Assembly: GCA_002700845.1 (NCBI GenBank) | Contig: PAFA01000025.1 | Coordinates: forward strand, 1 to 33,287 | DNA: 33,287 nucleotides | Direction: 5' to 3' | Source of the DNA: Phycisphaerae bacterium | GTDB taxonomy: Bacteria > Planctomycetota > Phycisphaerae > Phycisphaerales > SM1A02 | Part shown: positions 1 through 33,287 of the stretch, in pieces | How the letters are laid out: each line of letters starts with the position of its first letter | Position numbering within the stretch: the first letter of the stretch is position 1 | Made by a program: the position numbers and the translations under genes | Notes under the pieces: generated by a model | What the model was told of the DNA's origin: nothing | Seen by the model: only the letters and a program-made list of their open reading frames with translations | Database searches by the model: none

Positions 1-52
1 AAAGTTAGAAAGTGTTCCATCCACTATCCGGTCGAGAGTTCACACTGTTCGG

Positions 53-589
53 ATGCGCCGATTAAGTCATGAAGAAATTCATGATTGGGCTGAAAAACAT
101 TTTAAGTTTGACAGTCCGCATCGTTCTTGGGTTCTTGAACGAGCGGACGGCAGACCAGGTCGGGCTTTCACTTTGTCAAAATTGGATCTTGGTCCTTGGC
201 GCGAAGTTGTTGATTTTGCTTGTGAAATGATCTGTTCACGAAGACCAGATCCTGTTGGTGTTTCCAAGATCATTGAAGTAATGCAAAAACATATTGATCT
301 TACGGAGAAGGAAAGTAAGAAAAAGTCCAGCTCTCATGATGTTCGAGATGAAACGGTTTCAAAAGATGGATTGAACAAGGACACTTTCGATCTTCTTTTG
401 GAACTTTTAGAATTTGAAATTCTAAAAATCAATTTTGATTCTGTAGAAGAAGCGGCTGGTGCTCGGGAAAGTCTTTTGCACGCTAGAAAATGGGTGCAAG
501 GCACTTTGAACTGGAAGCAAGCTGTTGAGGGTTTGTTCACGATGCTCACGCGACCCGAGGTGGTGTCCACGAGTCTAGGCCGGGAATAA
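53..589 (+). CDS. Hypothetical protein, possibly 5'-truncated by the window edge
   Basis: I do not recognise this protein (178 residues from the ATG at 53). It is soluble, without a signal peptide or membrane segment, rich in charged residues, with a Lys/Glu/Ser-rich middle (about residues 84-105) and a mostly helical-looking C-terminal half. The reading frame stays open upstream of the ATG to base 2, so the true start may lie outside the window and the protein may be longer. No clear Shine-Dalgarno sequence precedes the ATG. Its last 15 bases overlap the end of lgt on the opposite strand, a convergent arrangement. The balanced composition and length support a real gene; function is unknown. 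Confidence 0.6.
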   Translation: MRRLSHEEIHDWAEKHFKFDSPHRSWVLERADGRPGRAFTLSKLDLGPWREVVDFACEMICSRRPDPVGVSKIIEVMQKHIDLTEKESKKKSSSHDVRDETVSKDGLNKDTFDLLLELLEFEILKINFDSVEEAAGARESLLHARKWVQGTLNWKQAVEGLFTMLTRPEVVSTSLGRE

Positions 590-1564
590 ACCGCCCTCTC
601 GCACTTCAGACTTCTTGATCATTTGATAAAGCGCGATGCCAGCCAAAATCATGGCTGCGCTTAACAATTGTCCTCTTGATAAACCCATAATTCGATCAAT
701 ACCAACGTCAGGTTGCCGAACCAACTCGCTCAACATCCTTAGTGGCCCATACGCACAAAGAAAGCACGCGGCGATGGTTCCGGGACGCTTGGGTCGCCAC
801 CAAGCGACACACAAGATCAGTCCCAATAATGGCCCTTCAGTGATTGCTTGGAAAATTTGGCTCGGCCAATACGGGGTAAGAAGTGGCAACACTGCTTCTC
901 GGGTGGCGAGGTCGCCTTGGATTAACTTTGTATGAATCGATGTTGAGCTTTCGTAGGGAAAGGTTGCTGCGACTTTCGTGACCACTTCGGAGACCGAATC
1001 AGGGTGTCCGGGAAGCATTTCGTTTGGGTATTTGATACTCCACCAGGGTGGTGATTGCGTGGAAAGCGGTTCCCCCCACAATTCGGCATTCACAAAATTG
1101 GCGAGGCGACCAAAGAACAAGCCTGGAGGTGCACAAAAAGCTGCGAGATCTGCCACATACAACATGTCTTGTAGACCGAGCTGATTCTTTCTCGCAAACC
1201 ACACTGATGCACCAAGGACACCAAGTATCCCACCGTGACTGGCCATCCCACCTTTATGGATGGCAAGCAGTTCCCAAAATGGGAATGATGCATTAAACGT
1301 CCAGAGAACCTGTGGTTGGTAAAACAGGGCAAAACCGAGTCGGCCTCCAATAATCACACCAAACACCATGGTGGTTAGCAGTGAACCAGGATCAATATTT
1401 CGACGGGCAAGGGGGCTTCGACCGGTTTTGACCAGGCGGGCGATGAGTTGGCCAGCCACTAAAAATCCGGCGAGATACGCCAGTCCATACCAACGCAGGC
1501 CTATTTCACCTGAGATTCTCAGTAGGAATGGCGAGAGGTCATGAAGGTAGGATTCTGCAAGCAC
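575..1564 (-). CDS. lgt: Prolipoprotein diacylglyceryl transferase
   Basis: Lgt is the inner-membrane enzyme that moves diacylglycerol from phosphatidylglycerol to the lipobox cysteine of prolipoproteins, the first step of lipoprotein maturation. The 329-residue product shows the family's order of motifs: LRWYGLAYLAGF near residue 23, GGRLGFALFY near 73, HKGGMASHGGILGV near 102, the signature FFGRLANFVNAELWGEP near 150 (family essential Arg and Asn present), PSQIFQ, and YGPLRMLSELVRQPD near the C-terminus. It is polytopic. The start is a GTG; an in-frame stop lies eight codons upstream and no other start fits. It is divergent from trpD with only 26 bp between start codons. Several lipoproteins in this window would be its substrates. 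Confidence 0.95.
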   Translation of the reverse strand: MLAESYLHDLSPFLLRISGEIGLRWYGLAYLAGFLVAGQLIARLVKTGRSPLARRNIDPGSLLTTMVFGVIIGGRLGFALFYQPQVLWTFNASFPFWELLAIHKGGMASHGGILGVLGASVWFARKNQLGLQDMLYVADLAAFCAPPGLFFGRLANFVNAELWGEPLSTQSPPWWSIKYPNEMLPGHPDSVSEVVTKVAATFPYESSTSIHTKLIQGDLATREAVLPLLTPYWPSQIFQAITEGPLLGLILCVAWWRPKRPGTIAACFLCAYGPLRMLSELVRQPDVGIDRIMGLSRGQLLSAAMILAGIALYQMIKKSEVREGGLFPA

Positions 1565-1590
1565 TAGATTGAAAATCCTAACGACAGATC

Positions 1591-2661
1591 ATGAACACCT
1601 CTTCACCACCACCAGAATTCAGTTCGAACCCCGATCAACCCGTGTCAATACGGGACGCAACCGAACAGTTGTTGATGGGGAAGTCGCTTTCGTATGAAAT
1701 CACCACCCAGGCTTTTGAGTGCATGATGACGGGTCGAGTTCACCACGCGGAGATCGGCGCGTTCCTCGGCATCCTGGCCACACGTGTACCTACGGGACAA
1801 GAAATTGCGGGTGCGGCCTCCGTCATGCGAAAGCATGTGCGCCTCGTGGATACTTGTGTGGACCGCCGCTCCCTTCTGGATACCGCAGGAACGGGGGGGG
1901 CACCTAAAACTTTTAATGTCTCAACTGCTGCGGCAATCGTTGCTGCGGCCGGCGGCGCAAAGGTTGCGAAACATGGCAATCGATCGCGTACCGGTCGTGG
2001 TTCTGCTGAGGTGCTTGATGGGCTGGGGGTCAATATTGAGGCCCCGATTGATGTTCAAACCCGATGCCTTGATGAACTCGGTGTGTGTTTTTGTTTTGCC
2101 CCAAACCACCACCCCGCAACCAAACATGTCATGCCGGTTCGAAAATCGCTGGGGTTCCCAACCATATTTAATTTGCTTGGTCCTCTTGCCAACCCCGTCC
2201 AAGCTGGCCGCCAACTGATGGGTGTCTACGGTAAAGACTTTGTTGAACCGGTTGCTCATGCTTTTCGGGATCTCAAGACGGTTCACTCCATCGTGATGCA
2301 TTCCGATGACGGTCTTGATGAAATATCAATTTCGTCTGCGACACGTGGGTACGAAATCAAAGGTTCTGATATCAGAGAGTTCTTTTGCGAGCCAGAACAG
2401 TTTGGTTTTGATCGGTCTGATTTTTCAACCGTAACGGTTGCTTCACTTCCTGAAGCGATCTCTTTGATAAGAATGGTTTTAAGCGGTAAAGAGATTGGAC
2501 CGGCTAGACACATGGTGCTGATGTCGTCTGGTGTTTCTTTGTACCTTTGTGGTTTGGTGGACTCTATTGAGCTTGGTGTTCAACAGGCTGCTGTTTTGAT
2601 TGACAAAGGAGAGGCCCAGCGTGTTCTTGATCGCTTGGTCAATCTCACTTCGAAAACATAG
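1591..2661 (+). CDS. trpD: Anthranilate phosphoribosyltransferase
   Basis: TrpD joins anthranilate and PRPP to make phosphoribosyl-anthranilate, the second committed step of tryptophan synthesis. The 356-residue protein shows the helical N-terminal domain, the glycine-rich PRPP/pyrophosphate loop DTAGTGGAPKTFNVST near residue 92, the KHGNRS motif near 127, GSAEVLDGLG, the LGVCFCFAPNHHPATK segment and FNLLGPLANP. Length fits the family. It carries about 20 extra N-terminal residues before the first helix. No other trp genes are nearby. An 8-G run (1893-1900) encodes part of the catalytic GTGG loop. The band 7 gene follows 12 bp downstream, so the two are probably co-transcribed. Confidence 0.95.
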   Translation: MNTSSPPPEFSSNPDQPVSIRDATEQLLMGKSLSYEITTQAFECMMTGRVHHAEIGAFLGILATRVPTGQEIAGAASVMRKHVRLVDTCVDRRSLLDTAGTGGAPKTFNVSTAAAIVAAAGGAKVAKHGNRSRTGRGSAEVLDGLGVNIEAPIDVQTRCLDELGVCFCFAPNHHPATKHVMPVRKSLGFPTIFNLLGPLANPVQAGRQLMGVYGKDFVEPVAHAFRDLKTVHSIVMHSDDGLDEISISSATRGYEIKGSDIREFFCEPEQFGFDRSDFSTVTVASLPEAISLIRMVLSGKEIGPARHMVLMSSGVSLYLCGLVDSIELGVQQAAVLIDKGEAQRVLDRLVNLTSKT

Positions 2662-2673
2662 GGAAGTTCATAA

Positions 2674-3579
2674 ATGAGTAAAAAAGAAGTCCATATTTCG
2701 CCATTTCAAATTGGTTTCGTTTTGTTACTTCTTGTGTTTGCGCCCATTGCAATTCGTTGCGTAAAAACTGTTAATCCGGGTTATGTTGCCGTGGCCACAT
2801 TCTTTGGTGAAGTTCAACAAAAGTCCTATGGTCCCGGTCTTCATTTCCCGGTTAACCCATTGTTGTCTTTCACTGAATTCGATGCTCGAAATAAAGAGCA
2901 CAAAGAAACTATTGGCGTTCCCAGTCAAGACCAGTTGACGACACAGATTGATGTTTCAGTGAAATATCGGATCGATGGTGCAATGGTGGGTCGTATTCTT
3001 CAGGAAACCGGTTTGGCCGAACAGGTTCTTGCGGTGCACATTACTCCGGCCGTTCGATCTATTGTCCGAGAGCAAGGTAAAAGTATTGCTCGAGCTGAAG
3101 ACTTCTTTCGTGAAGAAACCCAAGAGCAACTTCAAGGTGGGGTTCTCAGTCAATTGGTTGATTCCCTGAGTGACAAGGGTGTTGTTGTTGAACAAGTTTT
3201 GATTCGAGACATCAACCTTCCCAAAAACCTCATTCAACAGATCGAACGGAAGAAAGAAGCGGAACAAGAAGTCGAGCGACAAAAGGCCGAGCTCGAGCGG
3301 TTTCGAACCCAGCAAGAACAACAGGTTGCTGAGGCAGAAGCAAAATTGGATGCCGCCAGCAAAGAAGCTGAGACGATTCGTGTGCTGGCCGAGGCCAGGG
3401 CGTTTGAAATTGAAACTCTGACGGCAGCTTTGGCCAACGCACCTGGATACATCCAGTTGCAAGCGCTGGAGGCTCTGCAATCCATTTCTGAAGATCCAGC
3501 AGCCAAGCTGTATTTCATGAACGGTGATGCTCCAATGCCCCTCCCTCTGATGAACATGGGTCTCGGCAACAGTAAATAA
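2674..3579 (+). CDS. SPFH/band 7 (prohibitin-like) membrane protein
   Basis: This 301-residue protein has one N-terminal membrane segment (about residues 13-30), then a band 7 domain (TVNPGYVAVATFFGEVQ to about residue 190), then a long Glu/Gln/Lys-rich coiled coil (about 187-250) and an Ala-rich tail. Such proteins form large ring or cage oligomers at the membrane and often modulate membrane proteases such as FtsH (HflK/HflC, prohibitins); which partner it has here cannot be told. The ATG is preceded by GGGAAG at a workable distance. It lies 12 bp after trpD. It could be called HflC-like, but I see no HflK partner beside it. Confidence 0.88.
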   Translation: MSKKEVHISPFQIGFVLLLLVFAPIAIRCVKTVNPGYVAVATFFGEVQQKSYGPGLHFPVNPLLSFTEFDARNKEHKETIGVPSQDQLTTQIDVSVKYRIDGAMVGRILQETGLAEQVLAVHITPAVRSIVREQGKSIARAEDFFREETQEQLQGGVLSQLVDSLSDKGVVVEQVLIRDINLPKNLIQQIERKKEAEQEVERQKAELERFRTQQEQQVAEAEAKLDAASKEAETIRVLAEARAFEIETLTAALANAPGYIQLQALEALQSISEDPAAKLYFMNGDAPMPLPLMNMGLGNSK

Positions 3580-3610
3580 GAGAAGAGAAGAGAAACCTTC
3601 TTCTCTCTTA
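3577..3610 (+). terminator. Imperfect inverted repeat at the band 7 gene stop codon
   Basis: The arms 3577-3590 and 3597-3610 pair at 12 of 14 positions, starting at the TAA stop itself. It is purine-rich on one side and pyrimidine-rich on the other. No T-run follows, so a factor-independent terminator is only weakly supported; it may be an mRNA 3'-end stabilising hairpin. Confidence 0.3.
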
Positions 3611-3678
3611 GTTGACCCCCAAGCAATTGTGGACAATCTTCCACCTGGGATTTATAAACCCTTAAATTTCAGTGTTTA

Positions 3679-3728
3679 AAGCAACAACACTTCGCCGTGA
3701 CATCATGTCTGGCGAGGTGTTGTTGCTT
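3679..3728 (-). terminator. Long hairpin between the dnaA and band 7 gene ends
   Basis: Arms 3679-3696 and 3711-3728 (AAGCAACAACACTTCGCC and its complement) pair over 18 positions with one G-U. The intervening bases hold a further gaca/tgtc pairing, giving a hairpin of about 22 bp. It lies about 108 bp downstream of the dnaA stop and about 100 bp downstream of the band 7 gene stop, so it could end or protect either transcript. On the minus strand it is followed by only a short T-run (TTTAAAC), so termination is possible but not shown. Confidence 0.4.
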
Positions 3729-3819
3729 CTCAGGGTGTGCCGGTTGTCGGGCCACAACATCGCCGGTGCTGTCGCAAAGGGCACAAACACGCGACGCCCC
3801 ATGGGCCCCCTTGGTCAAC

Positions 3820-3828
3820 TTATCCACA
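3820..3828 (+). promoter_or_regulatory. Perfect DnaA box beside the dnaA stop codon
   Basis: TTATCCACA, identical to the classical high-affinity DnaA box, lies 8 bp beyond the end of dnaA. A one-mismatch box (TTGTCCACA, minus strand) is at 3628-3636, and an AT-rich stretch lies at 3650-3680. This is compatible with a small origin or a DnaA-regulated site, but only two boxes in about 250 bp is a thin cluster. Confidence 0.5.
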
Positions 3829-3836
3829 CCCAGGCG

Positions 3837-5177
3837 TCAGGCCGCGTGCTCGGACTCTTGATCACCCAAAAGCATCCGTTCAATGGTTTGGACCTCATTG
3901 GCCACCATTTCGTCCTCTTCCCGGCGCTTTGTAACCGCCTTCACGGCGTGCATGACGGTGGTGTGGTCTCGGCCCCCAAAATATGAGCCAATCTCTTCCA
4001 GGCTGTACCTGGTGTATCTACGAGCAAGCCACATACCCAACTGTCTTGGCATCGCTACCGATTTGTGTCGACGACGCGACAAAAGATCGGTGAGTTTGAG
4101 GTCGTAGTAGTGGCTGATGGCGTCCATGATGTCTTGGATGCTTGGAGTTGATGACCGAGGGGCATCTCCATCATCAATCCCAATGGCAATTTTCGCCAAA
4201 TCCAAAGTAATTGGGAGTTCTTGGAGAACATGAAGGGAGTGAATACGGGTCAGCGCACCCTCAAGTTCTCGAATATTTCCATCAACCCGTGCTGCCAGGA
4301 AGGCCGCGACATTTTCACTCAATTGAAATCCATGCAGCCTCGCCTTTTGATGAACGATGGCTACTCGAGTTTCAAATTCAGGTGGTTCAACTCGGGTCAC
4401 CAACCCGGAAGAGAATCGGCTCACCAACCGCTCTTCAAGTTGTGGAATGTCTGTGGGGGATGCGTTTGCAGTCAAAACAATTTGTTTTCCCGCTTGATGC
4501 AACGCGTTAAAGGTGTGGAAAAATTCCTCTTGAACCTTTTCTTTCCCCCCCAGCTCTTGAATATCATCAATAAGCAAGACATCTAAATCTCGATACCGAG
4601 CGCGGAAATCTGAGATGTTTTGATGAATCAAAGCCTCTTGAAAACTCGAAGAGAACTCTTCACAAGTTGTAAGCATCCATCGCAGGTGGGAGCTCGCGTC
4701 GTTCAAACGGTGGGCGATGGATTGCAAGAGGTGGGTCTTACCCAGACCAACATTGGCATAAATAAAGAGTGGGTTGTAAGAGCGTCCTGGACGGTCGCAC
4801 ACCGCGACCGAAGCCGCATTGGCCAACTGGTTGTTTGATCCAACCACAAATTGATCAAAAGTAAGGTCTGGACTTAAGACAACTGCTTCACGATCCGCTC
4901 TTGGTGCGGGGAGCAGCGGAGATTCCAACTCAGACTCTTCAATAAACTTCAACCCTAAGAGGCGTCCAGTAACTGCTTGTGCCGCCTCCTGGAACGTATC
5001 AATTGCTTTATTTTCCAAATACCTACGGTGAACATCTTGTTTCACCAAGATGGTGAGAACACCACCATCAACACCAATAGGCTCAAGTTCAACAAACCAC
5101 TGCCGATACATCGGCGTGTGGTTGTTGCGGATGAAATCGAGCAAACGTTCTTTCAATTGAGGGTCGGGACGTGTCAC
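3837..5177 (-). CDS. dnaA: Chromosomal replication initiator protein DnaA
   Basis: DnaA binds DnaA boxes, oligomerises with ATP and opens the origin. From the chosen GTG the protein is 446 residues: domain I (about 1-75), a short linker, the AAA+ domain with FVVGSNNQLA, the Walker A segment YANVGLGKTHLLQ, Walker B DVLLIDDIQ and an RFSSGL sensor region, then the DNA-binding domain ending with the family signature IGSYFGGRDHTTVMHAV. I chose GTG 5177 because AAGGAG (5184-5189) sits 6 bases upstream; a GTG at 5210 would add 11 residues with no such site. Oddity: the first Walker A glycine is alanine. It lies downstream of the RNase Z-like gene after a 267-bp gap. Confidence 0.96.
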   Translation of the reverse strand: MTRPDPQLKERLLDFIRNNHTPMYRQWFVELEPIGVDGGVLTILVKQDVHRRYLENKAIDTFQEAAQAVTGRLLGLKFIEESELESPLLPAPRADREAVVLSPDLTFDQFVVGSNNQLANAASVAVCDRPGRSYNPLFIYANVGLGKTHLLQSIAHRLNDASSHLRWMLTTCEEFSSSFQEALIHQNISDFRARYRDLDVLLIDDIQELGGKEKVQEEFFHTFNALHQAGKQIVLTANASPTDIPQLEERLVSRFSSGLVTRVEPPEFETRVAIVHQKARLHGFQLSENVAAFLAARVDGNIRELEGALTRIHSLHVLQELPITLDLAKIAIGIDDGDAPRSSTPSIQDIMDAISHYYDLKLTDLLSRRRHKSVAMPRQLGMWLARRYTRYSLEEIGSYFGGRDHTTVMHAVKAVTKRREEDEMVANEVQTIERMLLGDQESEHAA

Positions 5178-5202
5178 AACTGACTCCTTACACCACACAC
5201 CC

Positions 5203-5228
5203 TTGTTCACAAGAATGCGATATCCACA
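5203..5228 (+). promoter_or_regulatory. DnaA-box-like sites upstream of dnaA
   Basis: TTGTTCACA (5203-5211) and ATATCCACA (5220-5228) each differ by one base from a DnaA box and lie 26-51 bp upstream of the dnaA start codon. Similar but weaker sequences occur near 5402-5415. DnaA autoregulation through boxes in its own promoter is well known in other bacteria, so this may be the autoregulatory region. The rest of the gap 5178-5444 holds two TGATCA palindromes (5370-5375, 5383-5388) and no convincing gene. Confidence 0.35.
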
Positions 5229-5444
5229 GGCTGTTCAAAGGAAGCAGCCACACTGAATCGATCAGATCACCTGACCGAGATTGAATGGATCCACCCACCC
5301 CTGGGAAAGATCCAGATTGCTTCAACGGTGGTTCATTTGGGGAGCAAACCAGCTATCGAGAAGCACAAGTGATCAAAGACGTTGATCACGTGGTGAATGT
5401 ATGTGGATGTTCACAAATGGGCAAGGGTAAAACTCAACCCTTTA

Positions 5445-6356
5445 TCAAGACTCCACTTCCCTTGATTCGGCATTGTGGACTTGTTGTTCATAGCGTGCAG
5501 AGTTACGCGGTCCATCCATCAAAATGTGGACCCGCTTTCCCTCTGGAAATCGATCCAACTCTTCTCGGGCCAACTGGATATTTGACCGTCTAGAGAGGTG
5601 GATAGCAATCACACAACCCGATTCCCACACTGGGAGAAGGCTTCGCAGGTCCTCAACATGGAGGTGCTTCCCAGCTCCTGCCCGCTTCCTCTCATCAGCG
5701 GCAAAAAATGTGCATTCCGTCACAATCACTTTGGCCGAAGCCACATCAGGGTGCATCAACGCTGGACACAGCTGGGTATCACCCGTGTATGCCACGTGGA
5801 CGTGTTCATGAATTTCGGTGATTTGCGTCCCCTCAGTACGAAGGGATTTCAACTTCTCTTGGGCCATACCGACAAATTCGGCTTTTAACTTTTTACGTTT
5901 TTCAATCACCGAATAACCCTGGGAGGGAACGGTGTGGCTTGTCGCAAATGGCCGCAAAAAGATGTCAGGCTTTAACTCCCACTCTTCACCAGGGGCCAAG
6001 CCCACCAACTCGAAAGGCGTTTGCTGTCTTTCAAGGCCAATCCAACTCTTCATCATGTCTCGGAGAGGAATAACCAATGAGGGCGGGCAAACGACAGTTC
6101 CGGTCCCCATACCTTGAAAGTTCCGCTGACTGAAGTAGTACGGCAACCCCCCAATATGGTCCATATGTCCATGTGAGACCGCGGTGACCCCAGCAGCCAG
6201 GGCCCAACGGGGACAGCTCCCCATATCGAAATTCAAGCCGAGTTCTGGGATTTGAACCACAGTGTGTTCGCCTGCGACGGATTCACCTTGAATCCGATAG
6301 GGGGGTTCGTAGATAAATCCGGTCCGTGGACCACGAGGCGGAGGCTTAGGCAGCAT
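5445..6356 (-). CDS. RNase Z-like metallo-beta-lactamase-fold hydrolase
   Basis: The 303-residue protein has the metallo-beta-lactamase fold zinc motif SHGHMDHIGGLPYY near residue 62, a further metal or active-site His in ATSHTVPSQG, the Asp of YTGDTQL, an ECTFF strand, a KHLHVEDL segment that resembles the RNase Z HEAT-like box, and the last His in AIHLSRR. This order matches tRNA 3' processing RNase Z (ELAC) enzymes, which cut precursor tRNAs to create the 3' end for CCA addition; the tRNA-Ala of this window lacks an encoded CCA. The long flexible arm is not evident, so another hydrolase of the superfamily is possible. The start is ATG 6356, with GGGAG 8 bases upstream, rather than the adjacent TTG. 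Confidence 0.8.
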   Translation of the reverse strand: MLPKPPPRGPRTGFIYEPPYRIQGESVAGEHTVVQIPELGLNFDMGSCPRWALAAGVTAVSHGHMDHIGGLPYYFSQRNFQGMGTGTVVCPPSLVIPLRDMMKSWIGLERQQTPFELVGLAPGEEWELKPDIFLRPFATSHTVPSQGYSVIEKRKKLKAEFVGMAQEKLKSLRTEGTQITEIHEHVHVAYTGDTQLCPALMHPDVASAKVIVTECTFFAADERKRAGAGKHLHVEDLRSLLPVWESGCVIAIHLSRRSNIQLAREELDRFPEGKRVHILMDGPRNSARYEQQVHNAESREVES

Positions 6357-6426
6357 CAAGGAATCTCCCAGATCGAGGCGTCAACCTCGAAGGGCATCAA
6401 GAAAGGGAGCAAAAAGCATACCCCAA

Positions 6427-7377
6427 TCAGGTTTGGCGGCTGAGTGATTGTTTGGCAAAGGTCACCAACCGATCTCGAGCCGGGTGATCAGGTAGAACTT
6501 TTAACGCATCAACCGCACTTTTGACGTGGTTTTCGGCAAATACGCTGGCCTGATCAAAACCATTGTGATTCTCAATAAACAATTTCCGAATATGAGGATC
6601 CAAAGGAAGTGGCTCTCCAGCTGAATCCCGAGCCAAAATTCCTGGCAAAGTCAATTTTCCCAAAGCTGCATCTCTTCCAACCGATTTTCCTATTTGTTCT
6701 GTCGATGATGCTGCATCAAGCACATCATCGCGAATTTGGAAGGCAATCCCGAGATGGTTGGCGTACACCCTCAAGGCATCCAAAACATCTTGATCATCAG
6801 TCCCCAAACGTCCACCAAGCTCAGCACAAGCCACCAGTAGGGCCCCAGTTTTTCCCGAAACGATGCTGAGGTACTCATCAACACTTAAAGAGTCATCACC
6901 TCGTTTGACAAGTTGGTGCAATTCACCAGAACAAACCCGCCGGGTTGCTTCACCCAAAGCCAAGTCAAACTCCGGTTGACCCAAAGTAGCAATGAGACGG
7001 AATGAACTGGCGATAAGCCAATCACCCAACATGACCGCTGCCTCGTTGCCATGGAGAGCGTTGATTGTGGGGGAGTTGCGGCGGAGATCTGCCTCATCAA
7101 GAACATCATCATGAACCAATGTTGAAATATGAATCAATTCAACTGTGGCGGACAGAACTCGTGCCTCATCACTGCTTGGCTCACCTCCGCACGCCTCCGC
7201 ACAAGACAAAGTAAGAGCAGGACGAAGCATTTTTCCACGAAAATGGTTCACCATCGGCACCAACTCTTCAAGGCCGGGAGCATCTGATTGGATGGCTCGA
7301 TCCATCTCTTTCCGCACCGATTCGAGAAACGGCTGGAGCGAACCCAGGGCATCTGATGGGGTGGAGGGTTGAACCAT
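6427..7377 (-). CDS. Polyprenyl diphosphate synthase (trans, long chain)
   Basis: This 316-residue enzyme condenses isopentenyl diphosphate onto allylic diphosphates to make a polyprenyl chain, usually for quinones. Both aspartate-rich motifs are intact: HDDVLDEADLRR (Asp 90, 91, 94) and IRDDVLD (Asp 217, 218, 221), along with the GKxLRP-type start (GKMLRP near 49) and the KLTLP motif. The residues four and five positions before the first Asp are small (Thr, Ser), which in this family favours long products; chain length is inferred. It lies upstream of the RNase Z-like gene on the same strand with a 70-bp gap, and is divergent from the methyltransferase with 38 bp between starts. Confidence 0.9.
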   Translation of the reverse strand: MVQPSTPSDALGSLQPFLESVRKEMDRAIQSDAPGLEELVPMVNHFRGKMLRPALTLSCAEACGGEPSSDEARVLSATVELIHISTLVHDDVLDEADLRRNSPTINALHGNEAAVMLGDWLIASSFRLIATLGQPEFDLALGEATRRVCSGELHQLVKRGDDSLSVDEYLSIVSGKTGALLVACAELGGRLGTDDQDVLDALRVYANHLGIAFQIRDDVLDAASSTEQIGKSVGRDAALGKLTLPGILARDSAGEPLPLDPHIRKLFIENHNGFDQASVFAENHVKSAVDALKVLPDHPARDRLVTFAKQSLSRQT

Positions 7378-7415
7378 GAGGATCGAGTATAGGCCTGCCC
7401 GTTACACTTCTCTCT

Positions 7416-8288
7416 ATGTCTTCAGGCACCTCAAAACGATCAGAAAAGAAGAAGAAAAACAAAAAACCAACACCCGCCAAAGGGTGGCGAACCGCGGAAA
7501 CCGCTGACCGACACGAGCTTTATGAACTTTCGGTTCAAAACGTGGATGCAGAGGTTGATTTGGTGCAGCAATTCTTTGCCGACCTTGGTGAGGGAGCGTG
7601 CCAAAGGGTGCGTGAAGATTTTTGTGGAACAGGCCAATTTTCTGCCGCTTGGGCCGCATCCGAAGAAAATCGATCAGCAATAGGTATCGATCTCGACCAA
7701 GAAGTATTGGAGTGGGGTCGAGAAAGACTAGCCAACCGTTTGAACGAAGAAGCTCAAAGCCGAGTAACCCTGCTTGAAGGGGATGTACTTGAAGTTGGTG
7801 GAGACAATGTTGATGCGGTTCTGGCAACGAATTTTTCGTACTACCTTTTTAAAACAAGGTCAGAATTAAAAGCTTACTTTGAAGCAGCCCGAAAACACCT
7901 TCGCCCCGGCGGCATTTTTATTATGGATGCCTACGGAGGAAGTGAGAGTTTTGAGGAGCAAGAGGAAGAACGCGACCTTGATGGCTTCACCTATGTTTGG
8001 GATCAGAATCATTACAACCCAATCACGGGTGATGTAATCAACCACATCCATTTTCGATTTCCAGACGGAACAGAATTAAACAAAGCGTTTACTTACGAAT
8101 GGCGACTTTGGACGCTTCCAGAACTTCAAGAGTTGTTGATTGAAGCGGGATTCAGCACTTCACAGGTGTATTGGGAAGGCACCATTGAAGAAGGCGAAGA
8201 TGAAGGTGAAGGCGACGGTGAATTTAAACAAACACGTGTGGGCGAAGCTTGCCAAGGTTGGATTGCCTACCTTGTGGCCCAACCGTGA
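7416..8288 (+). CDS. Class I SAM-dependent methyltransferase
   Basis: A 290-residue protein with a lysine-rich N-terminus (residues 8-22) followed by a Rossmann-fold methyltransferase domain. Motif I is replaced by the variant REDFCGTGQFSAAWA near residue 66, then AIGIDLDQEVLEWG (acidic residue binding the ribose), LLEGDVLEV, the ATNFSYYLF strand and the RKHLRPGGIFIMDAYGG segment. The substrate is unknown. An acidic stretch of Glu/Asp/Gly repeats (about residues 254-268) is unusual. Its TGA stop overlaps the GTG start of rsmJ by 4 bases, so the two are translationally coupled; an RNA or ribosome-related substrate is a reasonable guess only. Confidence 0.88.
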   Translation: MSSGTSKRSEKKKKNKKPTPAKGWRTAETADRHELYELSVQNVDAEVDLVQQFFADLGEGACQRVREDFCGTGQFSAAWAASEENRSAIGIDLDQEVLEWGRERLANRLNEEAQSRVTLLEGDVLEVGGDNVDAVLATNFSYYLFKTRSELKAYFEAARKHLRPGGIFIMDAYGGSESFEEQEEERDLDGFTYVWDQNHYNPITGDVINHIHFRFPDGTELNKAFTYEWRLWTLPELQELLIEAGFSTSQVYWEGTIEEGEDEGEGDGEFKQTRVGEACQGWIAYLVAQP

Positions 8289-9034
8289 AATTTGTTCTTT
8301 CTCTGGCAGAACCAAAACAAAAACATCGCGCCGAAGAACTTTTACTCACAAACCACTGTGTTTTTGAAGGCAACCCTTCTTTGGACGCCAAATTGACCCT
8401 AGATGAATTTGGGCTTGGTATTCATGAACCAAATATGTGGAATCAACCAGCGTTCTATGTTGATTTCACATCGATGGATATCCGAACTGGAGCAGGGAAC
8501 ATCTCCCGAAAACAACCATTGGCTCGGGCAGTCGGTCGTCAATCAGAAAAAATCCTTGACCTCACCGCTGGTTTTGGAAGTGATGCCAGCCTGTTGGCAG
8601 GTATGGGTTATTTGGTAGATGCTCGAGAGCGACACCCAATTGTGTATGCCCTTTTGCAAGACGCTCTTGATAGAACAGCCCAACACCCGGTGTACGCTGA
8701 AATTGTTGCAGAAAGAATTCGTCTACAACACCAAGAAGCGAATTCTGTTGGTCCGTCTTTTTTACGCGCGTTTGATGCGGTGTACGTAGACCCCATGTAT
8801 CCACCAAAGAAATCGAAAGCTGCACCCCCGAGGCGTGCACAAATCCTTCAGTACCTGGCTGGAAAAGATCTCGATCAGGACGATCTGATTCGCTGGGTGA
8901 GAACCCACGCCAAAAGAACCGTTGTGAAGCGTCCTCGGCAAGCTCCCCCGACCCTTGAGGAAGCACCACATCATCAAGTTGAATCAAAGCTGGTGCGGTG
9001 GGACGTTTGGTTAAACCAATCATCATCCACCTGA
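8285..9034 (+). CDS. rsmJ: 16S rRNA (guanine-1516-N2)-methyltransferase, RsmJ-like
   Basis: The 249-residue product resembles RsmJ, which methylates G1516 of 16S rRNA with SAM. Visible are KQPLARAVG near residue 76, the SAM-binding DLTAGFGSDASLLA near 92, an acidic residue after the next strand, and the catalytic DPMYPPKKSKA motif near 169, matching the DPMFP-type motif of RsmJ. I chose the GTG at 8285 because it forms a GTGA overlap with the preceding methyltransferase stop and gives a natural N-terminus (KFVLSLAEP); a TTG at 8249 would add 12 residues inside the upstream gene. tRNA-Ala lies two bases beyond the stop on the other strand. Confidence 0.88.
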   Translation: MKFVLSLAEPKQKHRAEELLLTNHCVFEGNPSLDAKLTLDEFGLGIHEPNMWNQPAFYVDFTSMDIRTGAGNISRKQPLARAVGRQSEKILDLTAGFGSDASLLAGMGYLVDARERHPIVYALLQDALDRTAQHPVYAEIVAERIRLQHQEANSVGPSFLRAFDAVYVDPMYPPKKSKAAPPRRAQILQYLAGKDLDQDDLIRWVRTHAKRTVVKRPRQAPPTLEEAPHHQVESKLVRWDVWLNQSSST

Positions 9035-9036
9035 AG

Positions 9037-9109
9037 TGGAGCGTATGGGACTCGAACCCATAACCCCTGCCTTGCAAAGGCAGTGCTCTCCCAATTGAGC
9101 TAACGCCCC
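9037..9109 (-). tRNA. tRNA-Ala (anticodon UGC)
   Basis: Read on the minus strand, the 73 bases fold as 7-bp acceptor, 4-bp D stem, 5-bp anticodon stem (CTGCC/GGCAG) with loop TTTGCAA, 5-base variable region and 5-bp T stem (ATGGG/CCCAT) with loop TTCGAGT. The anticodon is TGC. The acceptor has the G3-U70 wobble that is the alanine identity element. The discriminator is A and CCA is not encoded, so CCA must be added after 3' trimming. Confidence 0.97.
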
Positions 9110-9158
9110 AGATGTCGAAGAAACATTGTACCGCGAGCCAGCTGAACTGGGCGCATTC

Positions 9159-10712
9159 TTATTTGGGAACCAGTACTTCCAATGTTCCTACCACCTGGAG
9201 CAATGGGACCCCCAACAGGTTGGGCCCACGATTGCCAGAGACCCCAACAAGGGCTTGGTTCCGAGAAAGTTGCCACAACTGCTCAGTCAATGCCCCTTTA
9301 GGGTTGAGGTAGACAATCGTCCGTTGAGAAACGGGGTCTCGAAGCCGTAGAAGTTGGGGTCGTGGTCGACCATTTGCACCAGGCTTTCCGTCGTAAGCTC
9401 GTGATGCGGAGAGAAGACCAACAAAATCCAGATCAGTTCGACTTAACGCCAATTTTTGACGTGCAAGAACATCATTTTCCAATTGACCAAGCCGGCCCTG
9501 AAGTTCAATAAATTTTCGCTCTTCATCCTGAAGAATAGAGAACAAATCAACCGCTTCTAAAAGCCGTTTGGCTTGACCAGCAACAGTTTCATTGTCGGCC
9601 TGGGTGGCCAAAGCTTCAAACTCTCGACGCAGTGGGGCGGGCTCGGCTTCAAGGATTGGTCCCTTGGTCATAGATTTCCACGCCAACTCCAAAGCCGACC
9701 ACGCTTCAGGAATTGAGACGGGAGTGCCATCCCAAACACTGTTTCCGTTCGCGTCCACCCCATTTGTTGTTTCAACTTCACTCCTCGGTGTTGAAGTCTG
9801 TGGTTGGAGAGAATCTTGATTTTCTTCCACTTCCTCCACCAAAACGTCTTTCTCGATATTTTCAGGTTCTTCAACAACCTGAGTTGTTTGTTCTTCGTTT
9901 TGCAATTCTTCTTCTGGTTCTTGAGCTGTTCGAAGTTCTTGATCTTGAATTCTTTGACGCTCTTGTTCTTTGACGCGTTCTTCTTCTTGCGCTTTCCGCT
10001 GTTCTTCTTCTAGGCGTTGCCTCTCTTTTTCCTCTTCTTCTTTTCGACGATCTTCTTCGAGTTGTTGTTTTTCTTTTTCAGTCTCAATCCGAAGTCGCTC
10101 TATCTCTTCTTGGCGAAATTTTTGAATAGTCGCTTCACTTGTCTGGGCTTGAAAGAGCTGATTGTTTGATCTTGCAAGTGCATCTTCCGGTGCAGCAACC
10201 AAATGAGATTGGAGAATGAAGGCGTATGACCCTTTGGGCATCGCAATCTCAAGAACAGTTCGTTGAATTGCACGTTCTTTCTCGGTCGATTTCTTCAATA
10301 CCGGGTATGTGGTTCCCGAAATCAATAATGCACCCCGGTATCGGCTTGGAGATTTTCCAGGCCCAACCCCAATTTGCCGCAGATACGCTTTGTCACCCTT
10401 TCGAGCCGTGAACACCATCACCTCATCATCAAATGCTTCTGAGGATGTGTTGATCAGTTCGATATCACAAGTGATGTTCTGAAATGTCCCCAACTCTTGA
10501 CCAGCCAACTCCACCGCCACGAATTGGCCATAGTTTTCTTGAGGCATCGTTCGAACGATTGCCCCCTCCGGCAAGACCGCAATCTCGTAATAGGACACAT
10601 CAGCACCGGAACGGACCAAGCATGTATCGGTGGTCATCATCAATTCAGACCCAGTATTGGGGTCCATAAAGGTTCCGGCGACAATCAGAATGATGGTTGA
10701 GAGGGTTGACAT
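9159..10712 (-). CDS. Secreted or envelope protein with long charged coiled coil
   Basis: I do not recognise this 517-residue protein. It starts with a short hydrophobic segment (MSTLSTIILIVAGTF), probably a signal peptide, and then a beta-rich region up to about residue 180 with SH3-like character. Residues about 195-275 are an almost uninterrupted Glu/Lys/Gln/Arg coiled coil, followed by an acidic linker to about 300, a low-complexity Gln/Thr/Ser stretch, then a helical region (about 330-430) with another coiled-coil part. The C-terminal 80 residues contain PQLLRLRDPVSQRTIVYLNPKG and a second beta-rich piece. The layout suggests a periplasmic spacer or surface protein, which is inference. 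It is divergent from the Sua5 gene. Confidence 0.8.
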   Translation of the reverse strand: MSTLSTIILIVAGTFMDPNTGSELMMTTDTCLVRSGADVSYYEIAVLPEGAIVRTMPQENYGQFVAVELAGQELGTFQNITCDIELINTSSEAFDDEVMVFTARKGDKAYLRQIGVGPGKSPSRYRGALLISGTTYPVLKKSTEKERAIQRTVLEIAMPKGSYAFILQSHLVAAPEDALARSNNQLFQAQTSEATIQKFRQEEIERLRIETEKEKQQLEEDRRKEEEEKERQRLEEEQRKAQEEERVKEQERQRIQDQELRTAQEPEEELQNEEQTTQVVEEPENIEKDVLVEEVEENQDSLQPQTSTPRSEVETTNGVDANGNSVWDGTPVSIPEAWSALELAWKSMTKGPILEAEPAPLRREFEALATQADNETVAGQAKRLLEAVDLFSILQDEERKFIELQGRLGQLENDVLARQKLALSRTDLDFVGLLSASRAYDGKPGANGRPRPQLLRLRDPVSQRTIVYLNPKGALTEQLWQLSRNQALVGVSGNRGPNLLGVPLLQVVGTLEVLVPK

Positions 10713-10729
10713 GGTGTTTCTCGCGATGA

Positions 10730-10743
10730 AAATCGTACGATTT
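10730..10743. promoter_or_regulatory. 14-bp perfect palindrome between divergent starts
   Basis: AAATCGTACGATTT is a perfect palindrome that ends 4 bases before the Sua5 ATG and lies 17 bases upstream of the coiled-coil protein's ATG. The whole divergent gap is only 35 bp. Its position fits an operator that could affect both genes, but no regulator is assigned and chance is possible. Confidence 0.35.
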
Positions 10744-10747
10744 CAGT

Positions 10748-11701
10748 ATGGCACATACGCTCGGAGTGAGCAGTTCAGACATTGTTACCGCCGCGGAGTA
10801 TCTTCGCTTGGGCGGGGTTGTGGGGTTACCCACGGAAACGGTGTATGGCCTTGCCGCATCAGCGTTCAATTCTGAGGCAGTATCAGAGATTTTTCGACTC
10901 AAAGGCCGACCACCGAACAACCCGTTGATCGTGCACATCCACGATTTTGATCAAGTGGATCGGTTGGCGAGAAGAATTCCTCCTTCCCTGTCCAAAATTG
11001 TTGACGAATATTGGCCCGGAGCCCTCACAGTCGTCTTGGAAGCTCACCCCGATATCCCCGGGATTGTTCTTGGGGGTGGCTCCACCGTCGGGATCCGAAT
11101 GCCGGCCCACCCAGTTTTTCGTGAAGTGCTTTCGGCGCTTGGTGAACCTCTTGCTGCACCCAGCGCGAACCGATCCAATCACGTTTCTCCAACCAATGCC
11201 TTTCATGTTGAATCAGATTTTCCAGACGAAAACTTCCCCATCCTTGACGCTGGTCCGTCAACGATTGGATTGGAGTCAACCGTTCTTTCCCTGGTTGGTA
11301 CACCTAAAGTTTTGCGTTTGGGTGGTATTTCAGCATCAGCGTTGCAAAAATTGATTCCAGACTTACAAGTTCAGATTTCAACACAGCAAACAGAGTCACC
11401 AGGAACATCCAGTCGCCACTACGCCCCTAAAACCTCATTTCGGGTTTGGTTTAATAAACAACCTTCTGGGTCTTTTGGTGTCCTGGTGTTTGGCACCCCT
11501 TTCCAACACGAAGCAAACAAAGTGTGGGATCTCGGGGATAAACCATTAGAAGCGGCAAAAAAACTTTACAGCACTATTCGTGAAATGGATCAAAGCAACT
11601 TTGATTCACTGTTTGTGGTGTTGCCGAATCAAGAACAAATGAAAAACTCAGACTGGACGGCAATTATTGATCGCTTGGGCCGCGCGACCCAGTCGAAATA
11701 A
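10748..11701 (+). CDS. L-threonylcarbamoyladenylate synthase (Sua5 type)
   Basis: The enzyme makes threonylcarbamoyl-AMP from threonine, bicarbonate and ATP, the donor for the t6A modification of tRNAs that read ANN codons. The YrdC domain (about residues 8-200) shows GGVVGLPTETVYGLA near 26, the KGRPPNNPLIVHI motif near 54, PGALTVVLEA, and the GIRMPAHPV and PLAAPSANRSNHVSPT motifs. The linker SPGTSSRHYAP near 217 and the following 100-residue domain are characteristic of the longer Sua5 form rather than the short TsaC. Its last 38 bases overlap the ChaN-type gene on the other strand. The other t6A genes (tsaB, tsaD, tsaE) are not in the window. Confidence 0.93.
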   Translation: MAHTLGVSSSDIVTAAEYLRLGGVVGLPTETVYGLAASAFNSEAVSEIFRLKGRPPNNPLIVHIHDFDQVDRLARRIPPSLSKIVDEYWPGALTVVLEAHPDIPGIVLGGGSTVGIRMPAHPVFREVLSALGEPLAAPSANRSNHVSPTNAFHVESDFPDENFPILDAGPSTIGLESTVLSLVGTPKVLRLGGISASALQKLIPDLQVQISTQQTESPGTSSRHYAPKTSFRVWFNKQPSGSFGVLVFGTPFQHEANKVWDLGDKPLEAAKKLYSTIREMDQSNFDSLFVVLPNQEQMKNSDWTAIIDRLGRATQSK

Positions 11702-12560
11702 CCACATCAGCGGTGTGCATTAAATCATCTGGAAGCATCTCGAAAAAATCTGGAACCAAACTAACGGTAAGAATTTCATCGGAAGGCCGGCGGTGTGAAT
11801 ATTCCAAGACAGTCGCGCCATTTTCGAGGATATGGAAGGCGCCAACCAAAAGCACCGCTGGCTGCGCACCTGAGGAACGAAGATCAGCCAAACTTTTACC
11901 CATTGAAGCATCCCAGATTCGCTGCGCGAGATAAAACCGATCACCAGTAGCTGGATCAGTATTTTCGCCCATCAAATCAAAAAACCGGTTTCGATACTCC
12001 TGGTCATCAATATCAGTTGGTAAGGAAAACCATGCAGATCGAGTTCCATCGGTGGGCAAAGCATCTTTCCCCGCGATCCGGGCGTGACGCACGTATCGGC
12101 GTGGTGCGTTGGCTGCAAAAACCAAACCCTCGCGGTCAAAAATAATATCTATAGAAGGTTGATAAAAAGTGTCCCAAGTTTTCAGCCCCGCCCAATTGGT
12201 GCTGCCTGTAAGTTCCCTGAAGGTTTCTTGATCGATGACGCCATCCCGAAAATCATCCAATAACGGTTGTTCATCTCTTTCGAGCATTTCCAGCGCTAAA
12301 CCAGTACCTGATGGGGCATCCTCCAAGAGGGCTTGTTGAACCAGATGACCCACAAGGTCATCATGCATCTCCCCCAACATGACAGCGTCAGCTTTGGAAA
12401 ATCGGTCTTGTAATTCAGACCACATCATTGGTTTTCCTGAGTGCCCATCAAAGACTGGACAAAATCTTGGATCTGGTGTGTTTTGGATGTCTTCTTGAAC
12501 TGTTAAAGAATGAGAGCATCCCATTAGGAACAGCACACCCAGGATCTTTGGCGTTGTCAT
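11664..12560 (-). CDS. ChaN-family lipoprotein
   Basis: A 298-residue lipoprotein: the signal peptide ends in the lipobox FLMGC (Cys 15). The ChaN-like domain shows VMLGEMHDDLVGH near residue 60, LALEMLERDEQPLLDDF near 98, FAANAPRRYVRHA and LLVGAFHILENGATV near the C-terminus. ChaN proteins form dimers and some bind haem, with a proposed role in iron uptake; the role here is unproven. The gene is last in a minus-strand run after the SpoIID gene (14-bp gap), so co-expression is likely. No TonB receptor or other iron gene is next to it. Confidence 0.85.
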   Translation of the reverse strand: MTTPKILGVLFLMGCSHSLTVQEDIQNTPDPRFCPVFDGHSGKPMMWSELQDRFSKADAVMLGEMHDDLVGHLVQQALLEDAPSGTGLALEMLERDEQPLLDDFRDGVIDQETFRELTGSTNWAGLKTWDTFYQPSIDIIFDREGLVFAANAPRRYVRHARIAGKDALPTDGTRSAWFSLPTDIDDQEYRNRFFDLMGENTDPATGDRFYLAQRIWDASMGKSLADLRSSGAQPAVLLVGAFHILENGATVLEYSHRRPSDEILTVSLVPDFFEMLPDDLMHTADVVISTGSRGPSDQ

Positions 12561-12574
12561 CCCCCAATATTAGA

Positions 12575-13786
12575 TCACGGCCCCCAGTTGAAGGCAATTT
12601 TAGCACCCGGGTACCCAAGCGAAAGAATCTTGCGCCACGTCAACCCTGACTGTGCTCGGGCTTCAGACCCAAACTGGCACAAACCCACTCCATGACCAAA
12701 ACCAGCACCAGTCAGTTTCAGTGAACCAGCTTCGTTTTCACAACGAAGGACCCACCCCGAATACACGTCAGCCCCAGCAGCCCGTAATTTTTCCCGGAGT
12801 GTGCTCGAAGGTAAATTTTTGGTAACACCTTTGTTGTCCCGAAGTTGGAACTGAACCGTTCGTCCCCAGGGGTTGGTTTGAATAGGTTTGATTGAGCGAA
12901 TTGAACCCAAACCAACTTCCCCTCCAAGCTTCCGCCCTGATACTTCTGAAAACCAGCGATACCGACTGCTTTTTTGACATGGGCAAGGTCGACCTTGGCC
13001 CGAAAGCGGTGGAACAGCATTGGCTGGAGACATCCATCTGTCTGAAGCCCGAGCGGGACGGCCACCACAGCACGAAGAGTAATAGGCACAAAGAATCTGA
13101 TTGTTCCAGGTCAAGACTTGACCTCGAGTTTTTAAAACAGCTTCGGTGGCGACAGTACGAATTTCCCCTCCAACAAACGCTTGATCTTGGGCACTGGCCC
13201 GAACATGCCAAAATTTACCGCGGCGATCTTTCATCCTGACCAACGCAAAAGACCGAGCCGCGACCGCCAACGCTCGATACGTGTTGGGATGCCATTGTGA
13301 ATACAACTCACGTTGCAACACACCTGGTAGGTACGTTTCTAAACCAAAGGCCCCAACGACCTCGATCATCCCTTCTTGATGCCGGAGAGACAGACTGTTG
13401 GTTGGAAATTGAGTGCCATTGATTAAAAAATCACTTGGCGAAGACAAATCAAGTGTGCCACCTTGTTGCTCAGTGAGGACTTGAGAACCACGCAGCAGTT
13501 TCCATGTGGACCCTTTATTTTCTTTTGTGTAAGAAATTGTCAACGGGCCAGCGAATGGCTTTCCACCAAATCGGGTGATTGTTGAAGAATCTCCAACCTT
13601 CAATACTGAGGTGGGGAGATCCAACAACCGAACCTTGATGGTGGGCTCTACTGCAGGAGTACGCAGTGGGAGGTCTAATGTTTTTCTGCCAGCTGTCTGT
13701 TGACTGCAACCCAAGGGTATTCCCATAGTCGCGGAACCAATGACCGCACGAACCATACCCCTACGAGACAAGAACCCATCATCCAT
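12575..13786 (-). CDS. SpoIID/LytB domain lipoprotein (putative glycan-strand enzyme)
   Basis: This 403-residue protein has a twin-arginine-like start (SRRGMVR, residues 7-13) followed by a lipobox (IPLGC, Cys 27), suggesting export and lipid anchoring. The SpoIID/LytB domain shows YLPGVLQRELYSQWHP near residue 150, YRALAVAARSFAL, the AYYSSCCGGRPA segment near 231 and the C-terminal GAGFGHGVGLCQFGSEA and YPGAKI motifs. In spore formers SpoIID is a lytic transglycosylase acting on denuded peptidoglycan; in this non-sporulating context a role in cell-wall turnover is inferred. It is 14 bp upstream of the ChaN-type gene and 51 bp downstream of the TPR-alphaCTD gene, probably one operon. Confidence 0.88.
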   Translation of the reverse strand: MDDGFLSRRGMVRAVIGSATMGIPLGCSQQTAGRKTLDLPLRTPAVEPTIKVRLLDLPTSVLKVGDSSTITRFGGKPFAGPLTISYTKENKGSTWKLLRGSQVLTEQQGGTLDLSSPSDFLINGTQFPTNSLSLRHQEGMIEVVGAFGLETYLPGVLQRELYSQWHPNTYRALAVAARSFALVRMKDRRGKFWHVRASAQDQAFVGGEIRTVATEAVLKTRGQVLTWNNQILCAYYSSCCGGRPARASDRWMSPANAVPPLSGQGRPCPCQKSSRYRWFSEVSGRKLGGEVGLGSIRSIKPIQTNPWGRTVQFQLRDNKGVTKNLPSSTLREKLRAAGADVYSGWVLRCENEAGSLKLTGAGFGHGVGLCQFGSEARAQSGLTWRKILSLGYPGAKIAFNWGP

Positions 13787-13837
13787 GCGGGCATCTTCAC
13801 GTCATCCAGCGGATATCGCCAGTTGGCGAAACTTTGT

Positions 13838-14755
13838 TTATCCCAGTTTGCGGAGTGACAGGTTGTGCACTTCCAACCGTTCTTTGATTTCATCCAAGCT
13901 GGTAGAGCCAAAGTTCTTGACACCCATAAGCTCAGCTTCGGTTCGCATCGCCAGGTCACCAATGGTGCCAATACCAAGGAGCTGCAGCGCTTTACGAGCT
14001 CTGACCGACAGGTCTAGGCCCGAAATAGGCTTGTTTAGCACGTGGTCTGGAGCCAAACCTTTGAGCTCTTCGAAAGCGTCATTCTGGTTGCGACGGATTT
14101 GCCCATCAACACCTTGACCCAGCCGCAAACCTTTACTGGCAAGCATGCTTTTAATTTCAACCAAACTGGTCTCACCAAAGTTTCGGTAAGAAAGAAGTTC
14201 AGCTTCTCCAACCTTGAGAAGGTCACCAAGGGTTCGGATATTCATCTTCTTTAAGCAGTTTCGGGCACGTACCGACAACTCAAAGTCAGTGACTGGTGTA
14301 TCAAGCATTGTGTTGAAGCGACCTTGATCTCGCTCAGTATCTTCATCAAAGAGCATTGATTCACTGGCTTCGCAATCCCGCTGGAACATCCGAGCTCTTG
14401 GGTGATTGGGATTTGATTCCAACACCGGGCGAAGCACCCGCATGGCCTCGTCGTACTCCCCACGATCCTCAAACATGATTGCCAAGTTGATGAGGGCGTT
14501 GGTGTGCGGCTGCTCATCAGCGGCAAGCGACTGGTACAACGACATTGCCTCTTCTTCTTCGCCCATCAAATCCAACAACCAGGCAAGGCGGAAGCGAGAT
14601 TCTTTCAACGGGCTCTCGGCCACAGCTTCTCTGTAGGCACCAATCGCAGCGATTCGATCACCTTCAGATTCAGCAGTTACGCCACGCTGGTGATGTTCTT
14701 TGGCTTTGGCGATATCGCCCTCGCCAATAACGAGGTCTTCAGTGTTCATGCTCAT
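13838..14755 (-). CDS. TPR protein with two RNA polymerase alpha-CTD-like domains
   Basis: The 305-residue soluble protein has about three TPR-like repeats (residues 15-130), an acidic linker, then two copies of a domain matching the C-terminal domain of the RNA polymerase alpha subunit. Copy 1 (154-212) reads FELSVRARNCLKKMNI and RNFGETSLVEIKSML and keeps the residues matching E. coli Arg265, Asn268, Cys269, Gly296, Ser299 and Glu302, with Thr for Lys298. Copy 2 (243-301, LDLSVRARKALQLLGI) keeps the Arg but has Lys and Ala for Asn and Cys. The alpha N-terminal assembly domain is absent, so it is not RpoA. DNA, UP-element or transcription-factor contact is plausible but unproven. A second in-frame ATG is at 14749. 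Confidence 0.9.
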   Translation of the reverse strand: MSMNTEDLVIGEGDIAKAKEHHQRGVTAESEGDRIAAIGAYREAVAESPLKESRFRLAWLLDLMGEEEEAMSLYQSLAADEQPHTNALINLAIMFEDRGEYDEAMRVLRPVLESNPNHPRARMFQRDCEASESMLFDEDTERDQGRFNTMLDTPVTDFELSVRARNCLKKMNIRTLGDLLKVGEAELLSYRNFGETSLVEIKSMLASKGLRLGQGVDGQIRRNQNDAFEELKGLAPDHVLNKPISGLDLSVRARKALQLLGIGTIGDLAMRTEAELMGVKNFGSTSLDEIKERLEVHNLSLRKLG

Positions 14756-14835
14756 CGAAAATCGGTCCTCATAGGGTCTAAGTCCAACCCGTTGGGCCAG
14801 ACGAACGGACCATCATAGGATCACCGGAACATTCG

Positions 14836-16278
14836 TCAACTCCCCTTGGCGGACTTAGAATCAATCAGGTTGATATTTCGCCACTTCCCTGATTTCCACC
14901 GCCAAGCCATCACCACACCAAGGGCAAGGATGTAAAGGGTGGCGGCGATCCATGGGCCAATTGAGGCACTCTCTGGAATCACCCACAACGAGAGGTAGCC
15001 CAAGCCAATCAAGATGGTCCACTGGAGGACCACCATGACGACTCCGGGCCAGGTGGTATCCCCAGCACCGCGTAGGGCACCAGAAAGCACAATGCCCACA
15101 GCGTCAAGGGTTTGCCAAAAAGCAGCACAAAGCAACATCCATCGTCCGAGCCGCATGATTTCCACTCGACTGGCCTCAGGGGTGTTTTGGTTGATGAAGA
15201 TTCCAATAAGTGGTTCGTAAAGGGTGGCGAAAACCAAAGCCCAAAGAGTCATATACACAATGCCAATTTGCAAAGTGATTCGGACTCGCGACTGGGCTTC
15301 TTCGGGACGATTTTCACCAATGAGTCGTCCAACAATCGAGGTGATCGCCACAGAAAAGCCGACAGCAGGCATAAAAGAAAGATGCATGTAACGCATGGCA
15401 ATCCATGAGGCCGTCATGTGCTCTGCACCAAAGCGTCCAACCAGAGCAGTCATAAACCATGCCCAACAGATCAGCTCACTGCCCCAAGATAAAGAAGCAG
15501 GCCAACCCCTTTTGAACAAATCACAACACGCTGAAACATGCCAGCCACGAGCGCCGAGAACATCAAAAACAGCTTTTGTTTTCGAAGAAAAAAGAGCCAC
15601 CAAAGGGATGAATGCTTCAACAATCGAACCAATCACTGTTCCCCAAGCGGCTCCCGCAACCCCAAGTTGTGGAGCAAATGAGATCCCAGGAAGTCCGAGT
15701 GATGGCACTCCAAATTCACCAAACACCAGTGCGTAGGAGGCGAATAGGTTGGTGAGATTGCCCAAAATGGCAGAGAGCGTGACAACTTTTGGTCGATGCA
15801 AACCAAAGAAGCAATTGTGACTGAGACGGCCCAAAAGACTGAAAAGGCCACCAGCCAACAATATTTGTCCGTAGGCAATTTCTTTTTTGACCAGACTTGG
15901 TTGTCCAAGGTCACCATGGAGTTCATCAAAAAACCAAGGGAGAGCAGCAGCAAGTGGCAACATGATCAACAGCCACCACAGCAGGGCCAACCACAGCCCA
16001 GCCCAAGCAAATTTTGCCCCCCGATTGGCATCACCAGCCCCCAAATGTTGGCTCACAAATGTGTTGACCAACGAGAGCGTGCCGGCGGCAATAGAAATAG
16101 GAGCAAAGGCCCATACACCAGCATTTCCCTGGGCGGCTACATCCTCGGTCCCTACTTGTCCCAAAAGCACAGCATCAACAAATTGCATCACCGTGTAACT
16201 CGTCATCGTGATAACAGTTGGCCACGCAAGGTGCCAAACCTCAGCCAAAGGGCGTTCTGGACGGTTGGGACTGTTCAT
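14836..16278 (-). CDS. MATE-family multidrug/toxin efflux transporter
   Basis: A polytopic inner-membrane protein of 480 residues with about 12 membrane segments in two pseudo-repeats, typical of MATE (NorM/DinF) transporters that export cationic compounds using Na+ or H+ gradients. Visible are the N-terminal AEVWHLAWPTVI helix, FVDAVLLGQVGTEDVAA, the SLVNTFVSQHLGAGD motif and in the second half VGFSVAITSIVGRLIGENRPEEA. The reading frame extends upstream to 16395, but that would overlap the divergent thioredoxin gene; ATG 16278 gives a normal MATE N-terminus. It is first in the minus-strand run toward the TPR-alphaCTD gene (80-bp gap). Substrate unknown. Confidence 0.92.
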   Translation of the reverse strand: MNSPNRPERPLAEVWHLAWPTVITMTSYTVMQFVDAVLLGQVGTEDVAAQGNAGVWAFAPISIAAGTLSLVNTFVSQHLGAGDANRGAKFAWAGLWLALLWWLLIMLPLAAALPWFFDELHGDLGQPSLVKKEIAYGQILLAGGLFSLLGRLSHNCFFGLHRPKVVTLSAILGNLTNLFASYALVFGEFGVPSLGLPGISFAPQLGVAGAAWGTVIGSIVEAFIPLVALFSSKTKAVFDVLGARGWHVSACCDLFKRGWPASLSWGSELICWAWFMTALVGRFGAEHMTASWIAMRYMHLSFMPAVGFSVAITSIVGRLIGENRPEEAQSRVRITLQIGIVYMTLWALVFATLYEPLIGIFINQNTPEASRVEIMRLGRWMLLCAAFWQTLDAVGIVLSGALRGAGDTTWPGVVMVVLQWTILIGLGYLSLWVIPESASIGPWIAATLYILALGVVMAWRWKSGKWRNINLIDSKSAKGS

Positions 16279-16338
16279 CAAGACCAAAGATTGTAAGTTG
16301 AAGGCCGAAGTAAGCACTTTGTTCGAAGGGAATCCAAT

Positions 16339-17466
16339 ATGCAACCTCTGAGTCGTACAACTGTCGCCATTCTCTTTTTGGCCACTACATTCCAATGCTG
16401 GGCTGCAGACGCTCTTTCGGTGAACCCATTAACCAGAGCTCAACAGCTCCCACTGTCAAAAACAGACCGTATCGCCCAAGAGTTAAATCTTGGTTGGGCA
16501 CCTCCTGATCTTGCTGGTGAAGGCTTGCGTTGGATGGGGCTTGAGGGTGAGGTCCCATCTTGGGAAGCCCTTCAGGGTCAAGTGATTGTCTTGCAATCGT
16601 TCCGCGCCCCGTCACCCCAAATCAAAAAAGTTCGTGAGGCTATTGAGGGCCTTGCTTCTACCGATGTTCTTTTCCTTCCTGTGCACACACCTGATCGTGC
16701 AGAGAGATTTGATGAGGACAAACGAATCAAAGTTGGCTTAGACCAAATCCCAGTTTTGATTGATGAAAAAGGTGAGCTTTGTGATCGATTTGGTTTTCGA
16801 AGAAAAATGACCAATGTCATTATTGATCGCAGGGGGGTTGTCGCTGCAGTAGGTGTTCGTACTGAGGCGATGGTGGATGTTCTCCAAAGCATGTTGTCGT
16901 TTTCCAAAGAAGAAGCGTTGACGAAAAACCCAAGCAAAAAGAAAGCACCAGAATCTCCCGAATACCCAGCCCACAACACTGAAGTCGGCAGCGCTACAGA
17001 TCGTCAAGGAGAAAAGGCACCTGAATTCAGTGTCGCCCAATGGGTGGGTACCCGTCCTGAGATGAAAGATAAAACCGTGGTGATTGATTTTTGGGCGACA
17101 TGGTGTGGCCCATGCCGAGCAGCCATCCCGCATATGAATGAATTGCAGCAAGCGTTCGCTTCAGATCTTGTCTGTGTAGGCGTGAGCAACGAAAACTCTG
17201 ATGCATTTAAGAAAGGCATGTCTTCTCGACAACTCAATAAACCAAACACTTTTGCTTATTCATTGGCTTTAGACCCGTCAGCCAAAATGCAACGTCATTT
17301 TGGAGTACGTGGCATTCCACACTGTGTGGTGATATCTCCTGACGGAAAAGTGCGTTGGCAGGGGCATCCAGCAAGATTGGATTCAGGAAAATTGGGTGCA
17401 ATTGTGAAAGCGGGACGCGGGGCCGAAGCAATATTTACACCGTTCTGGACCAAGAAAAAGAAGTGA
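16339..17466 (+). CDS. Exported protein with two thioredoxin-like domains, one lacking cysteines
   Basis: A 375-residue protein with a signal peptide (about 1-24) and two thioredoxin-fold domains. The first (about 52-185) has FRAPSPQ where a CxxC would sit and so looks redox-inactive. A Lys/Pro-rich linker (about 190-225) leads to the second, TlpA/ResA-like domain with VVIDFWATWCGPCRAAIP (WCGPC at 255-259) and the cis-Pro segment GVRGIPHCVVISPDGK. The second domain probably acts as an envelope thiol-disulfide oxidoreductase. The ATG has AAGGGA 7 bases upstream. It is divergent from the MATE gene with 60 bp between starts and convergent with the nuclease-like gene, with 3 bp between stops. Confidence 0.9.
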   Translation: MQPLSRTTVAILFLATTFQCWAADALSVNPLTRAQQLPLSKTDRIAQELNLGWAPPDLAGEGLRWMGLEGEVPSWEALQGQVIVLQSFRAPSPQIKKVREAIEGLASTDVLFLPVHTPDRAERFDEDKRIKVGLDQIPVLIDEKGELCDRFGFRRKMTNVIIDRRGVVAAVGVRTEAMVDVLQSMLSFSKEEALTKNPSKKKAPESPEYPAHNTEVGSATDRQGEKAPEFSVAQWVGTRPEMKDKTVVIDFWATWCGPCRAAIPHMNELQQAFASDLVCVGVSNENSDAFKKGMSSRQLNKPNTFAYSLALDPSAKMQRHFGVRGIPHCVVISPDGKVRWQGHPARLDSGKLGAIVKAGRGAEAIFTPFWTKKKK

Positions 17467-17469
17467 CTT

Positions 17470-19281
17470 TTAAAGCAAAGTCAACAAGACCAGTAGATCA
17501 CTGAAATCCACATCCCCGTTGCTGTTTAGATCTTCAGGACATCCGGTGCAAGGTCCCCAAGCCGCAAGAAGGATAAGCAGGTCGTTGAAGTTAACGACAC
17601 CATCCCCATTGAAATCACCAATCACGGGAGAGCCAATAGAAAGCTGGAGATTTACCCCCAAAAGGTCTTGGCTCTGACCAGGAATATCTTCATCAAGCGT
17701 TGTGAATACCAGTGGTAATTCATATTCACCGGGGACAGAAGCATCAATCAAAACCTTTATTGATTCCGAACCGCTTCCAAGATTGGCTGGTGTATCAATC
17801 ACACTTATGAGTGGAAAATCAATCGGTGATATCAAATCATCAAAGAACAGCCGTGACTGCAAGCTGTCGAATCCAAAATTCCAAACTTCAAGTTCGAACA
17901 ACACGGGTTCACTACCGATGTCAATTGAAGCGGAAACAACTCCACCAGGAATAAAAACGTCGGGTGAAAGCGACGGCTGAGCCGGCCGAATACATGTCCA
18001 ACTCATTGGATAAACACCAAGTCCACCAGTTCCTACGACAGGAGAGCCCAAGACGATGGTGCCAGTCTTCGGGCCAACTGATGAAGCATCGACAGGAAGA
18101 GTCGTTTGGGATGAATCAAGAACAGGGGTTGTTCCAGATCGCGCACCGTTGACCCCCCCATTCCCATCGATGGTCCACTCGAGAGGCATGGAACCCGCAG
18201 GGACCTGCGCGGGGGTGGTATGTGTGATGACGAAGGGGGCCTGAGGATTGTTGCCAAGAACGACTCGATCGAAAGACGCCAAAATTTCACCGGAAGCTGG
18301 AAGTGAGAATTCCACAACAACTGGAACATGATCAGCACCATCGTGCAGGGCATCAGCAAGTTGATTGCTTCGAGATATTTCCCCGGGGTAGTAAAAGTTG
18401 TTTCCACTGTTGATTGCGTTGTTGTAGTGCGAACCATCGTTCCCAAGAGACCGGTAGCTCCCCGGAATAAGATTCAAACCTGTTCCACCCTGGGTCGAGG
18501 TACTGCTAAAAATAAAATCAAATCGATCATCCATGCCCCCTCCGACCAAGCCATCGTCGCTCGAACTGCTTCGTGGGCTCTGGGTGTGTCGAATTGCATT
18601 ACCAGAACCTGACCAAGACCCGTTTCCCAATGGATCAATGATCGCATTGTTGCCTGAGGTGTTTTCGATCAACTCATAACCTGATTCCGAATTGGAGTAA
18701 AAATTAAAATCGCCTCCCCAAATAATGTTGGCATTGTCAGGAAGGTTGGCGATGTCATTCAAGATCGTTTGGGTTCCACTCTCCCGGAGATCTTCATTGC
18801 TTGATCCTTGACTCGCTTTGAGGTGGCAGGAATACAACCAAAAATCGGTGGCCCCATCGGATGCGTCAAGGGTGAACCGCCAACGATCACTGTCGCGTCC
18901 GGCACCAGTAAATAAATCACGGTGATCACCAACCATCTCAGTCAACAAATCCCCTCGGTAGATACAAGCCTGGGCTCCACCAGAATCAGAGTTTGTGTAA
19001 GTCGCAATACGCCAGGTTGGTCCCGGAACCTCAGCATTCAGGAGACTTCGGATCGTGGTTTGATCACCCTCGTTGACTTCTTGCAGAATCAAGATCGCTG
19101 GGGCAGCTGACCAGCCTGGCGTGTCATCTTCAGCCAACTCAGACAATATTGTCCGGATGGCCGAAAGCTCTCCACGTAGAGCAGCACAATTCCAGGTCAC
19201 CACCCGGAATTGGGCGTCAGCCATGGCCGTAAAGGACAAGATCAAGAGGACGACGGATTGCCGAAGGGCAACTGGGGGCAT
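17470..19281 (-). CDS. Secreted endonuclease/exonuclease/phosphatase-fold protein with dockerin-type C-terminus
   Basis: This 603-residue protein has a signal peptide (about 1-23), then an EEP domain with FRVVTWNCAAL near 25, the metal-binding Glu of LILQEVN near 64, YSCHLKAS near 150, WGGDFNFYSN near 190, a DDRFDFIFS strand near 255 and the terminal DGADHVPVVVEF near 315. These are the catalytic residues of DNase I-like nucleases and phosphoesterases. A beta-rich, Ig-like region (about 335-540) follows. The last 55 residues are dockerin-type: two calcium-loop-like repeats, DFNGDGVVNFNDLLILLAAWG and DLNSNGDVDFSDLLVLL. In Phycisphaerae such tails are common on secreted proteins. Likely an extracellular nuclease for nutrient scavenging; the substrate is inferred. 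Confidence 0.88.
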   Translation of the reverse strand: MPPVALRQSVVLLILSFTAMADAQFRVVTWNCAALRGELSAIRTILSELAEDDTPGWSAAPAILILQEVNEGDQTTIRSLLNAEVPGPTWRIATYTNSDSGGAQACIYRGDLLTEMVGDHRDLFTGAGRDSDRWRFTLDASDGATDFWLYSCHLKASQGSSNEDLRESGTQTILNDIANLPDNANIIWGGDFNFYSNSESGYELIENTSGNNAIIDPLGNGSWSGSGNAIRHTQSPRSSSSDDGLVGGGMDDRFDFIFSSTSTQGGTGLNLIPGSYRSLGNDGSHYNNAINSGNNFYYPGEISRSNQLADALHDGADHVPVVVEFSLPASGEILASFDRVVLGNNPQAPFVITHTTPAQVPAGSMPLEWTIDGNGGVNGARSGTTPVLDSSQTTLPVDASSVGPKTGTIVLGSPVVGTGGLGVYPMSWTCIRPAQPSLSPDVFIPGGVVSASIDIGSEPVLFELEVWNFGFDSLQSRLFFDDLISPIDFPLISVIDTPANLGSGSESIKVLIDASVPGEYELPLVFTTLDEDIPGQSQDLLGVNLQLSIGSPVIGDFNGDGVVNFNDLLILLAAWGPCTGCPEDLNSNGDVDFSDLLVLLTLL

Positions 19282-19346
19282 GTCACCAATGTAGAACCAA
19301 GAATTGGGATCACAACTTAGATTCTTCAGGTACCTACGATAGTTGT

Positions 19347-20993
19347 ATGGAACAGACAGCCATTAATCGTCCAGACCCCGAAACCGTGACTATTTCCGGC
19401 TACGAGGTTGACCGTCGCTACGGCCCAGAAAGTATCCAGACCACAGACCCTACAGACGTCAACAAGCCTCACCCCCGGATTGCGGAGCCTGGACAATACC
19501 CTTTTACCCGTGGAATTCACGAAGGGATGTACCGAACCCGGCTTTGGACCATGCGTCAATTTGCGGGATTTGGTTCTGCCGATGACACCAATCGTCGATT
19601 CAAGTACCTGCTTGAAAATGCGCGAGGCACCAAAGCAAACACAGGATTGTCAACAGCATTCGACCTTCCAACCCTGATGGGTCGTGATTCAGATGATGCG
19701 CTGAGTGCTGGCGAAGTGGGACGCTGTGGTGTCGCGATTGACACCATTGAAGATATGGAGCGTTTGTACGCTGATATTCCGCTTGACGAAGTCACCGTTT
19801 CACAAACCATCAACGGACCCGCAGCGGTGATCTGGGCGATGTACTTGGCGATGGCCCGACGCAAAGGGTTTTCTTGGGACCGACTGGGTGGCACCCTTCA
19901 AAACGACATTTTGAAGGAGTTCCATAGCCAAAACGAATTCATCTATCCGCCTGAGGCTTCAGTAAAGCTGGTGGTGGACACCATTGAACACCAGATGAAC
20001 CACGTGCCAAGATGGAACAGTATTTCGGTTTCCGGATATCACATCCGTGAAGCAGGATCGACAGCTGTCCAAGAGTTGGCGTTCACTTTGCGTGATGGGA
20101 TGGAATATGTAGAAGCATCGATGCGGCGAGGTTTGGATGTCGATGACTTTGCCCCACGTCTTTCATTCTTCTTCAATGCGCACAATGAATTCTTTGAAGA
20201 GATTTGCAAGATTCGTGCTGCTCGGAGAATTTGGGCTACCGCCATGCGAGAACGGTTCGGTGCGAAATCCGAACGTTCTTGGTGGATGCGTACGCATGTC
20301 CAAACCGCTGGGTGTTCTCTTACCGAACAGCAACCACTGAACAATATTGTTCGGGTTGCTTATCAGGCTATGGCTGGAGCTCTTGGGGGTTGCCAAAGTT
20401 TGCACACCGATTCCATGGATGAAACACTTGGTTTACCAACAGAGACAGCTGTACGCGTAGCTTTGCGCACCCAACAAATTTTAGCCCACGAGACAGGAAT
20501 TCATCGCACCGTGGACCCTTTGGGTGGTTCTTGGTATGTCGAAGCATTGACTGATCGTATGGAACAGGATGCCAACGCCATCATTGGTGAAATTGACAAC
20601 ATGGGTGGTGTCGTCTCTGGAATCAATAAGGGTTACTTTCGACGATCTATTGCCGACGCCTCTTACCGATTCGGCCAAGAGATGGAAGCTGGTGATCGGA
20701 TTGTGGTTGGTATGAACGCATACCAAGATGGCAATGAAGACCAACAGGTTGAGATTTTGCAGATTTCCAATCAGGTCGAAGTTGACCAATGCGATCGATT
20801 GGAAGCTTTCAAGAAAAAGCGTGATCAAGATTCGGTCCAGCGACACTTGGACACGTTGCGTAGAGACGCTCGTGAAGGAGCCAACACCATGCCTGCATTG
20901 GTTGAAGCTTCAGATGCCGGTGCAACCATGGGTGAAATGGTTCAAGCTCTTGCCGATGTGTTCGGGCGGTATTCCGGAGGGCCGGAATGGTGA
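19347..20993 (+). CDS. Acyl-CoA mutase catalytic subunit, isobutyryl-CoA mutase-like
   Basis: A 548-residue B12-dependent acyl-CoA mutase large subunit: the TIM-barrel part only, with no DxHxxG cobalamin-binding domain at the C-terminus. Family motifs are clear: YPFTRGIHEGMY near 51, TMRQFAGFG near 68, TGLSTAFDLPTLMG near 99, LQNDILKEF near 184, SISVSGYHIREAG near 225 with active-site Tyr231 and His232, QSLHTDSMDE and VDPLGGSWYVE. By comparison with methylmalonyl-CoA mutase, Tyr89 is replaced by Phe72 and Arg207 by Gln195; those two changes are the known mark of isobutyryl-CoA mutase. The most likely reaction is isobutyryl-CoA/butyryl-CoA interconversion, with a separate B12 subunit elsewhere. 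No partner gene (B12 subunit, MeaB, epimerase) is nearby. Confidence 0.9.
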   Translation: MEQTAINRPDPETVTISGYEVDRRYGPESIQTTDPTDVNKPHPRIAEPGQYPFTRGIHEGMYRTRLWTMRQFAGFGSADDTNRRFKYLLENARGTKANTGLSTAFDLPTLMGRDSDDALSAGEVGRCGVAIDTIEDMERLYADIPLDEVTVSQTINGPAAVIWAMYLAMARRKGFSWDRLGGTLQNDILKEFHSQNEFIYPPEASVKLVVDTIEHQMNHVPRWNSISVSGYHIREAGSTAVQELAFTLRDGMEYVEASMRRGLDVDDFAPRLSFFFNAHNEFFEEICKIRAARRIWATAMRERFGAKSERSWWMRTHVQTAGCSLTEQQPLNNIVRVAYQAMAGALGGCQSLHTDSMDETLGLPTETAVRVALRTQQILAHETGIHRTVDPLGGSWYVEALTDRMEQDANAIIGEIDNMGGVVSGINKGYFRRSIADASYRFGQEMEAGDRIVVGMNAYQDGNEDQQVEILQISNQVEVDQCDRLEAFKKKRDQDSVQRHLDTLRRDAREGANTMPALVEASDAGATMGEMVQALADVFGRYSGGPEW

Positions 20994-20997
20994 ACCA

Positions 20998-21501
20998 TCA
21001 GTTGGCACGATCGATGGGGGCGTAGCGATCGGGGCGATCCCTTGAAGATGGCATAGACCCAGATTCGCGACGCCACCATTCTGGGGCAACCGGCCGATCG
21101 CTTCGAGGGGTGAGCTCAGGTGGACCTTCGGCGTATGCAACACCCTGTCGGGCATCAATATCAATTCGAACACTGGCCGCGTTCGGCACTGAAAGTGCAT
21201 TTTGCATGCTTCCAGAACGGGTACCTAGATCCCAAATTTGCCATCGCATGAGATCTGGTGACTCAACCGGATCTTTGCCCATCCCAGGAACAATGTCCCA
21301 GGTGAGCTGCTTTCCAACGGGTACGTCAATAGACACCAGCACTTCTCCAGATCGAATATCAACCAATGTGACCGATTTTTGGAGGCGTTCGGTGGACTCG
21401 ATGGTGGTGGTATCACCAGTTCCTTGAAATAAGGTCCCTCCAGGCTTATGAAAAGAGCAGGCCGCGAGGGGAAGAAGAGTCAGCAGCATGAAGAAACGCA
21501 T
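20998..21501 (-). CDS. Small lipoprotein, unknown function
   Basis: From the ATG at 21501 the product is 167 residues with a textbook lipoprotein signal peptide MRFFMLLTLLPLAAC (lipobox LAAC, Cys 15). The rest is mainly beta with SVTLVDIRSGEVLVSIDVPVG near 45, then a Trp-containing stretch (MRWQIWDLGTRSG) and a basic Pro/Arg-rich tail. I do not recognise the domain. The frame is open upstream to 21789, but that part runs antisense through ispF and lacks a plausible start, so I reject it. It is convergent with the mutase (4-bp gap) and divergent from ispF. Confidence 0.8.
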   Translation of the reverse strand: MRFFMLLTLLPLAACSFHKPGGTLFQGTGDTTTIESTERLQKSVTLVDIRSGEVLVSIDVPVGKQLTWDIVPGMGKDPVESPDLMRWQIWDLGTRSGSMQNALSVPNAASVRIDIDARQGVAYAEGPPELTPRSDRPVAPEWWRRESGSMPSSRDRPDRYAPIDRAN

Positions 21502-21567
21502 GATTTTGTTATCGGCTCTTCGGCCCCTCCAACCCTTATTTTGGCCATCTCCTAGGCTAGAAGGGTG

Positions 21568-22065
21568 ATGAACTGTTCTTTCCGCATTGGTCATGGTTAC
21601 GACTGCCACCGATTGGCGCCGCCTCCTGAGGGGGGCCCCTTGGTTCTTGGTGGCCTTCATCTCAACCACACGGTGGGCCCAGTGGCCCATTCGGACGGAG
21701 ATGCGTTGCTCCATGCGGTCACCGATGCGGTTTTGGGAGCTTTGGCTCTTGATGATTTGGGCACCCAATTTCCAGACTCTGATGAACAATGGTCTGGTGT
21801 TTCTTCCAAAGTCTTCTTATCCCGCGCCATCCAACAAATTCATGAAGCTGGCTGGCGAGTCGCAAATGTTGATGCCACAGTTCTTTTGGAGCGTCCTCGA
21901 CTTTCACCCTACCGAACCGAGTTGCGGCAGGAGATGGCCCAACTGCTGAATATCGAACCAGAATGTGTCAACATCAAAGGGAAGAGTGGGGAGGGTTTGG
22001 GACCGGTTGGTGAAGGCGTATTGGTTGAGGTGCACGCTGTGGCACTTCTGCATAAGGGTGACTGA
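21568..22065 (+). CDS. ispF: 2-C-methyl-D-erythritol 2,4-cyclodiphosphate synthase
   Basis: IspF closes the cyclodiphosphate ring in the MEP route to isopentenyl diphosphate, releasing CMP. The 165-residue protein shows the zinc site RIGHGYDCHRL near residue 5 (Asp and His), the second His in AHSDGDALLHAVTDAVLGAL near 40, GTQFPDSDEQW near 64 and the C-terminal NIKGKSGEGLGPVGEG loop. Length fits the trimeric family. ATG 21568 is preferred over the adjacent GTG 21565. Other MEP genes are not in the window; the polyprenyl synthase at 6427-7377 uses the same precursors. It converges with rdgB, with 6 bp between stops. Confidence 0.95.
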   Translation: MNCSFRIGHGYDCHRLAPPPEGGPLVLGGLHLNHTVGPVAHSDGDALLHAVTDAVLGALALDDLGTQFPDSDEQWSGVSSKVFLSRAIQQIHEAGWRVANVDATVLLERPRLSPYRTELRQEMAQLLNIEPECVNIKGKSGEGLGPVGEGVLVEVHAVALLHKGD

Positions 22066-22071
22066 CCAGTA

Positions 22072-22704
22072 TCACTGGGGATCCCGATCTTGAGGTTGAC
22101 CCAAGGCTTCCGCCAACGCGCGACATGCAGCACCACGATGTGATCGGCCATTCTTTTCCTGGGCAGGCAGCTCGGCACTGGTGCATCCTTCGGACAGCAC
22201 CAGAAGTGGGTCATACCCAAAGCCATTCCCTCCTCGGGGATGGGTGGTGATGTGCCCCTCCATTACACCTCGCGCCAAGTGTCGAATGTTTCCGTCTGGT
22301 TCAGCAAGGCACAGAACGCATACAAATCGCGCCGTCCGGTCTGATTCAGGAAACGGGGCAACAGCTTGAATCAACTTTTGGTTGTTGGCCGCGTCTCTGG
22401 TGGCTCGATCACCCTCTACACCAGACCAACGGGCACTGTGTACACCCGGCGCACCATCAAGAACATCGACCACCAACCCAGAATCGTCAGCCAAAGTGGG
22501 CAACCCACTCCAAGCGGCATAAGCCTTCGCTTTGATCGCTGCGTTGCCCTCAAAATCAGGCGCATCTTCCACAGGCTCACTGGGCAATGGTCGACCATTG
22601 GCGACATCTTCTAACGTGCAAATGTTCCATCCGAGCGGGGCTAAGACTGCCGAGACCTCCTCAACCTTGTGGGGGTTTGAGGTCGCCAACAACAAGGTGT
22701 TCAT
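22072..22704 (-). CDS. rdgB: XTP/dITP diphosphatase (RdgB/HAM1 family)
   Basis: This enzyme hydrolyses dITP, ITP and XTP to monophosphates and keeps deaminated purines out of DNA. The 210-residue protein starts with LLLATSNPHKVEEV, has the catalytic LADDSGLVVDVLDGAPGVHS segment near 73, GVMEGHI, NGFGYDPLLVL near 165 and RSHRGAACRAL near 190, all family signatures. I chose ATG 22704 because ATGA there overlaps the queF stop by 4 bases, with GGAAGAG just upstream; an ATG at 22719 adds five residues. Coupled translation with queF is likely. Confidence 0.94.
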   Translation of the reverse strand: MNTLLLATSNPHKVEEVSAVLAPLGWNICTLEDVANGRPLPSEPVEDAPDFEGNAAIKAKAYAAWSGLPTLADDSGLVVDVLDGAPGVHSARWSGVEGDRATRDAANNQKLIQAVAPFPESDRTARFVCVLCLAEPDGNIRHLARGVMEGHITTHPRGGNGFGYDPLLVLSEGCTSAELPAQEKNGRSHRGAACRALAEALGQPQDRDPQ

Positions 22705-23069
22705 GGTCTCTTCCAACATTCAGGCACATCACCATGCTCAGCAACGATGGTGGATTTGAAACCACCACGGCCCTTCCACATGGTCACGATTTGCAACCAC
22801 CGGGGCTGCATGCATTCCACCATGTCATCTCGCAACCGATTGGTAACAGCCTCGTAGTAAATACCTTCCTGTCGGAAGGATTGGCAATACATCTTGAGGC
22901 TCTTGAGCTCGACACAACAGTTAGTTGGTTCATAGCGGAACAAAATCTCACCAAAATCAGGGTGGCCAGTCTTGGGACACACACTGGTGAATTCCTCATG
23001 GAGGTGTTCGATGACATAAGGGGTATCACCCGGATTTGGGAACGTCTCAAGCAGGGAGGTATCAGGCAT
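22701..23069 (-). CDS. queF: NADPH-dependent 7-cyano-7-deazaguanine reductase (preQ1 synthase)
   Basis: QueF reduces the nitrile preQ0 to the amine preQ1, the last soluble precursor in queuosine synthesis. The short unimodular form (122 residues) shows LLETFPNPG at the N-terminus, the catalytic Cys in FTSVCPKTGHPDF near 29 with the Asp of PDF, the substrate-binding CVELKSLKMYCQSFR near 53 and RGGFKSTIV near 103. ATG 23069 gives the usual N-terminus; a TTG at 23096 would add nine residues, and neither has a good Shine-Dalgarno sequence. It is followed by rdgB with a 4-bp overlap. No other queuosine genes are seen. Confidence 0.92.
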   Translation of the reverse strand: MPDTSLLETFPNPGDTPYVIEHLHEEFTSVCPKTGHPDFGEILFRYEPTNCCVELKSLKMYCQSFRQEGIYYEAVTNRLRDDMVECMQPRWLQIVTMWKGRGGFKSTIVAEHGDVPECWKRP

Positions 23070-23124
23070 CCCAACATGGTACGCAAGGGTGTGCAATTCA
23101 ACGTCTTGTCTCTAAAACGTCACC

Positions 23125-23148
23125 GGCCGCCTCTTTGCAGAGGCGGCC
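23125..23148. repeat. GC-rich perfect hairpin upstream of queF
   Basis: GGCCGCCTCT (23125-23134) and AGAGGCGGCC (23139-23148) form a perfect 10-bp stem with loop TTGC. It lies 56 bases upstream of the queF ATG, in what would be its leader. No T-run follows on either strand, so a terminator is not supported; a leader element or an mRNA stability hairpin is possible. Confidence 0.6.
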
Positions 23149-23285
23149 AGTAGTTGAGGAAGAACGGAGTTACAAGAATCATCAACAGTATGCGCGCGGG
23201 TGTTCGTTGGTTCGTATGAGTTGACCAAAAAGCAGTAAAAACAAAGAGTCATATTCGGTATGAATTTTGGCTTGCACAAAACCAA

Positions 23286-23411
23286 ACGAACCCGCATAAA
23301 GCGGGTTCGTAGGCCGGGTTCCGGTAGGACCCGGTAGAGGGAGGAGTCACACCAGAATGGACAGTGGGGGAACTGAACACTCTCGTGTTAAGAGACCCAT
23401 GCAAAGTCTCT
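23286..23411. other. Cluster of hairpins in the gap between the TPR lipoprotein gene and queF
   Basis: Four inverted repeats lie close together: 23286-23295/23301-23310 (ACGAACCCGC, 10 bp, loop ATAAA), 23314-23321/23327-23334 (8 bp with one wobble), 23376-23380/23385-23389 (5 bp, loop TCTC) and 23391-23396/23406-23411 (6 bp). No open frame here looks coding. The region 23070-23476 is the largest gap on this side and could hold a structured RNA or a queF leader. I saw no preQ1-I, tmRNA, SRP or RNase P signature in it. Confidence 0.4.
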
Positions 23412-23476
23412 GTAACAAAAGTCTTTTCGATGATTTGTACAAAAAGGTTCCCAGACTTCTTAAAAATTGTTAAAAA

Positions 23477-24622
23477 TTATCGATCAAGATCAAACTGCAA
23501 GATCATGCGAGCGAGTTTGGGTTGATCAGATTTTGATCGCAAGCTCTTGCGAAAAGCAGACATAGCCTCTTTTCGATCCGTCTCGTTTTGACGATCTTGA
23601 TCGAGCCATCGGTTGAGCGCAAGAATGCCCAATCCGTTCCAAGCGGGTGTGCAACCTGAGTCCAGCTCTGTGGATTTTTGATACGCCACACGGCTTTCCT
23701 CGTACCGCCCAAGTTTGAAATAACACCACCCGATTCGCTCCAAAACCCCAGCGCTGGAAGCACGGCGTTCAAGAACCAGTGCGGTTGCCAAGGCACCTTC
23801 GTAATCTTGACAAGCGGCGTAGGCTTCCAAAAGTCCGGCCAGAAGAGAGAAGTCATCAGGCAGCGCTTCAATCGCCATGCTCCAGTGGGCAATTGAAGCA
23901 GAAGCTTGTCCCACAACGAGCAAAGCTCTGGCGTACACCGCCCGACCAGGGCCATGTTTGGGAGCCAAGCGGACTGAAGATCTTGCATACGGGAGCGCGG
24001 CTTGTGCTTGATCCCGATCCAGTTCTAGGGTGGCCAGCATGACCAGTGGTTCCACAGAATTTGGGGCCAAGGTTAGACAACGAATCCAATGGCGTTCAGC
24101 TTCTTTGGACCGGCCAATCTCATAGAGAACGTTGGCGTGTCGAAGGACGACTTGGGGGTCATCCGGCTTCAGTTCGATCGCTCGTCGCCATGAGCGTTCA
24201 GCAGCCCAAGGATTTTCCAGTCGCTCATGGGTGTTTGCGAGGCCCATATAAGCTTCAACCAATCCAGGGTTGTTCAACAGCAAGTCGGCGAATGCGTCCA
24301 ATGCCTGTTCAAAATCGCCTTGAGCCAACAACGTTTCCGCTTGTTCAAGCGGGGTGGCCGGTCGGGATACCGGCGGGGTTGGTGTCAAATTCGAGGGCTT
24401 TGGTTGGGCTGAGACCACCTCGTCTGTGGGGTTGGATTCGGTGATTGCCTCGGTGGTTTGAGATTGGTTGATCGGCTGTTCCACAGCGGGGACCAATTCG
24501 TCATCCGGTTTGTCTGAGGGATTTGGCTGCACCATGCCGATCGACGCCACCCTGGGCGTAGAACAACCTGAGCCAAAGATGGCCCAGGAAAGGGACAGGA
24601 AGATCGAGCAGAATCGGACCAT
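23477..24622 (-). CDS. TPR-repeat lipoprotein
   Basis: From ATG 24622 the product is 381 residues: a signal peptide with lipobox FGSGC at about residue 20, a Pro/Thr/Ser/Gln-rich linker to about residue 90, then at least six TPR units (examples AYMGLANTHERLENPWAAERSWRRAIELKPDD and following) to the C-terminus. I give only the pattern, since TPR proteins act as scaffolds and no partner is indicated. The frame is open to an earlier ATG at 24655, which would put 11 extra residues before the signal peptide and leave only 7 bp before the divergent gene; 24622 is preferred. Likely an outer- or inner-membrane anchored assembly factor. Confidence 0.82.
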   Translation of the reverse strand: MVRFCSIFLSLSWAIFGSGCSTPRVASIGMVQPNPSDKPDDELVPAVEQPINQSQTTEAITESNPTDEVVSAQPKPSNLTPTPPVSRPATPLEQAETLLAQGDFEQALDAFADLLLNNPGLVEAYMGLANTHERLENPWAAERSWRRAIELKPDDPQVVLRHANVLYEIGRSKEAERHWIRCLTLAPNSVEPLVMLATLELDRDQAQAALPYARSSVRLAPKHGPGRAVYARALLVVGQASASIAHWSMAIEALPDDFSLLAGLLEAYAACQDYEGALATALVLERRASSAGVLERIGWCYFKLGRYEESRVAYQKSTELDSGCTPAWNGLGILALNRWLDQDRQNETDRKEAMSAFRKSLRSKSDQPKLARMILQFDLDR

Positions 24623-24662
24623 AGAACGATGATGATAATTTGAATTCGTTAACATTCGTCAT

Positions 24663-25154
24663 ATGGTTCGCTCGAAACAATGCTTCGTTGCCTTTTCTCT
24701 TCTGCTCTTGGCCACTCTTTCGGCTTGTACTCCATGGGCCACCTGGCCCCGGATTCCGGGATCGCCTTCATTGAGCACCCCGACCTATCACCCAATCCCT
24801 CGACTTTGCGTCCTTTCTATTGGCGCAATTCGAGAAGAGTTGGGAGATGAGTCGCCACTGGTGATCAATCTGTTGCAAGGTCTGGACGAGAAGGAAGCAG
24901 CAGAGTTCATGACCAGCTTTCCAGGAGCGACAACACTTACTCAGGCGGGCTCTGCCTATCACTTGATGTCTGTCAGTGTCAGGGTGGTTGAGGCTCGTGT
25001 CGAAATCCTGGTGCCCACTGAAACTGGCCGTTGTGATCTATGGGTGGTGGAACTGAGTCAACAGATTAAGAACTGGAAAATTGAAGATGTGCGCCGGTTC
25101 CGCGTTCAGCGTCCAGCTCCTGCTCCACGAGTTCCTTACGCGGTTGAGCAGTAA
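24663..25154 (+). CDS. Small lipoprotein, unknown function
   Basis: A 163-residue lipoprotein: signal peptide with hydrophobic core AFSLLLLATLSAC (lipobox LSAC, Cys 22), a Pro/Ser/Thr-rich stretch, then a mixed alpha/beta domain of about 110 residues that includes LCVLSIGAIREELGDESPLV and ISVRVVEARVEILVP-type strands (the latter reads SVSVRVVEARVEILVPTE). No family is recognised. It starts 40 bp from the divergent TPR lipoprotein gene, so the two may share a promoter region and act in the same envelope process; that is inference. Confidence 0.78.
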   Translation: MVRSKQCFVAFSLLLLATLSACTPWATWPRIPGSPSLSTPTYHPIPRLCVLSIGAIREELGDESPLVINLLQGLDEKEAAEFMTSFPGATTLTQAGSAYHLMSVSVRVVEARVEILVPTETGRCDLWVVELSQQIKNWKIEDVRRFRVQRPAPAPRVPYAVEQ

Positions 25155-25269
25155 GTCGCACCAAGAACTTTCCGGTTGTGCCGGATGATCTGATTGCCCA
25201 GTTGATCTTGAACGCATCAAGCGAAGGTGCCCGGTAAAAAATCCGATGGGTCAAGTGGAGCTTTTCACC

Positions 25270-25437
25270 ATGACCAAGACCACGACTCGCCATTCAGTTG
25301 ACACGTTTCAAAACACTTTTGGACAACAAGTCATGTCGTTGTTGAAGCAAACACAATTGGCCCAGGTCAATATTCAAGCTGCGTCAAGTCGATTGGGACG
25401 CGTCCAGTACACCCTTCGACGACGAAAGTCATCGTAA
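25270..25437 (+). CDS. Small basic protein, hypothetical
   Basis: A 55-residue ORF from ATG 25270, chosen over ATG 25246 because GGAG lies 9 bases upstream. The product is Gln/Ser/Thr-rich with a helical centre (QQVMSLLKQTQLAQVN) and a strongly basic end (LRRRKSS). It fits neatly between the small lipoprotein and the convergent gene, which it overlaps by 9 bases. No family is recognised. It could be a real small protein or a chance ORF. Confidence 0.45.
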   Translation: MTKTTTRHSVDTFQNTFGQQVMSLLKQTQLAQVNIQAASSRLGRVQYTLRRRKSS

Positions 25438-25941
25438 AGAAGCAGTTTGGATCCACCGGCTGGTCGCCCTTCGCCGGTAGCCCTCATCAATTAACCATCG
25501 ATCGGCACTTGGGTTTTCTGAACCCCACATGTTCCGAAAAGGGGTCAACGGAAATGTCGGGTTCATTGCGTCGGGACTCTTTTGTCTTCGATCTTGGGAC
25601 GGGACCCTATCGGTTGAAAAACCCAACGCCTTTTCAAGGTTTTGAAACCCAATAAACCAACGTGTTCCGGGTGGAACCTGGTCTAAGCCGGCAGCATTTT
25701 TCCCAATACCCCTTGGGTATAAAGCAAAAAGTGAGCCTTGTTGACGGATAAACCATGTCGATCCCTTGGCATCCTCGACACGTTGTGCCACCCCAAGACT
25801 GTCTGTAGACCGAAGATCTACGCCACGCGTTAACAAATCAAGTTGCAAAGGCGAAATGTCGGTGCCTGGAGCCACTCTCGATTGCCCCTGTGCTTTGTGG
25901 GTCAATAAGCACACAGTGAGCATCGTGAGGAGCTTGATCAT
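25429..25941 (-). CDS. Exported protein, hypothetical
   Basis: A 170-residue protein with a signal peptide (MIKLLTMLTVCLLTHKAQG, cleavage near residue 19). The mature part has a short domain around STWFIRQQGSLFALYPRGIG and TRWFIGFQNLEKALGF, and a basic Arg-rich tail. I do not recognise it. Its ATG overlaps the stop codon of the Nudix regulator (ATGA, 25938-25941), so the two are made together. That links an exported protein to a nucleotide-sensing regulator, but no pathway is evident. Confidence 0.78.
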   Translation of the reverse strand: MIKLLTMLTVCLLTHKAQGQSRVAPGTDISPLQLDLLTRGVDLRSTDSLGVAQRVEDAKGSTWFIRQQGSLFALYPRGIGKNAAGLDQVPPGTRWFIGFQNLEKALGFSTDRVPSQDRRQKSPDAMNPTFPLTPFRNMWGSENPSADRWLIDEGYRRRATSRWIQTASLR

Positions 25942-26948
25942 TTCTTCTCACCAGAATCAAGGAATCTTCGAAGTTGTTTTGAATCAAGCCGGTACAACTC
26001 GGCCGGTCGACCGCGGCCCTCAGATCGGGTCTCCCTCAAATCAGCCAACGCGCCAAATGAAATCAGTTCCGAGATTCGGCGCCGGAAATTACCTCGATCG
26101 ATGGTTTCGTCAAGCATCAGTTCAAAGAATTGACGGAGTTCAGGCAGGGTGAATGTCTTTGGGAGCAACATCGCCAAAGGGTGTGGACGCTCTGCTGGTT
26201 TGCTGTCGGCCGCCATCAGTTCATAGAGCCTTCCAAGACGTTCTTTCGAATCAGAAGGATCTTCCACACCGCTTTCGATCGATTGCGTTTTTGGATTGAG
26301 ATCCAAACTGTCATCTGTTCTTGGAGCCATGTGGCACGCAAGATCTTGAGTCGGTTCAATGGTTTCTTCCATGATGCGCTGCATACGGCGTTGGAAGTGT
26401 CGTGCAACCGCACCTCCCCGGGCCAGATCGTCAATTCGTGATCGCAGGAGAGGCGGGGGGATGATGCGCCGAGTCAACGGGTCTTCAAGCACCCGCCGAA
26501 GCAATCGACCAATGCCAGCGGTTGCGATCTTGTCGTGATCGAATCCTAAATTTGGGAGATCTTCAATATCAAACCATTGGGCGTCGGCCGCATCAGTATC
26601 GGCTTGCAGGTGGTCGGCTTTGGGGTCGTCGCTAGGAACGACAGCCAGAAATGAAATGCTGATGATTGGCCCGCGCGGATCCCGTTTGGGTTCGGAGTAC
26701 ACCTTCATTTGTTCAAGGTGCAAGTGCCGGATGTCGAACCCGGTTTCCTCAACCATCTCTCGCGTTGCCGCCGCTGATACGGTTTCATCTGAACCAACAA
26801 ATCCTCCTGGCAACACCCATTGCCCTTGGAACGGGGGATATTTCCGTTGCACCAGCAAGATGTGCAGCCGGCCTTCAACCAAACGGAACGTTGTGATGTC
26901 GACAGCCACAGGGCGGGTTGGGATAGGCGGGGCATCAGGGGTTCGCAT
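25938..26948 (-). CDS. Nudix-winged helix protein, NrtR-like regulator with enlarged linker
   Basis: A 336-residue protein with an N-terminal Nudix domain (about 14-145) and a C-terminal winged helix (about 255-320), the layout of NrtR, a repressor of NAD metabolism that senses ADP-ribose-type ligands. The Nudix box GFVGSDETVSAAATREMVEETGF is complete (residues 49-71), so catalysis is possible. The C-terminal part, KTFTLPELRQFFELML and RGNFRRRISELISFG with GRGRPAELYRL, matches the DNA-binding end of NrtR. Between them about 90 charged residues are inserted, making it about 100 residues longer than typical NrtR. No NAD gene is adjacent. An inverted repeat at 26990-27020 upstream may be its operator. 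Confidence 0.85.
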   Translation of the reverse strand: MRTPDAPPIPTRPVAVDITTFRLVEGRLHILLVQRKYPPFQGQWVLPGGFVGSDETVSAAATREMVEETGFDIRHLHLEQMKVYSEPKRDPRGPIISISFLAVVPSDDPKADHLQADTDAADAQWFDIEDLPNLGFDHDKIATAGIGRLLRRVLEDPLTRRIIPPPLLRSRIDDLARGGAVARHFQRRMQRIMEETIEPTQDLACHMAPRTDDSLDLNPKTQSIESGVEDPSDSKERLGRLYELMAADSKPAERPHPLAMLLPKTFTLPELRQFFELMLDETIDRGNFRRRISELISFGALADLRETRSEGRGRPAELYRLDSKQLRRFLDSGEKK

Positions 26949-26989
26949 GTGTTCAAGCTGACAGAAGTTCAGTTGTGCAGCAAGGTTAA

Positions 26990-27020
26990 AACGACTTTAA
27001 ATCAAGATATTAAAGTTGTT
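26990..27020. promoter_or_regulatory. Interrupted palindrome upstream of the NrtR-like gene
   Basis: AACGACTTTAA (26990-27000) and TTAAAGTTGTT (27010-27020) are inverted with one wobble and a 9-base spacer. It lies 42 bases upstream of the regulator's ATG and 87 bases before a strong promoter-like sequence on the plus strand. A dimeric repressor site is a fair guess; no consensus comparison was possible. Confidence 0.4.
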
Positions 27021-27106
27021 CAACATAGAATAGGGTCTGTCAAAAAAACCACTAAACAGAGTTTAAAACACAGAAAAAGCCCTTTTTTAGCGTATTTAAG
27101 GATTTT

Positions 27107-27135
27107 TTGACAAAAAGTATTGCACCCAAGATTAT
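27107..27135 (+). promoter_or_regulatory. Sigma-70-type promoter candidate
   Basis: TTGACA (27107-27112) is followed after exactly 17 bases by GATTAT (27130-27135), in an AT-rich stretch. A second weaker pair, TTGCAC and TATATT (27142-27147), overlaps it. It points toward the vWA gene, about 390 bp away, and would give a long leader. Confidence 0.5.
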
Positions 27136-27249
27136 TTTGTGTATATTGGCACCTTATTCATCACTGGAAATGTTCTGAGCCACGGCAAACGTGCGAAGTT
27201 GCCCTGGCTTGGAGCCGAGTCCCGACCTCAGGTGTGCGGCGTATCTGCT

Positions 27250-27480
27250 TCACCATGTTGGCTTGGGCTGTTTGTCGGTCTCACCGACGAACTTTGGCTT
27301 GGGTGTGTTTGTCCAGGCGTTTGGATCATTGGCTTCTTTCGAATTCTTGGGCACGTCCCAAAGAAATCGTTCTGCCTGGGAGTGCCCCATTTGATCCCAA
27401 TGTCCTTTGGCAAATAGGTCTGCATTTTGAAGTGCTGAAGAGATGGTTTTCATCGCCAAAGGCGGTGGGGGCTGTCGCAT
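27250..27480 (-). CDS. Possible small hydrophilic protein in the gap before the vWA gene
   Basis: On the minus strand a 76-residue frame (or 67 from ATG 27453) has a balanced, protein-like composition: ALQNADLFAKGHWDQMGHS, then AERFLWDVPKNSKEANDPN, then a Lys/Pro-rich end KPKFVGETDKQPKPTW. The plus-strand frames over the same bases are rich in Trp and Cys and look spurious. No good Shine-Dalgarno sequence precedes either ATG and no family is recognised. An adjacent minus-strand frame (27326-27553) also begins protein-like, so a frameshifted longer gene is conceivable. Competing view: the region is the leader RNA of the vWA gene. Confidence 0.4.
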   Translation of the reverse strand: MRQPPPPLAMKTISSALQNADLFAKGHWDQMGHSQAERFLWDVPKNSKEANDPNAWTNTPKPKFVGETDKQPKPTW

Positions 27481-27485
27481 GGTCT

Positions 27486-27502
27486 GACCCCATCTTGGGG
27501 TC
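27486..27502 (+). terminator. Hairpin with short T-run just before the vWA gene
   Basis: GACCCCA (27486-27492) and TGGGGTC (27496-27502) form a 7-bp stem with loop TCT, then CAATTTTA. It sits 20 bases before the vWA ATG and immediately before its Shine-Dalgarno sequence (AGGAG, 27510-27514). It could stop a leader transcript (attenuation) or be a simple palindrome; the T-run is short. Confidence 0.4.
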
Positions 27503-27522
27503 CAATTTTAGGAGTTCATCCC

Positions 27523-29001
27523 ATGTCTGATTCATCTTCTGCATCCAATTCATTTTCCATCAGTGCTCAAGTCACTTCTTGGCCATTGTCCCAAGAGCGT
27601 CCAATGGCTTCCGTCGTGGTTGATTTGAAAGCCCCTGAATTTCCAACCGACAAATCTCGACCTGGTCTTGATGTCACCTTTGTTATCGACCGTTCGGGTT
27701 CTATGAGTGGTGGTCCACTTCGAGCCGCCACGGGGGCTGTGGCCGACGTCCTGGAGACCTTGCCAAAAGGCGATCGCTCCGGTGTGGTCTTGTTCGATTC
27801 ATCAGTTGAAACCATGCTTGACGCCACCAATGGTGGGGAGTCTGAAGCTCGAAAAACAACCGCGGACCTGCTTCGACAGGTTCAAACTGGCGGTTCAACA
27901 TTTCTTAGCGGTGGTTGGAACGCCGGGGCCAACCAGTTGTCCCAACTGGCTACAGGTCCCGAGGCGCAAGGTCGGGTACGGCAAGTCATCCTCCTGACCG
28001 ACGGCCATGGCAACCATGGAGAAATCAACCCGGAGCAGTTGCATGCTCATGCAGATCATGCCCTCAAACAAGGAGTTCAAACCAGCTGCATCGGTGTTGG
28101 TGACCACTACATGCCGTTGCAAGTTCAAGCATTGGCCGACGGGGGGGCAGGACGCTTGCATCATGCCACCGACAAACATGAGTTGGTTCAAGCTCTCCTT
28201 GAAGAAGTTCAATCTGCTGGACACATGATGCTTTCTCAGGGCACTTTGGTGGTTGAGATCCCAGACGGTCTGCGGGTGGAATGCCACGGTGTGAATGGAT
28301 TGCATCATCGACCTGGTGCTCTTGAAATCCCCGTTGGCGGCATGTTGGCCGGCGCAACACGAACCATTGCGCTGTTCGTGAGCCGGTCCAATTCCGACTC
28401 TTCTTCGGAAAAAGACAACCTTCCGAGCGCTTTGAAGATGCAATGGAAGGGTAAGCCGGTCCACGAAGATCAGGAATCACTCGATATTTCCCATAAACTC
28501 GAGTTGCAAGAGCAACCATTGAATCTGTCGTTGGTGGAGCAAGCCGCAAAAATGTGGTTCAGTGGAATGGTAAATCATTACGCCAGCCACGAACATGTTC
28601 GGTTTAACGTTGAAGCGTTCGATCGAATGATGTCTGTGTTTCATAAATTTGTGGCGGGATCTGACCAAGGTGAATCTCTCCAAAGAGACCTTTTGATGAT
28701 GAAGGAGCGTTTGCAGTACGGCTGGGCTTCATCCTCTCGGCGTGAAATTGCGGCCATGTCGAGAAAAAACTTTCGGAATGAGTATGACGTCCGGCTTGCC
28801 AAGATGAGCATGGCCTCGATGCTTCATGATGCTGATGATTCCATGTACTACAACAAGCGTGTTCGCCATCTTGAATCTCAGCTTGCTCGGGTCAACCAGA
28901 AGATCTTGCAAGCCAAGCCATCTGAACGTGCCCAACTGAACAAGGAACAATCCCGCCTGGTTGACATGATTGAAATATCGAAATCAAAATTCCGCCGCTG
29001 A
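27523..29001 (+). CDS. von Willebrand factor A domain protein, cytoplasmic-looking
   Basis: A 492-residue protein without a signal peptide or membrane helix. The vWA domain (about 48-230) carries an intact MIDAS metal site: DRSGSMSGG (Asp56, Ser58, Ser60), Thr126 in GGSTFLSGG and Asp160 in ILLTDGHGN. A beta-rich middle (about 240-345) follows, then a helical C-terminal region with KMWFSGMVNHYASHEHVRF and a terminal coiled coil (about 448-485) rich in Arg/Gln/Lys. TAGGAG is 8 bases before the ATG. vWA proteins of this type are often partners of ATPases or scaffold complexes, but no MoxR-like ATPase is adjacent. It may have a long leader, and a strong terminator follows. Confidence 0.88.
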   Translation: MSDSSSASNSFSISAQVTSWPLSQERPMASVVVDLKAPEFPTDKSRPGLDVTFVIDRSGSMSGGPLRAATGAVADVLETLPKGDRSGVVLFDSSVETMLDATNGGESEARKTTADLLRQVQTGGSTFLSGGWNAGANQLSQLATGPEAQGRVRQVILLTDGHGNHGEINPEQLHAHADHALKQGVQTSCIGVGDHYMPLQVQALADGGAGRLHHATDKHELVQALLEEVQSAGHMMLSQGTLVVEIPDGLRVECHGVNGLHHRPGALEIPVGGMLAGATRTIALFVSRSNSDSSSEKDNLPSALKMQWKGKPVHEDQESLDISHKLELQEQPLNLSLVEQAAKMWFSGMVNHYASHEHVRFNVEAFDRMMSVFHKFVAGSDQGESLQRDLLMMKERLQYGWASSSRREIAAMSRKNFRNEYDVRLAKMSMASMLHDADDSMYYNKRVRHLESQLARVNQKILQAKPSERAQLNKEQSRLVDMIEISKSKFRR

Positions 29002-29035
29002 TTTATGGCCGGGTGTGCCCCGCATTAAAGACAAG

Positions 29036-29055
29036 CCAACCCATGGATGGGTTGG
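29036..29055 (+). repeat. Near-perfect hairpin after the vWA gene
   Basis: CCAACCCAT (29036-29044) and ATGGGTTGG (29047-29055) pair over 9 bp with a 2-base centre. It stands 35 bases after the vWA stop and just before the terminator, a tandem-hairpin arrangement. Confidence 0.65.
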
Positions 29056-29063
29056 ACTCCAAC

Positions 29064-29099
29064 CGGCCCCGGTCTTCGGACTGGGGCCGATTTTCGTTT
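29064..29099 (+). terminator. Strong factor-independent terminator
   Basis: An 11-bp stem (29064-29074 with 29079-29089, mostly G-C) closed by a UUCG tetraloop, followed by ATTTTCGTTT. It lies about 60 bases after the vWA stop and is the clearest intrinsic terminator in the window. Confidence 0.88.
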
Positions 29100-29115
29100 G
29101 GGCTGAGTCGCTCGA

Positions 29116-29502
29116 TCAGTCCGGGAGCGCTTCTTGAGCAAGTCGTTGAAGGACAGGTTCATCTCCAGGCGGCATTTTGAAATCATGCAGCTCTTTGGGC
29201 CAGACCCACCGAAGCTCTTGGTGGTACAAAGCTTCGGGCGTTTCTGAGATGGTTACTTCAAAAAAATGAAGTTTGAATCGAGGGTCAATGGTGATTATTT
29301 CAGCTTCGGCCTTGAGCACTCCTCGCACTCCAAGCTCCTCCTCAACCTCTCGTATGACTGCTTGCCGTGGTAACTCACCAGGTTCAACGCCCCCACCGGG
29401 AAACTCCCAGTACCCAGGCAAAGACCCTTCCTCTTGGCGCTGACCAATCAGGATCTGACCAACATCATTTTGAATAATCGCACAGGCAACACTCTTTGTC
29501 AT
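29116..29502 (-). CDS. MutT-type Nudix hydrolase (8-oxo-dGTP diphosphatase-like)
   Basis: From ATG 29502 the product is 128 residues. The Nudix box GGVEPGELPRQAVIREVEEELGV is complete, preceded by GYWEFPGGG, the usual MutT lead-in, and it ends with a region containing LHHEL-like pairs and EPVLQRLAQE. MutT-type enzymes clear 8-oxo-dGTP, but related Nudix proteins have other substrates. The frame is open further upstream (ATG 29556), which would add 18 unlikely residues; no good Shine-Dalgarno sequence decides the start. It is on the minus strand, facing the vWA gene across the terminator, and 138 bp downstream of the NTF2-like gene. Confidence 0.85.
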   Translation of the reverse strand: MTKSVACAIIQNDVGQILIGQRQEEGSLPGYWEFPGGGVEPGELPRQAVIREVEEELGVRGVLKAEAEIITIDPRFKLHFFEVTISETPEALYHQELRWVWPKELHDFKMPPGDEPVLQRLAQEALPD

Positions 29503-29640
29503 GGCCGACAAGGCTAGTTGATTTTTCTGCTGATGTGAGGCGTATTCACAGAACATGGCCACCCAAGAAGAACGGAGAATTTTTGAATAAATAAAGCCGC
29601 ACCCGGTGAGCCACTCGTACTGGGAGAACCTGTTGAATCA

Positions 29641-30108
29641 TCAGGACCCTGGGAAAGGGACGTGAGAATCGTGCAGGACGATCTTTAAGGCGCCATTGCG
29701 GTCGCGGGTGTAGCCAAACGAATATTCGACTTTCACCACATCGCTGCCATCGTGTGGTGTGAAGTAATAATTCCCCATCGCAAGACCCACGTTGTCAACA
29801 ATGGTGGTTCCGATGTTTTCCCACTGAACATCAACCCATGGTTTGATGGCGAACCCATGGTCTTCCGGAAAATTGTCGTTGCCACCAACGAAGTAAGACA
29901 GCGCGGCATCGAAGTCGAGCCGGAATTGTTTGAGTGAGGCCAACGTAGGTTTGAACAGAACTTTGCCTTCTTGGTAGTTGTAGAAAGTCTTGATGTGTTC
30001 GGCGGCGGCTAACTTGTAGTCTTGTTTTTCTAGAAACACCTGACCAATCTTGATGATGCCTTTTCCCCAGCCGTTCTGGGCCTCAAGGATTTGTTCTTCA
30101 GTGATCAT
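29641..30108 (-). CDS. NTF2-like fold protein
   Basis: A 155-residue soluble protein. The pattern of an N-terminal helix pair (EEQILEAQNGWGKGIIKIG, then a YKLAAAEHIKTFYNY stretch) followed by a curved beta sheet (VLFKPTLAS..., FAIKPWVDVQWENIG, DNVGLAMGNYYFTP, VVKVEYSFGYTRD, LKIVLHDSHVPF) resembles the NTF2/SnoaL-like superfamily, specifically the form seen in the CaM kinase II association domain. Such folds bind small ligands or drive oligomerisation; no catalytic residue can be assigned. AAGGA lies 9 bases before the ATG. The gap 30109-30264 upstream holds no gene; it probably contains the promoter. Confidence 0.75.
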   Translation of the reverse strand: MITEEQILEAQNGWGKGIIKIGQVFLEKQDYKLAAAEHIKTFYNYQEGKVLFKPTLASLKQFRLDFDAALSYFVGGNDNFPEDHGFAIKPWVDVQWENIGTTIVDNVGLAMGNYYFTPHDGSDVVKVEYSFGYTRDRNGALKIVLHDSHVPFPGS

Positions 30109-30264
30109 GTCGTGCGTTCCTTTGTTTGTGGTGCCAACGCAAGTCTTTCAAGCGGTTTTGGTTTTCAACCAAAGTACCCACACGGGTTCGCCTTGAAATT
30201 TTTAAAAATAAGGGCCTGATTTTATCCGTGGACCCGTCTGGTCGGATTCAAAGGGAAGTCCATT

Positions 30265-31104
30265 TCATTGAGTCGATTCAGTCTTGGACCGATTTTTTAG
30301 CCAGAGGTACGCCGGAAACGAGCCGAAGGCAGAACCCGCAAACCACGCGACGGTCGCCCCCCAAACTGCACCAAGCCATGGCATGGTGATGGCGCAGGTC
30401 AGGGCGTAAATCGAGACGGCGACCGAACCAAGCATCATGGGCCCAGAAGCTCCAATAGGCACCGCTCGACCTTGGGACACCCAAGTGGCCAACATGCTGG
30501 TGAGGAAAATCGCTGGGAACACCGAAGCCATTCCGGCCGCGGTCATCCATCCCGCTCGTCCGAGCGCCACGCCGCACGCAATGGCAGTACCAGCACCGAC
30601 GCCCCGCAACAGCAGCACTCCAAAGCCAACTGAACGATTTCCTTTTGGGGCTGGTGGTGCGTCGCGACAAGCCCTGAGCCCCAGAACAACCGTGGCTACC
30701 AAAGCCAAAAACCCTACAACGGCATCTCGAATGATGTTTGGGGGCAGCGTGGAGCGGCCGATCACCAGGAGCAACGCGGACAACATCCAGAACCCCAGAG
30801 ACAAGCCAAGTGTTTCCAGCAATGCCGTGGGTCGATCCCCAGCGCGATTTGGCCAGATCCGCCAAACCCCAAGGAACGCGGCATTCAGCAACATCCCAAC
30901 CGGGATGGCCGACATTCCCACGGCAAATACATTCGGGGTGGGTTCAGCGTGATACAGCCCAATGGACGCTGGGACGACGGTAAGTGGCAAGGTCCCCAAG
31001 ATCCCCCCCAGCTGCCCACCTAGCCGCTCAATGGCAAGAGTGACCAGAATGGCGGCCAGGCAGGCCGCCAAACCAGGAATAAGGATGGGAAGCAGATCAT
31101 TCAT
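30265..31104 (-). CDS. Polytopic inner-membrane protein, unknown function
   Basis: From ATG 31104 the product is 279 residues, with about eight or nine hydrophobic segments, the first being LLPILIPGLAACLAAILVTL. Gly/Ala-rich pairs (GGQLGGILGTLPLTVVPASIG, then later GVGAGTAIACGVALGRAGW) suggest two related halves, as in small transporters. Charged loops hold ACRDAPPAPKGNR and the C-terminus is basic (KNRSKTES). I do not recognise the family or substrate. A GTG at 31119 could add five residues. It is divergent from the beta-barrel gene. Confidence 0.8.
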   Translation of the reverse strand: MNDLLPILIPGLAACLAAILVTLAIERLGGQLGGILGTLPLTVVPASIGLYHAEPTPNVFAVGMSAIPVGMLLNAAFLGVWRIWPNRAGDRPTALLETLGLSLGFWMLSALLLVIGRSTLPPNIIRDAVVGFLALVATVVLGLRACRDAPPAPKGNRSVGFGVLLLRGVGAGTAIACGVALGRAGWMTAAGMASVFPAIFLTSMLATWVSQGRAVPIGASGPMMLGSVAVSIYALTCAITMPWLGAVWGATVAWFAGSAFGSFPAYLWLKNRSKTESTQ

Positions 31105-31165
31105 TGACGAATTGCACACGGTAGGACCGATTCATGGGAGAAACCAAATTTGGAGATCGTTCAGC

Positions 31166-31915
31166 ATGTTTGTACTCCCACTTTCGATGGCATTGGCCGC
31201 AGATCAAAATTTTGACCCCGCAGGTGCTCAGTCGGCATTGACTGTGGGTGATGGCCGATACCAACTCGAGAGCACCATCATCGGCTGGAATCGGACCGGT
31301 GTCACGGGGCTGTCGGGTCGTTTGAAAAATTTGACCTTAGGGATCACCACCCTTCGTATTGGAGTTGATGACGATTTTGAATACCAAGTGGGTTTCAATG
31401 GGGTTGTCATCGACGACCAACGTCCGGGGCAAACAGAAGACGAAGACGGCATCAACGACACCATTGTTGCGGCCAAATGGAATTTGTGGGGTAAAGAAGG
31501 CTCTCCCACCGCTTTTGCGATTCGGGGTGCTTTGGGATTGCCAACATCTGATCTTCCCAGCGCGGGGAATGATGTTGACATCATGTTGAATGCCACTTGG
31601 CACCGTCGATATCGAAGTGGTCAACAATTGGAAGTTCGACTGGATTTGGGCAATCAGGACAACAACGGTAAGTTTGAAGAGACTGGTGGGATTGCGGTGA
31701 ATTGGTTTGAACCAACTTCATTTGGCGGATGGACCTTTGATTTGAACAACCAAGGTCTTCTTTTTGGCACCAACTATCAACCAACGGTGAGCATTGGGGC
31801 CGAAATCCAACTGGATGACGACACCGTGATTGATACCGGATTGCAACAGTTGTTTGATCAAGACAACGACGATGACACACTGGGTGCTTGGATTGGAATC
31901 ACTCGCCGTTTTTGA
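31166..31915 (+). CDS. Putative outer-membrane beta-barrel protein
   Basis: From ATG 31166 (GGAG 10 bases upstream) the product is 249 residues: a short signal peptide (MFVLPLSMALAA), then alternating beta strands such as GRYQLESTIIGW, LTLGITTLRIGV, FEYQVGFNGVVI, AFAIRGALGLPTS, LEVRLDLGNQ and TVSIGAEIQL, ending in IGITRRF with the C-terminal Phe that marks many outer-membrane proteins. The layout resembles the PF13557-type (phenol-degradation MetA) transporter-like barrels. A frame extending upstream to 30962 runs antisense through the membrane-protein gene and is rejected. Its 3' end overlaps the decarboxylase gene by 17 bases. Confidence 0.82.
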   Translation: MFVLPLSMALAADQNFDPAGAQSALTVGDGRYQLESTIIGWNRTGVTGLSGRLKNLTLGITTLRIGVDDDFEYQVGFNGVVIDDQRPGQTEDEDGINDTIVAAKWNLWGKEGSPTAFAIRGALGLPTSDLPSAGNDVDIMLNATWHRRYRSGQQLEVRLDLGNQDNNGKFEETGGIAVNWFEPTSFGGWTFDLNNQGLLFGTNYQPTVSIGAEIQLDDDTVIDTGLQQLFDQDNDDDTLGAWIGITRRF

Positions 31916-33287
31916 GCGCTTCAGAGATGTCTTCGTAGAGGGTTTCCATATGGTTGGCTTCGGTCCGCCACGCCCCAACTGCGACTCGTATCCAACGTCG
32001 ACCTTGAATCTCTGCGTGTGTGAGCCATGTTTTTCGACTTCGATTGATTCGGCGTTGGAGTTGTTCTGTAGCGATGTCATCTTGCGCCGCGAAGGCCACC
32101 AAGCCGAAGGTCTGCGGCTCCAGCACATCGATATTCAAACCCCTCAGTTGTTCAGCCAAAGATTGGCTCATTGAAATGTGTTTTCGAATTGTTGCTCGAA
32201 GGTGATCGGCGCCTTCGGTGTACAACGTAAGCCACAATTTTAACGCTCGAAATCTTCGTCCAAGTGGAACTTGCCAATCTCGGTAATCAATGACACCACC
32301 CTCTTCGGTGGCGTCGTTGCGGAGGTACTCAGGGTTGACCGACATCGCACTGATCAAATCATTGCGGTTGGCCACCCAAAAGACATCACAATCAAAATGA
32401 ACAGGCAACCATTTGTGGGGGTTGAAACACCATGAGTCGGCAAACTCAACACCATGGTGCATGCTTCGGTATTCCGGACACAGTGCAGCAGCACCATTCA
32501 TCGCCGCATCCACATGAAGCCAAAGTTTTTCCTTTTCAGCGATAGGTCCAATTGCGCTCAGATCATCCGCTGAGCCGCAGGCTGTTGTCCCAATAGTTGC
32601 GCCTATGAAAAATGGTTTGTATCCCTTGGCTCTGTCTTCTTGAATCATCTGTTGCAGGATGTTGGAATCAAGACCCAGTTGAGCGTTTGTTGGGACCTTC
32701 CGAACCGAACGGCGCCCCAATCCGGCGATCATTGCTGCCCGCTCAAAGGATGAGTGTGCCAAATCGCTGACATAGGAGACCCACTGTTGACCACCAACCC
32801 CGTCTTCTCGAACCGATCCTTCTCCGGCACGTTCTCGAGCCGCGAGCATGCCCAACAGGGTTGCCGAGGATGCACTGTCTTGAATGACGCCACCGCCCGG
32901 GCCGTCGATCGAGAATCGATCGGGAAGGCCAAGCAAGATTCGGAGCCAATCGACAACTCGTGCCTCGACTTCCGTACACGCTGGGCTGGTGGCCCACAGC
33001 ATGCCTTGTTGCCCATACCCCGCACTCAACATGTCTCCAAACAAACTTGCTGGTCCACCGTTGGCTGGCCAGAACGCGTGCCAGCGGGGGGATTGCCAAC
33101 CAACCAGCCCTGGTTCCACCAATGAGGTAATCAACTTGAGAGCTTCAGGGAAAGCCATTGCGTGCTCTGGCGCTTCCCGGGGCATTGATCGATCAATCGC
33201 GCCAGGTTCAACCTCTGGCCGAACTGGGGCCTGCTCCAAACTGGCCCAATATTGACCAATGGCTTCCAAAGTTGCTTTCCCATCTGC
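31899..33287 (-). CDS. PLP-dependent group II decarboxylase (aromatic-amino-acid type), 5'-partial
   Basis: A PLP enzyme of the aromatic-L-amino-acid decarboxylase family, which removes CO2 from amino acids. Visible are the SPRWHAFWPANGGPAS motif, GGGVIQDSASSATLLGMLAAR, the PLP-stacking His in SDLAHSSFERAA, the pyridine-nitrogen Asp in LHVDAAMNGAAAL and the Schiff-base Lys in FNPHKWLPVHF. The substrate cannot be told from sequence. The frame is open from the TTG at 33269 to the window edge (codons for ADGKAT), no good start appears and the N-terminus is shorter than family proteins, so the 5' end lies outside. At least 462 residues are visible. Its tail overlaps the beta-barrel gene. Confidence 0.92.
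   Translation of the reverse strand, partial: ADGKATLEAIGQYWASLEQAPVRPEVEPGAIDRSMPREAPEHAMAFPEALKLITSLVEPGLVGWQSPRWHAFWPANGGPASLFGDMLSAGYGQQGMLWATSPACTEVEARVVDWLRILLGLPDRFSIDGPGGGVIQDSASSATLLGMLAARERAGEGSVREDGVGGQQWVSYVSDLAHSSFERAAMIAGLGRRSVRKVPTNAQLGLDSNILQQMIQEDRAKGYKPFFIGATIGTTACGSADDLSAIGPIAEKEKLWLHVDAAMNGAAALCPEYRSMHHGVEFADSWCFNPHKWLPVHFDCDVFWVANRNDLISAMSVNPEYLRNDATEEGGVIDYRDWQVPLGRRFRALKLWLTLYTEGADHLRATIRKHISMSQSLAEQLRGLNIDVLEPQTFGLVAFAAQDDIATEQLQRRINRSRKTWLTHAEIQGRRWIRVAVGAWRTEANHMETLYEDISEALKNGE

Follow-up and report, generated by a model that had tools for sequence, protein, structure and literature searches.

A protein that joins TPRs to two copies of the alpha-CTD of RNA polymerase, and that is encoded separately from the alpha subunit, is the product of a near-universal core gene among the Planctomycetota genomes examined. 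It is strongly conserved and, as far as we could find, uncharacterized, and it likely has a role in transcription initiation. We give an even chance to the more specific reading that it is a trans-acting initiation factor which would supply RNA polymerase with alpha-CTDs without being an alpha subunit itself. Alpha-CTDs are normally tethered to the polymerase, two per enzyme. That a separate alpha-CTD protein, conserved more strongly still, is kept by nearly all members of the phylum suggests an unrecognized part of the planctomycete transcription machinery.

Architecture and Predicted Fold

The gene was found in a stretch of DNA of 33,287 nucleotides from a Phycisphaerae bacterium (the whole stretch analyzed, hereafter the window), in an open reading frame lying exactly where an earlier sequence-only reading had placed it. 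Its features, and a candidate promoter, are as follows:

13838..14755, minus strand: gene for the protein with TPRs and a double alpha-CTD (305 aa; coordinates include the stop codon)
14345..14713, minus strand: TPR region, residues ~15-137 (Pfam TPR matches, AlphaFold helices, VIA-align)
14303..14401, minus strand: long connecting helix, residues 119-151 (AlphaFold; D127, M134, D137 and E138 conserved phylum-wide)
14114..14311, minus strand: alpha-CTD module 1, residues 149-214 (PF03118, alignment, predicted fold)
14045..14113, minus strand: variable linker between the modules, residues 215-237 (11% mean identity across families)
13850..14044, minus strand: alpha-CTD module 2, residues 238-302 (PF03118, alignment, predicted fold)
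14812..14839, minus strand: weak candidate for a promoter, TTGACG-16-TATGAT, just upstream of the gene start

The arrangement of TPRs and two tandem alpha-CTDs described in the sequence-only reading was borne out by domain searches. PF03118 (RNA_pol_A_CTD) matched two stretches of the protein (E 1.6e-40, 137.1 bits against a Pfam cut-off of 23.8), and TPR_19, TPR_14, TPR_2, TPR_7 and TPR_6 exceeded their Pfam cut-offs over roughly residues 17-126. The NCBIfam rpoA models matched in their CTD part only, from profile position ~217 onward, and none reached its cut-off (128.6 bits vs. 227.8 for TIGR02027). Therefore, the alpha N-terminal domain is absent, again as had been proposed, and its place, that of the domain for dimerization and beta/beta' binding, is occupied by the TPRs. 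The domains themselves are known; it is their combination that is uncommon. The promoter-like site agrees with the consensus at 10 of 12 positions, and the window holds four such sites against 1.0 expected.

In the source genome (1.77 Mb, 78% complete, 104 contigs), PF03118 matches at exactly three places: the two modules described here and the CTD of an ordinary RpoA, which is encoded on a different contig (CTD at G000:C46:21108-21296). We rejected the possibility of a divergent or duplicated RpoA because the N-terminal domain is missing and a separate RpoA is present. A fortuitous reading frame was rejected on the conservation of 13838-14755 among relatives; given the strength of the PF03118 match and orthologues in 277 of 294 genomes of the phylum, the gene is real, far beyond chance.

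An AlphaFold model was built from 56 Phycisphaerae sequences. The TPRs and both modules were modeled confidently (pLDDT 83.8 for the full protein), however, the pTM of 0.45 leaves the domain arrangement uncertain and we therefore make no claim on the relative placement of the modules. In Foldseek, a piece of 64-65 residues, assigned to module 1 by its identity of ~52% since the query range was not printed, aligned at 0.6-0.8 Å to the E. coli alpha-CTD in a CAP-DNA complex (3n4m) and to the Caulobacter alpha-CTD on AT-rich DNA (9zum). When module 2 was folded by itself (pLDDT 86.1), its best full-domain alignments, over ~65 residues, were at 0.8-1.1 Å to 9zum_A, 8y5t_A2, 1z3e_B and 1lb2_E. The TPR part (residues ~12-137) matched TPR domains with VIA-align Z scores of 15-17 (up to 16.7). 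Both modules are alpha-CTDs by sequence and predicted fold. A generic helix-hairpin-helix fold, which the earlier reading had named as an outcome that would refute it, was rejected because HHH_5 scored 21 bits, below its Pfam cut-off, against 137 bits for PF03118, and because the predicted modules superpose on true alpha-CTDs, DNA-bound ones included.

Several known systems share parts of this design. The helical repeats resemble those of TPR scaffold proteins such as O-GlcNAc transferase, PP5 and RPAP3, however, the 305-aa protein has no catalytic domain and ends in alpha-CTDs instead. Alpha-CTD-like stretches outside RpoA also occur in BREX PglW (NCBIfam NF033442) and in the hypothetical PRK07758 (NF005841), but these have other architectures and our protein falls far below both curated cut-offs, with 38 bits against 990 for PglW. 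The closest likeness is to the alpha-CTD of RpoA (PF03118) in fold, length and the contact residues of module 1 described below. It differs from RpoA in lacking the N-terminal domain, in carrying the alpha-CTD twice per chain on a TPR scaffold, and in not being the alpha subunit of its genome.

Distribution Across the Planctomycetota

The sequence-only reading had allowed that related proteins may exist in other planctomycetes, which proved an understatement. Full-length or nearly full-length relatives were found in 55 of 60 relatives within the order, with five genomes lacking the gene where ~3.7 would be expected from stated genome incompleteness alone. In the even sample of 294 genomes across the phylum, the 277 carriers noted above include 152 of the 154 high-quality genomes. 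The absences are within the range given by genome incompleteness and are therefore not taken as losses; G198, counted as one of the two high-quality “misses”, proved to have three alpha-CTD matches, of which two sit at the edge of a contig. All carriers but one have a single match per genome. An independent PF03118 search returned exactly three matches, one RpoA and the pair, in 69 of 79 genomes of the phylum. Outside Phycisphaerales the orthologues are mostly 400-500 aa long, owing to a longer N-terminal TPR part. Phages and plasmids yielded RpoA-like or alpha-CTD pieces only, with no full-length relative, and no relative was found among the viral contigs of IMG/VR; a phage or plasmid origin was rejected on these grounds.

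Within the source genus, neither the gene nor the surrounding 4.7-kb block had a match in one genome (G002; 91% complete, 10 contigs), whereas two others carry both.

Contact Residues of the Two Modules

Residues were compared in 20 planctomycete genomes, nearly all of different families, with numbering set on E. coli K-12 rpoA. Alignment to E. coli rpoA upheld the earlier statement that module 1 keeps Arg265, Asn268, Cys269, Gly296, Ser299 and Glu302, which correspond to R163, N166, C167, G194, S197 and E200 of the source protein and are all present in 20/20 families. In E. coli, two of these residues, R265 and N268, play an important part in DNA binding (PMC11434276). It was also stated that module 2 keeps only the Arg, and this has to be corrected. 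Residues R252, N281, G283, S286 and E289 of module 2 are equivalent to positions 265, 294, 296, 299 and 302, and these positions are likewise invariant in 20/20 families. The changes in module 2 are restricted to position 268, where Asn is replaced by Lys or Arg in 17/20 families (Lys in the source protein), and position 269, which is mostly Cys or Ala (Ala in the source protein).

Module 1 also keeps D259, E261 and N294 (E. coli numbering). The equivalents of D259 and E261 are invariant in 20/20 genomes, while position 259 in RpoA's own CTD varies in the same genomes (E, V, D, A, S); position 273 is Met in module 1 vs. mostly Glu or Ala in the CTD of RpoA. In E. coli, D259 and E261 contact R603 of sigma70 and thereby aid UP-element function (PMC5511352). 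The primary sigma factor of the source genome retains the Arg that matches R603 (in the motif HPVR); at the level of sequence, the residues of this pair are present on both partners.

Constraint and Natural Loss of Module 2

Mean pairwise identity over the 20 genomes was 72% for module 1, 52% for module 2, 52% for the CTD of RpoA and 55% for its N-terminal domain. Judged by these identities, module 1 is under stronger constraint than the polymerase's own CTD. Across families, the TPRs averaged 37% and the inter-module linker 11%. Invariant positions numbered 27 of 66 in module 1 and 10 in module 2. In a tree of 61 modules, module 1 and the RpoA CTDs each formed one group with good support, and module 2 formed one group with weak support (80/32); the tree was built on 65 columns and resolved little else. 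The separate grouping of the three indicates that the pair predates the split of the sampled families.

Four near-complete genomes from two genera of one family (G145, G248, G289 and G323, family f50) show no second module. Their orthologues keep the TPRs and module 1, with matches that stop at query residue 218-219, and PF03118 exceeds its cut-off in these genomes only in RpoA and module 1. In the single-contig genome G145 (locus C1:1874114-1874725) the protein ends ~25 residues past module 1. Module 2 is weakened in a related genus (G107; E 3e-9). A further apparent loss, in G139, was discounted, as a contig end cuts the gene. Module 1 therefore represents the retained core, with module 2 dispensable in some lineages, and the natural variants offer a built-in dissection of both modules. 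The earlier contrast of one DNA-binding with one diverged module thus holds in its direction, module 1 evolving slowly and module 2 faster with loss in part of one family, but not in the supposed loss of DNA-contact residues from module 2.

Genomic Neighborhood

The gene is separated by 80 bp from a MATE-type transporter gene that precedes it and by 51 bp from a SpoIID-like gene that follows; the three share the minus strand. Neighbor names here come from sequence inspection of representatives and not from a family search. Other genes noted in the window are:

12575-13786, minus strand: SpoIID-like gene, 51 bp downstream (name from sequence inspection)
11664-12560, minus strand: ChaN-like lipoprotein gene, after the SpoIID-like gene (name from sequence inspection)
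17470-19281, minus strand: large secreted endonuclease/exonuclease/phosphatase-like protein with a dockerin-like end (inspection only)

The SpoIID-like and ChaN-like genes, on the same strand, perhaps share one transcript. The downstream same-strand neighbor is SpoIID-like in much of Phycisphaerae and Tgt-like in some other lineages. Over 40 neighborhoods from the phylum together with Phycisphaerae, no conserved transcription operon was found, the commonest neighbors being ruvA, SpoIID-like, Tgt and MATE genes.

Proposed Role and Alternative Explanations

That module 1 is conserved above the polymerase's own tail across the phylum points to a phylum-wide transcription factor; read most simply, module 1 would do in trans what the CTD of RpoA does next to sigma. 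The steps that we infer are as follows. Module 1 would bind upstream AT-rich DNA in its minor groove, like the CTD of RpoA, and would sit beside sigma region 4 via its Asp259/Glu261 equivalents. Module 2 may provide a second, more adaptable contact with DNA or an activator. The TPRs would dock on a partner, which could be the polymerase core, a sigma factor or an activator, and the protein would in this way stabilize polymerase at a subset of promoters. The low conservation of the TPRs (37%) and the non-transcription neighbors count against an initiation factor, and in so small a fold residues may also be conserved for stability.

A bolder version is that Planctomycetota use their own constitutive general initiation factor, a detached pair of alpha-CTDs acting in trans beside sigma region 4. 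We hold this to be possible but doubtful; if true, promoters in the phylum are recognized with alpha-CTDs that do not belong to the polymerase.

It is also conceivable, although we consider it unlikely, that the protein is a decoy or adaptor whose modules mimic the CTD of RpoA and hold activators or anti-activators away from the polymerase, or pass them to it, with DNA binding secondary. Alpha-CTDs are known docking sites for regulators such as CAP and Spx (PDB matches 1lb2 and 1z3e), TPRs are protein-binding scaffolds, and module 2, in which N268 is lost, is freer to vary. However, a mere decoy need not hold all DNA-contact residues together with D259/E261 invariant in module 1. It should also track the surfaces of the RpoA CTD, yet the two form separate and consistently different groups. 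The earlier reading had proposed an adaptor that bridges DNA and a partner or competes with RpoA; by inference, the kept sigma-contact residues would favor co-operation at promoters over simple competition.

A role on the chromosome or in repair, with the alpha-CTDs co-opted as minor-groove binders in a nucleoid-associated or recombination-linked protein that does not work with polymerase, seems improbable to us. Two DNA-binding modules on a scaffold would suit a bridging protein, and 17 of the 40 phylum neighborhoods have a ruvA-like gene downstream on the same strand (loci including L138, L145, L147, L148, L150-L152, L155, L157, L160, L162 and L163). The ruvA link is not general, however, as the Phycisphaerae neighbors, those in the window included, are SpoIID-like and MATE genes, and module 1 keeps the sigma-contact residues. 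Very unlikely, finally, is that the modules are protein-protein or RNA-binding domains in another housekeeping process (e.g., translation) with residues kept for the fold: they are near neutral in net charge and no transcription gene is linked, but RpoA's own CTD here spans the same charge range and the R265 and N268 DNA contacts known from E. coli (PMC11434276) are invariant in module 1.

Significance and Other Alpha-CTD Proteins

Searches of open-licence PMC text turned up no paper that names the protein. A TraDIS study of Planctopirus limnophila, whose main text does not mention the gene, reported 108 essential phylum-specific proteins of unknown function (PMC10632474). The protein gives a testable question in a phylum whose cell biology is unusual and in which many essential genes have no known function. 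Public databases may already label orthologues by their alpha-CTD domain.

Alpha-CTD matches outside both RpoA and the present family were sporadic. They include frames of ~1400-1500 aa (G176, G075, G106 and G152), small frames of 137-155 aa (G222 and G176) and 101 aa (G006), and an 822-aa frame with three alpha-CTD matches (G078, contig C19).
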